Assembly (NCBI GenBank): GCA_947034885.2
Contig: OX344751.2
Location: 9,858,001-9,922,000 of the forward strand
Direction of reading: 5' to 3'
Length of the DNA stretch: 64,000 nt
DNA from: Thuidium tamariscinum
Lineage: Eukaryota > Streptophyta > Bryopsida > Hypnales > Thuidiaceae
Shown: piece after piece, positions 1-64,000 of the stretch
How the letters are laid out: each line of letters opens with the position of its first letter
Position numbering within the stretch: position 1 is the first letter of the stretch
Position numbers and translations under genes: made by a program
Notes under the pieces: model-generated
Database searches by the model: none
Told to the model about the DNA's origin: nothing
Seen by the model: only the letters and a program-made list of their open reading frames with translations

Positions 1-739
1 TCCCTCGTGAAATCCTCAACACAAATTCCGCATCAAGAAATTTGAGCAGTTCCAAGTGTGGGAGAAATAAGGCAATTAAGCCACCAGCCCGGCCGCCATT
101 CGCCACGCTCACAATTCTAATTCAAGTCTGCAGCAACATTGAGGAAAAGTAGGGTTACCGGCCATGATCGGAAAACAGCCTGAAACGATCTGTTGAAGCA
201 AGAGATCAGTCCTACTGACAATCCATAAGATTATTTAAATCTGGCCTTCTAAGCGGCGTTCTTTTATGGAGTTTTTCAGACTGATTTGGGGGTATTTCGG
301 TATGGCTTCACTCTGTCGGTTTCCTTAGGGTTTAGGGTCTATCACAATTTACATCTGTCATTATTTTCACTCAATGCTCCTTAAACCAAAACAGCACTTT
401 CATCTAAATAGTGAGGTCTAGCGATCAAAAGCTCTAGTGCACAACGAATCAAACAATCCTGAGGAATTCTGAGAAAAATAAGAGAAGTAGTGTTTCAGAA
501 TTGGTGCTCACCAGCCTACTCCCGTGCTGCTACCCCAGCAAAGAGCTTCGTTCAAATCTGTAATAAAATGAAATATGGACTATCCAGCAAGCGTTCAGAA
601 GAGATTCACGCCACTAGAAGGAGCAAAATTCTACTAGCTTACGAAAACTTCGTTTCCTGGGCATAGGCGCGGGCGCTACGAAGAACAAATGATGAGCATC
701 CACGAGCCCATGCTCCAAACCCCAGGTCGGAACTCTGTC
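1..739. other. GC-richer stretch at left edge, unassigned
   Basis: This stretch is less AT-rich than the DNA that follows and has the texture of gene-flanking sequence, but no open frame looks like a conserved protein. Two telomere-like units (TTAGGG TTTAGGG) lie at 325-337. Read on the minus strand they form an AAACCCTAA telobox, a motif common in 5' regions of plant housekeeping genes. One inference is that this is the promoter or leader of a gene transcribed leftward off the window. No exon can be assigned. Confidence 0.3.
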
Positions 740-1481
740 TTAACCCTGAACTGCCGGCCACGCCATTTCGTGGCTTCTGCATGAACAGAAGATCACGTGG
801 AGAGCGACTGAGAGCGATTTTTCATCCATTTTTGCCTTCTTGACCTTTCATGGAGGGTTATGAAGAGTACCAAATAGAGTTTGTAGTCTTGTTAGAGTTT
901 ATCTTCTCGTAAATGAGAAGTTAGTAAAACAAATGGATCACAAAATATGCTATTTTTAGTGTATTTTGGAAGGTAGTTACTCCTTGCTTTAAATCTATAA
1001 TTTCTCTACAAAAACAATATTTTTTGACTTTGAGCCCAACTAACAAAATGAAGGTCATCTATTCTTCTTTCTTTTCCTATCGGAATTTTTGAAAAATTCA
1101 TAATTTTGAATATTTTATTGCAATTTGAACTTTGCATGTATTTTCAATGTCTTCTTGGATTGTAATTATAGGATGATGTGGAAATTCAACTTACACCATG
1201 ATGTTTGCCACTAAACTATACACACATGTAAAATTCTCAGATTTTTTGAGATAATTTTCTATTTGATATGATTTTTCTTCATTTTTTCTTCAAAAATTCT
1301 AAGAAAAATCAATTCTCTTCCAAAAAATCTAAATTTTTTGGAAAGCACAAAAGAGATGTAACTTCATCTCTACAAAATAAATACAAAAATTTCATACATA
1401 TTTAGTCCCCAAATGGTAGTAAACTGTATATTGGCACAAGGGTTGAAACCTGTGGTTATAGGTCCGACATTTAGGGGTTAC
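740..1481 (+). repeat. TTAA-ended repeat, family A, copy 1
   Basis: The copy starts TTAACCCTGAAC and ends ATTTAGGGGTTA. Its body matches the copies at 8899-9629 and 16368-17101, and in reverse 52551-53295. Shared landmarks are a GC-rich opening around GCCATTTYGTGGC, then TTTTTCATCCATTTTT, a run near AACTAAYRAAATGAAGGTC, and a tail CCWGTGGTYATAGGYCCG before the end. It has no coding potential and is probably a non-autonomous DNA transposon. It abuts a family E copy, so the two shared-end families sit head to tail here. Confidence 0.8.
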
Positions 1482-1922
1482 TTAACCCTTCAACGACGGA
1501 TAGGTGGCCATAGAATTTTGATACCGCGTGACATTATCTCATTCATCTGTTTTGAATAATCCAAAAATACTTATTGAAAGTCAAAATACGATAGAACATC
1601 TCCCCTTTCCACCCCTAATACCAAAGATGAATAGTTGCAATTTTATCCTACACGGGAAGATTCTTTGTCATTCAATAAACACAAAACTTAAGCTGCAACA
1701 TTTAAAGATTAATTCTTGACGGATGGACTGGTGGCCATGGAAATCATGCATTTTGATACAATGTAACATCGTCTACTTTGAATAAGTCAATTATACTCAT
1801 TTGAAGTTAAAATACTATAGAAGATATTCCCTCTTATCAAAGATGAATAGTTGCACTTGTATCCTACAAGGAAAGATTATTTATCATACATTGAACACAA
1901 AACATCGACCTTGATGTTTAAC
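1482..1922 (+). repeat. Two consecutive family E repeats
   Basis: Two diverged copies of a ~215-230 bp repeat lie head to tail (about 1482-1712 and 1713-1922). The first begins TTAACCCTTCAACGACGG. Both contain GGTGGCCAT, a CATTTTGATAC-like stretch, AAGATGAATAGTTGCA and a late AACACAAAAC. The same sequence is found at 14018-14245 (opposite orientation), 20390-20594 and 57883-58050. The ends share the TTAACCC signature of families A and B. It has no coding potential and looks like a MITE. Confidence 0.7.
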
Positions 1923-3983
1923 CTTGAAAAGATGTTGCAGACCAAAATAATTCAATGGATGATAGGAAATTCTTGCATATAAGATAGAAGTAGAATTGTT
2001 CATATTTGAAATTTTGTGTAAAAAAGAAGAGGTCATGAACAATAGTTTAGTCTCCAATTAATATTTTTCTAAAAAATTTAAATAAATTTAATTTGAGGTT
2101 TTTGATTGTGAAAAAATGAGATTAAATTTGATACATATATTATCACATGTCAAAAATATAAATTTTTAGAAATGTGTATTTTTGTATAGAAATCTAATGA
2201 AGTTTGACCAAGCACAAACATAAACTATTCTTTATAGGTTTAAAAAATGCCTAGGCCATTGAATTGTTGATTCAACAGATGAGGGCCTAGAAGTCAACTC
2301 TAGAGAGCTTTGATTTAGGAGAATTTGTAATAGAGGGATCCATTCTTAACCAACACCCTATCAACAATCAATAAGGTACTCTATTTCCAACCAAGGTTAG
2401 AATATATAGATTTTCAATTTTTCCTTTGAATGTATTTTTGTACTTTTCATGGTTTGGACCAATAATTTTATGACATGTAAGTGAGCAAGAAAGTAGGAAT
2501 CAATGAGCAAAAAAGTGTTTCTTGAATAATCAAAATTGGATGACTATAGGTGTTAGTCAATGGTCAAGACCAACTTTTGCCTTTCAAAATTCATGGTAAT
2601 TTCAATTCAAGAAATAAAGTTATGAGTTTTTTTATAAACCCCATCAATCCTATCAATACACCTTTGAAAATACTTGCTATACCTTGTACTACCCTAGATC
2701 ATGTCCAAATGTGCTTCTTTTATCGATTATGGGTCCCTTCTTCTATAGCATAGTCTTTTCCATTTTGAGAAGCCAATTGCTTTTTCAATACTCATGGGAT
2801 ACTCAAATGATACTTTGTGCTATTTTTATCAAAGTAGATATTATATAGATAAAATTTCACTATTGATCACACAATACAATAGTAATCTAGCTATTTAGAC
2901 CCCTCAAAATGAACATTTTGTTTAAAAAACATAGCTAGCATCTATTGGCTTTAGCCCATTAGCAAAAAAATCATGCATAAGAAAGACATTGGGAGAATTT
3001 GTCTCACAAGGTTAATACATGTCCAATGTTGTATCTCTATTGAATGCATGGAATAATAAAAATGGCCTTTTACATTGAATCTTTTTTGGGCCTCAAAAAC
3101 TAGTTGTATGAGTCATTCATCTTGAAAATCAATGTCGATGTTCTAATGATCCACCTTGGTTAGTACACATGCAACCAAAGGAGATTCAAAAAATGTAACT
3201 ATGATGTTTCACAAATTTGTCCTAATAGTACTTGTAACATCAATCAAACAAAGTCAAACTATTTTTAATTAGTGCACTACATTCTTATAATTTATGCAAA
3301 AATAAACATTTGTGCTCACACTAATTTTCAAAGTGACACTACATTCTCCCTACCACTATTGGAACAAATCTACATAGTGAAACAACATTCAAAATTAATG
3401 TAGTAGTCTCCATTAAAATAAAATGACATTCTAATCTAATGTAAGGTACAAGTACCTATAACCCAAGAGAATAGTAATTCTTCATATTTTGAGAAATTTA
3501 TCATGATTTTGTTTTTCATCACATTAATAGTTGAAAATCATGAATTTTTTTTAAATGATAATTTTGAAAACCTATACAATTGTGTTGTGAATTTGAAAAA
3601 GTTCAAATATATGGTGTATTCCAATTAATGTGATATTTTGCTTTCATGTTTGCAAATTATACATCTTATTCATCCTATACCAATATATTTTCAAAATTGG
3701 TTTAGAATTATTAGTGTAGGTTTTGAAATAATTGCTTCTACTTTAGAAAGGTTCTTTAAAACAAAACAATCATTCTAAGTTGTTGTAGGACGTTCCTTCA
3801 AATATTATTGAAGCACATTAAGAATATAGGGGAGAAATGCAATAAATCTTGGTGTGAACAACAACAGTGTGGCCACCTCATCCCTTTGAGGTCTCCTTGT
3901 TCTATTAGTCTAGAAGAAAGAAACTATGATGCTATGGTTGGCATTCATTAGAAACTTGTTCATTTGAGGTTTTAAAGAGTAAC
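1923..3983. other. AT-rich intergenic DNA
   Basis: About 2 kb of AT-rich sequence with only short random frames. No gene, clear inverted repeat or tandem array was recognised. It is probably decayed repeat material. Confidence 0.5.
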
Positions 3984-3986
3984 TTT

Positions 3987-6083
3987 CACTACAAGAAAAA
4001 GGGGTGTTTTAAGTGGGATTTTAAGTCAAAAAATGCATATTGAAAGGTCATGTACTTTAAGTAAAATTTGCTTAAAATCATGTGTCTAGGACTTGCATTA
4101 AAATACCTTGATGAAAGGTCAATTTAATGAATTTGGCATGTCTTTTCAGCATTCTTAAAAGACAACTCAAACTAGAAACAAAATCTTCTATAGGAGACAT
4201 TCTACTTTGTAAAAATTTATACATTTTAGAGAGCCAAAATCACCAAGAAATTTTATTTCTTACAAGAAGTCCAAATGTACATATGATGAAGTCTAAATCT
4301 ATGAAAATTCCAAATCTATGAAAAAAAATCCAAAATCTACGGAAAAAATCTGAAATCTAATAACAAATCTAAATCTATTAAGGAAACAGAAATCTAAGGA
4401 AAAAAAAATCTAAAATCAAAGAACAAATCTAAATCTACAAAGAAAACTAAAATCTTCCTGCAACAAGCCTGAAAACTAAAATCTTCCTGGAGACTTAGTG
4501 GTAGTAACAAGTCTGCGGCCAGAGAGATGAAGAGGTCGATCTGGACTTGCGGTGACAAAAAGATATCATCTAGTGGAAAGGAGGATATTCTTCAACCAGA
4601 CCTACGATGCCAGCCATCGAAGTCTACAATCGAAGTCCAGAATCAATATCAACATTCAGCAACACACACCACTTGGATGCTGCCCCAGTCCACGACAATG
4701 TAGTACTCGAGAGTCTCTAAACTCATAGCCGCAATCCTCAAAGATCTGCAGAACATCAAGAACAATGCCAAAATCAATGAATGATGCTTGATTTGCAGCA
4801 ATGGTAGTTTAGGTCGTGCGCCAGAAGTTCGAGAGATTCTACCATCACGGCAACGTAAGAAATAACTACTCCGGGACACACGAATCTTATACAAGATCTG
4901 GCGTACACCTAAACTCACGAATACGGTTCCCTATAGGGCGCAATCTGAGACTATTAGATTGTTACAAACCACTGGCGCTTAGCTTGCAGATAGCTGCTAA
5001 TTAAAAAAGACGCTTGCTAACTAAGATCTGAAACCATTACCAGAAACAAAGATTCCACAAGGCTACATCAGGTCACAACAAGCCTCGAGTGTCGTGAGAG
5101 TCACCCTTGATCTAGTTTCCATACTTAATCCAAGGTTGCACGAACAAATATCCATTTCTACTAGCGAAAGAACCACAATAGCAACAACAGTCACACAATA
5201 CTAAACAGTAACCCCCGGGGAACAGGAACATACACACATTGCTCCAAATTTGAACCTCAGAATGTACCTTCGAAATTTGCGCCTCTAACCTTTCAAATTG
5301 AGATTCACATCTCAAGCACTGGCGAAGTCCGCCTTCGGAAACTAAACAAGACCGCAAATCGCTTGCTTAATCTCCAAAGAACCAACGGCAACCAATGCAA
5401 CAACGCTAGGCAAATAGTACCGTTCACACAAACTGCACCTTTCCCGTGCCCTAAACGAATCCAAGAAGAAGCACAACTGAACTCCCAAACCTATCAATGT
5501 CGCTACATTCCCTAAACCAATGCCGACAACCACAACTACAACCACAACAATCCCTAACAACAAGACAGATTTACATACAACACTCCCAAACTTCCTCCCA
5601 AGCACACCAAATCTTAAATCCAACAAATCCAGGAATGAGCCCCTTCCACTCGCTAGTCGACACTCGAAAGACGATAAAGACTTCCCAGAACACTAGATCT
5701 AAGTTAGAGACCAAAGCAAGAAACTCCCGTTGCACACAATGCAAGTAGAGAGCTCTGAAGAGAGTTGGCGAGACACTACTAAGAGCGGTGACAGAGTACT
5801 CCAGAGCGGTGACAGGAGCAATGCGGCAAGCCCTTGACGACAAGAACAGATGCTTTTTTCTATTTTTACACCGAACACACCGCTTGCTCACTACAGGAAA
5901 ACAATCTACATGCCGCTCAGTGACCGAAAAGAACGTTTTCGAGAACATTTATATGACTTTTAAGAATTTATAACTGAATGTACACGATTCCACTTCCCAA
6001 GTTGACTTTCCAGTACTTTCAATGTCTTTTCAATATTTTCTTACTATTATCTCCTACTAAAAACACCCACATCTCTTGTAGTG
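3987..6083. mobile_element. Non-autonomous CACTA (En/Spm-type) transposon
   Basis: The left end reads CACTACAAGAAAAAGGGGTG and the right end, inverted, CACTACAAGAGATGTGGGTG. These are canonical CACTA superfamily termini. The element is flanked by a 3-bp target duplication TTT (3984-3986 and 6084-6086), as expected for the class. About 4285-4480 is a subterminal array of short AAATCTAAATCTA-type motifs, typical of transposase-binding regions. The interior (4500-5950) is much less AT-rich than its surroundings, but its frames (for example a 125-aa frame on the minus strand, 5571-5948) do not resemble a TNP transposase. It is probably a 2.1-kb deletion derivative or a carrier of captured sequence. 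Boundaries are seen directly; the class follows from established termini. Confidence 0.9.
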
Positions 6084-6086
6084 TTT

Positions 6087-6388
6087 GAGACTTCTGAACA
6101 AGTAATTCCTCAATTACAAATCTTTGTTAAAAGGGAGGATTCATCTATGTACTTTTGAAGTACCTTTAGATCTGATAGTACAAAAATTTGCCTCTATTAT
6201 GTAGTTGAGTATGGTCTTTTTTGCCAAAAACCAATCCAAATGGTTGTAGGCCAAAAATACATAGGAAGTACAAATATATAAAAGATTACCTTCAATCTTT
6301 TGAATTCATATTCTTTTTAGATACATGAGTTTTTATCTATCTTGGCTATGAATGATCTTTAAGATCAAGAATTGAAGATTTTGAAATG
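6087..6388. other. Short AT-rich spacer
   Basis: About 300 bp of AT-rich DNA between the CACTA element and the family G repeat. Nothing was recognised in it. Confidence 0.4.
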
Positions 6389-7134
6389 TTAGGTAGGGTG
6401 AATGCAAGAAATACCTGTACTATGTGTTGCATTTTACTACAGTACTCATGACTTTTTTTGGAATACTTTAAAACTACAAAATTAATTTGAATTTTTTTGA
6501 AAAATATGAATAATGTATATACTTCTAAAATGAAGGTTTTCACCAAAGGAAATTGATAGAAAAATTCTCTAAGTAGGAGAATGTAAAGAGCGCCAAACCT
6601 CAAGAAAATACATATCTTCATGTTTTAATTTGGAAAAATAGTAAAAATAAGTAAATACAAAAAATAAAAGGTGGCCATTTGAAACAACTCTATGGAAATG
6701 GTCATTTACCAAAAAAACCACCAAAATAATAATTTATATGTTTCAAAATTCAAGCAAAAAGAAGTTCACTTTGTAGACTTCCACACCATATAAATATAAT
6801 TTTTTTCAAAATCCCTCAAGTGGAGAGATGTAAGTCTACTAGAAGACCATTTCATCCAAATTTCATCTCAAAATCATTAAAAAAAAGGTACTCCTTAGTA
6901 CTAAAAACCTCCAAATTGTCATTTGTGACATTTAATCACTAGTACTATTTTAGTATTAAACTATTTTTGAAAATTATGAAAAAATTATATAAGGTGTATG
7001 ATATTCATGAATACCTTTTCCAGAAATCTTGAGTCATTTAGAGAAAAAATGCAAAAGTTATGGCCAAAAAATAGATCAGCACTTAGGTTGTGACAGAAAA
7101 TAGTACAAGTGTTTCTTGCATTTACCCGGTAGTA
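6389..7134 (+). repeat. Family G inverted-repeat element, copy 1
   Basis: The left end TTAGGTAGGGTGAATGCAAG and the right end (inverted GGTACTACCGGGTAAATGCA) form imperfect terminal inverted repeats. The next bases, ACCTGTACTAT and inverted CTTGTACTAT, extend the match. The body aligns in the same orientation with 55002-55742, sharing for example TAAGTAGGAGAAT followed by an AARAGYGCCAAA motif. It is about 745 bp with no coding potential. Probably a non-autonomous DNA transposon of unknown superfamily. Confidence 0.65.
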
Positions 7135-7797
7135 CCATTCCTTCTTTTGCCATAGAAATGATTCCTTAATATAGGCAACCTTTTTGAGTTAGTTTAGAAA
7201 TGTAACTACTTGTGAAAGTTTATTTTGAAATAATTAAACTTAAAATTCTAGCTAGTATTAAGTGTGAGTTATAGATTTGGTTGGAAATTCAAAGAGGATT
7301 TTGGACACTTATTGTTGTTCTTCTTTGGACACAATCATGTGTAAACCTACGAATTTTAATTGTGTCGATTATGGATGTATTCAAAATCAAACAATGTTGG
7401 TATGTGAGGATTATGTGACAATTAAGTACATCATTAAGATGCAAATCACGCCATTCTTAATTGTATTAGTCCATTGGATTATGTATATTATATACTATTA
7501 TTATACATGTATATACACCTTCTCATTATGAGGAGAAACATGGCCATTTCAACCACAAATTTTTCAAGAGAATATGCTACTCTATCTCACCTCAAGAGGT
7601 CACTATTTTTTGATATTTTGCCAAAACCAAAAGAGACTAAGTTTCATCAAATGGTAATTACCAGGGTACCCCTTAGTTGATTTCTAGCCAATTTGTTTAG
7701 AAGGCAAAAAATCTTTGAAATCTAACTCTCCCTTACTATCATGACAATTTGTTGCAATTTGTAACTCTTCACCTTTAATTTTTTGTAATTATTGAAT
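7135..7797. other. AT-rich intergenic DNA
   Basis: About 660 bp with only short random frames. No feature was recognised. Confidence 0.4.
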
Positions 7798-7799
7798 TA

Positions 7800-8074
7800 A
7801 GGTAGGAACACCCAAAAGTGCCCGTTTCTCATATTGTGCCTAATTCCTGTTATTATGTTGTTCAGATTTTTTTACAGTCTTGTTGGTGAGTGAAAGCATG
7901 TTCCAACGCACCAAAGAACAGTGGATTTGGATACCATATATGCAAAAGTTATTAACAATCAAAATGTGTTTCTGAAAGCGCCATCTAGAGTCTGGGTACA
8001 TGACTGATTTTGAAAATGTATGCATGTTGTACAGGGCTCTTTAAGGTCAGGTGCCATTTTGGGTGTACCTACCT
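7800..8074 (+). mobile_element. Family C MITE, copy 1 (TA duplication)
   Basis: The inverted ends AGGTAGGAACACCCAAAAGTG and, inverted, AGGTAGGTACACCCAAAATG bound a 275-bp element flanked by TA on both sides (7798-7799, 8075-8076). The body matches 54142-54414 in reverse orientation, including AGCATGTTCCAACGCACCAAA and CTGAAAGCGCCATCTA. Related ends bound 10466-10819 and 54830-55986. A TA duplication fits the Tc1/mariner (Stowaway-like) group, although the terminal sequence is not the usual CTCCCTCC. There is no coding capacity. Confidence 0.8.
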
Positions 8075-8569
8075 TATGCATGACATCAAGGAGTTCACCT
8101 CCTACCCCCAAAAAAATTTCATTAATATTCTATTAACTTAATACTTCCTTCAGGCTTGTACTTGAAGTTGATACTTATTTGCATTGTTGGATGCTGATAA
8201 GGAGTTCTGCTTCTTGTTGCGTGAAGTTTCTGAATATCTTGTTTTCTATGATTATTGACAAAACCGGAATGTGAAGAGCATAACATTTAGTAGCACTTGA
8301 TGGCTCTGCCTTCCCTTGTTCTAGAGTTCCATGGATGGAAATCATCCCTCTTCTGGAAAAAAATCCCAGTCGGCCACACTTCCTAGCCGGCCACACTTCA
8401 GTTTTGGCAGCTTCTGGCAGGCCAGCCAACTACCTCAGTCCACTTCCGAATTCGAATAACTGAAATGGATTAAAAATTAAAAAAAACTTCCGTCACCCAC
8501 CCACTCACTTCCAGCGGCCACACCCAACAGCGAGTTCCCATCTGATCCATGAATTGACAGTAGGTCACC

Positions 8570-8627
8570 TACTCCGCCTTTACTTCCAGAAATTTTGATA
8601 CTCCGCCTTTACTTCCAGAAATTTTGA
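8570..8627. repeat. 29-bp perfect tandem duplication
   Basis: The unit TACTCCGCCTTTACTTCCAG plus AAATTTTGA occurs twice in direct succession without mismatch, indicating a recent slippage event. Confidence 0.95.
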
Positions 8628-8671
8628 TGTTCAGGCAGTGCTGACAAACTGGCTGCCCACGAATGAGATGC

Positions 8672-8724
8672 AAAATCAGTAACTACTGATTTTGGATGAT
8701 ATGATGTGGAATATTCCACATCAT
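8672..8724. other. Two adjacent palindromes
   Basis: AAAATCAGTA-AC-TACTGATTTT (8672-8693) is a 10-bp inverted repeat with a 2-base spacer. ATGATGTGGAAT followed by ATTCCACATCAT (8701-8724) is a perfect 24-bp palindrome. They lie 7 bases apart. No protein-binding role can be assigned. Confidence 0.9.
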
Positions 8725-8898
8725 AAAACCCGTGGGGGGGCAAGCTTTCCATCAGCTACTAAATGTTATGAGGAGTGCCAATTTTGCTGAGGATGACAGA
8801 AAATCTGTTCATGGAGTCCTCACCACGTCACTAATTAATATTACAAAAGTATTCTAATAAAACTCCATTCTTGTTGCCTTTGTTTGTGAACATATGTT

Positions 8899-9629
8899 GA
8901 CCCCTAAGCGCCGGCAGCGCCATTCTGTGGCTTACGAATGACTTCTCCAAGCCACTAGAAGGGCTGAACAATACTTTTTTCATCCATTTTTTTCCAATGA
9001 CCTTTCATGTTGAGTTACAAAGAGTGTCCAAGTGAATTCTTAGTGTAATTGATGTTTTCTTTCATGTAATTGAGAAATAATGAAGGAAAATGGATGGCAA
9101 AATTTGTCATTTTAATGTATTTTGAGAAATTGAGTAAATCTGAAATTTCTCCTTGAAAACGACATTTTTTGAATTTGAACCCAACTAATGAAATGGAAGT
9201 CCTCTACTCTAGTTTCTTTTCCAATTGAAACTTTGAAGAAATTCGTAAAATTGAATATTTTATTGCAGTTTGAACTTTGGCTGTATTTTTAATGTCCATT
9301 GCATTCTAATTATAGATGTACATGGCAAATTAGTTTACACCATGATGATTTCCACTGTATTTTTCACACATGGTGAAATTTTCAGATTTTTTGAGATTAT
9401 TTTCTATTTTATATGATTTTTTCTTCATTTTTTCTTCAAAAAATTCCAAAAAATACAATTTTCCTCAAAATAATCTAAAATTGTTGTGAAGTATAGAGGA
9501 CATGTATTTTCATCTCTGAAAAATAAAATAAAAAATTTCATACAAATCTCGTTAAAAAATGGCAACAAACTGGGTGACGGACAGTGAGTTCTGAAACCAG
9601 TGGCTATAGGCCCGGCGTTTAAGGGTTAA
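8899..9629 (+). repeat. TTAA-ended repeat, family A, copy 2
   Basis: The start TTGACCCCTAAGCGCCGG has lost one base of TTAA; the end is GGCGTTTAAGGGTTAA. The body is collinear with 16368-17101 over its full length, including TTTTTTTCCAATGACCTTTC and the AAACCAGTGGCTATAGGCCC tail. It has no coding potential. Confidence 0.85.
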
Positions 9630-9993
9630 CAATAGCATGCAAGTCTCCTATCCAGGCCTGTGGAATGCGGTGCAAACACAAGCTTTGAATAGCTATCTGT
9701 AACCATGGACCTTTGAATGAAACTGGGGTGGGGTGATTACAAATCACTTCCAGTGATCTCCACAGTCATCCCACGATGAAAGAGCTTCAAGAAATTTTGT
9801 AAATAAGTTACTAACAGAGATTCGATCGCAACAGACTTTGCTAAGTTTTTATACTCAAAAGACATCTCTCTGGAACAGCTCAATACTGTTCAAAATTCAC
9901 TCTCCTTCAAATGTTAAAATGTTTTTGTTTTGACACAAATGAAACGGAATTTCATTGCAAAATAAAAAGATACCAAATGTTAATAAAAATGTT
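9630..9993. other. Unique spacer
   Basis: About 360 bp between repeat copies. No gene or structure was recognised. Confidence 0.4.
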
Positions 9994-10463
9994 TTAACCC
10001 CTAAATGTCTAAGCTGTGTTTTTTGGCATTATAATGTTTTGGGGCAGTTCACTACGAATAGAGTTTTTATTTTTTTTCTTTGAAATTTTCACACAACATG
10101 TGTCCAAGGAGTAGCTTGAAGGCCCAACAATTTTCGTAACTTTTGACTTTGTGGTTAAGAAGTTATGGCATGATATGTCATTTTGTTTGAAGTGAAGGCA
10201 GCCCAAGCAGCTGAAAAAAATCCTTTAAAAAAACTTCTTTTTCAAAAGTGAAATTTCAAATTGATTCTTTAGGTTTTTACAGACATGGGAAGCTTTGATC
10301 ATTCCATTTGGATTCACGAGTCAAAAGTTATGAGGAATTTTAGTTTGCGGGTTTTCAATGAATTCCACGAGACTGAATGGAGGAGAGGGGAATAATAATA
10401 ATTAACGCTGCATTGGAAAAGCAGACTGAGGGCAAGTGTTACTTTGCAGAAGCAGACTTGAAC
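9994..10463 (-). repeat. Family B repeat, truncated copy
   Basis: This begins TTAACCCCTAAATG and follows the first ~370 bp of the copy at 17320-18832. Shared stretches are GGCAGYTCACTA, GTCC/GCCC-GAGGAGTAGC, AAGGCCCAACAATTTTC and GGCAGCCCRRGCAGCTGAAA. The match fades by about 10400 and a family C element begins at 10466, so only one end survives. Orientation is given relative to the copy at 46560-47470. Confidence 0.75.
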
Positions 10464-10465
10464 TA

Positions 10466-10819
10466 AGGTAGGAACACCCATAACCGTCACTGCACTCATA
10501 ACTGCAAGTAGACTGCCCTTAAATTGTCTTCAAGAGTACCTCCAAATTATCACTCACTCTTAATTTTGATTGGTAAACTCTGAATTTTTTAGATTTTGTT
10601 GTGAGAATCAAGGTAGATTTACTAGAGTGTGGTATAGAGTGCCCTAGTGAGTTCCACTTTGAAAATTCACAGAAATTAGATGACTTGTCTAAATTAAATT
10701 TTTTTTTTTTGAAAATTCATGATTTTCAGTTGCTAATACTGTAAAAATATTTTTCCTAGAAAAAGATACCTTGAACTCTACTGAATTGCTTATTTTGATG
10801 GTTATGGGTGTTCCTACCT
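10466..10819. mobile_element. Family C MITE, copy 2 (TA duplication)
   Basis: The ends AGGTAGGAACACCCATAACC and, inverted, AGGTAGGAACACCCATAACC are perfect over at least 20 bp and are flanked by TA (10464-10465, 10820-10821). The element is 354 bp. Its interior differs from copies 1 and 3, so this is a separate subfamily sharing ends. It has no coding capacity. Confidence 0.85.
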
Positions 10820-10821
10820 TA

Positions 10822-12779
10822 AGTCGTGAAGTCTCTTCCTTTTCACTGAAGCCATCGATTCTTACACTGAAAGTTCCCATTCTGGCTTCCCCACCACCTA
10901 CAAATTAGTTCAATTAGTGTCAGCGAATTTCTATTCTTTGAATGAACTTAGGTTATTGTTTGGGGTAATTAAGCGATGGCTCATCCATGTCGAAGAGTAA
11001 CAAGGTCTTAAATATTGTGTCCACTCACAACAAAGTTAGCGCTGACGACCTGCTTGATGAAGATGGCAAATTGGCAACAAATGCAAACGATTGGCACTCA
11101 GCTTCCTACTCTATGGTTTAAATTAAGTTAGTGGAATCCCAATTGAATGAGGGGGTGTCACACAGTCATATGTGCGGAGAAGGGAGTGACTCCACAAAGA
11201 CAGGAATTTCGCAGCTGGTTGGTTGGCAGGCAGGTGGTCCACCCCTACACAGAAGAACAAGAATTAGAGTTGGGTGCTTCAAACCAGGTGAGTGATCTAT
11301 TGAAAATTAAGGTAGAATTGAAGTCCCTATAATGGATAACTTAAGCATTTCACTATGTAAGATGTGGAAAATTCACTACACAAATTTCTATAATATTTCT
11401 ATAATATTTCAGTTTGTAAAATTTTTACAATACAATAATATTTTGACTTAAAATAGTGTGATTTTGGTAAATTAGTGTCACATGCACTATGAGGACAAAC
11501 CAGTATACTTCTTTGTACAAAAGAAAGAAGAGATGAAAGAAAGAGATGAAATTGCCAACATCTTTAAGAAGTCTAATATTTTCCAATTTAAAAAAGCTCT
11601 TAATTTTAAATTTTATTATATTTCTATTTAATTTTGAATTAAGACAATTTCATCTATTATTTATATATATATATATGGTGGTACCTTCCAAGTGTCACCT
11701 ATTTAAAATCACCATCATCAATCTTTAAAGATCTTCAAAGTCAATATGTACCTCCGTTAAAAAAATGATACAAGAATCATTGTCCAAATTTTTTTCACTA
11801 TACCTTTGTAACTTTTGCATATAGCATCGAAATGTTGCATTCATTAGATGTTTTTTCTGCTAGTTAGAAGATTGTGAGTTCCCAACTATGGGAACGTTGA
11901 GGAACTCTACCACATTTGCGATTTGATGTAGTTGAGAGACTACCACGTCAGATTTATAATAATAAATTAATAAATAAAATAGTTTTTTACTATTTTATTA
12001 TTTTTTATTCTGACTATTCCTACCACGAGAACGGGCTTGAAACAGTCTTCTAATCCTTGAAGAAACATCTAATGCTTTGATATGTTGGAACCTCCTATCA
12101 CTTTCCAATAAGAATTAAGAAAATTTGACCAATTTATTAATAACAACTAAAAACAAGAAGTAGAGGTTGGAAAGAATATACTTGAGGTTGATGACACCTT
12201 TCATGAGTGGTTGCATAGTTGCATTGTAACTTAGTGCATTTGAGTAACTATGAGAATATACAAGCTATGAGTGGATGTAAAATGATTGTAAAATGATGAT
12301 TGATTTTCTTGACTTTGTACTTTCTAGGGATTTGTGTCACATTCTTAATATGACAATCCAAAAGTATGATAAGTATCTAGTGCATTTCCAAAAATAAAAC
12401 AAATATTAAAATCTTGCACAATGAAAATGAAATAAAAATTTGTCAAAGAAGGTCAGCCCTTCTGTTCTACGGATGTTAATTCCAAGATCTAGATTTCTAA
12501 GGGTGAGACTAAAATATATTGGGAACATTTGGAAAATCATCCATGGTCACTTTGGGGCTTTGGTGAAACTTTAAGAAAATTTCTCATGAAATAGAAAGAT
12601 GGATGAGCTTGATGAAAATATAGTTTTCATCAAGCAAGTAATATCCAAATGAATGTGTCAAAAAAAGTTCATGTGTGTGAAGAGCAAAAATTACACTACA
12701 AAAAACAAAATACATAAACTTGGTGAGCAACACAAAAAAAATCACAAAATGTAAAAAATAAATTATCAACTTTTTCCCC
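10822..12779. other. AT-rich intergenic DNA
   Basis: About 2 kb with only short random frames. A pure TA run lies at 11661-11676. No gene was recognised. Confidence 0.45.
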
Positions 12780-13460
12780 TAAAATATTATAGAGTACATT
12801 TTTGTCTATATGTAAAGTTTTGATTCATTCTATTTGAATTAGTAATGAGAGAGTTAACAACAATCTTGTTTTGTGGGCAATCTAAGCATTTTCTTGAACC
12901 AATAACTTATTGGATTCAATTTTAGATGTAATTTTGAGAATTTTTCAAAAAAAATTGTTTTGCAAGGTTAAATTTTCTTGCTAATACAATCTCACTATTG
13001 TGGTCATTGTGTTTTTATAAAAATTTTGCCTTTAAAACTAATTAATTCTAGCTTTAAAACTATTAACACTTCAAAAAAAATTTAAACTTAGACTTGAGGT
13101 TAGACCTACTTCTATTTAATGCTTTTTTAAAGAATAAAATTGAAGTGTTTTGTTTTTTTCAAATTTTTTTCTTAAACTTTCAACTCAATTTTTGAATTCA
13201 AAGCTTGTCCTCTAAATAATTTCCACAAATGGCAATCAAAGTCATTTGAAATTGCAAGCCACTAGTCAAAAAATATTTTTTTCCAACTTTGAATGCTCAT
13301 ATCATCCAATTTATATGGTTCAACTTCATGAAATTCATACCATATGATCCCATATATGTAAAGTACAAGATTCTATAATTTTATTATATTATATTTTATT
13401 TATTTTTGAACATAATGAAAATTGCAATTTTGAGTGATTTCTTATCCCCCCAAAACGGCC
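12780..13460 (-). repeat. Degenerate family B2 copy
   Basis: This aligns in reverse with 44500-45130. Shared landmarks are the TTGTGGGCAATCTAAGCA region, a CAATCTCACTATTGTGGTCATT stretch (written here in part), CTACTTCTATTTAATG, TTTCAACTCAATTTTTGAAT and CAACTTTGAATGCTCATATC. Both TTAACCCC ends are eroded; the right edge reads TTATCCCCCCAAAACGG. It is an old copy. Confidence 0.6.
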
Positions 13461-13515
13461 TAAGTATGATCTATAGGTGTTGACTATGGTGATCTGTGGA
13501 TCATTATTAAGGTGT

Positions 13516-13560
13516 CACTACAAGAGAATGGAGTCATTTAAGTAATGTCCTAAACATCAT
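13516..13560 (+). mobile_element. Solo CACTA-type left terminus
   Basis: CACTACAAGAGAATGGAGTC followed by two TTTAAGTAA-like motifs resembles the left end of the CACTA element at 3987. No matching inverted right end ending in GTAGTG was found downstream, so this is either a truncated element or one whose partner end has decayed. Confidence 0.5.
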
Positions 13561-14017
13561 TTTTTTAAGTAACATCTTTTAATGAATCTTTTCAGTAAAA
13601 TTTTATTGAAAAGACTGTCTTACAAACAAACATGCTAGAATTGCCATCTTCCATGAACCTCCTTCTTCAAGTAGACTGCATTTGCACCATTTTTATGGAA
13701 TGATATGCCATTTTCAATGGAATAATTGTGCCATCCAACTAGAATATCGCCATTTTAACAAAATATGCCATCTAAATACGGATTGAATTCAAATTTGGCA
13801 CATTGTAGAATCATGCAGGTTTGTTAGCTTGGCTTTCTTAGGGATGTAAGTCCAAGGGGATTTGAATAAGTTGCCAGCAAAGAGTGATAGTGCGTTGTAG
13901 CAAGTTAGCTAAGCTGATACAAATTGGATACAACAAATTGGAGAAGCATTCCAGCATTTGGAGTGGGGTGGATGTTTTGGATGATAACTTAATGCAAGGG
14001 AGTGCACTCACATCATC
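13561..14017. other. AT-rich intergenic DNA
   Basis: Possible internal sequence of the truncated CACTA element. No gene was recognised. Confidence 0.35.
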
Positions 14018-14245
14018 TAGCCCTTAAACGACGCTGCGGACTTTTGGCGTCCGCTGAATGACAAAGAATCTTTCCTTCTAGGACAGAAATGCAACTTTTC
14101 ATCCTCATTATTGGAGGTGGAAATGGAAGATCTTCTATAGTACTTTGATTTCCAATGCATATATTTGGCTTTTTCAAAGTAGGTGATGTCACACAATATC
14201 AAAATGCATGGTTTCCATGGTCACTAGTCCGTCCTTTAAGGGCTA
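14018..14245 (-). mobile_element. Family E MITE, complete copy
   Basis: The inverted ends TAGCCCTTAAACGACG and, inverted, TAGCCCTTAAAGGACG bound 228 bp. Internal sequence (CATCCTCATTATTGGAGGTG, TCTTCTATAGTACTTTGATT) matches the reverse complement of the copies at 1482 and 20390. It has no coding potential. This is the best-preserved copy for defining the family ends. Confidence 0.8.
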
Positions 14246-15624
14246 AATCACAAGGTTTTGTTCACATCATTCGGTGAGTTCCTCAACCCCTTCATTTTTT
14301 GCTTCATTATTAACCCCGAAAGGAAATGTAGGTCACCGTGGGGTTCTGTGGTTTGTCCGTTATAGTAACACTGATTTGAGGAAGTGCCCACCTAAGGTGG
14401 AAGTAAACAAAGTGAATGTCAAATGCAACAACAGTCAATAGAAAATATAGCCCATGTAGCAAATTATGAGAAGGGGTAGTAGAAGTATAACCCCTTCTTT
14501 AGAGAATTCAGCTCATCTAAAAATATGAGTTGTTTTATTCAACTTGCCATTTGCATTGCTTGATGGTGCATAATCATAAGCTTGCTACCAAAAAAAAGGA
14601 CAAAAAAACAATATTTTTCCATTTGGCAAACTCTTTTGTAGTCGTTTATCGACCAAAAACTCGCACTTGTTTCGTTTAAGAGTTAAAAAGAGCTCATTTG
14701 GCAACAACTTGTGCAGGCCTCCATTTTCACATCGGGGCTCTGATGTAGTAATTTCTGGTGAGCAAAGCTACATTTCACCTCATGTAGAATACTCCAACAA
14801 TCGCCAATGGAAGGGGATGTAACAATGAAAGCTCAAACAAGCAGCCAGTTTAGTTCTAATTTTTGTGAAACGGATTCTTAGCAATTCAATTTTTAAAAAG
14901 AGTTCACAACAACTTCGGATAGTAGAATTCATGTCACCGTGTTCTAACTAGGAAGTCTACTCAATTTGGTTAGAAGTAGTCAAGTTAAGTTAACCCCTAG
15001 GACCATAGGTGCTTGAACATAACCCATGTTATCTAGACTAGCTCTTGAAACAAGCATAAATTATCCTTTGTGTCACTACTAAAATGAAACCAAACTTATG
15101 TAGCTTTTTTAAAGAAAAAAGACTGACAAAATTGCACAATTTTTGGAAAAATGTTCCCTCTACCATCAACAATGACAACAATACTAGCACCAACAATTGT
15201 GCCAACTCCAACAATAGCCACCTACCTCATGGCAATCTAAAAAAAACACTAGACTAAGAATTTTTCCTACCTAAACATTGCTAAGCTAGATAAAATGTCA
15301 CTTGTGAGCTATGAATTCTCTACCTAATGTTAGGGCAATTGAGATGTTATCGATGTCTCATTGATGGTGGCCTTGGATCCAAGCACTGCAAAAAAGAACC
15401 AAATCAATTTTTTTTAATAACCAAATCAATAATACAACACATCTAAGTCACAAAATTGAATCTTCAACTTCAAATGAACATAAATGGAAGCCACAAGGTG
15501 TTTACAACACATCAATACCAAATGTCCTTAAATTGAAAAGAATTCAACAACTAATATTATCACGACAATATAAACATTGATCATGTAAGGCCTTCAACAT
15601 TAATACTACCACATGCTACAACAC
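14246..15624. other. AT-rich intergenic DNA
   Basis: About 1.4 kb. No gene, tandem array or clear inverted repeat was recognised. Confidence 0.4.
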
Positions 15625-16367
15625 AAAAGATTAACTTTTTTTTTAGAACAATCTCATCATTGGGATTATTGTGTTTTAATTCCATCTTAAAGCTATTAAT
15701 GATTTAATTTTTCTTTCAATCTTGAACCTACTTCTACTTAATAATTTTTTAGAGAATGAAAACCAAGCATTCTTTTTTTGAAATTTTTTCCTAGACTTTC
15801 AACTCAATTTTTAAATACAAAAAAAATTAATTCAAATTCCATAGTGCAAAAAATTCAACAAATGGCAATCAAAGTCATATGAAATTGCAAGATTAAGTTT
15901 AAAAAACTATTTTTTTCAACTTTGAATGCTTATATCTTCCAATCTATATGGTCAAACTTCATGAATTTTTTACCACATGATCTCAAATCTCGGGGAGGAC
16001 ACTTCTTGTGTATTTGGGGGACCCACATGCGGCGGTGGGGTATTTTTTGGGGGACTATTTACCTCCTAGAAAGCATTTAAAGGACCCCTATTATTACATA
16101 AAGCCAAAAAATTACCCATATTATCATATCTATCATTACTTATAATATGTAGGCCAAAGGAATATATTAGAGGCTATTTTCTTTGTAAGGAAAAAAACTA
16201 ACAAAAAAAATAATGAGAATACAAGTGACTAACAAATACCTTACAGAAAAAAAGATTCAAGTTATAACAATGCATGAATACAAATACAACACAAATACAT
16301 GCATGAAAAGCAAAATAGACATTAGGGTTGAAAAAGTATTGAAGAGATTTTAGGGACAAAAATGTGT

Positions 16368-17101
16368 TTAATCCCTAAGCGACGCCGGCGCCATTTTTTG
16401 GCATTCGGATGACTTCGCTGGGCAGTAGAGGACGTGAATAGTAGTTTTTTCATCCACTTTTTTTTTAATGACTATCACGTTCAGTTGTAAAGAGTCTCCA
16501 ATTGAGTTTTTAATCTAACTACTATTTGTTGTAATGTAGTTGAGAAGTAATTAGAAAAAACGGTTGGCAAAATTTGCCATTTTAGTGTATTTTAAGAAAT
16601 TGACTGAATCTAAAAATTCTCCTTGAAAATGACATTTTTTGAGTTTGAACTCAACTAATGAAATGAAGGTCTTTTCTTCTATTTTCTACTCCAATTGGAA
16701 TTTTGGAAAAATTTATAAAATTGAACATTTTATTGCAATTTGAATTTTGGTTGCATCTTTAATGTCCACTGCAACCTATAAATAGGTGTACAAGGAAGTT
16801 TAGTTTACACCATGATGTTTTTCACAACAATTTACACACATCGTGAAATTTTCAGATTTAGGGATATAATTTTCTATTTTCTATGATTTTTTCTTCATTT
16901 TTTCTTCAAAAAATCTCATAAAAATCAATTTTCTTCAAAAAAATCTGAAATTTCTGAGAAGTGCAGAAGACATGTACTTTCATCTTTGAAATTTTTTTAA
17001 AAAAAATTTTCATACTTGATTGGTTCATGAATGGTATCAAATTGAGTGATCAACAAGTAGGCTTCCAACCAGTGGTCATAGGCCCGTCTTTTAAGGGTTA
17101 A
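16368..17101 (+). repeat. TTAA-ended repeat, family A, copy 3
   Basis: The start TTAATCCCTAAGCGACGCCG and end CGTCTTTTAAGGGTTAA bound 734 bp collinear with copies 1 and 2. It lies inside the 15989-19147 element. It has no coding potential. Confidence 0.85.
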
Positions 17102-18047
17102 AAACACAGACATGAAGTTCATCTATGAACTATGACCACAAATATATGCCTCATATAAAAAAATTACATTTGAAATATGCCATTCTAATGCCCTCCATCA
17201 CATGTAAAAAAACAAATCAAACTCTATGACATGGTGTTACCCAAACTTCAAAGAGGTCGTTCATAGCACGAACTCCTGCACCCAACCAGATTGCAAACAT
17301 CAATGGAGTTCGATATGACTTAACCCCTAAAGCCCTAAACAATGTTTATTGAAATTATAAATTTTTTGGGCAGCTCACTAGGGATGGAGTTTTTTTTTTT
17401 TCTTCGAAATTTTGATACAATGTGTGCCCGAGGAGTAGCTTTAAGGCCCAACAATTTTCATAACTTTTGACTTCACGGTTAAAAAGTTATGGCAGGATAT
17501 GTTGTTTTCTTTACTCGGCGGGCAGCCCGGGCAGCTGAAAAAACTTCTTCAAAATTTTTTTAAAAAAAAAGTGAAATTTCAAATTGGTTCTCTAGGTTTA
17601 TTCATGCATGGGAAGATTTGAATCAATCTATTCCAATCAATGAGTCAAAAGTTATGAAGATTTTGAATTTGAGGTAGTTTGTAGCCAGTTACAGAATCTC
17701 TACAGTACAAAAAAAGTTTGAAATTCTTCATTTAATTCAATTTTTCATATTTTTGGAAAAAAATAAAAATAAAAGGTGTGGATTGTTTATTACAACATTT
17801 TAACCATTGGGATTGAAAATTTTCAATTCCATGAATCAAATGTTCACAATTTAGTATTTTGGCTCATTTTTTACTTCTTTCTACTTACTTATTTTTTCCT
17901 ATATGTTGTACAATTCCAAATGGTTTGAAATTTTTTGATAATGTAGCCAACCTGCATTGAAGTATGAATTCAAAGAGTAACCACCATTTTGAATTTTTTT
18001 TCACACAAATGTGACCTTGTGAAGTGATTGTGTACTACAATTGCCTC

Positions 18048-18092
18048 TTTTGAGCTCATTGTGTGACAAACTGTGTCACAATGAGCTCAAAA
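18048..18092. other. Perfect 16-bp stem-loop
   Basis: TTTTGAGCTCATTGTG and CACAATGAGCTCAAAA are exact inverted repeats separated by 13 bases. It lies in the extra segment of the family B copy. Confidence 0.9.
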
Positions 18093-18254
18093 AGTAAAAA
18101 AATTTAAAATTTAAATTATTTTGAGACCCCTCCCCTCCCAATCTGATTTCTGATTTAAATATTAAATATTAAAATTTTAAATTTCAGAAACTTTTGAACC
18201 TGGCCCCCACCCCACCCCCTCTTATAATTCTGAGAGGGTGCCTGGGCCTTCTTA

Positions 18255-18450
18255 CAATCCATATGGGATATCTCATATCCCGTACATGTATCAGTATTCC
18301 GTATCCGCACTCAGTATTCATACCCGTACATGTACATATATCCATATTCGTACTCAGTATTTATACCCGTATCCATATCACACAGACATACCACGTATTT
18401 CATATCCAGTATTTGTATCTGTATTTGTACTTGTATTTAGTACATGTATC
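18255..18450. repeat. Degenerate GTATCC / GTACATGTA tandem array
   Basis: About 200 bp made of variants of a 6-base theme (GTATCC, GTACAT, ATACCC, GTATTT), for example CCGTACATGTATCAGTATTC. It creates two overlapping Tyr/Ser-rich open frames (18194-18472 and 18238-18462) that are products of the repeat, not genes. Confidence 0.75.
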
Positions 18451-19286
18451 AACGGCTGCTGATTTTCCTTAGGGGTAGGTGAGATTTTTTTATTTTCAAA
18501 TCTGACGGTTCACAATTTTTTGATGAGGTGGGGGGGCATGGAAATTGAAAACCAAGCATGTTGCCTCTTTTCATTACATTGTGAAGTGCAGCTGCCCAGA
18601 TTTTCGTACGGATAAAAAAACAATTTTTGTCAATTCAAATGCTTATATCTTGCAATCTACATAGTGGAAATTTTTGAAATTTTTTCCACATTTTTACAAA
18701 CCACCTTACTATAAGATCCTACAGTTACATGAGTCAAAAATGTATTTTAAGAAAAAAAATTGCACTTGTACTAGAAATGGCAATTTTGGAGCATTTTTGG
18801 TGAAAACATAGTCAAAAACCTTTAGGGGTTAAAGATATGCCGTAGATGAGCTGTAGATACACTATAGTACATGTATCTTGAGCTGTATCTGAATAGGAAT
18901 ATAAATATTAATTGAACCTACTAAATTTTTTTCCTAGGATCCCATTCTTTTGCCCCTAATTTATATCTACCTAAATTCTAATGGACCATATTTTTTGGTT
19001 CCCTATATTACTTATAAAGGACATGCCACTTTTAATGTCCCCTAATTTATATGTAAATTTCTTATAAATTTTACTTAAGATTATTTAAATGTACCCTTTA
19101 TTCCGCCGCACGTAGGTTATTAAAAAATGGGAAGTGTCCTCCCCGGGTCTCAGATGAACAAAGTAGAAGATTCCTATGGTTAGATTCTATAAAAACACTT
19201 TTTTGGGTTCTTTTGGATGAACACAACAAAAATGATAGTTATCAGTGGTTTTTGACAGAAAAATGGCCTTGGACCTTTAGGAGTTA

Positions 19287-19789
19287 AGAGCCACAATGTG
19301 TTCTTTCCTAACTAAGGGGATAGATGTTTACTAATTTTATTCAAAATAAGAATTGGTAGTCCAACTATCTTCTTACAAATGTAAAAAAAATTGAAGTAAT
19401 GATTGATCCAAGCATTCATTTCAATCAATTTTAGAAAGGGTTGCATTTAGAAATCATCTCTATTACTTTTTACATGTTGCAATACTAGTTTTTAAACAAA
19501 ACCAATTTTTTTAAAATATTAAGCATGTGTGGGTTTCTAAGGCCTACGAATCACAAATAGGGACCTATCCCAAATTTTGTCTGAAAATTCATAAGTAATT
19601 CATAAATGCTTCAAAAATTATGAAATGACTTGTGTTAGATTCCTTGTTTATTTCTCTTTCACTGAAATATGAGCCCGAATATGAGCGAAAAATATTACCA
19701 TCTAAAAAATACATGATAAAAGCTAACCAGCCTTTAAATGAGCAGTTTCTGAGCCTCTTACCTAAAACCCTCAGAAACAAAACTCTTTA
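19287..19789. other. AT-rich intergenic DNA
   Basis: About 500 bp. No feature was recognised. Confidence 0.35.
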
Positions 19790-20265
19790 ACACCAAGTAC
19801 AAACATACCTTTCTGATGGCATGTAAAAGGTAAGGTAGGGGCGGCCGGCGGCCATCGGATGGAGAAAACCCAGCCCCCAAAGAGCATATTTACTTACACC
19901 TGAACTGAAGGCATCCGTCAGGTGGTGGGAACAGCGAAGCCTGACAACTAAACTGGAACAGCCGCAGTCCCCACCACTCACAAGAGGAGCATTTTGGGGG
20001 CTGGCCTGCCGTGTCCTTGGGACTCGATGGATGAATGAAATACATCCATCCGTGAAGTACAGGAATGAACTCTATCCGCCTGGAATCGTCTGGATTCTGG
20101 AACTAAGATCTCGAGAACTGGACTCCGCAGAGTCAGTGAATTTATGAGAGACCGACTGACCTGGCGCTGTACATTGCCTGTTCGGGAATCGACGGTCTTT
20201 GGTAACCGAACTTACAGGAGGTCCGATCCCAGTCAGGTAGGCGAGCCTATTACCCCATGATTTGT
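19790..20265. other. GC-richer island, unassigned
   Basis: A block of clearly higher GC content with runs such as GGGGCGGCCGGCGGCC. No conserved protein, tRNA or rRNA was recognised in any frame. It may be an exon or promoter remnant, or part of a transposon. A 64-aa frame on the minus strand (19787-19981) has no recognisable domain. Confidence 0.3.
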
Positions 20266-20389
20266 AATCTGACTATCTTGGGTCAATTTCAAGGGGGGCA
20301 TATATTTTTCAGAGGTGTGCACATGTTTCGCAAATCTGTATCAAGTGGAATTATAATTCTCTGATCAAAATTGTCATTTTAAATGTTTT

Positions 20390-20594
20390 TTTGAAGTGTT
20401 CAATCCTTTCTAAAACCATGGGAATCATTGGTATTCAAATATTTAAAAGTGAGCACTTGAAGTCAACGAATTGTAGAAGATCTTCCTTTTACACCCCTAA
20501 TAGCGAGGATGAATGCTTGCAATTCTGTCTTGCACCGCAAAAGGCTTTCTTGTTCATCGACTATAAAACAACTCTAGAGTCGTTTAGGGGTTAA
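20390..20594 (+). repeat. Family E repeat, 5'-truncated
   Basis: This matches the second half of the other E copies (GTAGAAGATCTTCCTTTTAC, ACACCCCTAATA, GAGGATGAATGCTTGCAATT) and ends GTCGTTTAGGGGTTAA. The start is not preserved. Confidence 0.65.
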
Positions 20595-23500
20595 TTACAA
20601 AAACGCCAATAGACAAAGGTGATGAATGTCCTAATAACAATCCATAACCACCTTCTTAAGTACCTATTAGCGTCAAAGTATTCACCAATCATCTATTGAC
20701 ATGTGGCCCTAAATGTCATCAATGCATTGATTTTGTCATATTTCTAAACAAATTTGGATGATTTTTTAGACATATTTGGACATTGGAATGATTTGAAATG
20801 GGATCAAATATAGGGTGACTGAAATGGAGTGCAAATAGAATTAGGTTGGCTCCCGGTTGGTTTACTTTGTGTGTTTGACTTTAAGGCCCCATCCCATCCT
20901 ATCAAAAATTGAGCCCACATCACTTGTAGTTGGCAAGCTTGTATTTTGTTCTCTTTTATCAATGGAATTTTGGTTTATTTGTTTTAGGAAAAAAAAAAGC
21001 TCACAAGTATAGTAGTTGGAAGGTACTCTTCCAACAACTTGTGGATTGTGCAAAAGAAAATGAACAATGAATCGATTGTTCTCAAAACTCCATGGAAAGT
21101 AGAAAGAAATGGAAAAAAAATGGAGAGAATGGAGAAACTACTTCAAGCCTATTTTTCATCTCTAGAAAAAAAGTAGAAAAAAAATCTTTTCAATCTTCAT
21201 AATATGAACATTCTACATTTGAAGGAGAGAGTGTCATGTCTTCAATCTTTGAAGATTGAAGAATAGTTCACACTATGGCCAAAGGTCAATCAAAAGTTCT
21301 TCTCAACCTTAGGCCATAGTGTAAAGTGACCTTGAGAATGGAAGGAGGAGAATGTGTGACAACTTCTAAGATTATTTAGTAAGGTTGGATGTTTCTTCCA
21401 AATTAATACTAAGAAGTAAAAGGTTGTTTCATTGCTAATTGTCAAAAATTCCATCAATAAACCAAGCATTTAGATCTCTATAAAGAAGTGGATGCATTGA
21501 AAAGTTCACACAACTTAATTTTCAACCCTTTTAAGTTCTTTGCAACCACAAAGTGGTTTCAATATGAAAAATAGTAAAAATAACTCATAATTAGTTGGTT
21601 GCTCTATATAATTATAGATTCAATAATGATTTTTTCTATAATTTTGCTTTGACTAATTTAAACAATTATAAGATTTTTAAAATTAAACAATAGTCTAAAA
21701 ACCTTAAACTTACTTTTGAAAAAAATTGTTGACACAAAATGGCTTTTGTAATTTCTTTTAGAGCATTATAACTTATTAGACCCACTTCAATTATAGTGTA
21801 TAACTTGCCAAGCACCACATTTATGATGCAAAGCCAAAGTTCTATTCACTTTGGATAAGCAACAAGATTCAACTCTACTTCAAGGAGATTTTTTTATTTG
21901 CCTTTGGATTGCCCTCTAGGCAAGAGAATTTTGATTACAGGTTAACCTCTCATTGCCTAGAGTCCAAACATGCCTAAAGCACCCTTGCTTTTCAAGCCTT
22001 ATAAGTCTACATATCACTAAAGTTTGAAAATATTAACCATACAATCTTATAATGTGCATATTGTAGATGATGTGGATCAAATTATTAAAATTGGACACTA
22101 TATAAGGAAGAAACAAGCCACTAAACTGTTCACAATAATCCAAAAAATGTCTCAATTTCGAATTTCGAATTACTTCCAAATATTCAAAGCAACTTGGAAT
22201 CCCATGAAAATTTCACCATAATAACAAGATTTCAATAGAAATATAACCCAACAAATTTTATTGAAAAGAAACATTGGATGAAGAAGATACAAGCCTCCAA
22301 AGTTGCAACCATCAATTGTAATTTGGTGAACTCAAATTGAACCCATGAACTTTGATTGGCTCCCAAAAATTCATTACATCTTAGATTGGTTTGAAAATTT
22401 TACCACAAAAACTAAACTAGTATGTGCAATTTTTTCAATAAATTTTATTTAATTTGGCCCTTGGATGCAAAAGTTACAGAACTTTGAATTGGACTACTTG
22501 ACTAGGTGAGGACACTTTTTGTCCCCTTGGCCAGTGAGGGGTTAAGGTAACCACACTTAACCTCTACAACCAACCATTTGAATAAATGATTGAGTATAGT
22601 TTCTATGACTATATTGGAAATTTTTTGTTGTGTATTTTTGGTAGTCAAAAGGGAATCCTAGATTATCTTGAATTGTATTATTATACATTGTTTGAACAAG
22701 CAATAAATTTTCAAGGTATTGAAAATAGATATTTCTAAAACCAAACCTAGACTCTCATAAATATTAGAAATACATTTAAAGCAAAGATTTGTTGAGGTTA
22801 GTTCTAAAAAGGCGTTGATTTTAGATAATGGTTAGTTTCAAGTGTAGCTTTCAAGACACAAAACATTATAAGGGGATCTTACTTCAGGCTTTAAAAAAAG
22901 ATGATTGATAGTTTAATCTTTTGAAATTAAACAACATTATATTGCATGATCTTTGAATGCTTTGAATCTAATAACATCTAAATTCATTGTTGAATAATGT
23001 TATATCAGTCCTAGAGTGAAAGAATTTCTTAAACAAAAATAATGTAATTTTGTAGGTCTAGATTGAGATCATGAAGTTATTTGTGTGTTGAAAATTCATC
23101 CAATTAGTCAAGTCTTTGGAAGAATCTTGCCTTTTGAAGTTGATATAATGAGAAGGTTAGACTATCCACTTAAGAAATACACAACAATAGTAGGAGATAT
23201 TTTGAACTCTTTTTTGAATTTTGCATATAACACTTAAGTAAAACCTTCAAATTAGTAATAGATTGTTCTAACTAGAAATAAACTTTATTTCTTACATTTT
23301 GATATCTTATTAAATAAAAAGAGAACTATGATGCATAAATGTAAGTTCATTTTCTATATGAAATGTAAAAGATTTGGTAAAACTTGAATTTCATTGCTAA
23401 GAAGTTTTTAATTAGTTGTTAAATATAGGGATTATATTCTCAAAATTAGAAGCTAATGTAATTGCAATTGGACAACAAGGATTATGAAGCTACTTACATC

Positions 23501-25207
23501 CAAAAATATGCATATAAAAAAAGAAGATTCATTCATCCAATTGTAGGTGCATTTTGTCTAGATGTTGTAGTTTCATTTTACTTTTTGGGGTGGTGGTAAG
23601 TGTTTCACAATAATATCATCCATTCAAAATTTAAAAATATTAAAAAATACATTTCCTCTTCATTGCATATCCTACCTCGGTATCTTTATGAATTGTACCC
23701 ATAATATTGCTCATTGTAGCATTGGTTAGGTTTTTAAGATAAAGCCAACTTCAACTTCCTCAACTCCAATGTCCTCTCATTCACTATAAAGTGTGTACTT
23801 CCCAAACTACTACTTTTACTACTATGCCTGGTTATTATTATTAGACTAGCTAAATCTTCATATTTTCTTGTTGGCAAGTAAAATGAGATTCTAATGTTCA
23901 AAAAGAGGCCCCAACATTATGTACACCAAAGAATGCAACATTTTAATACAATGTAAAAAATATAAAGGATCAAAAGTTTTTTCTAGTGAATGTTTGAAAA
24001 TTGTTTCTTGCATGTAGGTACATAAAGTAGATGCATATAAATGTAATACAACTCATACAACTCATTCTTTGGTACCTATAAAATGACTTAAATCCAAGTG
24101 GAAGTAGCCCCAAAGCAAACAAGTGGGGATTCCAAGAAGTGGCTAATTATCTGCTTGTGATCAAAATAAATGTAGCACTTGTTTTAGGAGCACTTTACAC
24201 TATAGCCAAAGGTTGAGGCTCTATTGGTTTCAACCAATTAGATTTCAAGAAACCATATATTTGGCCTTTGACCCTTCACACTAGGAAGCACAATCCAAAG
24301 TCCATCAAAATTCAATATCCTCAAAATTGCCTACATGAATACATGGTAGTTGAATGCCTATATGACAATGGATTCTTGACCATAGTTAGGATCACCATTT
24401 TTGCTTAATCCAAACTATGATTGAGAGTTTATTAATTTTTTTCTAAAAACTAACAAGATCTTAGCCATTAGGTTGGACATGAAAGGTTGTTTTTGTAATG
24501 GTATTTGGGATGCTCTCTTTTAATTCTCAAAGTTGCGTTTGGGGTTTGAAACCCAATCTCCACCATTATAATTAGGAGTCTTTGCATTCAATGAGCCTAC
24601 TTCCCTTCCATGACCAACGCCACCTTTTTATTCCATTCATACCCTTCATATTCCTTGTTTGATGATGAGAGCATGTGTTGTGATTTTTTTTCAAGGCTAG
24701 TTTGGATTCTTTTCACATGTTTTAAAAAAAAAATTGCTTCATAGATTTATCACAAAAGGGAGGCTTATGTAAAATTTTAAAAATTGGATGGATAAATGTG
24801 GAGTGAAGCCCCCCAAATGGTATAGGTAGGTTTGGACTTTGGGCTTGGCCTCTAGCTCTTGGAGGCTTCATACTATGGTTGATCAAAGCAGGTCCAATTC
24901 CAAAATTTTATTGCCTATTTATTGTTCATTTCTTCAAACTCTTACAAAAATTTAAGTCACCAATTCTATACCCTCTCGACTTTAGATGACCATAATGTAA
25001 AGTATCCTTTAGATTGGTAGATCTTGAGAGTAGGTATGGAATAAAAAGATGTGCATTTATTAGGAAATGGATTTAGGGTATAGGATTTAGGCTCTTGTCA
25101 ATGTAAAACCTCCTCTTCTGTTCTAAATAAAAACTCAAAGTCAATAAATAACGGACAAAAATGAAGATTTTTTTTAACAAATGAAATAAACTTTCATTGT
25201 CATGACA
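20595..25207. other. Long AT-rich tract without genes
   Basis: About 4.6 kb of AT-rich DNA. One TTAA-type terminus, AGTGAGGGGTTAA, ends at 22545 and probably marks the right end of an eroded element whose left end was not found. Short inverted motifs containing CACTATGGCC lie near 21262-21327, with related sequence near 24191. No coding region was recognised. Confidence 0.45.
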
Positions 25208-25464
25208 TTAAATCCTACCATTGAAGGCGACCCAGCATGTGGATTTATCTTAGAGGAAAATGCAGGAACTTTTTATTCTTTGCAAAAAAATTTCTTGCAA
25301 ATTCTCAGTTCATATTTGCAATGAGAGACCACAAATTTGTTGGGAGGGGCTTGATCATACCAAAGACAGGCCCAAAATACGGTTTTTTTTTTTCACTTTT
25401 ACCAGGAGAACCCAAAATTTACCCTGCTGCGGGCAGTCGGGCACATCTTTGATGGTAGGATTAA
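25208..25464. mobile_element. Small MITE with TTAA flanks
   Basis: The inverted ends ATCCTACCATTGA and, inverted, TCCTACCATCAA are flanked by TTAA on both sides (25208-25211, 25461-25464). The element is about 257 bp. The interior includes overlapping 71- and 85-aa frames (25237-25517 region) without recognisable domains. TTAA flanks would fit a piggyBac-like or Kolobok-like insertion. Confidence 0.65.
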
Positions 25465-26688
25465 AAGTCCAGCCTTTCATTGCAAAAGAAACAAAATGGA
25501 ATAAAGATTTCAAATGATTGCATCATTTACTCAATTAAAAGTAATCTTGAGTCTTAACCCATTTATAGATCTCCGATAAATGCGACAAGGCTCCTATTGT
25601 AATTATTGGACGTACACTATTGCAATGCACTGGTGCCACTATTTACTCACGAATTAATGGGAACTTCTGATTTTTAATTCAAAGTAAACCGACAACAGGT
25701 AAAAGTCAAATGTTCAAATCAAGTAGTTCACTCAGTTTGCAGTTGTGGTCAGTAACTTACTGCTACTCATGCTACCTATTGTGGCCAGTGAGCATCCGAT
25801 ATCCGGAACTAGGAGACTAATTCCCCGGGTCTCAACCGAGCGCAGCCATTCATGGTGGTGTCCTCCGAACTCCGAAGAAGGGGCAGATAGGTCGGGGCCT
25901 CGGGGGAAGGCTGCTATCGTTCAATCGACCGACGGGGCTGTTTGAATTTGCGGGACGTTGACACTTGGGATACATTAAATCGTGAGGAAATTGCTCGACT
26001 TTTTCCTTTGAGACCCCGATCCTGGTAGCTCTTCCGTGCCGTAGGATCCCTTGGAACGCGAGAATCCGGACTGTTTGAGCTTCGCAGCGCCAGTTTTGGT
26101 CCCTTGTGGTAGTCATGGCAGGTTTTTAATGTTTTCGAAGGAAACGGACGGCTTATTGACGTATGAAGTGGATGTAGATGTGCATTGTTCACGGTTTGGA
26201 GTGCTCGGTGAGTGAGACCTGGAATGGTGAAGGAGTTTTGGCGACTTGTGGTAGAAATGGCGGGTGTTTGAAGGGTGTTTGAAAGTTTGTATGGAAAGGA
26301 CGGTGTGTTTACACATGAAGCGGAAGTACATTGCATTGTTCTTGGTTTGGATTTCTCGGTGAGTGGAACTTCGAATCATCAAGAACGACAGGCGTTTACG
26401 AGAAGGCTCTTCGGTTTATTCGTTTTGAGAAAGAGAGTCGGTTTTGCAGTCGAGGTTTGTATGGATGTCGGTGTGGTTTAGGTTAATTGAAAAGAGTGAA
26501 GATCGTTGCTAAGGTGAGGGAGGTGAGTGTCGTGAGCGAGGGCGCGCACATTTGGAGCGAAGGGAATATGGAAGGGAATAAAGACGATGCAGATGCTGAG
26601 GCAGTAGCAGCTTGACTGTGAGATTTGCCTAGGAATGCTTACAGAGGGAATTATCATTTCGTGCGGCGTTAGAGAAGGTTGAGGGACA
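25465..26688 (+). promoter_or_regulatory. 5' region of the BRCT-protein gene
   Basis: Base composition rises from about 25740 and stays high up to the start codon, consistent with promoter and transcribed leader. A diverged ~141-bp tandem duplication occupies 26093-26380. No TATA box or transcription start could be fixed. Open frames on the minus strand in this stretch (25914-26336, 26113-26382) arise from the duplicated sequence and are not considered genes. Confidence 0.45.
26093..26380. repeat. Diverged 141-bp tandem duplication in BRCT leader
   Basis: Two units begin GTTTTGGTCCCTTGTGGTAG (26093) and GTTTTGGCGACTTGTGGTAG (26234). They stay collinear through GTGCATTGTTCACGGTTTGG versus TTGCATTGTTCTTGGTTTGG and CTCGGTGAGTG. 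Each unit contains a GGTGAGTG that could act as a splice donor. Confidence 0.7.
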
Positions 26689-29600
26689 ATGAGGTCAACG
26701 TCGCCGTCTCATTCTCCGTCCTCGTCTCGTTATGGAGCGCCGAGCAGGGAGCACACAGCTACGCTTGATGGTTTGGCTCGTCTCTCGACGGACGTGTTCA
26801 GTGAAAAGCCTTTTGCAGGGCTTGTAATATGTGTGACCGGCCTTTCGAAAGGTGATGATCTCTTCACGACGTTTCATTCAGGGAGAAAATTCCTGATTCT
26901 ACTTGTCGGTAACTGCAGTTGAGTTGTCTGCTTGTCTTCTGTAAGAACCTACTCGGATGAAATTGACATCCTCGCTATATTACAAACCTTTGATACTGTT
27001 TTTTTCCGTCTTCCCTGGTCCTTAATGTGTCTTCAAAAAGAGTGTTAAGTTCTTGTTACAAGAGAGTGCGTTGAGCGCAAGCATTACTGATACGATGGTT
27101 GTCTTGAACTCCCTGGTAAATTGTCGGGAAGCTTAGCACTAGGGTGTTGGTGTGTACCGGCGAGCTTAATGAATATTTCGTTAAAGTGTACATCAACTAC
27201 AGTGTTTACATGTATGTTGTCTTTGTCGAGATGGCGCTAGAGCACAAGTGGCAGTGTTGACACACTAATGTGAGCCCCTGTGATGCATTCTGAAAGAGCA
27301 CGCAAATTGACTGTGGAGTGCAGAGGCCCGCAAACAAGTGCAAATGATGACTGAACGTATGGGTGGCCAGTACAGCCCAGACCTCCACGTGAACTGCACT
27401 CATCTTGTTGTTCAAATATCCTTTTGAGTGTGCTACTGCGCTGTGTATTGCTTATTACTGCAGAGACTTTATGATTGTGATGAGTAGTTTTCGCAACTCA
27501 CTATTGTAGACCTTATGTGATAGTACACCTCCTCCGTACATTATTTTTTTCTCATGTTTGTCTCATGTTTTGCTCTTTGGAGTCAAAAAAGTTCGTGAGG
27601 TTGAGTCACAGATTATCAGAACTTGTCACTTGAGTACTTTGGAAAGTCGATAGCTTCCTTGACTTCATGCACAGTTGCAGCGGGCGGAAATTTGAGCATG
27701 CTCTGAAGCATGGATTGCACAGAGGCTTATACGTTGTCACGTTGCCGTGGTTCTTAAATTCTGCGAAACAATTTGGTATGCCTTATAATATCCCCGCTGA
27801 CCTCTTTTTCGAAAGAATCCTTTGAAAGTGTCTCTTTTTCGTTTTTTTCTGAGATTTTTCTTCCAGAATCTTCCAGCATGAAGCTTTGATCACAGCTGAC
27901 ACTTATTCACATCTGAAAGATCTTTCGTCTCTACTCTCTTTGCTTAGCTCAAGATAGTCCCAGACGCTTAGTTGTGAAGATCAGAAGTAGTGTCGTGGCT
28001 ATCCAGTTGCATCACGATCGCAAGTTCCCCACTAAATTTTTCGTCCTTGTTTCACAGAGCGCTTAGACGAAGATCTATACAGCGTGCAAAAGAGTATCCC
28101 GGATGTTTTTATTCCTGAAAAATTCTCCGAAGCGATTGCCAGTAGCAGCTGGCAAAATTCGTGCATACCGGCTAATTGTGACATGAGAACAACTTACAGG
28201 CAGAACAATAACCTATCAAAACCAAAGAGCTCCGGAGGATCAATAAAAACCTCAACAAGCACGCCGAGAACGCCACACTCTACTCGTACAATCCAGGCAT
28301 CTAATACAGCTCTTTCAGGGGCTAGGTTTTACATAGATCCAGATCTCTCAGATGATTTGCAATCTAAGGTAAATTGAGCAGTTTTTATGGTTCTTGAGGT
28401 TTCTATATGCTTGTACTAGCGTCGTTATCGTGCAACTGATTTGTCCTATAAGTAACCTCGTTGAATTTACAGTGGTAGACTGTTTTGAACTTAGTCTCTT
28501 CAAATTTTTTCTTTGAATTTCATTTAGGAATCATACTGACGTAGGTATTTACAGGTTCTAGAGGCAGTCGATTCATGGGGTGCAACTTGCGTGGAGATCT
28601 GGTCCAAGAACAACAACACGACTCATGTTGTTTGTGATCCAAATTCTCTTTCCAAATACATTGGTCTCAACCTTCATCTTGTCTCTGTAAGTAACTCTCC
28701 TATGTTTTTTCCTTCGGAATTTTCATAAGAAAAATTCCAGCGTCAGGAAATATCTTTGCTTTCATTCGAACCCAAAGTTTTCAACATAAAGTCACGTTGA
28801 ATATTCTTCTCTTCTCGTCATTGACGAGCGTGTTGTATTGAACATTGGTTAGACATCATCTTTTGTCTCACGTGTGCTAGGAAGCAGCTTTATCTCTCTG
28901 AAAATGGTGAACATGTCATAGCTCTAGAGCACCTGCTCCTTCATTGTTTAAGTAAATACCCCTGTTTTCGTTTCAAAAATAATAATGTAATATTTTGTAA
29001 GTAAATTGAGGATTTTTATTAGAGGAACATGCTAATGCGTAAACTTGTACCTCCTTTTGCAGCCTATGTGGGTTCTTTCTGCTCGGGATGGCTTCCCATT
29101 ACGATGTGTTCAATATTCTGCCGATCTTGCGAGAAATGTGGCTGACCTTCTTCTATTTGGAAAGGATAGTGGTTCTCTGCCTAAGGTTCGTTGTATGTGT
29201 TTCTTACTTGACGTTGTGGGCGTCCTTTAGACTTTACATTATTAGAGCAGTTATTGCCTAGAATTTTGTTTTTTTTAGGTTATAAGAATTCTTACATTAG
29301 TGGAATCTTATAGTTAAGCAGTCCTTAACCTCCAAATCATTACATGGTAGTCTACTTCTGTGATGTGATGCGTAAAAATGAAAGTAATTTATAACTGAGA
29401 CTCATGATAGGTCACTATTAGGTTGACCCCCATCTCATTTGAGGAGTTTGTGCATGTTCTGTGTCAGGGTTCTATCAAATCCAATGGAAGGCCTGTCAAA
29501 GCCAGAACAGCAGACGATCACTTGCAAGATCGTCAAGAGAAGGCCACGGCAGCAAAGGCAGGAGTGCGCCGGAGACGAGGTCCTCGAATGCAGGTAAATC

Positions 29601-30913
29601 TGCAGAAACTTTTCAGGAATCTGCTCCCTTCTCTTAGAACTTGTGATTGCACATAAGTTATCCAGAAGAAGTCTGTGCGTAATGAACCTGGCGCATGTTC
29701 AAACCTTTGTTTCTAGTGTATTCTACCCCTGAAAATTGTTATGTGTTGAAAATTTAAGATTTTTGGTACAACTTTCCCTTTTTTTTTCCTACATATTCGC
29801 TACCTAACTGTCACATTTTCACAGCCATGTAGGACCCTTCCTCGACCCATCACACCAACTTCCCTCCTGGACTCCATATGTTGGGCTGTGACGGACACAC
29901 CTACAGCTGCGGAGGTATACACGGATAGCTCAGGCAAGGTTATCGTTGAAAATGGTGAATCGGAAAATGGTTACGAGGATGACAATGGTCATTATCGGGA
30001 GCCTGGGAACAAAGTCTTTGACAAGGAATTTTACACAAGGGCTTTGAGTGAAAGGTAAATCAATCATGCTCATACATTGTAGGGTAGGTTAGGTGGAAAA
30101 TATTTCATAGACGTCTCGAATAGACCTTCGCGTTTGGACATGTGATAGAAACTCTGTCTGCAAATCGAGACACCTTGATGCGATATCAGGGAACTGTTTG
30201 TTTCTACCTCTTTGTGGCGTCCTTTCTAACAATGAATGAATGTCCATGTGTAGTGAAATGCGGGAGATTGTGTTCAGAGGAGCCTTTTTGACAATATTAT
30301 TCCCCATCGACCGTTTCTCTGAGCTGGGTCCTTCTTCTCGGACTTTTTATAGCGAAGGAGGGTTTTGTAGGGAGAAACTTCTTGAGTTGGTTCACTCTTT
30401 TTATCAGGTAATTTTTTGCGGATGTATGATATCATAGACCTTCGCTGCTTTGTTGGCACTGACCGTGGAGTCACATACTTAGGCTTGGAATGTTCTTCAG
30501 CCATTAATCTGGGGGAATTGAATTTATCCCAATAAATATTCATCTACAAAGTTTGTCCGAGCGATGATGCTGTGTGTGACGGAGGTAGTAATCGAATAAT
30601 ACTTCGCAAAAATCCTGAATATATGCTGCATCTTTCTCTTAATGCCCATTCTTGTCGGGACCTCGTAGCTCACGTGCTCTTTGTTATGGATTAGGAATAC
30701 ATGTCACCAGATGACATCGACGCTGCAATTCACACGGATTCCAAGCATGCTGATCGACTGCGAACAGTGTACACCTCGAAAGAGGTTGCCGAGCTTGGTT
30801 TTGTTCCAATGGTGCGGGTTGAGTTCCTTGGTAGTCGGCGACAATTTGAAGGTTTGAAGAGGATTGGCCAGGAACCAACAAGTCATATGTACAACCTCTG
30901 CCTGAGTTCTTGA
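26689..30913 (+). CDS. Two-BRCT-domain nuclear protein, ten exons
   Basis: Exons: 26689-26851, 27324-27415, 27673-27775, 28058-28368, 28555-28686, 29063-29185, 29411-29593, 29825-30054, 30254-30407, 30695-30913. They join in frame to 569 codons. BRCT 1 (about residues 41-123) runs from FAGLVICVTGLSKEARKQV through GGQYSPDLHVNCTHLVVQ to the conserved Trp in TLPWF. BRCT 2 (about 203-290) runs from LSGARFYID through THVVCD to PMWVLSARDGF. A basic stretch GVRRRRGPRM near residue 360 could be a nuclear signal. The last ~130 residues (from EMREIVFRGAFLTI) are a compact region that I do not recognise. BRCT pairs bind phosphoproteins in DNA-damage and cell-cycle signalling, so a nuclear repair or checkpoint role is inferred; the orthologue is not assigned. 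Intron 2 (27416-27672) is U12-type AT-AC; the other introns have GT-AG ends. Domains and exon joins are well supported; the exact start is less certain. Confidence 0.85.
27416..27672 (+). other. U12-type AT-AC intron
   Basis: The 257-bp intron starts ATATCCTTTT, an exact match to the minor-spliceosome AT-AC donor. It contains the branch site TTCCTTGAC at 27655-27663 and ends in AC at 27671-27672, ten bases after the branch A (27662). Joining 27415 to 27673 gives CTHLVVQ-SCSGRKFEHALKHG, an uninterrupted BRCT domain in phase 0. No GT-AG alternative restores that frame. Confidence 0.93.
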
Positions 30914-31640
30914 CGCTACCTATTTTTTGTAATCACTCTTTCCTACTGCGTCAAATACTGGTATGTGATTCTGCTCAGGAAGAGAGGGTTCGCATGTATA
31001 CTTATCCTCTAAAGAGGGGCCGTGTTACGTCCTCAGGACTCAAAATAAGAGCTCTTGTTAGTAGCAGGAAATGTAATCGTCGGAGGATTCAATGTACTCG
31101 TTGGCTCAGACCTTTGGTTCCTGTGGATATCGACTACCAGAGTGGCAAATCCTGGTCGAGGGTCTTGAAAGATGGTTTTCTTTGAAATTGAGCCCTGGTC
31201 TAAAAGCAGGCTTTTCATTTTTGTGATTTCGAGATTTGCATCTGCTGGAATGATAGTTGTTGATTATTGCCGAGAGCGTCAGTTTTCTCGAGAATCTTTA
31301 CATTGGTTCTGGTTCACAGATTTTGTCTTGCCTTCAGCTGGATTCACTGGAGTCGCCAATATTCGGTTCGGCCAAACACTTCATACTTTTATAGCCGTCG
31401 TAGTCACTGTAATTTAGCATCAGCCACATTGAGTAGTTCTGTGTGCTGTGTGCTGTTGTGGAGAACGCCATGAGATTCTTGAATACATCTGACGGTTCCT
31501 TACAAGATGCCCGTTGTGCTCAAAATGCTCTTGTGGCTTCTAACTTACATGCACGGGTTTTTATTTCATTTGCTTCGGAGACTGCAAAGAGGGATTTCAT
31601 TGGAGTGATGAAGTTGTTTATGTCCATAGGGGTGCAGTGA
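30914..31640 (+). other. 3' flank of the BRCT gene, probable 3' UTR
   Basis: Composition stays gene-like to about 31640 and then drops sharply to AT-rich DNA. The open frames here (30910-31185, 31172-31417, 31443-31640) have no recognised domain and no convincing splice link to the last coding exon, which ends in a stop at 30911-30913. A long or alternatively spliced 3' UTR is the simplest reading. Confidence 0.4.
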
Positions 31641-33599
31641 GCGGAAGACGTAGATGTATACATATAAACATATGTAGGGTGCCAAATAAACATTTGAGAT
31701 AAAAATTATAATTTGATTTTATATATTATAATATATAGAAAATGTCATAGGGTGTCTTCTAAATAAAATAGGGTACAAATTAATGGGGGTGCATTAGAAT
31801 AAAAGTAGACTTAGGATATCCCCTTGACATTGGACCAAAAGTCTTAATTAGTGTTGTTACCTTAAGAATTGGCTTGGTGGTCAAGTCATTAATTGATAGG
31901 TCATCAATTTATAGGTGTTAGATAGGTTGTGTTTCAAATTGTATCAAGAATGTATTAATAGTCTATCAGTTTCATTTCATGATTCCATACATTGATTGTA
32001 TTAATAGTCTCCGCAATTTCATTTCATGTTTGCAATCAATATATTTAGTAGAGGAATGTATCAAAGGGAAGGAACCTTTAAAATTGAATTTTATGTATGT
32101 TCAAGAAGAATCCAATGAAGTGTATGTTTAAGAAGAATCTTATATTCTATAAAGATTGGGATTGACAATACAAGATCTTATAGAAAGATAGTAATGGTAC
32201 TTGGATGAGCTATTTAATACAAGCTAACAAGCACAAGGTTAATGGTATTTGGATTACCACTCTTCAATATAATTGATTATTTCCATTTGGCTTTGTGGTT
32301 TTAACATGTTCAAATCTTCAAATCTTCAATTTTAAAAATTGATTAATTAATATCACATAGTACCACATTTTATTTGACATTATCTAAATCTAACCTGGTA
32401 CATTGACTTACATAGATTTGGTATTAGAAACTCTCAAAATGTCACTACATAAGTGCATTTATGGCATTTTAGGATTTTAGGTTTAGAATACAAATCCCAT
32501 TTACTAATTTCAATTAGAAAGGTGTTGAATGTTAATGGGGTTGGAAAAAATAGGGTTGAAAGATACATTGATTTATATAGATTTGGTACTAGATTCTCTC
32601 AAAATGTTACGGAGTACTATATAAGTGCATTTATGGTAATTTAGGGTTCTGAGTTTAGATTACAAATCCCATTTACTAATTTCATTTAGAAAGTTGTTGA
32701 ATTTTAATGGGGTTGGAAAAATGGGGCTCAAAAACAAAATGGGATTAGAACAAAATGGGGTTGGAAAAAAAATGGGGTTCAAAAATAAAATGGGATTGAG
32801 AAGAAAATAGGGTTTAAAAAAATGGAATGGAAAGAAAAATTCATAGTAAGATAGTACATGATATATTCATGGCATTTGAAAATTAAAATTAATACATACT
32901 CCCTTTTTAATAATCAAAATTAGAAAAATTATATAATCATAGAGTGCCAAAAAAATAGAAGATGAAAAATAATACCCTATCTTAATTTTTTTTACAAATT
33001 GCACACCTTGAGTTTATATCCTTGAACATGTTGAAACGAGTACAATATGGATGAAAAGAATATTTTTCCATTCAAAAGATAAATTTTAACCCCTACAAGA
33101 GAAAGTGGTCATACAATGATTAAGTGGAACTTAGGGTAGGTTCCCAAGAAGTCAATTTGAATGGATATCTCTAGAATTTTGACACAAGGTGCACACATAT
33201 AATATTTTTTTAGAGAGAATATTCAATTTTTTTTGTGATTGGGTGTCCGAATCAAATGTTATGTTGTTTGAAGTTTTTTAAGTAAGGCAAGCAACTTAAG
33301 GCAATATTAGCAAAATTCTTGTTCTACTTTTGAAATTCTATGGGTATGAGTAACTAATATGATATAGGATACAACTACAAAAAAACAAATCCATATGTAA
33401 TATACCAAACTCAATCTAGGAAGAGTTTAAATTTGTTGATCTTGCTAAGCAAGGTTGAAAAAAAAATTTCCTTCTAACTTCAAAGGCTATAGTCTTTCAA
33501 TTTGTGTGGTAAAAGTTTTTAAAGTTTTACCCACACATTCTTTGAGTAGTCTAGTACTCCATATTGCATTTCTTTTACTACAAATATTTATGTTTACAT
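31641..33599. other. AT-rich intergenic DNA
   Basis: About 2 kb without genes. It contains a 165-bp tandem duplication (32405-32735) and a short degenerate AAAATGGGATT series (about 32720-32830). TTAACCCCTACAAG at 33088-33101 resembles a TTAA-family end, but no partner end was found. Confidence 0.45.
32405..32735. repeat. 165-bp tandem duplication
   Basis: Two units share ATAGATTTGGTAYTAGA (32412 and 32577), ATAAGTGCATTTATGG, ACAAATCCCATTTACTAATT and TTAATGGGGTTGGAAAAA. Divergence is modest, so the event is fairly recent. Confidence 0.85.
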
Positions 33600-33949
33600 T
33601 TGTTGAGTGCCTCTTAGGAAAACAAAAGTTTCAGTGTATCCAATTACATCGAGTACAGTAGTTGGTGTAACGAATGTTGAGCGGAGAATCAACGAGAACC
33701 CCCACCGTTCGTCGAACGACATGGACGAGATCCGCCCAATCACGGATATGGGTCGGGTTTCCTCCAAATCTAAACCCGCGGGGTGTGGATAGGCCCACTT
33801 AAACCCGCGACACCCCCTTAGCCGTGTGTTTCCATCTCCGCTTAGGGCCTCCTGCCATTCCTCTGCAACCTCTTCAGATTGTTTCCAAGTGCTCCACGAT
33901 TTCGCAGCCAAATTCCGTGGTGAAGCTCGCAATTGTGATCTCGACCCCC
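33600..33949 (+). promoter_or_regulatory. PSRP3 promoter and leader
   Basis: Composition switches from AT-rich to GC-rich near 33650. GGCCCA at 33792-33797 (TGGGCC on the other strand) is a site II / TCP-type element, common upstream of plant ribosomal and organelle-protein genes. The transcription start is not known. The minus-strand frame 33594-33932 is a shadow. Confidence 0.5.
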
Positions 33950-36169
33950 ATGGCGGCAGTGGCGTGCGCTGGAGCTTTTTCTGGAGCTCTCGCGCAGCAA
34001 TGGGCGCCTCCTTCTTCCGCCTCGAGCTCCGCTGTGTCTGCTTCCCGGAGTGTGGCGTTCCGGGGCGCTTCTTTAGCCGTGAAGCCTCTCAGGAGTTCCG
34101 GGAGGCTCCAGGACAACAGGGTACAGGGGTGGACTGTTAGGGCGTCGGCGGAGGGTGCTGGTGAGGGCGAGTTGGTGTTGAACAAGCCCGAGGGCTCAGG
34201 CAAGAAGGTTAGTGGGAAGGGAATGAGGGTTTGGCGTGTTCCGGCTGCTTGTGAATTGGAACATTTTAATGCCGGTTATGCAACCTGTGCGGTAGCTGCG
34301 CCTGCCCTAATCAGACAGAAGAACTGTCTAACGTGCCCAAGGTGTAAATTCAAGGGCTTGAATGTACACCTTCGTTACATATGCTAATTTCTTTTTGGAG
34401 AAGACACAATCATAGTGATATATTCTTGTCCTAGAATGCACGTTTTAGACGTATTGAATGCGCTGTCCATTCAATGCTGCCCAAGGTGTAAATTCTAGGA
34501 CGAGAATGTACAGCTTCTTCGCATGTGTAAATTTCTTCTGTCATGGACACAAGCGCAATGATACATTCTTGTCCTAGAATTCATGTTTTAGTGGAATTGG
34601 ATTTGCTGTTCAAATAAGGTGTAGGTGTTGTCAGCAAATGCTATGGATTTCGCATGATTTTAGAATAGAGAAAAGAGGGTGCCTGATTCTGTCTTGTGAG
34701 CTTTGTTCTTCTGTAATGTACACTAGCATAATGATTCATTCTTGTCTTAGAATTCATGTTTTAGACGAATTGGATTTGCTGTCCATAGGTATTTTCAGCA
34801 ATGCTAGGGGTTTCGCTTGATTTTTGGATTAGGCAAAAGAGGATGCCTGCTTCTATCTAGCGAGCTTCTTATGATAACATCCTGCACAAGTGCGGTTGGC
34901 GAGGTGATTTCGAATTTGTGAAAAGGTAGCTGAGTAGTGTACTGCGGTTTGGATTGTTCGGGATTGGGAAATAGTGTAAGGAAATTATAAGAAGCCATTA
35001 GATTTTTGAAAATTTGTGTGGAGTTGATGAAGAGCGTGGAGCAGTTGGTCATGGTCGTCAAAACCTCAACTCATTTTGCCTTTGCAATGAATTTCATTTC
35101 ATTTGTGTCAAAAAAGACACCCAAAAAAACTCAATTCAGTAGTGCCTAGTTTTCTAGGTTCTGGGATTCAGGTTTACAACGTGCATTTGACTAAAAGCCA
35201 AACAGACGCGCTGTGAGACGGGGAACCCATTCCTCTGTGACTTTCATCTGTTTTGAGGGCTTTCCATTATTGGAAAAAGTTTATTTTGTTTTGGGAGAGA
35301 AATTTCCCCATTTTTGAGGATTCCAATGCACTGAATTTCATATTGTATGTGAATGGTTGAAGTTTGAAATAGTAAGGTCTTATTCACAAGGTTAGGCTAC
35401 CCTTTGAATAATTTGTATTGCTGCATCTTTGACTGTGATAGAACCTAGAAGTACGTCATATCTTACGGGTCACATGTGGAGGACGCATGCATTGTAAATG
35501 GGTGAATGTGAAACCATATGAAAAGTCCCCTCTTAAATGGTCCTACCTTAGTCTTTTGCATATGAAGTAGTGTCGAATAGCTTGAATTTCCCCATCGTAT
35601 TTGTTTCAGTGACGAGTTTGATTTTAAGCGTACACGATCACACACAGCTACCAATTCAGGGAAGACTCTTGGCAATTTTACAGCTAAGGAAAGGGTGGTG
35701 GTGGCACCCAAAGTGTATAATCTACGGAGGAAATGCATCTGTATAGTAAATAACTGGGGGCAGTATCACCCAAGTAGAACTCGCCATCCTAGTACCAGAA
35801 AGGGTTGTTTCCGTCATCATTCTGATTATACTTCAGTGTTTCCTGTGGTTGATTTACTGTCATGGTCTTTATCTTTGCTCCCTTGGTTTGCAGAAAAAAG
35901 TGGTGATTGCTGCTCCGAAGAAGCAAAGGGTGTTGCTGAGGTTTTTGTGGTTGGAGAAGAACATCGGGATCGCACTTGACCAGGTGGTGCCTGGCCATGG
36001 AACCATCCCCCTCAGCCCCTACTTCTTCTGGCCACGCAAGGACGCCTGGGAGCAACTCAAGACCAAGCTCGACAGCAAAGGCTGGATTTCTAGGAAGAGG
36101 ACCATCATCTTACTCAATCAAGCTACGGATATCATCAACTTGTGGCAGGCTAACGCCGCCAACCTTTAG
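33950..36169 (+). CDS. PSRP3: Plastid-specific 30S ribosomal protein 3 (PSRP3 / Ycf65, cS23)
   Basis: Two exons, 33950-34207 and 35894-36169, joined in phase 0 across a 1686-bp GT-AG intron, give 177 aa. Residues 1 to about 65 are rich in Ala, Ser and Val with few acidic residues, typical of a chloroplast transit peptide; cleavage near [11 protein letters not shown] is plausible. The C-terminal half is the Ycf65 domain: [37 protein letters not shown], then [13 protein letters not shown] near the end. In land plants this is a nuclear-encoded small-subunit protein of the plastid ribosome; in cyanobacteria and red algal plastids the homologue is Ycf65. The frame is open upstream to an ATG at 33824, but the [10 protein letters not shown] start gives the best transit peptide. 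Expression in green tissue is expected from the role, not shown here. Confidence 0.93.
34334..34870. repeat. Three imperfect tandem units inside the PSRP3 intron
   Basis: Units of roughly 145-180 bp repeat the order CCCAAGGTGTAAATTC, then ATTCTTGTCCTAGAAT (34422, 34573 and, as CTTGTCTTAGAATTC, 34742), then TGTTTTAGACGAATTGGATT. The third unit is more diverged. It lies wholly within the intron (34208-35893). Confidence 0.75.
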
Positions 36170-37730
36170 AGGTGGATTCTTTAGATGTGCCCGCCGTCAC
36201 ACTAGTTGTAATGTTCTCATCAAATTTGCAATCGAGAGTTCTCTCACAATTTTTCGGTATTCATGTTGCTCTGTTTTTTCCAATTTTTTCTCTCCCCTAC
36301 TCTGGAATTCTTGAAGTGGAAGAAAGTGTGTTTGATTTTGAGACAAAAATCATGCTTGCACAGGTAGAATTCACTGTTGAGTAACTGTTTCTAGGACCGA
36401 CCCTAACAGATTCTTTCCTTCAAAACTAACACTCTCTTATACTCCGTAGTTGATTTTAGTGAATTTCTAAACATGTCACTCTTTCTCTCGTTCAGCCCAT
36501 TTTGTAACGTTCTTTGTGATCTCCCCCAAATATGTTTGAAATCCTGCAGATAAAGAGCAGCCACTTTTGACCATTTACTTTAGTCATTCAGGCAGTGCTG
36601 ACCACTGCGAAAGTCTTACGACATGTACTAAGTGTTGGATGTAGCCAAAATTGAATGAAATGGATGAAAAAACTCCCATAATTAAATGATTTTCTGGTGA
36701 AAAGAAGTCTTGATTAATTAGTATGAGAGAAATATTGTATTATAAAGAGAATTGGAACAATGCAAATTTCACCATTGACAAAATTATTATTGTTCACCTT
36801 ACTTGAAAACAAATTTCACCATTGATAAAAATTATATTATTGTTCACTTTAGTTGAAAACAAATTTCACCATTGATAAAAACTATATTATTGTTCACTTT
36901 AGTTGAAAAAAATTTCATGTTTCTGTAAATAAAAACCAACAAAATGTGATTATAGGCCCCAAAAGGCTTGTATAGAGGTGGTGCTTGCACCACAAATACA
37001 AGATGTTCAACTCTATCTGATACGGAGTATTAAGCAATACATTATATGATTTTAAAATTTTATTCAACAATTTCAAATTGGGTTACCAACTAAATGTTAT
37101 AAAGTTAATTATATTTGTAAATATCTTCATAAAGACCAAATTAATAAAGATCATGTTTATTTTTGACATTCATATCAACAATGAGGACCTGAAAGTTGTT
37201 ACAATACATTTATACATTTGAAAGCATCCTTCGTCAATTGAGGATTACACATCTTTAATTGTAAAAAAAATCAATCAATTGAAGAAGTTGTATGGCCTTG
37301 TCAAAGTAGTTGCATTTCAAATAAATTCCTATTGCTACTCAAACATTCTTTCAATCATGTAGTTTTTTGTTAAATACAAAGCCTTCTTTTCTTTGATCCA
37401 TAGTCAATATTGTAGTCCTTCAATGCTAAATTTTTTCCTATTAACTTATCATCAGGGCTTTTTGGGGGGCTTTTTGGTGCCAGATTGCACTAGAAAAAAT
37501 AATCTGGCTAAAAAACACCCCAAAAAATGCCAAAAAACTTAGATAAAATCACCAAACAACTTTAATTTTTTTTTAAATATTAGATGAAATTGCCTAATTG
37601 TGGATGAAAATGATACTATACATCCAATAAGTGGATGAATGTTGTAATTTAGAGCACTACTATAACATTTTATATTGCCACTATGGCACTTCTTCAAAAA
37701 TGAAAAAAAAAGTCCTACTTACCATCAACT
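36170..37730. other. PSRP3 3' flank and AT-rich spacer
   Basis: 36170 to about 36560 is probably the PSRP3 3' UTR and terminator region. Beyond that the DNA is AT-rich, with a three-unit minisatellite at 36763-36910 and a weak inverted repeat near 37452-37540 (TTTTTGGTGCCAGATT against AATCTGGCTAAAAAA). No gene was recognised. Confidence 0.45.
36763..36910. repeat. ~50-bp minisatellite, three units
   Basis: Units start at 36763, 36810 and 36860 with CAAATTTCACCATTGAYAAA and continue to TTGTTCACYTTASTTGAAAA. Units two and three are nearly identical. Confidence 0.9.
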
Positions 37731-37926
37731 CAAAAATACATTCAAAGAAATTTCATTCTTATTAAAAAATGGATGAAAATTCACAAAATCCTTGGACATT
37801 TGATATCATCCAAGTGTCCCTTTTGTGGCATCAACTTAAAAATACATTCAAAAAAATTCCATCCATATTAAAAAATGGATGAAAATTCACAAAATCCTTG
37901 GACATTTGAAATCATCCAAGTGCCCC
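37726..37926. repeat. ~105-bp tandem duplication upstream of the Aha1_N gene
   Basis: Two units share AAAATACATTCAAARAAATT, then AAAAAATGGATGAAAATTCA and CTTGGACATTTGAWATCATC. The second unit ends about 280 bp before the start codon and supplies part of a spurious upstream extension of the open frame. Confidence 0.9.
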
Positions 37927-38208
37927 TTTCTGGCACCGTGGGCAGTTAAGGGTCAACACGATTTCAACCCCCAAAACGACGACCCAATTTCCCTCCCGCC
38001 GTCCGTCGCCGCGACCCACCTTCCTCTAAACTTCCGTTCCTGGCGCCTTCAAAAGGAGCGGCCGCTGCTTAACTTACCAAGACGCTTCCAGAATCTTCCA
38101 ATACAGACACGAATTCGCCTTCTCCCCGAACGCGCACAGACAGAAAACAGAGGAACCCACAAGCACAGCATTCCCGGAGACGGAGAAGAAACTGGGTTTT
38201 TTTCGGCT

Positions 38209-38856
38209 ATGGCGGAGGTGAAGGCGGAGGAGGCGATGGCGATGGCAGCAAATGGCACCCCGGAGTCCGACCCCGAGCTTAAGAAAACGTCCTCCTACCG
38301 TTACTGGGTCCGCAGCTCCACCATGACGGCGCCCAAGACGGCTCCCCGACCTTTGACAGCGGAAGAGATCACAGCGAAGAGCCTCAACAATGGCGTGCAG
38401 TTGGCAGGCTCCAAGTGGAACCAGGCGGGGACGTGGGAGGAGAAGATGTTAAGCTCCTGGGCGTACAGCCGCGTGAAGGCGCTTCTCCCCGCCGTGGAGC
38501 CCGTGGAGTTCGACCAGGGCTGCACCGCTAGGGTTGTGGAGGTGACGAGCTGTAGCGGCGATGCGTCGATGGTGACTGTGCGGCAACGGAAGCGTGTGGG
38601 CTATACATTTGAAATCGAGATGAAGTATGCGGTGACGATGAGAGAGGAGGAGGGGAAGGCGATTGAAGGGAAAATGAAGGTGCCGGAAGCGTGCTATGGC
38701 GAGCTGGATGATCTGGAGCTCGAGGTGACGGTTAGCGCGGCTGATGTGAAGGACGAGGAGAAGCGGAGGACGGTGAAGCAGAATTTGACGAAGCTGTTGT
38801 TGCCAAGGATTCGGCGGAAGCTCGAGGAGTTTGAGGCGGAGTTGAAGGAGAGGTAA
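38209..38856 (+). CDS. Aha1 N-domain protein (predicted Hsp90 co-chaperone)
   Basis: A single exon encodes 215 aa. After an acidic Ala-rich N-terminus and a linker with YRYWVRSSTM, the Aha1_N domain runs from about residue 62 (LAGSKWNQAGTWEEKMLSSW) through RVKALLPAVEPVEF and VTVRQRKRVGYTFEIEMKY to a C-terminal helix ending LPRIRRKLEEFEAELKER. In eukaryotes this domain binds the Hsp90 middle segment and stimulates its ATPase. Full-length Aha1 also has a C-terminal AHSA1/START-like domain. That domain is absent here, as in an Arabidopsis N-domain-only protein (I recall At5g58110). The frame is open upstream to 37879, but that part is repeat and leader sequence, and the ATG at 38209 in GGCTATGGCGG is the sensible start. 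A cytosolic role is inferred. Confidence 0.88.
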   Translation: MAEVKAEEAMAMAANGTPESDPELKKTSSYRYWVRSSTMTAPKTAPRPLTAEEITAKSLNNGVQLAGSKWNQAGTWEEKMLSSWAYSRVKALLPAVEPVEFDQGCTARVVEVTSCSGDASMVTVRQRKRVGYTFEIEMKYAVTMREEEGKAIEGKMKVPEACYGELDDLELEVTVSAADVKDEEKRRTVKQNLTKLLLPRIRRKLEEFEAELKER

Positions 38857-39836
38857 TGGTTGGCTGCGAATAACTACCTTGGGGATTGATGTCTTTGAAC
38901 AGGGGTATTTTTTTTTGGGATCGCAACTTCGGTTGACCTATTGGCTGCTGTGAAGTCGTTTCAATTCGTAGAGCGGAAGGGTTTCATTTGAAGGATCGTT
39001 AACAGTTATCATCTGTGCGAAGGTTGTTGCATTTGGAGTCGTTGATTCAAATTTTTGTGTCTCTGCGTTGCGGCGCGGAAGATGATACCCGATCAGGTCA
39101 CATTTTGATTATTCTCAAAGAGAACAGTTAGGTGTGGGAGAGAGAGAAAATGGTTACCTGAACCACAGTAGAATATTCATCAGATGTGTCGTCTGCTCTA
39201 TTTCCAATCCGTTGGCTTCTTCGTCATGGATTTATTACTAGCTACATAGGATTTAAGCTATTTGCAATCCAACATTGTAGCAATTTTTTGACATTCTTCC
39301 TCTGTTTCCTTGGAGCATGTGGTTGCTTACTGATTGAGTCGGAAGATTGCTTTGATGATGTAGTTGCCGTTTTGCTTAAATTCTTATCTAGAGGAAAAAT
39401 TATTTGGATGAAATTTGAAATACAAAGATTGTACATTATGATTCAACTGTTACTGTCGCTTCGTCACCCATACTGTATATCGGAGTATCCATGCCGTAAT
39501 TCAAACTCAGATCGTTAGTAGCCCTACTGTTTTCACTGGACTTTGCCAAATACTGATTTGATTATTTTCAAAGAGGAGTTGACTGTGGGAGAGAATGGGC
39601 TAACTGAATCACCGACATGGGTTGAATTTATATGGATTTGGTAGCTTCGTAGGATTCAAACCATTTTCGAGCAACTTCATATGCTTTAATTTAACACTCA
39701 ACCTCTGTTCTTTTGGAGCACTTTGTGACTCCAGTAGGCATGGCTTTCATGATAATGTTGAGCTCCGGTAAGTGACATATCTTTCATTCTTTTTAGTTTT
39801 TACATTGATGGGTTCAAAAACATGAAGATTTTACAT
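38857..39836. other. 3' flank of the Aha1_N gene with a diverged duplication
   Basis: About 39085-39330 and 39545-39760 are a diverged tandem pair, sharing TTGATTATTYTCAAAGAG, GTGGGAGAGA, TAGGATTYAA and CTCTGTTYYYTTGGAGCA. Part of this is probably 3' UTR. The 110-aa frame 39186-39518 shows no domain. Confidence 0.45.
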
Positions 39837-40240
39837 TAGAGCATCCCCACACCAATGCAAAATATGATGCGAATTGGATAAGTGGTTGGGCTTGGTCATT
39901 TTAATTGTCCCATAGCACGTACAATGAAGGAAAAAAAAGGTTGGGCTTGGCCAAATTTGATGATAGTTCAGCCAAATGGAGAGCAATTATCAGATGGAGA
40001 GTCAACTTGGGCATGCCTTTATTTTGGCATTTTTTTTCAAGTTTTGATGCACTTGGGATAAGAAAAAGTTTTTTTTGGTCGGAATCTACTAGGCGGCACC
40101 TCGAATTCTGTAATAGTTTGCTTTCTTGGCTTGTTGCTTGTATTGGGGTGGAACAAATTTTTGTTGGTCAAACCTTGCCTTCCTTTATTATACAATAAGT
40201 GGTCCTAAGTTGGGCCATTTTTGGTATAGAGATGCTTTTA
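39837..40240. mobile_element. MITE-like element with GAGCATC ends
   Basis: The left TAGAGCATCCCCACACCAA and inverted right TAAAAGCATCTCTATACCAA are imperfect inverted termini of the AGAGCATCTCCA type seen in many plant MITEs. The element is about 404 bp and carries GGTTGGGCTTGG twice. No clear target duplication was found and there is no recognised protein. Confidence 0.5.
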
Positions 40241-40558
40241 GGGCTCGAATGCAATGAATTGTGGCATTATCATTTTTGTCCCTAAAGTTCTATTTGTTCC
40301 ATTGTTTTTCCTAAGGGTAGAAAATAAGGCAAGGAGTTACTTCTAACTAAGCATTCTAGGGACCTGTTTTTGTTCTATCAAAAGGTATTTGTAAAGAATG
40401 CTTCCTATTTTGTGATGCATAAATTTTGAATTTCTTTATTCTCCAAACAAATGTAGAGCCTTTGATTACAAATATGAAATCAAAATTTACAAATTTTATC
40501 ATATGTGGTAAATAAAATAATCTAGTGCTTTCTCTAGGAGTAAAAAATAGGGCTATAA
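40241..40558. other. AT-rich spacer
   Basis: About 320 bp between elements. Nothing was recognised. Confidence 0.35.
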
Positions 40559-41346
40559 GGGTATGTTCCCACTTGCTGTTAGTGAAATTTTAGGTGCATT
40601 TACAGGGGGCGTGGTTAGACAGAATGTCCCTACTGAGCCTCTTTCGGGGGCAGGGATGGGATGCGGGCAGATCAAGGGGCTGCTCCTCATACTTCTGAGG
40701 ACCCATCAATCTCCTTCCAATTTCTGTTTAAATTTGATTTTTTCAACAAAGTAGATGAGAATGCTATAGAACACAAGATTTTCAAGAAGAAAATTGAAGT
40801 AATGATGTGGGTTTTGTGTCACAAGTTCACTTAAGCCTCACAACCAATCTTGGATTGAAGTGGGAGAGAAGAGAAACTCTTTATACTAGTGGAGTAGTGG
40901 TGGGTGAAACAAACCATGTGGGGTATGTGATTTAGGAGAAAAAAGAGCTCCTCCATTCATGGTTGTGGAAATGCAGGAATTGTGATAAAAGTCAAATTTT
41001 AGACCTCATTTAAAAATATTAGATTGTATTTTTTCAAAAACCTTCAAACTAAGAAAAGTTGGGGAATCAAGTGAAATTTTACTTCCAAAAATCCGTTTGA
41101 TATTTCAATACTCCACCTAAAAGTTATGGACAAATTTCAAAGGAGGTGTTCAAAAATGTCCCCAAAATGTCCTTTCCACACACACCTCTAGAATTTGTCT
41201 AGAACTCTTACGTGAGGCTTCAAAATCTCAAGTGGATTTTTAGAGATAAATGTTAGCTTGTTTCTCCCACTTCTTTTAGTTCTATTGTTTTTTAAAGAAG
41301 CTATAATGCAATGCCCAAATGAAGTCTAAAATTCAACTTCAAGCAT
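40559..41346 (+). repeat. Left terminal inverted repeat arm
   Basis: Pairs with 43252-44039. The match ends near CAACTTCAAGCA; beyond it only weak similarity continues. Confidence 0.88.
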
Positions 41347-42805
41347 AATTCTTGTGTTTCTAGTTACATCTCAAATTTTTAAGAACTTTAAATCAATATT
41401 TCACCATTATTGAAACAACATGACAAATACAAAGTAGACACTTAAGGTTGTCTAAGCAATGTCACAAGTTATATTGAATCAACGTTGTGAATCAAAGATA
41501 TTGTGTCAATAATTTGAATATGGTGATGTAGGAATGTTGGATCAACAATTATTCAAAGGTATTGTTTCATATTTTCAATATGGTGGTGTAGAATATTGGA
41601 TCAACAATTGTTGATGGTTGAATTCTTAAAAATTATCTTCTACAAGGGTTTCTCAAGACTTATAAAAAAAGTGGTCACCTCATTATGTGTTTGTAAGGGC
41701 TTGTTCAATTTTAATGGATTCATACTCTCAAGTTGAAATGTTGAAATGTTAATTCAACAATGTTGTCAAATTTTAATTCTTTTGAAATAAAGTTGTTCTC
41801 AAAATTGTAACAAAGAGTACTTTGGGGTTTTAATGAGGGAATAATACCCTTTTATAATTCATACCTTTCAATTGATGTTGATAGTGTACATCAAAACAAC
41901 ATTCAAATTTTAGAAATGTTGGTGAATATCTTATGCCAATTGTTCACCCCTTATGTATTGCAAGCACTTGATGATAAATTGATGATGATAAAAGAAACTT
42001 GTCAATATACAAAATTCCAATTACTTGAGAATGCAAAAAGAAACTATTTCCTCTCTCAAGCTAATTAGATTGGATTTGAATATTGTATTGTGATGCAAGT
42101 ATAGATTTATTTATTTATTGGATTTGTCTGAAGAGCGTATTGTACATACAATAACCCTTTTTGTTCAATAGGACGTTAAAGCATGTTAGAGCTCTTATCA
42201 CATAGAAGGTATCTTACAAAAAATAGAACTTCTTATGAGAAGGTATGAAATATGTATTAATTTCAAATTTAATTGTCTATTGATGACATGATGTTAAAAC
42301 AATTTAACTTTTGTTATACATTTAACCACTATGTAAACATGGTAAAATGTTCCATTGTTGTTTCAAATAACATTAGACTAATTTTTAGTTGTGGCAACAT
42401 CTTTGAAAAAGTGCACTAATGCACCAAATGTTGAAACAACAATGAAATAAAGGTGAAGCAAAATTTGAGGTGTAACCATGAATGGCTTCATTTTCTATAA
42501 ATAAAATTGAGAAGTATTGAGTATGGTACAATGTTAGTGGTGCAGTATTATCAATGTAGACCACATCTACATGTGCTATTAATAATATGTAACATTGTAC
42601 GATTTTTTTGACATTCTTACTTTGTTTGATGTTCAAATTTATATTTAGAAAATATTCATATCAAGCTTTTAATATCTTTAATGATTAGTATTTGTCAAAT
42701 CAATTAAAAAACACATAACTTTCAAGTACTTGAAAAGTACAATTTTTATTTCATTGCTTGAATGAAAGTTTGTTATGATTGACAAAACTTATGCATTACA
42801 CACAG

Positions 42806-42844
<39 letters not shown>
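42806..42844. repeat. Compound TA/CA microsatellite
   Basis: A pure TA run passes directly into a CA run in the centre of the 3.5-kb element. Confidence 0.95.
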
Positions 42845-43251
42845 ATGAAGAGTTGAAAATAAAAACATCACTTCTTAGATTCTCATAAAGTAACTATGCG
42901 TATATATGATTGAATATGCAATTACACATTGTTTGTATAAAGAAACTACCAAACTCTTTTAGGATTTTAGTGGAAGTGAGTAGAATACTCTAAAATCTCC
43001 AAAATGCATCTTTTTTACACATGAATAAATTATGAATTTTCACAATACTAAAAAATTAGTGTTCCTATAACAATATCGTACAAATTAGATAGAAATTTGT
43101 AAAGACTATCACTTTAAGAAAAGGATCACAATTGGATTCACTTACTCAAATAGGAAATTCTACACCTCTAAGATTGTACAACATTCAACACTTTTCAATT
43201 TTGTTCATAAAAAATGAAGCTGCTAATGGTTAAGTAGAAATGTAAGAACTG

Positions 43252-44039
43252 TGCTTGAAGTTGAATTTTAGACTTCATTTGGGCATTGCATTATAGCTTC
43301 TTTAAAAAAACAATAGAACTAAAAGAAGTGGGAGAAACAAGCTAACATTTATCTCTAAAAATCCACTTGAGATTTTGAAGCCTCACGTAAGAGTTCTAGA
43401 CAAATTCTAGAGGTGTGTGTGGAAAGGACATTTTGGGGACATTTTTGAACACCTCCTTTGAAATTTGTCCATAACTTTTAGGTGGAGTATTGAAATATCA
43501 AACGGATTTTTGGAAGTAAAATTTCACTTGATTCCCCAACTTTTCTTAGTTTGAAGGTTTTTGAAAAAATACAATCTAATATTTTTAAATGAGGTCTAAA
43601 ATTTGACTTTTATCACAATTCCTGCATTTCCACAACCATGAATGGAGGAGCTCTTTTTTCTCCTAAATCACATACCCCACATGGTTTGTTTCACCCACCA
43701 CTACTCCACTAGTATAAAGAGTTTCTCTTCTCTCCCACTTCAATCCAAGATTGGTTGTGAGGCTTAAGTGAACTTGTGACACAAAACCCACATCATTACT
43801 TCAATTTTCTTCTTGAAAATCTTGTGTTCTATAGCATTCTCATCTACTTTGTTGAAAAAATCAAATTTAAACAGAAATTGGAAGGAGATTGATGGGTCCT
43901 CAGAAGTATGAGGAGCAGCCCCTTGATCTGCCCGCATCCCATCCCTGCCCCCGAAAGAGGCTCAGTAGGGACATTCTGTCTAACCACGCCCCCTGTAAAT
44001 GCACCTAAAATTTCACTAACAACAAGTGGGAACATACCC
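43252..44039 (-). repeat. Right terminal inverted repeat arm
   Basis: The reverse complement of 40559-41346 with few differences. The tip is at 44039. Confidence 0.88.
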
Positions 44040-44042
44040 TAA

Positions 44043-44462
44043 GGGGTCAATTCTTTGTAGCTATTTGTTCACTTTGAGAATTGTGTGGATTTTAGGTAGG
44101 TTCAAATGAGCTATCTTTTAGTGAAAATTTTAAAAACTTTTTTATTAGATAGAAAGACTTGTTAGTGTGATGGGATTGTGATTTTTACTTAAATTGGTGC
44201 CCAAGAACAAAAGTTGTATTTTAAAATACTACAATAGCCTAGAACAAATTTTGGCAAGTAGAAAAAAAATCCACAAAAATTCACAAAATTTAGAAAGGAT
44301 TAATTTTTTTAGTGTAGTTTTTACATTTTTTAAAAACAAACAAATTCCTTGTGGATAACTTTGATTATCAAAACAATCTCACCATTGAAATTAGTATATT
44401 TAAATTTCATTATAGTGTTACTAGTGATTTTATTTTTTCTACTATTAGGTACCTCCTTTTAC
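44043..44462. other. AT-rich spacer
   Basis: About 420 bp. Nothing was recognised. Confidence 0.35.
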
Positions 44463-45392
44463 TTAACCCCTAAAGGACCATGGCCATTTTTTAGCCAAAA
44501 ACCACTCAAAACTGCCATTTTTGCTCCATTCATCCATGAAAACAAAAAAAAGTAAAATTTTAGAATCTAACCGTAGGATCTTGTACTTTACTTATCTAAG
44601 ATCATGTGGTGAAAATTTCATGAAGTTTGACTGCATAGACTAGAAGATATGAGTATTCAAAGTTGGAAAACAAGGTTTTTTTAAACTTTGATATGCAACT
44701 TCATATGACTTTGTCCTCCATTTGTGGAAGTATTTTGCACTACAGACCTTGAGTTTAAATTTTTTTCTATTGAAGGATTGAGCTGAGACCTTAGGAAAAA
44801 AAATCCAAAAAAAAAGACTTTTTTTTCATTCTTTAAAAAATTGTCAAGTAGATGTAGGTCCAAGATTGAAAGAAAAACTAAATTGCAAATATCTCATAAA
44901 TGGAATTGAAACACAATAATCCCAATGGTGCGATTGTTCTAGCAAACAAAATCAACCTTTTCCAACAATTTTTTTTGAAAAATTGTGAAAATTGCATTCA
45001 CAAATGAATCCTGTAAGTTATTTTTTCAAGAAGATGCTTAGATTGCCCGAAAAACAAGATTGTTCATAACTTTCACATTACTAATCCAAATGGAATGAAT
45101 CAAAGCTTCACTTGTAGACAAAAATAAAATCTATAAGAAAAAAAATATTATTTTTTAATTTTGAAGTTTTTATAGATTTTTTTTTCTGCCCGGCGACATG
45201 AAAATTATGCTTAAAATGGCATAACTTTTGCTCCCAGTCACCAATTGAAAAAAAAATTATATTTCCACGGAGCTAATCAGTTTTTCTATCTTATGTAAAA
45301 ATTTCAAGAAAATTCATTAAAAATTGAAGTCACAAGCACCTACCCGAAATCCCAAAGTCCCCCGAGGGGACTCTTGGTCCTTTAGGGGTTAA
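44463..45392 (+). mobile_element. Family B2 element, complete copy
   Basis: The ends are TTAACCCCTAAAGGACCA and, inverted, TTAACCCCTAAAGGACCA, identical over 18 bases. If TTAA is the target duplication, the inverted repeat proper is CCCCTAAAGGACCA. The element is 930 bp with no coding capacity. It is the reference copy for the fragments at 12780-13460 and 15625-19286. Confidence 0.88.
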
Positions 45393-46559
45393 CAAATCTA
45401 AAGGGAATGTAAATTAACATAATTCTTTTAATTTTTATTATTCCTATCTCTTCCATTCAATTCTTTATGAAATTTTTTTCAATTCAAAATCTTGTAAATT
45501 AGTTTGATGTAGTGCCAAAAAATATAATTTCTTCATTCTAGAATGGGGGTTTTTGCAATCTTTGTGGTCAATTGAGTTATTTGTAAAGTACCCTAAACTG
45601 GGGTTTAAACCCATGAGTTTTGTGAAAAAGCCATTTGAATTAAAAAAGTCAAAATAAAAGTGGATATGAAACTTATTTTTCCATCAAAATGGTGCCTAAA
45701 AAAGTTTGGTCCCCACTTTTGAAGTCGTGCGATATAAGTATCTTGCAGAAAAGTTTGACGCTTTAACTAAAAATGGCAATTTTCAATGATTTTGACAAAA
45801 CAAATGACCTTGGGATTTTTGAATGTTAATGTATATGTTGAAAATCAAATATTTCTAGCCTCAATTTTTGGATTGGACCATATCAATGATGATAGGCTAA
45901 CAAAACTGGTATGTAACTACATTAGAGACAAAAGTTAAAAGAAGTTAAATTGGTGAATTTTTCAAAAAAATTGTACTTATTTTAATTTTTTAATGTTGAA
46001 TATCATGCAAATAGCACTAATTCATTTTCTTAATGTGTTAGAATACAATTTGTCAAGAATTTATTTAGTAGTAAGTGATTCCATTTGTATAAGATGTATG
46101 ATCATTTATGGTGTGGTAGAAATAAGATTAGATGTTTTACAACTTTTAAAGTTGTGGAATTTTATAATTGTTGTGTAGCTAGTTCAAATTGTTACCAATT
46201 TCATATATTCCTAGTATATTTCACTCATAATAATATTAACCCCTTGGCATCGAGACTCATCTCTACTATTGGAAAAATCATCATAAACTATTATTTGGAA
46301 GAATATTTTAGAATTGGAATGCAAACAAAAATTGTTGACAAGAAAAAAATTTGATTTTTAATTTGTACATCATCCAAAAATTGGATGTTAAAGCACTTCA
46401 TGGTTAATTGAATGCTTGCTAAAAAGTGAAGATTATATAATTTAAATGGATTCATCTATGTTGTTTATATTTGTTATAAAAGACTTAAATCATGTTTGTA
46501 ATCTTTAGTAATGCTTTTGAATTGTTATTGTAGTAGTGTAGGATTTTACAATTGTCATA
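45393..46559. other. AT-rich intergenic DNA
   Basis: About 1.2 kb. A lone TTAACCCCTTGGCATCGAG at 46238-46256 resembles a TTAA-family end with no partner. No gene was recognised. Confidence 0.4.
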
Positions 46560-47470
46560 TAAACCCCTTAAGTTCCTTGACTATGTTCACTCCAAAAACA
46601 GCCAAAAATTACCATTTCTAGTTCCAATACCAACTTACTTTTTCAAAACATTTTTTGGGACATGTAATCATAGGATCTTGTAGTAATATAGTTTGAAAAC
46701 ATGTGGAAAAAATTTCAAACTTTTCCAATGAGACAATTGAAAGATTCTAGTATTTGAATGTTCAGAATTACTTTTTTTCACCTTGCAAAAATAGAGTAGT
46801 TGCACTTCAAAAGGTGACAATCATATGAAACATGCTCCAAAATGGTGGTACTTTTGTGGATTCATTATTAGAATCAAGTAGGGTACTTGCCTAAATTTTT
46901 TTGGAATTGAACAAGATATATAAAAGAAAGTAGTAAATAGAAAGTAGAAAATGATTCAAAATGCAAAAATGTAAACAATTTATTTATGGAATTTCAAAAT
47001 GCCAATTCCAATGGTCATAATGTTATAATAAACAATCTACATCCAACAATTTAATTTTTTTGAAAAATATAGAAAATTGAGTAAAGTAAAGGAGTTCAAA
47101 GTTTTTTTTGAGTTCAAAATCCAAAATTGATAGCAAACTAAAATTCTTCATAACTTTCAATTCATTGATCAAAATGGAATGATTCAAAGCTTACCATGCA
47201 TGTATAAAACTAGAGAATGAATTTCAAATTCATGTTTGAGAAAAAAACTATTTTTTTCATTTATGTGAATTATCTATTTATAAAAAAATAACATATTTGG
47301 CTATTACTTTTGACTCACAATTCCAAATGTTCAAAATTTGTTTATAAAAGATATTATTTGTCCCTACCTTCTATTAAAGTTTGGGCCAAAAACATAGAAA
47401 TCTCTATTGACACATACTTGTACAAAATTTCTATATTGCCAAATTTGATAGATTGGTCCTTTAGGAAATA
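46560..47470 (+). repeat. Family B repeat
   Basis: It starts TAAACCCCTTAAGTTCCTTG and ends GGTCCTTTAGGAAATAA, both ends slightly eroded. The body is the reverse complement of 17320-18832 without that copy's extra ~600 bp, and it also matches 57370-57886 (TAATAAACAATCTACAT, then TTCATAACTTTCAATTCATT and AATGGAATGATTCAAAGCTT). Confidence 0.75.
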
Positions 47471-48230
47471 ACATCCAAAGAGCTGAAAATAATCCTTTAA
47501 TATGATCCACAATGGGATGTTGCATGCTTTTTATATAATCACCTACAATAGGAATTTTGGTTGAAGGGCTTTTAGCTCTTCCTTCCTTCCTTCAATTCTT
47601 CTAATTACCATGCTACATAGTTTTTTGAATTTGGTGAAGTTTTCTTAGTCACCCAAATCCATAAATACAAATTTTTCAAAACAAAAACTTCAATATACAC
47701 TCCAATATACTCATCAAGGCAAATCATGTGATCAAACTTAAATTTTTAGAACAAAGTGGTTTATAGAACCACTCAAGCAATGGGTCTAGAATTAGTGTAA
47801 TAAGATTGTATTAAAGAAATTTATTTGTTTATAGAAAATCAAATATAATCATAACATTTGTGATATAGCCCTCTCTAGTATTAGTCTCACAACAATACTT
47901 TAGAAAGGTTTATTTGTTTGTAGAATTACACTTTAGAGAGGATCTAATCTGTGAACATTTGCATTGTACTTCTTGATTGGTTAGTACAAATGCAAGTACT
48001 ATAAACAATCTTGGAGAATGCTCCATTGCAGATCTTGATAGGGTGGTACAAATGCAAGTACTACAATCTTCGAAAACAATCTTCGAAAATGGAGAAGAAT
48101 ATCTTTGTACAACAATGACTCCCCCAGGTCCTTGTACCGCTCTTTTTTTTTCATTAAAATGAGTTGACTAAAATACATGTAAATTCTTCTTTGATTCTCC
48201 ATTCTTCCAAATGTTTTGGAAATCCCATAA
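47471..48230. other. AT-rich intergenic DNA
   Basis: About 760 bp. A short CTTCC run lies near 47577-47595. The 61-aa and 67-aa frames at 47977-48202 have no recognisable domain. Confidence 0.35.
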
Positions 48231-49255
48231 GTCTAAACAAAAAATAAAAGCAAAACAACCGAAGGGATGATCATGGACTTCACTCCTTTCTCAATCAGTG
48301 AATGAATCCCAAAAGGGAAAGAAATGCCTCTTCGTCTCGTTCCCGCAAGCATTGTCAACGACTTTTGCAACTTTAGAGATCTTTGCAAGTTGCACAAGGC
48401 AACGGAATTGAGCCCTGCAACCTACCACAGATTTGGAAATTTGAGTGCAGGCTCATAAAGTATGTGAAAATAAAAGCCATCCCATTGTGCCAGTGACATA
48501 CTTGGGAGAAAGAGTGAACCTCTCGGACCACGAACAATCATAAGCCAGTTACATATCTTTCACACAAAGACGACACAACGACCATGTCTTGGTCTCCAGG
48601 CTTGCTTCAAGGTGAAGTTGGTCTACGTAGGACACTTCATTCTCACAAAGTGGAGAATCATATTGCTCAGCTGAAGATGTTAAGCCAGAATCCCTTTCTG
48701 ACTTGCAACTTTCTTCACCAGTGAGTTTTTATAGAGGATTTCCACACGTTGTTAAACAGAGGGACCGTCAAACTAGATTGATCTCTCGCAAATTCAAAGC
48801 AATCCCCCTGAGAGAATGATAGGTGGCTGCTAATAAGATCAGTGTAACATACCCAAATAGCAGTTCTGAGCACCTGCTTCACACGTCACAAAAAAGCACA
48901 AGTAAAACACGTCACACCTAGTTCACACGTCATTAAATCACGAGTGTGAGGCCTAAAAGAAAGTTGGATTTTTAAACGCGGACCAGATTGGATCATAACC
49001 TCAAAACATCATCCCCGTAATAGTATTAGCAACCAAGAATACCCTGCAAAATATGTAAGTGGATGCCATCCACCTAAACTACCATCTGGAAGCATGATGG
49101 TCCTCATCTGTAGGTGATCTAGTCTGTTTTCTTCATTGACTTGCTTAACAGAGAACCTGTAGCAGAACTTCTAAAGGAGCAAGGGAACTCGAAAGGAAAC
49201 TACTTTATTTGGGACAAAAATGAAACTGAGAAGCAACGCAGACAGCCGACTCCCG
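48231..49255 (-). other. GC-richer 3' flank of the GRIM-19 gene
   Basis: Gene-like composition continues for about 1 kb beyond the NDUFA13 stop codon, then ends abruptly at about 48240. No second conserved protein was recognised. It is probably 3' UTR, possibly spliced, or a non-coding transcript. Confidence 0.35.
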
Positions 49256-51241
49256 TTACGAGTCCATACGCAGTTTTCCAGAAGATGGGGCCATCCATCT
49301 CCCAGAGTTGTATACATTCTCACCCACTTTCCAGCCGGGCACATTGGCCATCACCTTGGATTCCTCTTCCAAAAGTTTATTCTTCTCCCTAACAAACCTG
49401 CATAACAAACAGAACCTCAATAGATCAGAAAGGTCAGAACTACTTTTATTGATTATATCAGACACTGAAAAAGTACAGCAAGGGACATCCCGCAGTACCA
49501 GAACTAGAATAGAAAGTGCACTTTGGGATCAAACAGGCAAAACATATTTCTACTGTTTCTAATAATGTATCCTATAATGAATCCTATTTCTATTGATACA
49601 TTATAGTTATCTTCCTTAAAAACTTTTTAAGCGATTTATTTCAACTCCTACATATTGGTAGCAGACACTTCTGGCCACTCAGGCTCTCAGACAAACCAAC
49701 TTGGACACTCTATTAATCATTTCAGTAAGAGTGACAGTCGATGTCATAGTACAGATATCCGGTACATTACGGAAACTACGCACCTCGCCAATACAGTTGC
49801 TAAAAGATAATTGTTCAGACAAGAGGCAGTGGTCCTATATCAAATTATTTCGAGCAGCATACGAAGGATACACTCGTGAAAACCTGCAAGAAGATACTCA
49901 ATTGGGAGAGGATCAACCAATCGGTAGTGAAATAACTGTAACGGAGGAGGCAATGTGTGCATGACGTTCATGCATCTATCACAAGTACTGTATCTATTAG
50001 AACTCAGTAAGGTGGATGTGATTGACACTACCCGGACTCTAGTGCATCGCATAGTCTTACATGATAAACTTCTCTAATGAAACCAACAATATGTAGAGAA
50101 GGAGTTACACGCAGATCAACAATGATAGAAACCAAGCTACTCGATTGTGGGGAGACTAGGTGATTGTTCAAACAAACCCGTACACAGATCAAATTGTACA
50201 ACAGCCTGCTTCACTATAAGGAACACGACCAGGTTTCACGAATAAAGACAAGCTAGGTTACAGAAGGAAAAATTTAACACATAAGGTGTAGGATACTAAA
50301 ATTGTTCCGGACCAGATCCCATCTAGTACACTAAGCCCTGTTATCAGCAACATCCCAACTATTCAGACACGTGGTTGGCCATCAATTAGTAAGGGGTAAA
50401 AGTATGACTTCGCTACATGGCCATGGTCACTGATCTTTGAACGGAAATGAGGTTGTCTACTGTTAATATAGTGGTCACGAATCTCCCACCTTGAATTTGC
50501 ATAAGAAATTCATACGCGTGATAAAAACTGGCTTTCATATCCAAAATCTCTCCACATCTCTACAGATCTTCTAAGAATCACAATGCAAATAGTATTCTTT
50601 CCCTTACGCACATGTCAACAGCACACGTCAGGTGCCAAACCTTAAACCTGCATTCCTTGGTGTGTCGTGTCTTTTTAAGTCTTACTATGCACTATTTCTC
50701 CTCAACATCCGAACTTGGACCCGCACAATAACCAGTTGTACCATCTCAGAACCCTAAACCTCAAATTGCGAAACTCAAATTAAGAATCAAACCTTGCATC
50801 CTCTTCAGCTTGAATCAGAGGCAAAATGGCTTGTCTTGCCGCAATCTTCTCCGCTTTCAAACCCCTACAATATCAGCATTACACAATTTAAAGCACAAAC
50901 CCGTCACGCAGGCATTCTGACAAAAACAAAACCACATGACCGATCAAAGTTCCCCTGTATCCACATTCTCAAAAGAAAAAAAACTCCAATCGTCGGAGAA
51001 TAACGTTTCCCGTAAAAGTAGCGAACCTGCGATAGATGTTGCCCTGACCAACTTGGTACATTCCCCATCCGATGACAGCGGACGAGACGAGAAGCACCGC
51101 CACTCCGCTAGGTCCGCTATTGGCAATCCTCCGCCCGTACCGCACAGCAGGGAAACCACCCGGTGGAGGTCCATCCTGCAACACAGGCAACTCCTTCACA
51201 CTCGTCATGCCCTTCTGGCCTCGGATCGTGGTTTCCGTCAT
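49256..51241 (-). CDS. NDUFA13: NADH dehydrogenase 1 alpha subcomplex subunit 13 (NDUFA13 / GRIM-19)
   Basis: Minus-strand exons 51241-51027, 50864-50793 and 49397-49256 join in frame to 142 aa, the usual plant length (~143). Sequence blocks: [20 protein letters not shown] and [20 protein letters not shown] at the N-terminus; a single membrane span around residues 44-66 ([20 protein letters not shown]); a charged stretch [20 protein letters not shown]; and the C-terminal hallmark [19 protein letters not shown]. The protein is an accessory subunit of respiratory complex I in the mitochondrial inner membrane, needed for assembly. Introns are 162 bp and 1395 bp, both GT-AG. Teloboxes lie about 245-265 bp upstream of the start. 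Identification is firm; exon 3 is supported by the conserved motif and a clean splice frame. Confidence 0.95.
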
Positions 51242-51715
51242 CTTGAACTACTTTCTTCCTACTCCCAAACACAGGGAATCACACTATCACACTGTAAGTT
51301 TTCGTGCAATGGTCAATTCCTCTCCTGTACTCCAATTCTCTCAAATCTTCTCAAATCTTCTCAAATTCCTGAAATCTTTACAGGAAAAAGACGCAAAACG
51401 CTTCAGAAACTGCTACGTGTGCGTCCGAACACCGCCCGAACGCAGCACTGCAAGCTCCGGGATCATGAAGGAGAAGCTGTCTAGGGTTTGAGCGATGGCT
51501 AGGGTTCGGAAGAGGAAGGAATGAACAGCATGCGATCTCGCGAAGGAGGAGCTGTGGTTCAGATCGGTAGAGGAGGCCGATTCCATGTGGAAACGCCCTC
51601 TTCTTGCAATTAATTGAGTATGCAAGTTTCTTATGGAAAAAAAATTCCACCAAAACTTGAGCTCATAGAATCCTGCCCAAAATCCATTTCGTCCTCTATA
51701 GGCACAACCGCACAA
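51242..51715 (-). promoter_or_regulatory. NDUFA13 promoter and leader with two teloboxes
   Basis: Read on the minus strand, AACCCTAGCC (51506-51497) and AAACCCTAGA (51489-51480) lie 240-265 bp before the ATG. AAACCCTA teloboxes are frequent just downstream of transcription starts in plant genes for ribosomal and mitochondrial proteins. GC-richer composition ends near 51715. The plus-strand frames here are shadows. Confidence 0.55.
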
Positions 51716-53400
51716 CGGGACTTCAGGAATTTATTTCTGAAAGATTGCAATTTTTTGAGGTTTAAAAATGTTTCAAAATACTTGTATCTAAAACAAGGTT
51801 AAAATCTTCATCTATATTTATTTATTTATTTAATGAATCTAATTGTAAATTATTTTAAGTCAAGTTATTCAAGTATGTCTCTCTAAAATTTTAGAGTAAA
51901 AATTTTCACCCATTGCAAGTTTAATGTACCTAAACTTCAAAAAATACTCTTTTCTAGTCTTTCCTGAAGCCATGAAGTTTTGTCTTTCAAAATTTCAAGA
52001 CGAAAACACTTTCTTTTCCATAATTTGTATGTTTGAATCTGCATATAAGAGAATGTATTTAGAATATATATAGAATCTTATTTTACTTAAAGAACTTCAA
52101 TATTCATTTTTGAAAAAAATTATAAAGTGGAAGATGGTTTTTGATATAAGAAAACCTAAATTGCTTATAACTTTGACAAGAAATTGACAAGTGCTAATTC
52201 AAATAGTAAAAATGTTGTAATAAACAACATATACTCTATATATTTATTTTAATTAAAAAAAACTTAAGATTGAATTCATAAGAAGATTTTATTGAACTTT
52301 TCTACTTATAAAATAGAAACCTTTATAGCAATCATATATATGGCTCAAAATCCAAGTGGCTCAGTGGTTTTTGTATAAGTATCTATTTGAACAATAAAAA
52401 ACTAATTAATATCTTTTTAGAGTATACTACTAGCTACCTAATTTGACACTAAAATCTATAATAAAACTTTATAACTTTTACAACATTTATTGGAATGGCT
52501 TAAAAGAAAGTTTCATGTGTAAATTAGAACAATTAGCATTCATCTTTACTCTTAAAAGATGGATCTATAACCATTGATTAACCATAGCTTCATTGCCAAT
52601 TACTGAGTTTGTTTCCACTTTGGAAATATATATGTATAAAAATTTTCTATTTATTTTTTAGAGGTGAAACTACATGTCTTCTTTGCTTCACAAAAACTTT
52701 AGATTCTTTTGTGGAGAATTGTTTTTTTGACAATTTTTGAAGAAAAAGTGGAATAACTCACATCAAATGGAAAATTATTTTAAAAAACAGAAAATTTCAT
52801 CATGTGTATAAATTACATGGACAAACATTTTAGTTGTAGTATAAACTCAATTTCTATGTCATTTTCTATAATTAAAATTCATAGACATTGAAAATATATC
52901 TAAAATTCAATTGACAATAAAAATTGAGTTTTAGGAGTTTTTCAAAATTCTAATTGGATTAGAAACTAGAATAGATAACCTTCATTTTGTTAGTTGGAAT
53001 CAAACTCAAAAAATATCATTTTTATAAAGAAATTACATATTTAGAGCAAAAAGTAGAAACTTCTCTAAATACACTAAAATAGCATGTTTTGCAATCTATT
53101 TTTTTTTACTAATTTCTCATTCATGAGAAGACAGATACTAGCAAGACTACAAGTTCAATTAGGTGCTCTTTGTAACCCTCCATCAAAGATCAAGAAAAAG
53201 AAAAATGGATGAAAAAACACTTTTAGTATCTCTCTAGATCACCTTCTTGTCATCCCAAAGCCACAAATTGGCATTGTTGGCATTAAGGGGTTAAGATTAT
53301 GCAAAAAAATTCCAACTTATAAAGTCAATAGACCTTGCCCAAGTTTACAAGAAAATCCAAAGTAGGCTTGTTAGTCCTTTAGGGATTAAAGGAGTTTAGA
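51716..53400 (+). repeat. Degenerate family B-type repeat split by family A copy 4
   Basis: The left part (about 51740-52550) shows weak family B similarity, for example TTGTAATAAACAACATATAC. The right piece (53296-53390) ends TAGTCCTTTAGGGATTAA like B2/B ends. A family A copy (52551-53295) lies between. Sequence related to the left part recurs at about 53480-53610 (CTTCATCCATATTTATTTTT, AATGAATCTAAT), so this region has been duplicated. Confidence 0.5.
52551..53295 (-). repeat. TTAA-ended repeat, family A, copy 4
   Basis: Reverse orientation. Its start, on the minus strand, is TTAACCCCTTAATGCC (from 53295) with the TTTGTGGCTTTGGGATGACA opening. It ends at an eroded CTTAAAAGATGGATCTATAA (52551). 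It is collinear with copies 1-3. Confidence 0.75.
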
Positions 53401-54139
53401 GGCTTGAGCAAAGACCCAATATTTTTAACTTTAATCTTTAAATTTTTTAATTTTAAGAGGCCAAAATTGCTTCAATTACACAAGTCTCCGTCCTAAAGTC
53501 TTCATCCATATTTATTTTTTAATGAATCTAATTATAGGACCTTCTTATCAATTTGTTAGTATGTATAACCTTATAAAATTTCAAAATAAAATTTTTTCAC
53601 CAGTTGCATGATGCATGATGTTTCAAATGAAGTATTTTCAAATCTTCATGAATGAGTAGCCATTTCATTTTTCAAATATTTTATTCAAAAAGGTGTAGAT
53701 CCTACAACTTGCAACTTATTTATATATATATGAGAAACTTCAAAGAAAATAAATTTCATATTCATACTTTAAAAAATAGTATGAAGCTTGAGGGGTTCAT
53801 TCGTACAATGCATTCAAGCCCCTATTACATGGGGGCTATGTAAGAAAATATTTTAAAAATTCACAGGGCTATATTTACCCAAATTTCTAAATTTTGACCA
53901 TTTTATATATTCTATATTTCATTTTAAAAAAAATTGGCACTATTTTAGTACACTCTGTCTTAAATATAAATACTGAATATTTGCAAGTTTTTTTAAACAA
54001 TTCATTGCTTCATACTGAAATTCATCACTAAAAACTTTATGTATTGAAAACCATGTACAAAATGAATGAACTCTAAATTATGACAGAACTACTTGTAAAT
54101 CTCCACCAAAAACTTCCCACAGAGAAGATCATGTAGAAA
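53401..54139. other. AT-rich intergenic DNA
   Basis: The first ~200 bp resemble 51780-51920; the rest is unassigned. No gene was recognised. Confidence 0.35.
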
Positions 54140-54141
54140 TA

Positions 54142-54414
54142 AGGTGGGTACACCCAAAAGCGCCCTGTTCCTAAAAGTGCCATCTATAGTGCACATACAT
54201 TTCCGAAATCAGTCATGTTCACAGACTGTAGATGGCGCTTTCAGAAACAGACTTTGACTGGTAATAACTTTTGCATACGGTATCCAAATCCTACATTCTT
54301 TGGTGCGTTGGAACATGCTTTCACTTGCCAACAAGACTACATAAGAATTTGAACTAATTAATAGCAGGAACTAAGCTCAGTATGAATAAGTGGCGCTTTT
54401 GGGTGTACCTACCT
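54142..54414 (-). mobile_element. Family C MITE, copy 3 (TA duplication)
   Basis: The ends AGGTGGGTACACCCAAAAGC and, inverted, AGGTAGGTACACCCAAAAGC are flanked by TA (54140-54141, 54415-54416). The element is 273 bp. The body is the reverse complement of the copy at 7800-8074 (TTTGGTGCGTTGGAACATGC, AGATGGCGCTTTCAGAAAC). Confidence 0.88.
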
Positions 54415-54439
54415 TAAGTGAAGTTCATAAAGTACTTGC

Positions 54440-54810
54440 AATTCTCCAGTACTTTGAAATTGAAACTAGATTCAGGTTCATGATTACTTCCAAAGTGAAG
54501 AGTATTGTACAGTACAAAGAAACCCAAACTAATTTACATTCAATTGTGAATTGCTTCCAATGTAAAGCATACAATATTTTCAAACACAAAATAGTGAATT
54601 GCTCCCAAAATGAAACATACAAAACTTGGAAACCCAAACTAGATTCAATCACAAAGTAATGCAATCACAAATTGAATCCAAAAGTAAAACATACACTAAT
54701 CCAAATTAGATTCAATCATAAATTGATTCCTAAGTGAAACATACAATACTTGACACCCAAATTAGATTCAATCACAAATTGATTCCAAAGTGAAACTAGT
54801 TCAAGCACAA
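54440..54810. repeat. Imperfect ~56-bp minisatellite
   Basis: Repeated units with AAAYTAGATTCAATCACAAA, TTGATTCCAAAGTGAAACAT and ACAATACTTGRMACCC occur about five to six times. The last two units are the most regular and the first are diverged. The array fills the gap between two family C elements and explains the overlapping 89- and 79-aa frames there. Confidence 0.8.
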
Positions 54811-54829
54811 ACTACTTTGAATGAAACTA

Positions 54830-55986
54830 AGGTAGAACCACCTGTACCCAATCACTTAAGCAATTATGGAACAAATCATTAGGGAGATGAGGCTATGTAA
54901 ATTCTTCCTATGTAGAAAGATAGGAAATATGGGGATTGCAAATTTTTCATAATTTTATTCCCTAAATTGAAATTACTATAGTTTTTGGAAGCCAAAATGT
55001 ACTTAGGGGTCATTGCAAGAAAGGGTGTCTATTTCTGTAGTGTTCTAGATTTGGACGCTTTTTTTTCGGGAGTACTATTTAATTAGAATTTTTTTTTTAA
55101 AAAACATGAAAAATATGTAAAATGCATATACCTTAAAGAAGAAGGTACCCTATGAAGGAAAAGCTTTGGAAAATTCTTTAAGTAGGAGAATTAGAAAAGT
55201 GCCAAAACTCATGAAAATGGACATATTTAGATTTTAATTTGTAAAAAATAGGAAAAGTTATTTTTCTCAAATCTAAAAATTGGCCATTTGGTTAGAGTTG
55301 ATGGTGATGAGATTTTACCAAAAAAATTATCTTAGTACCATCATCAAAGTTCAGAAATTGCATGCAATGGGAGTGCTGTTTGCACGCATGTGGAGGACAT
55401 AAAATAATGTATTTTTAGATTCCCTTTGGTAGGAATATGCTTTTCTACTATGCAAATGCACCGTGAAAATTTCAGCTTTAGATCATTAAATTTGGGGACT
55501 CCAAACGTAGTAAAAAACCCTAAACCTTCGTTTGTGACAAATTAAGAAAAATGATTTTAAAATATAAAATGATTTTTTTTAATTTTTGAAAAATAAGGGA
55601 TGTGAAAACCATCAAGTTAGAGAGGTCCAATAATTATTTTATATTGTTAGATCTGTAGATTCAAAAGTTATAGCAAAAAAGAATGACGTCACTCCAATTG
55701 TGACAGAGAATAGGACCGGCCTTTCTTGCAATGACCCTTAGAACCCATAGCTAATGTCTAAAGTCTTCCAATTTGGATCATAGCCTCAACTACTTTTCTA
55801 CTTTGTACTTCCCACACACTTTATGACACTTTGGGACATGTGTCATGACCTTATTAGCCCAACTTTGAAAATGAGGCAAAAGTACATTCCAAGCTTTGAT
55901 TAGAAATCTCTTCCAGCCTTGGTTGGAAACAACCACATCCTACAAGTTGGGTATGCAACCTTGATTGGGAATAGGTGGTTCTACTT
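54830..55986. mobile_element. Family C element, copy 4, with a nested family G element
   Basis: The ends AGGTAGAACCACCT and, inverted, AAGTAGAACCACCT continue as CCCAATCA on both sides and are flanked by TA (54828-54829, 55987-55988). Removing the family G insertion (55002-55742) leaves about 415 bp, close to the size of other C elements. Confidence 0.75.
55002..55742 (+). mobile_element. Family G inverted-repeat element, copy 2 (nested)
   Basis: The ends CTTAGGGGTCATTGCAAGAA and, inverted, CTAAGGGTCATTGCAAGAA are strong inverted repeats. The body aligns with 6389-7134. It is 741 bp with no coding capacity and lies inside a family C element. Confidence 0.8.
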
Positions 55987-55988
55987 TA

Positions 55989-56560
55989 TTGCCAAAGCCA
56001 AATCACTTTTATACATTTAAAATCAATTGCAATGTATTGTGAATCAAAAAGTAGGCAAAAGCACAACTTAGATACAAACTAATAAGGTACACTAAACCTT
56101 AAAAACCATACATGAATGGATGAGACAATTGCATCTATAAATACAATCTTTGTGATCATAGAACAAAGTGGTTGGGCCCCCCATGCAGAAAAAACTTTGA
56201 CTATTGATTGAGAAATCAAACCACTTCCCTATTGTTGATTTGTTGTTTTTGGTGGAAAAAAAGAACACAAAGAATGACCCAAAAGAATTTGCTAATCAAT
56301 TTTGCGAGAATGTGTCTAATTTCAATATAGCTAAGAATAGGAAAGTGAGATAATGGATACATATATGGACAAGAATACATATGGAAAACAAATAAGGTAT
56401 ATCAATCAGTTGATGAGATTCATTCAAAGAAATACAATAATGGATTTGGAGAAGGCAGGGTTACCAAGTTTGAAGGGGGCCAGTTACTTAACTAAAAAAA
56501 TAAGTGAATGAACTTCTGAGTGACTATAGTAAAAGTCAAAATGCAAATTCCATTTAACTT
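55989..56560. other. AT-rich intergenic DNA
   Basis: About 570 bp. Nothing was recognised. Confidence 0.35.
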
Positions 56561-56776
56561 CACTAGTAAAAACCTCCGTTTAATATGACAAGACCTAATT
56601 TTTCTTGACGGATTTTGTTAAACATCAAATGTAACAACCTGTGTTTTTATGTTAGTATTGATGTTATGTTGAACATTTTTGTTAATATAAAAACATGAAT
56701 TGTTACACTTGATGTTTAACAATATCCATCAAGAAAAATTAGATCTTGTCACATGAAATAGGGATTTCTACTAGTA
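56561..56776. mobile_element. Foldback MITE, ~216 bp
   Basis: The two halves are inverted copies. CTAGTAAAAACCTCCGTTTA pairs with CTAGTAGAAATCCCTATTTC, and AAGAYCTAATTTTTCTTGA, TTGTTAAACATCA and AACATCAATACTAACA-like blocks pair further in. The whole element can form one long hairpin. The left tip CACTAGTAAAAACC resembles short CACTA-type ends of plant MITEs; the right tip is eroded (CTAGTA). Confidence 0.75.
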
Positions 56777-57369
56777 CTTGAAAATGCAATGTATACAAAT
56801 ATGTCCATGCATTACCAAACAAAGCACAAAAGCACTTACATTGTTTTCCAAAGTAAAGATTATAGTTTGATAAACTCTAGAAGCAAAGGTTCAAAATGGA
56901 CCAACAAAATTAGCCTTGTTGCATTAAAGAAGAAGACCATTTTTTTCATGCACCACTTTGTCATCTATAGAGCCTTCAATAATTAACTACATCAATTGTA
57001 CAATACTTTATAATTGCAATACTATAAATACTTCACTACACTAGACATTAAATCAATGGCTTAAAGTACTTCTTACAGAGTTACACTTTGCAATACCAAT
57101 ATTGTACTTTCAAAAGTTCAACTTTTTTTCTTTTTGGAAATCCTATTGTAAATCTAAAAATAACCTGAAAATCATTATTATCCCCTACGACTTAATTATT
57201 TATAAAGATCTTCTATTCATTATGATGATGCTGATTGATTTCAAATCCATGTCTAAAATTAATCTCCACCCTAATTAAAAATAAGCCTTCATTTGAATGC
57301 ATGTCTCTACCTAAATAAATTAGAGTGCAGCCAAAGGTATGTATAAAGATATAGAGAATGATTTTAAAA
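56777..57369. other. AT-rich intergenic DNA
   Basis: About 590 bp. Nothing was recognised. Confidence 0.35.
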
Positions 57370-57886
57370 ACTAAACTATTATTTAAAAATTTAGTTATAG
57401 AATTGAAAAATTCGAATCCCAATAGGTATAATGCATGCTGTAATAAACAATCTACATTCACTAATCTTATTTTTTTCAAAACTATTGAAAATTGTCTTAG
57501 TAAAGGACTTCAAAGTTTATTTCAAATAGAGATATTCCATAATTGTCCACATGCAAAAATTCCTCATAACTTTCATCTCATTAATCAAAATGGAATGATT
57601 TAAAGCTTTTCATATATGATAAATATAGATAATAAATTTCAAAAATAATTATTTTTGGAAAATGTGACCTCTTGAGGTACTTGGATTTATAAAAAATATT
57701 ACATATCATACAATAAATTCTTAACAATGTAGTCAAAAGTTATGAAATTGTTGGGTCTTAAAAGCTACTTCTCAACTACATGTTGTGTGAAAATTTCAAA
57801 GGAAAAAAAATGAAAATTTTGTTTGTAGTGAGTTGTCTATAATTGCTATCCTACTAACAAACGTAGTTTGGACTTTTAGAAGTTAA
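57370..57886 (+). repeat. Family B repeat, 5'-truncated
   Basis: This matches the second half of 46560-47470 and the reverse complement of 17320-17560 (TAATAAACAATCTACATTCA, TGGAATGATTTAAAGCTTTT, GTGTGAAAATTTCAAAGG). It ends GGACTTTTAGAAGTTAA. Confidence 0.65.
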
Positions 57887-58050
57887 CCCTAGAAAGTCAG
57901 GTTGGTCATTGTAGAAATCATCCTTGCACTGTGTGAATTATTTTCTTTAAATAAAACAAGAGCATTCATTGGAAGTCAAACTATTATACAAAACCTCCCC
58001 TTTTCATGCAAAATTCCAAAGATGATAATATACATTTTTTAATTTTTTTT
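57883..58050 (+). repeat. Family E repeat, partial
   Basis: It starts TTAACCCTAGAAAGTCAGG, sharing its TTAA with the end of the preceding family B copy. It retains GGTTGGTCATTGTAGAAATC, ATTGGAAGTCAAACTATTAT and CCAAAGATGATAATATAC of the family. The 3' end is lost. Confidence 0.6.
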
Positions 58051-58550
58051 GTCTTATTTTAAAACGACTTCATTTGTCACCCATTAGAACTAGTGTCTCC
58101 ATTAACATTATTTGGTTAAAAAATCATTGAATATTGTGTGAGTGTCAGAAATTTACAATTTGTTTTTTTTATTTACTCAAAGAAACTTACACTCGCCACC
58201 CAAAAAACCATTGTTTGGACCACCCACCTAACTTAGTAGGTTCTGAAAAAGTGACTTTTAAAAAAAATTCGACTACCACCATCATGCAGTATCATTCAGG
58301 CAGCCACATGGAAAAATTGTGCAATATAAGCTTTAGTGGTCCCAACTACCCCCCAATTTATTATTATTGTTTAATTATTAGTATTAATTTATCATTTATT
58401 ATTATTTTTCAGTCCCAAATTTTACCCCCGCCAGTTGGATACGTTTGAAGAATTACTTTAATATGAGTATTATTAGCCTATCTCCATCCATGTTTACTTT
58501 AATATGAGTATTATTAGCCTATGTTTATCCATTGGCTTTAATTGCCAATT
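58051..58550. other. AT-rich spacer with a small tandem repeat
   Basis: 28 identical bases starting TTACTTTAATATGAGTATTA occur at 58453-58480 and 58494-58521 (41-bp period). The rest is unassigned. The 104-aa frame 58134-58448 has no domain. Confidence 0.45.
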
Positions 58551-60801
58551 TAAGACCTCCACGTCATCAAGCGTATCCTACGGCCGTCGGATGACGTGTC
58601 GAGTTCCGTAGTACATTCGTCCAGAAGTCGGCGACCTTTGGACGGGGAAGGGCTTCCGGCCCCAACAGGGTTCTTCTTCTGAGGAGACGAAGGAGTAGCC
58701 TGGAGGAGAATTTGTAGGTGTATTCCGCACTGTTCTCGATGGATTATGTTACACGTTTTTGATGCGGATCACGATAACTTCTTGTCGTTCGGTGCACGAA
58801 AGTGACGGAAAAGGTCGATTGGAAGCTTGATCACGCACGCGTTGAAGAGAGGTTGATCTGAGAATTTCGTGAAATTCAGAAATTTCAGTTGGAGGATCGG
58901 ATTCGAAGCAAACAATCAACGGAAGCGAGTTCGGAATTAAGCTTAGTTGGTGATTCCCGAACCTTTAGAGATTCCATTCCAGAACAGTTATTTTTCCTTT
59001 TTTTTTCCCTGTGTACGTTGAAGTTGCGCTGACATCTGATGTATTCGTTTCTCTTTTCAGTGTGATTATTCACACTTATGAAAGCAGAATTCCAACCTTT
59101 TTTTTTAAAAACAAGAAAAAACAAGAATTTCGTAGCAAAATAGTCAAAGGCACGATACATCTCTTTTTTCCGTTTTGTCATCATCAAGACTGTTGAGGCT
59201 ACGGTTCCAGAGGTGTATCAGAGATAGGCGCAAAAAGTGGATACGTATTACCAGGAGATTTCGGTGGAGGAGTCAAGATAGGTTTACTATTTAGTTTTCT
59301 AGTGAATTACCCTGGGGACGGAGTCCGTCGCATCCCGTTTTCTTGAATTGGCTTCATGTTTCTTAGAAGTCTTGGAGTGCGAGGGAGGGCTTTCCTTTCA
59401 ATTTGATCCCTGCTGATCAGAAGCTCAATTCCGCACAAAGTCTCGGAGTCGATTTCGAATTGGTGATTTGTGCAGGTAATCACGAGTCTGAATGAATTCT
59501 GCAATGATTCGTTTGGCGAAGTATGATTTTCGAACGCTGGCGAGGGTTTGTTTATTTATACGTCAATCCGACGACATGGGTTCCTTGCACGATCTTCTTT
59601 TCGCACTGTAATGTCAGTGATCGGCAGGTTTCCTAGCGTGTCTGTGTTCCGTGTTTTTGTCGTGAGTTAATCACTCCTGCAATTTTTGAACGAAGAGTTC
59701 CTGTACATTGCCCTCACAGAAATTTCTGCGGCTACTCTGTCACCCACCTTGAATCACGCCCGCAAAAATTTCTGTGAGGGCACTGTATTCTCCTTGTATG
59801 CATTCAAGTGTGGTGAACAGAGTGGTCTGATAGCTACTCTACTGATTAGCAATTACCTCAAGATTTTTCTGATTACGTTGTGGAAGCTTGAGATTCACGC
59901 TAACTGCACAACTTCGGATGCTCCTTAAATTGAGATTGCTCTTCACAGTGGCTTGTTTCTTTGGAGCTCTCCTTTCTTAGGTTCAGATTTTTTGTTAGTC
60001 TGAAATTTCTCCAAAACACTCATAGGTAGTTGGTCGTTTGGATGAAAACTTGGAACTTTATTCCGTTGCGTCGGGTGATTGAATCATGAGTGATGCAAAT
60101 GCCGAGAATAATTTCTGCGAAACGATCGTACTTTATCATTATGGAAATTGCGGTTGTCTGAGCATCAAGCTGGCAATTGCATCAGGTTTTCGTCATAGCT
60201 GCGTCATATCTGGTCAGGCCGTACCCTGCCCTTGATCACATGGTCTTCAGACGGTGCAGATCCGAGTACTCTGGAGCTCAGTGTTCTGACTCTAATCTTG
60301 CAATAAATACTCTATGCTCTTACTTGTTTAATGATCTACTAGTGATTAATTGCCAAATCTGGTATTTGTTAGATGAGTCCTTTGTTTCTCGAATTTTCGT
60401 TGTGCAGATTTTTCTCAGCTGATAAATTGTTATGCAATTTCGCTCTACTCAGTTTTAGAAAATCTCTGTTTGACTTTATAGCGAAGATATAGAGTTGAGT
60501 AGTCATGGCTGCAAATTCTATAAAACAGAGTATGATTCTTCATTCAGGATTCCATCATTTTTTGGTTCTCATTTCCTCTCTTTTGATTCGCACTGGAGTA
60601 TGTATTGCTGTAGATAGGCTCCAACGGGATCTATTTAATTGAAATCTTGGAGTCGGAACGTCGGAACCTGTTAAAACTGCTTCATTGTGAGAACTCAATC
60701 ATTGTCGATGTTTGGGTTTGTAGTGCAGTGTTGAGGTGCTGTACATTAGACTTATGGATGATGTGAATGCTTCACAGGAAGACGAAGATTGACCTGGGGA
60801 G
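58551..60801 (+). promoter_or_regulatory. ACX2 promoter and long 5' leader
   Basis: Composition becomes gene-like at ~58550. ACGT-core motifs CACGTCA (58560-58566) and TGACGTGTC (58592-58600) are candidate bZIP sites. Between here and the start codon at 60802 there is no conserved protein. Several GT and polypyrimidine-AG pairs suggest a spliced 5' UTR, for example an acceptor TTCACAG shortly before the start. A hairpin lies at 59704-59787. Frames such as 59686-59928 and 60177-60422 lack domains. Confidence 0.4.
59704..59787 (+). other. 84-nt hairpin, 28-bp arms
   Basis: The arms 59704-59731 and 59760-59787 pair at 26 of 28 positions (core GCCCTCACAGAAATTT) around a 28-base loop. The size and near-perfect stem resemble a small MITE or a miRNA precursor. 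It lies about 1 kb upstream of the ACX2 start, probably inside the transcribed leader. Confidence 0.8.
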
Positions 60802-63800
60802 ATGGCAGACCGGTTTGAGAGGCAGATGGGTGATATGGGTGGGCTGCTTGTTAGTGAAGTGGCCCAAAGACGTCTGGACAGGATAGCGTCACATTTGTGC
60901 GACTCAAGTCTTGTGCAGGAGGAACAGCTCAGTAGGGAATTATGTGCGAAACTCATCAAGCGGCCCGTGAATCCGTCAGTCCTTGCTAATCTTATGGCAG
61001 GTATGTTATCGTTTAGTCTTATTAATATGTCTGTTTTAATCATCCGCAGTGCTGATCTTTTTACAGCAAAAGATTCAGTGGCGTTATTGGTCTCTCCCCG
61101 TGTTTATCTTTATCGGGCATTTTAATTCCGACTCCAATCATATCAATGCTTTTTGAGATGCAGTTTCAAATATCTTTGTTCAAGTAGTGAGTTTGGAATT
61201 TGGGCTGAAATTGAAGGGTTCACTTGAGTAATGACTGTACGAATGTAGAATCCTGAGATTCGTATGATGTTGTCCAGGTGGCTATCCAGCTGACAGGGAG
61301 AAGATCTTCAATTTCTTTATCAGCCGACCGGATTTAGAGACTCCTGTAGAGATTGCGAAGGCAGAGCATCGAGAGATTGTGTACAAGCAGCTGAATGCTC
61401 TCGTCAATGAAGCAGGGGTAAATCCGATGAAGTATCTGATTGAGGATCCTACGCGCTATTTTACAGTTGGGGAGGCGGCTGGTTTTATTGATGTATCTCT
61501 TGCAATTAAGATGGGAGTACAGTTCAGGTAAAAAACTAAATATCCGAGTCCTGTACGAGCACTCTGTATTCCTCCTTCCCCTTTTTTCCTTTCCTATGCA
61601 AAGTGTGAATACTATCAATTTCTATTTCATTGCTTTATTTACTAAAATTTTAGACGTGGTCGGTTGTATTGCAGTTTGTGGGGAGGCTCCGTCGTGAATC
61701 TGGGGACTCAGAAGCATCGAGACAAATATTTGGATGGTATTTCCAACTTGACATATCCTGGATGTTTTGCCATGACCGAACTCCATCATGGTATGTGTGC
61801 GCTCAGTACTTCTCATACTGGAATGTTAGGGTTTGTGAATTACTTTGTCTGAGACTATTGTCACTGTTTTCTTCCTGGATTTGCCTTCTTTGATTCAAGT
61901 CAATGGGCTGACTACCACGTCAAGGATACTTTAGTAAAGAGTAATACCACTTCCAAATGCTCTGTTTTTTGGTGTCGCCTGAGGACCATTGTTGCTCCAT
62001 AGCATGGCTGGATGGCTAAGGTTTCAGCTCTTGATAGAGTCTCGTCTGCTTATCTAAAAATGGAAACATCGATTATCTGTAGGGAACTAGGGATTCGTTT
62101 GGAAAATCATTTATTGCGGAGACTAAATTCCATCAAGTACTGCAAAGTTTACCTCGGTTAGGAATATCAAGTATCTTTTCTTATATATATATCTGTTTTT
62201 CTTTTATGGTTTTTCAGGTTCTAACGTTCAAGGTATTCAGACAACTGCAACATTTGACCGCATGACTGATGAGTTTATCATCAACACTCCAAACGAGGGA
62301 GCACTGAAATGGTGGATAGGTAATGCTGCCGTGCACGGGAAGTTCGCGTCAGTGTTTGCGAGACTTCTGCTTCCTTCGCCCGATTCTCACCTGGACACAG
62401 ACATGGGCGTTCATGCATTCATTGTTCCCATTAGGAGTATGGAAGATCACTCTGTACTGCCTGGAATCGAGATACATGACTGCGGGTTCAAAATCGGGTT
62501 GAATGGGGTTGATAACGGAGCCCTAAGATTCGACAATGTTCGTATTCCTAGAGACAACCTTTTGAATCGCTTTGGAGATGTATCTAGGGATGGAAAGTAC
62601 ACTAGCATACTCCCAACAATCAACAAACGTTTCGCTGCAACACTGGGAGAGCTTGTTGGGGGGAGAGTGGGTTTGGCGCATGGTTCTGTTGGAGTGCTGA
62701 AAGCTGCATCTACGATTGCTATCAGGTCTTCCTTCTTCTTGAATTTTTGTATAAGACTTGAAATGTCTCGTTCCATAATTGTTTTGGAAAACACGTCAAT
62801 CTGACATCTTGGTTTTGCAAGATGTTGGACAACTGATACGTTGCCTTCTGATCATTTCTATTCTGTTGTTGCTGTCGATGGATCTAGGAAAAGAGCAAGC
62901 ATTTTTTTTTGTATATTTTTTGAAGGATTATCGGCAATTTGGTGAAGGTCTGATAGTGAGCTATAATGAGGCTGCATAACAACTTAAGGGCTTTACTTTA
63001 CGTTTCTTCTGGTGCAGGTATTCTTTGATACGACAACAGTTTGGACCACCGAACAAAGCAGAAATCAGTATTCTGGACTATCAATCACAACAGCAAAAGC
63101 TCATGCCCATGCTTTCTTCAGTATATGCCTTCCATTTTGCCGCCGAGTATCTAGTAAGTTGTTTCTCTTTGTCTGAGTCGCTATCCTTTTTCTCAGACTT
63201 GCGGAATTGAATGTTTAGGCACACGTGAAAGGCGCTGTTGCAATGACGGAACACTGATTCTTTCAGTAATTGAGTGAAACTCACTCGGATTGCGAGGAGG
63301 AGTCTCATAGTTAGTTGAATTATATATCGTTCTAGCTCACTGAAAATGTTAAACTGTCTAGTAAATCGTCTTCTGGGTTCTCTTATTAGGAGACACCGCT
63401 CAGAGTTCGCTCTTCTTTGCTGTTAATTAGATCCTTTTTTCCGCATATTTGTTCATTTCCGAGGAATAACATGTAATTCCAACGTCTCATTTAGGTGGAT
63501 CGATATGTTGAGATGAAGAAAACACATGATGATGAGGTAGTTGCTGATGTCCATGCCTTATCCGCGGGGCTTAAAGCTTACATTACATCCTACACCGCAA
63601 AGGCATTAAATACCTGTCGAGAGTCCTGTGGTGGACATGGTTATGCAGCAGTAAATCGCTTTGGCGCGCTTAGGAACGATCACGATATTTTTCAGACATT
63701 CGAAGGGGATAATACAGTTCTTCTACAACAGGTATGCTCCAGTTGAAAGGCAGTATTACTGCGTAACAAAAATTATACTTAGTCTTCATCTATTTTGACC

Positions 63801-64000
63801 AATATCTTTTTTCTTACCTAAGTATAGTCATTTTTCAATGATTTTCTTGCCTTCAAGGATTGGATTAACTGTGGATTACCAATTATGCGCAGGTAGCTGG
63901 AGATCTACTAAAACAATACAAGAGGAAATTCGAGAGTGGGGCATTGAGTGTAACCTGGACATACTTGAGGGATTCCATGAGTACATACTTATCCCAAACA
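60802..64000 (+). CDS. ACX2: Acyl-CoA oxidase, ACX2-type (long-chain), partial at right edge
   Basis: Seven exons are visible: 60802-61000, 61278-61527, 61675-61790, 62218-62725, 63018-63153, 63495-63731 and 63893 to the edge. They join in frame to 518 residues of an expected ~690. A PTS2 signal RLDRIASHL (residues 24-32, R-L-x5-H-L) followed by Cys33 marks peroxisomal import. Landmarks: [20 protein letters not shown]; the flavin/substrate region [20 protein letters not shown] (180-199); [51 protein letters not shown]; and FEGDN with the catalytic Glu at ~473. These match Arabidopsis ACX2 (long-chain) more closely than ACX1, as I recall those proteins. The enzyme catalyses the first, H2O2-producing step of peroxisomal beta-oxidation. 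A possible 12-codon upstream ORF (60754-60792) precedes the start. Confidence 0.95.

Follow-up and report, generated by a model that had tools for sequence, protein, structure and literature searches.

An AT-AC U12-type intron in the first BRCT domain of a Thuidium tamariscinum gene, very probably real and present at the same position in a paralogue

In this study, we found that positions 27416-27672 of a 64,000-nucleotide stretch of Thuidium tamariscinum DNA (hereafter the window) are almost certainly a true U12-type AT-AC intron, which would be removed by the minor spliceosome from the pre-mRNA of a nuclear gene for a BRCT protein. Direct reading of the sequence confirmed the AT-AC U12-type intron reported at this place by the first-pass annotation; its coordinates, its donor, branch and AC signals and its class all hold. 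At 27416 the donor stands in the context CAA/ATATCCTTTTG (a slash marks a splice junction), and the donor itself, ATATCCTTTT, fits the U12-type consensus ATATCCTTT. The plant U12 branch consensus is given as TTCCTTRAY in the available part of PMC5932401; the branch site TTCCTTGAC matches it and lies a short distance from the acceptor. A polypyrimidine tract is absent before the acceptor, CTTCATGC separating the branch A from the AC. The 3' end of the intron reads ATGCAC/AGT, and the junction falls between codons. When 27415 was joined to 27673, the translation read CTHLVVQ/SCSGRKF; when intron 2 was retained, it read VVQ-ISF-stop and ended after three intron codons. A cut after CAA and before AGT would bring together both halves of a BRCT domain of the TopBP1 type, and retention would leave a protein truncated at the early stop. 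Because retention gives an early stop, the intron could report minor-spliceosome activity in this plant. From the sequence we infer that the intron is actually spliced and that the minor spliceosome is used, and any regulatory effect is put forward on the same footing.

The gene model extends over 26689-30913 on the + strand, with ten exons placed by hand and a start codon that was also picked by hand (Table 1). Its single open frame has 551 codons with the stop counted, corresponding to 550 amino acids. The remaining eight introns, including introns 4-9 among exons 4-10, are all GT-AG. The spliced protein was compared with Pfam and matched PTCB-BRCT (E 5.1e-21, 74.9 bits, cut-off 22), BRCT (E 6.4e-17, 62 bits, cut-off 21.3) and BRCT_2 (E 2e-7, 31.6 bits, cut-off 27.3), and a second BRCT match was found at residues 205-273. 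The half before the intron, in a piece that carried three intron-derived residues, matched PTCB-BRCT on its own with E 7.6e-8; the half after the intron, in a piece that carried a few intron-derived residues, gave no Pfam match up to E 1. A search of PDB sequences returned TopBP1 as the best of 28 matches (E 1.5e-22). The TopBP1 alignment is gapless at the junction, where CTHLVVQSCSGRKFEHALKH stands opposite CTHLIVQEPKGQKYECAKK and CTHLVVQ/SCSGRKFEHALKH is likewise opposite CTHLIVQEPKGQKYECAKK; the gaps closest to the junction are a single residue immediately ahead of CTHL and a four-residue gap inside exon 3. Since TopBP1 aligns straight through, the junction is fixed independently of any splice-site motif. 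The earlier proposal that splicing restores the BRCT frame was therefore upheld by the Pfam matches and by the TopBP1 alignment, which passes through the junction.

Table 1. Features of the BRCT gene in the window and U6atac loci in the genome (L, locus; C, contig of genome G000)
Feature	Position	Strand	Details
Exon 1, ends in phase 1	26689..26851	+	hand-built model; PTCB-BRCT match begins here
Exon 2, BRCT core to CTHLVVQ	27324..27415	+	hand-built model; Pfam PTCB-BRCT
AT-AC U12-type intron 2	27416..27672	+	257 nt, phase 0; paralogue with same class and position
U12-type donor ATATCCTTTT	27416..27425	+	read directly; 8 consecutive pairs with U11 5' end
U12-type branch site TTCCTTGAC	27655..27663	+	branch A = 27662
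AC acceptor	27671..27672	+	last intron base = branch A + 10
Exon 3 (SCSGRKFEHALKHG...), rest of first BRCT domain	27673..27775	+	model; TopBP1 alignment
Exons 4-10	28058..30913 (28058-28368, 28555-28686, 29063-29185, 29468-29593, 29825-30054, 30254-30407, 30695-30913)	+	
Intact U6atac gene, first	L005 1501-1629 = G000 C1:10670793-10670921		
Intact U6atac gene, second	L006 1501-1629 = G000 C4:28929365-28929493		
Truncated U6atac copy	L007 1501-1600 = G000 C4:26741083-26741182		first 14 model positions absent
Degenerate U6atac-like stretch	L093 129-244, G000 C7 from 1644850		28.7 bits (cut-off 33)

The interval could in principle be spanned by a major-class GT-AG intron, with the AT-AC signals present by coincidence, and 18 frame-compatible GT-AG pairs do exist, of which the top-scoring joins donor 27370 to acceptor 27680. 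However, the score is 0.5 for that donor and 3.2 for the best donor among the 18, compared with at least 4.8 for the 16 GT-AG introns of both genes (the window gene and its paralogue), a self-scored yardstick in that the splice-site matrix was built from these same 16 introns. All 18 pairs delete or replace BRCT core residues that are aligned to TopBP1, and the paralogue retains AT-AC termini together with a U12-like branch site. We consider a major-class intron here very improbable.

The AT-AC U12-type intron was then compared with its counterpart in the paralogue. When the plant's own genome was searched for paralogues, nine matches with E of 1 or less were obtained: three pieces of the window gene, two pieces of a paralogue on contig C1, a further two of a TopBP1-like gene also on C1, and two weak matches (E 0.2 and 0.99). 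The paralogue (L017 3279-8868), modelled by hand with the window gene as a guide, has ten exons and 582 codons including the stop. Its nine introns are identical to those of the window gene in order and phase; on the alignment, eight of the nine share a column with their counterparts, and the exception, intron 6, is displaced by one column where the alignment is gapped. Only intron 2 of the paralogue is AT-AC. It is 102 nt long and reads CAA/ATATCCTCTT...TTCTTTGACTTCGCACAC/AAC, with the donor ATATCCTCTT, the branch site TTCTTTGAC and the same 10-base spacing. The AT-AC class is thus kept at the same position in the single close paralogue found in the plant's own genome.

Protein identity between the two is 325/544 aligned residues, and identity at four-fold third positions is 60/169 (36%), which is near saturation. 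When the terminal dinucleotides were set aside, the ends of intron 2 matched between the two genes at 7/8 donor positions and 12/16 positions on the acceptor side, compared with 0-4/8 and 3-10/16 in the eight GT-AG introns. A class shared at such divergence is as expected under selection on U12 splicing. These results suggest that the intron is very probably real, since an old gene duplicate keeps the same rare intron, and they add a pair of paralogues whose AT-AC class outlasted near-saturating divergence. In the same comparison, the C-terminal region (window 30254-30913) was strongly conserved between the paralogues; its 123 residues gave no match to PDB sequences up to E 1, and against Pfam they gave a sub-threshold match to DUF6699. 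In the TopBP1-like gene, at C1:53.52 Mb, the query gave three BRCT matches, which lie in two open frames of 457 and 606 codons. The homologous position is read through in the 457-codon frame, and because this frame is continuous there, the gene is without an intron at the homologous place. It may be a truer TopBP1 counterpart than the window gene.

AT-AC introns handled by the major spliceosome exist, for example in sodium channel genes, according to passages of PMC2831892. In the same passages, introns of the sodium-channel type have G at +5, whereas both paralogues here have CC at +5/+6. The branch site also argues against handling of intron 2 by the major spliceosome, being identical to the U12 consensus in the window gene and differing from it by one base in the paralogue, and we give this explanation almost no weight.

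As for the level expected by chance, the + strand of the window holds two combinations of consensus donor, branch site and termini of 60-4000 nt, and the - strand holds none. The two, which have the branch site in common, are 27416-27672 and the GT...AG pair 25002-27674. The second would be a long U12-type GT-AG intron, starting with GTATCCTTTA at 25002 and closed by an AG whose last base, 27674, lies 12 bases past the branch A. However, exons 1 and 2 would be lost to it, and with them the front part of the BRCT domain, which is backed by Pfam, TopBP1 and the paralogue, and it is hardly credible as the intron of this gene. In first-order Markov sequence, simulated over 15 Mb for each of two sources, combinations of up to 600 nt arose at 0.2-0.4 per Mb on a single strand. 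The whole genome was scanned for pairs of RTATCCTT and TTCCTTRAY set 41-101 bases apart, a range that excludes the spacing of the window intron; this gave 93 matches versus 101 in the reversed control, with repeats accounting for many of them.

On these counts a genome-wide motif-pair census of U12 introns was set aside as unusable. A shorter-spaced pattern gave two matches (control, five) with spans of 31 and 34 nt, which were judged too short for introns. It was also observed that several repeat families, spread over many contigs, begin with GTATCCTTT and contain TTCCTTRAY similarly spaced from it, so that motif scans for U12 introns are swamped in this genome. The motif scan did not exceed its control, and so motifs taken by themselves, without coding context, are not evidence. 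The case for the AT-AC intron is carried by this coding context, which is strong: TopBP1 homology is ungapped through the junction, and the paralogue shares class and position. Counted against the intron were the hand-built models, the motif scan without excess and, as described below, the altered U6atac donor box in the intact genes, the U4atac search that gave no match and the stray control match of the U11-48K family. Its phase 0, set beside PMC10639083, was counted against it as well.

The genome was searched for components of the minor spliceosome. Two U12 loci and one U11 locus scored over the Rfam cut-off, as did at least three U6atac loci, namely two intact genes and one truncated copy. 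The Rfam model of U4atac found no match in the genome and none in the controls either; such a result does not show its absence. The zinc finger of U11-48K (PF05253) gave one match, which is weak support because the family search also matched one control genome, Sulfolobus. The 5' end of U11 can form eight consecutive pairs with ATCCTTTT, one of them G-U, and the segment GTAAGGAA of the U12 locus L004 can pair with TTCCTTG-C with the branch A bulged. These results show that the genome holds putative snRNA loci with matching U11 and U12 pairing regions. In the splicing event we propose, U11 would pair with ATCCTTTT at the donor and U12 with the sequence around the branch A (TTCCTTG-C), leaving this A bulged.

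Both intact U6atac genes have AGCCGA where the family consensus has AAAGGA; the copies start with GTGTTCGTTGAGCCGAGAGAAGGTTAGC, and the Rfam consensus starts with GUGUUGUaUGAAAGGAGAGAAGGUUAGC. The AAAGGA box is taken to pair with the donor, and for this pairing we used the register of the literature. In this register, the consensus AAAGGA forms six pairs with window donor positions +9 to +4, whereas AGCCGA forms four, one of them G-U, and loses those at +7 and +6. With the donor of the paralogue, the consensus forms five pairs and AGCCGA four. The register agrees with compensatory-mutation assays in CHO cells, which, in the passages available from PMC4980772, match U6atac nucleotides 14/15 to donor positions 5/6 and indicate that U6atac-donor pairing is important. 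A second register further along U6atac (AGAAGG) pairs equally in both RNAs, and therefore some U6atac pairing would still be possible.

Other U6atac copies were sought in the genome. A pattern search for the shared core gave four places (control, two), which were the two intact genes, the truncated copy and one place at 18.7 bits, below the threshold. No exact copy of the canonical U6atac start was found in the genome search. With one or two mismatches allowed, 44 places were found versus 26 in the control, and when all 44 were scanned, none reached the U6atac cut-off. One of the 44, the degenerate stretch L093, has the canonical start AAAGGAGAGAA and contains GUGUUAGAAGAAAGGAGAGAA, but 12 consensus positions are missing after UUAGC, and no TATA-like stretch was evident by eye. 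Its appearance is that of a relic or of a match by chance, though it was picked for its start, and it may be a gene. The truncated copy, which has a TATA-like stretch shortly upstream, is probably a pseudogene. The two intact genes are similar in their near flanks, and they may therefore be recent duplicates that count as one observation. The family-model search scored 46 of 19402 candidates, so that a U6atac copy was possibly missed.

It is conceivable, but on balance doubtful, that canonical AT-AC donors are spliced in this plant by a minor spliceosome that uses the AGCCGA form of U6atac and does without the +6/+7 pairs. If this were true, donor choice would lean more on U11, U11-48K or another U6atac register, and the finding would inform how exact the pairing of U6atac with the donor needs to be. 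Among the matches listed in a literature search for U6atac with moss or plant, no title had an altered U6atac donor box as its subject. This lead may matter more than the AT-AC intron itself.

AT-AC introns had been described in the first-pass annotation as a small minority of U12 introns. In a table of PMC7367187 the share stands at 26% for Arabidopsis, 23% for soybean, 22% for rice and 13% for maize, and a transcriptome study quoted in PMC5932401 gives 4.8%; the description fits the last figure and sits poorly with the 13-26% of the four plants. An enrichment of minor introns in DNA-repair genes had also been claimed, and it is indeed reported in an excerpt of PMC10639083, where the same sentence questions its strength. 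That a GT-AG gene finder would break the gene at intron 2 is plausible. The structure of the BRCT gene is now fixed for annotation, and GT-AG-only models may truncate or split the gene.

A known plant case is CBP20, in which an AT-AC U12 intron was kept in all ten plant species compared, as stated in passages of PMC5932401. Like that intron, the window intron has AT-AC termini and the plant branch consensus TTCCTTRAY, and the short CBP20 introns given in these passages, 76-284 nt, bracket its length. Unlike CBP20, the intron lies in a different gene, and the ten-species conservation belongs to CBP20, whereas the comparison here is with a paralogue within the genome. AT-AC U12 introns are an already known class, from CBP20 and from the plant shares above, and the window intron is therefore a new example of it. 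In the literature searched, no paper was found in which a U12-type intron and BRCT occur together.

The window protein resembles TopBP1 (BRCT domain with CTHLIVQEPKGQKYE) in the BRCT sequence match given above, and differs from it in its length of 550 amino acids and in having its own C-terminal region. The plant counterpart of TopBP1 is MEI1. At3g43930 is a candidate orthologue, and no mention of it was found in the literature searched. Arabidopsis BRCT proteins named in excerpts of PMC9792525 and PMC9791218 are XIP/BCP3 (At4g03130), BCP1, BCP2 and BCP4, and the window protein is, like these, a plant BRCT protein. In those excerpts, XIP and BCP1 are linked to DNA damage, and sensitivity was not raised in bcp2, bcp3 and bcp4 mutants. 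The BRCT domains of XIP/BCP3 and BCP4 are C-terminal as described there, whereas the strongest BRCT match of the window protein is N-terminal.

Other coding features were noted in the window. An open frame at 62262-62804 matched the acyl-CoA dehydrogenase middle domain below the cut-off (1.1e-5, 26 of 33.3 bits). A probable gene for the plastid ribosomal protein PSRP-3/Ycf65 lies at 33950-36169, with the domain match (E 9.5e-27) in its 3' part and a long intron between two coding parts that was placed by eye. At 38209-38856, a single open frame carries an Aha1_N (Hsp90 ATPase activator) domain with E 6.6e-26.
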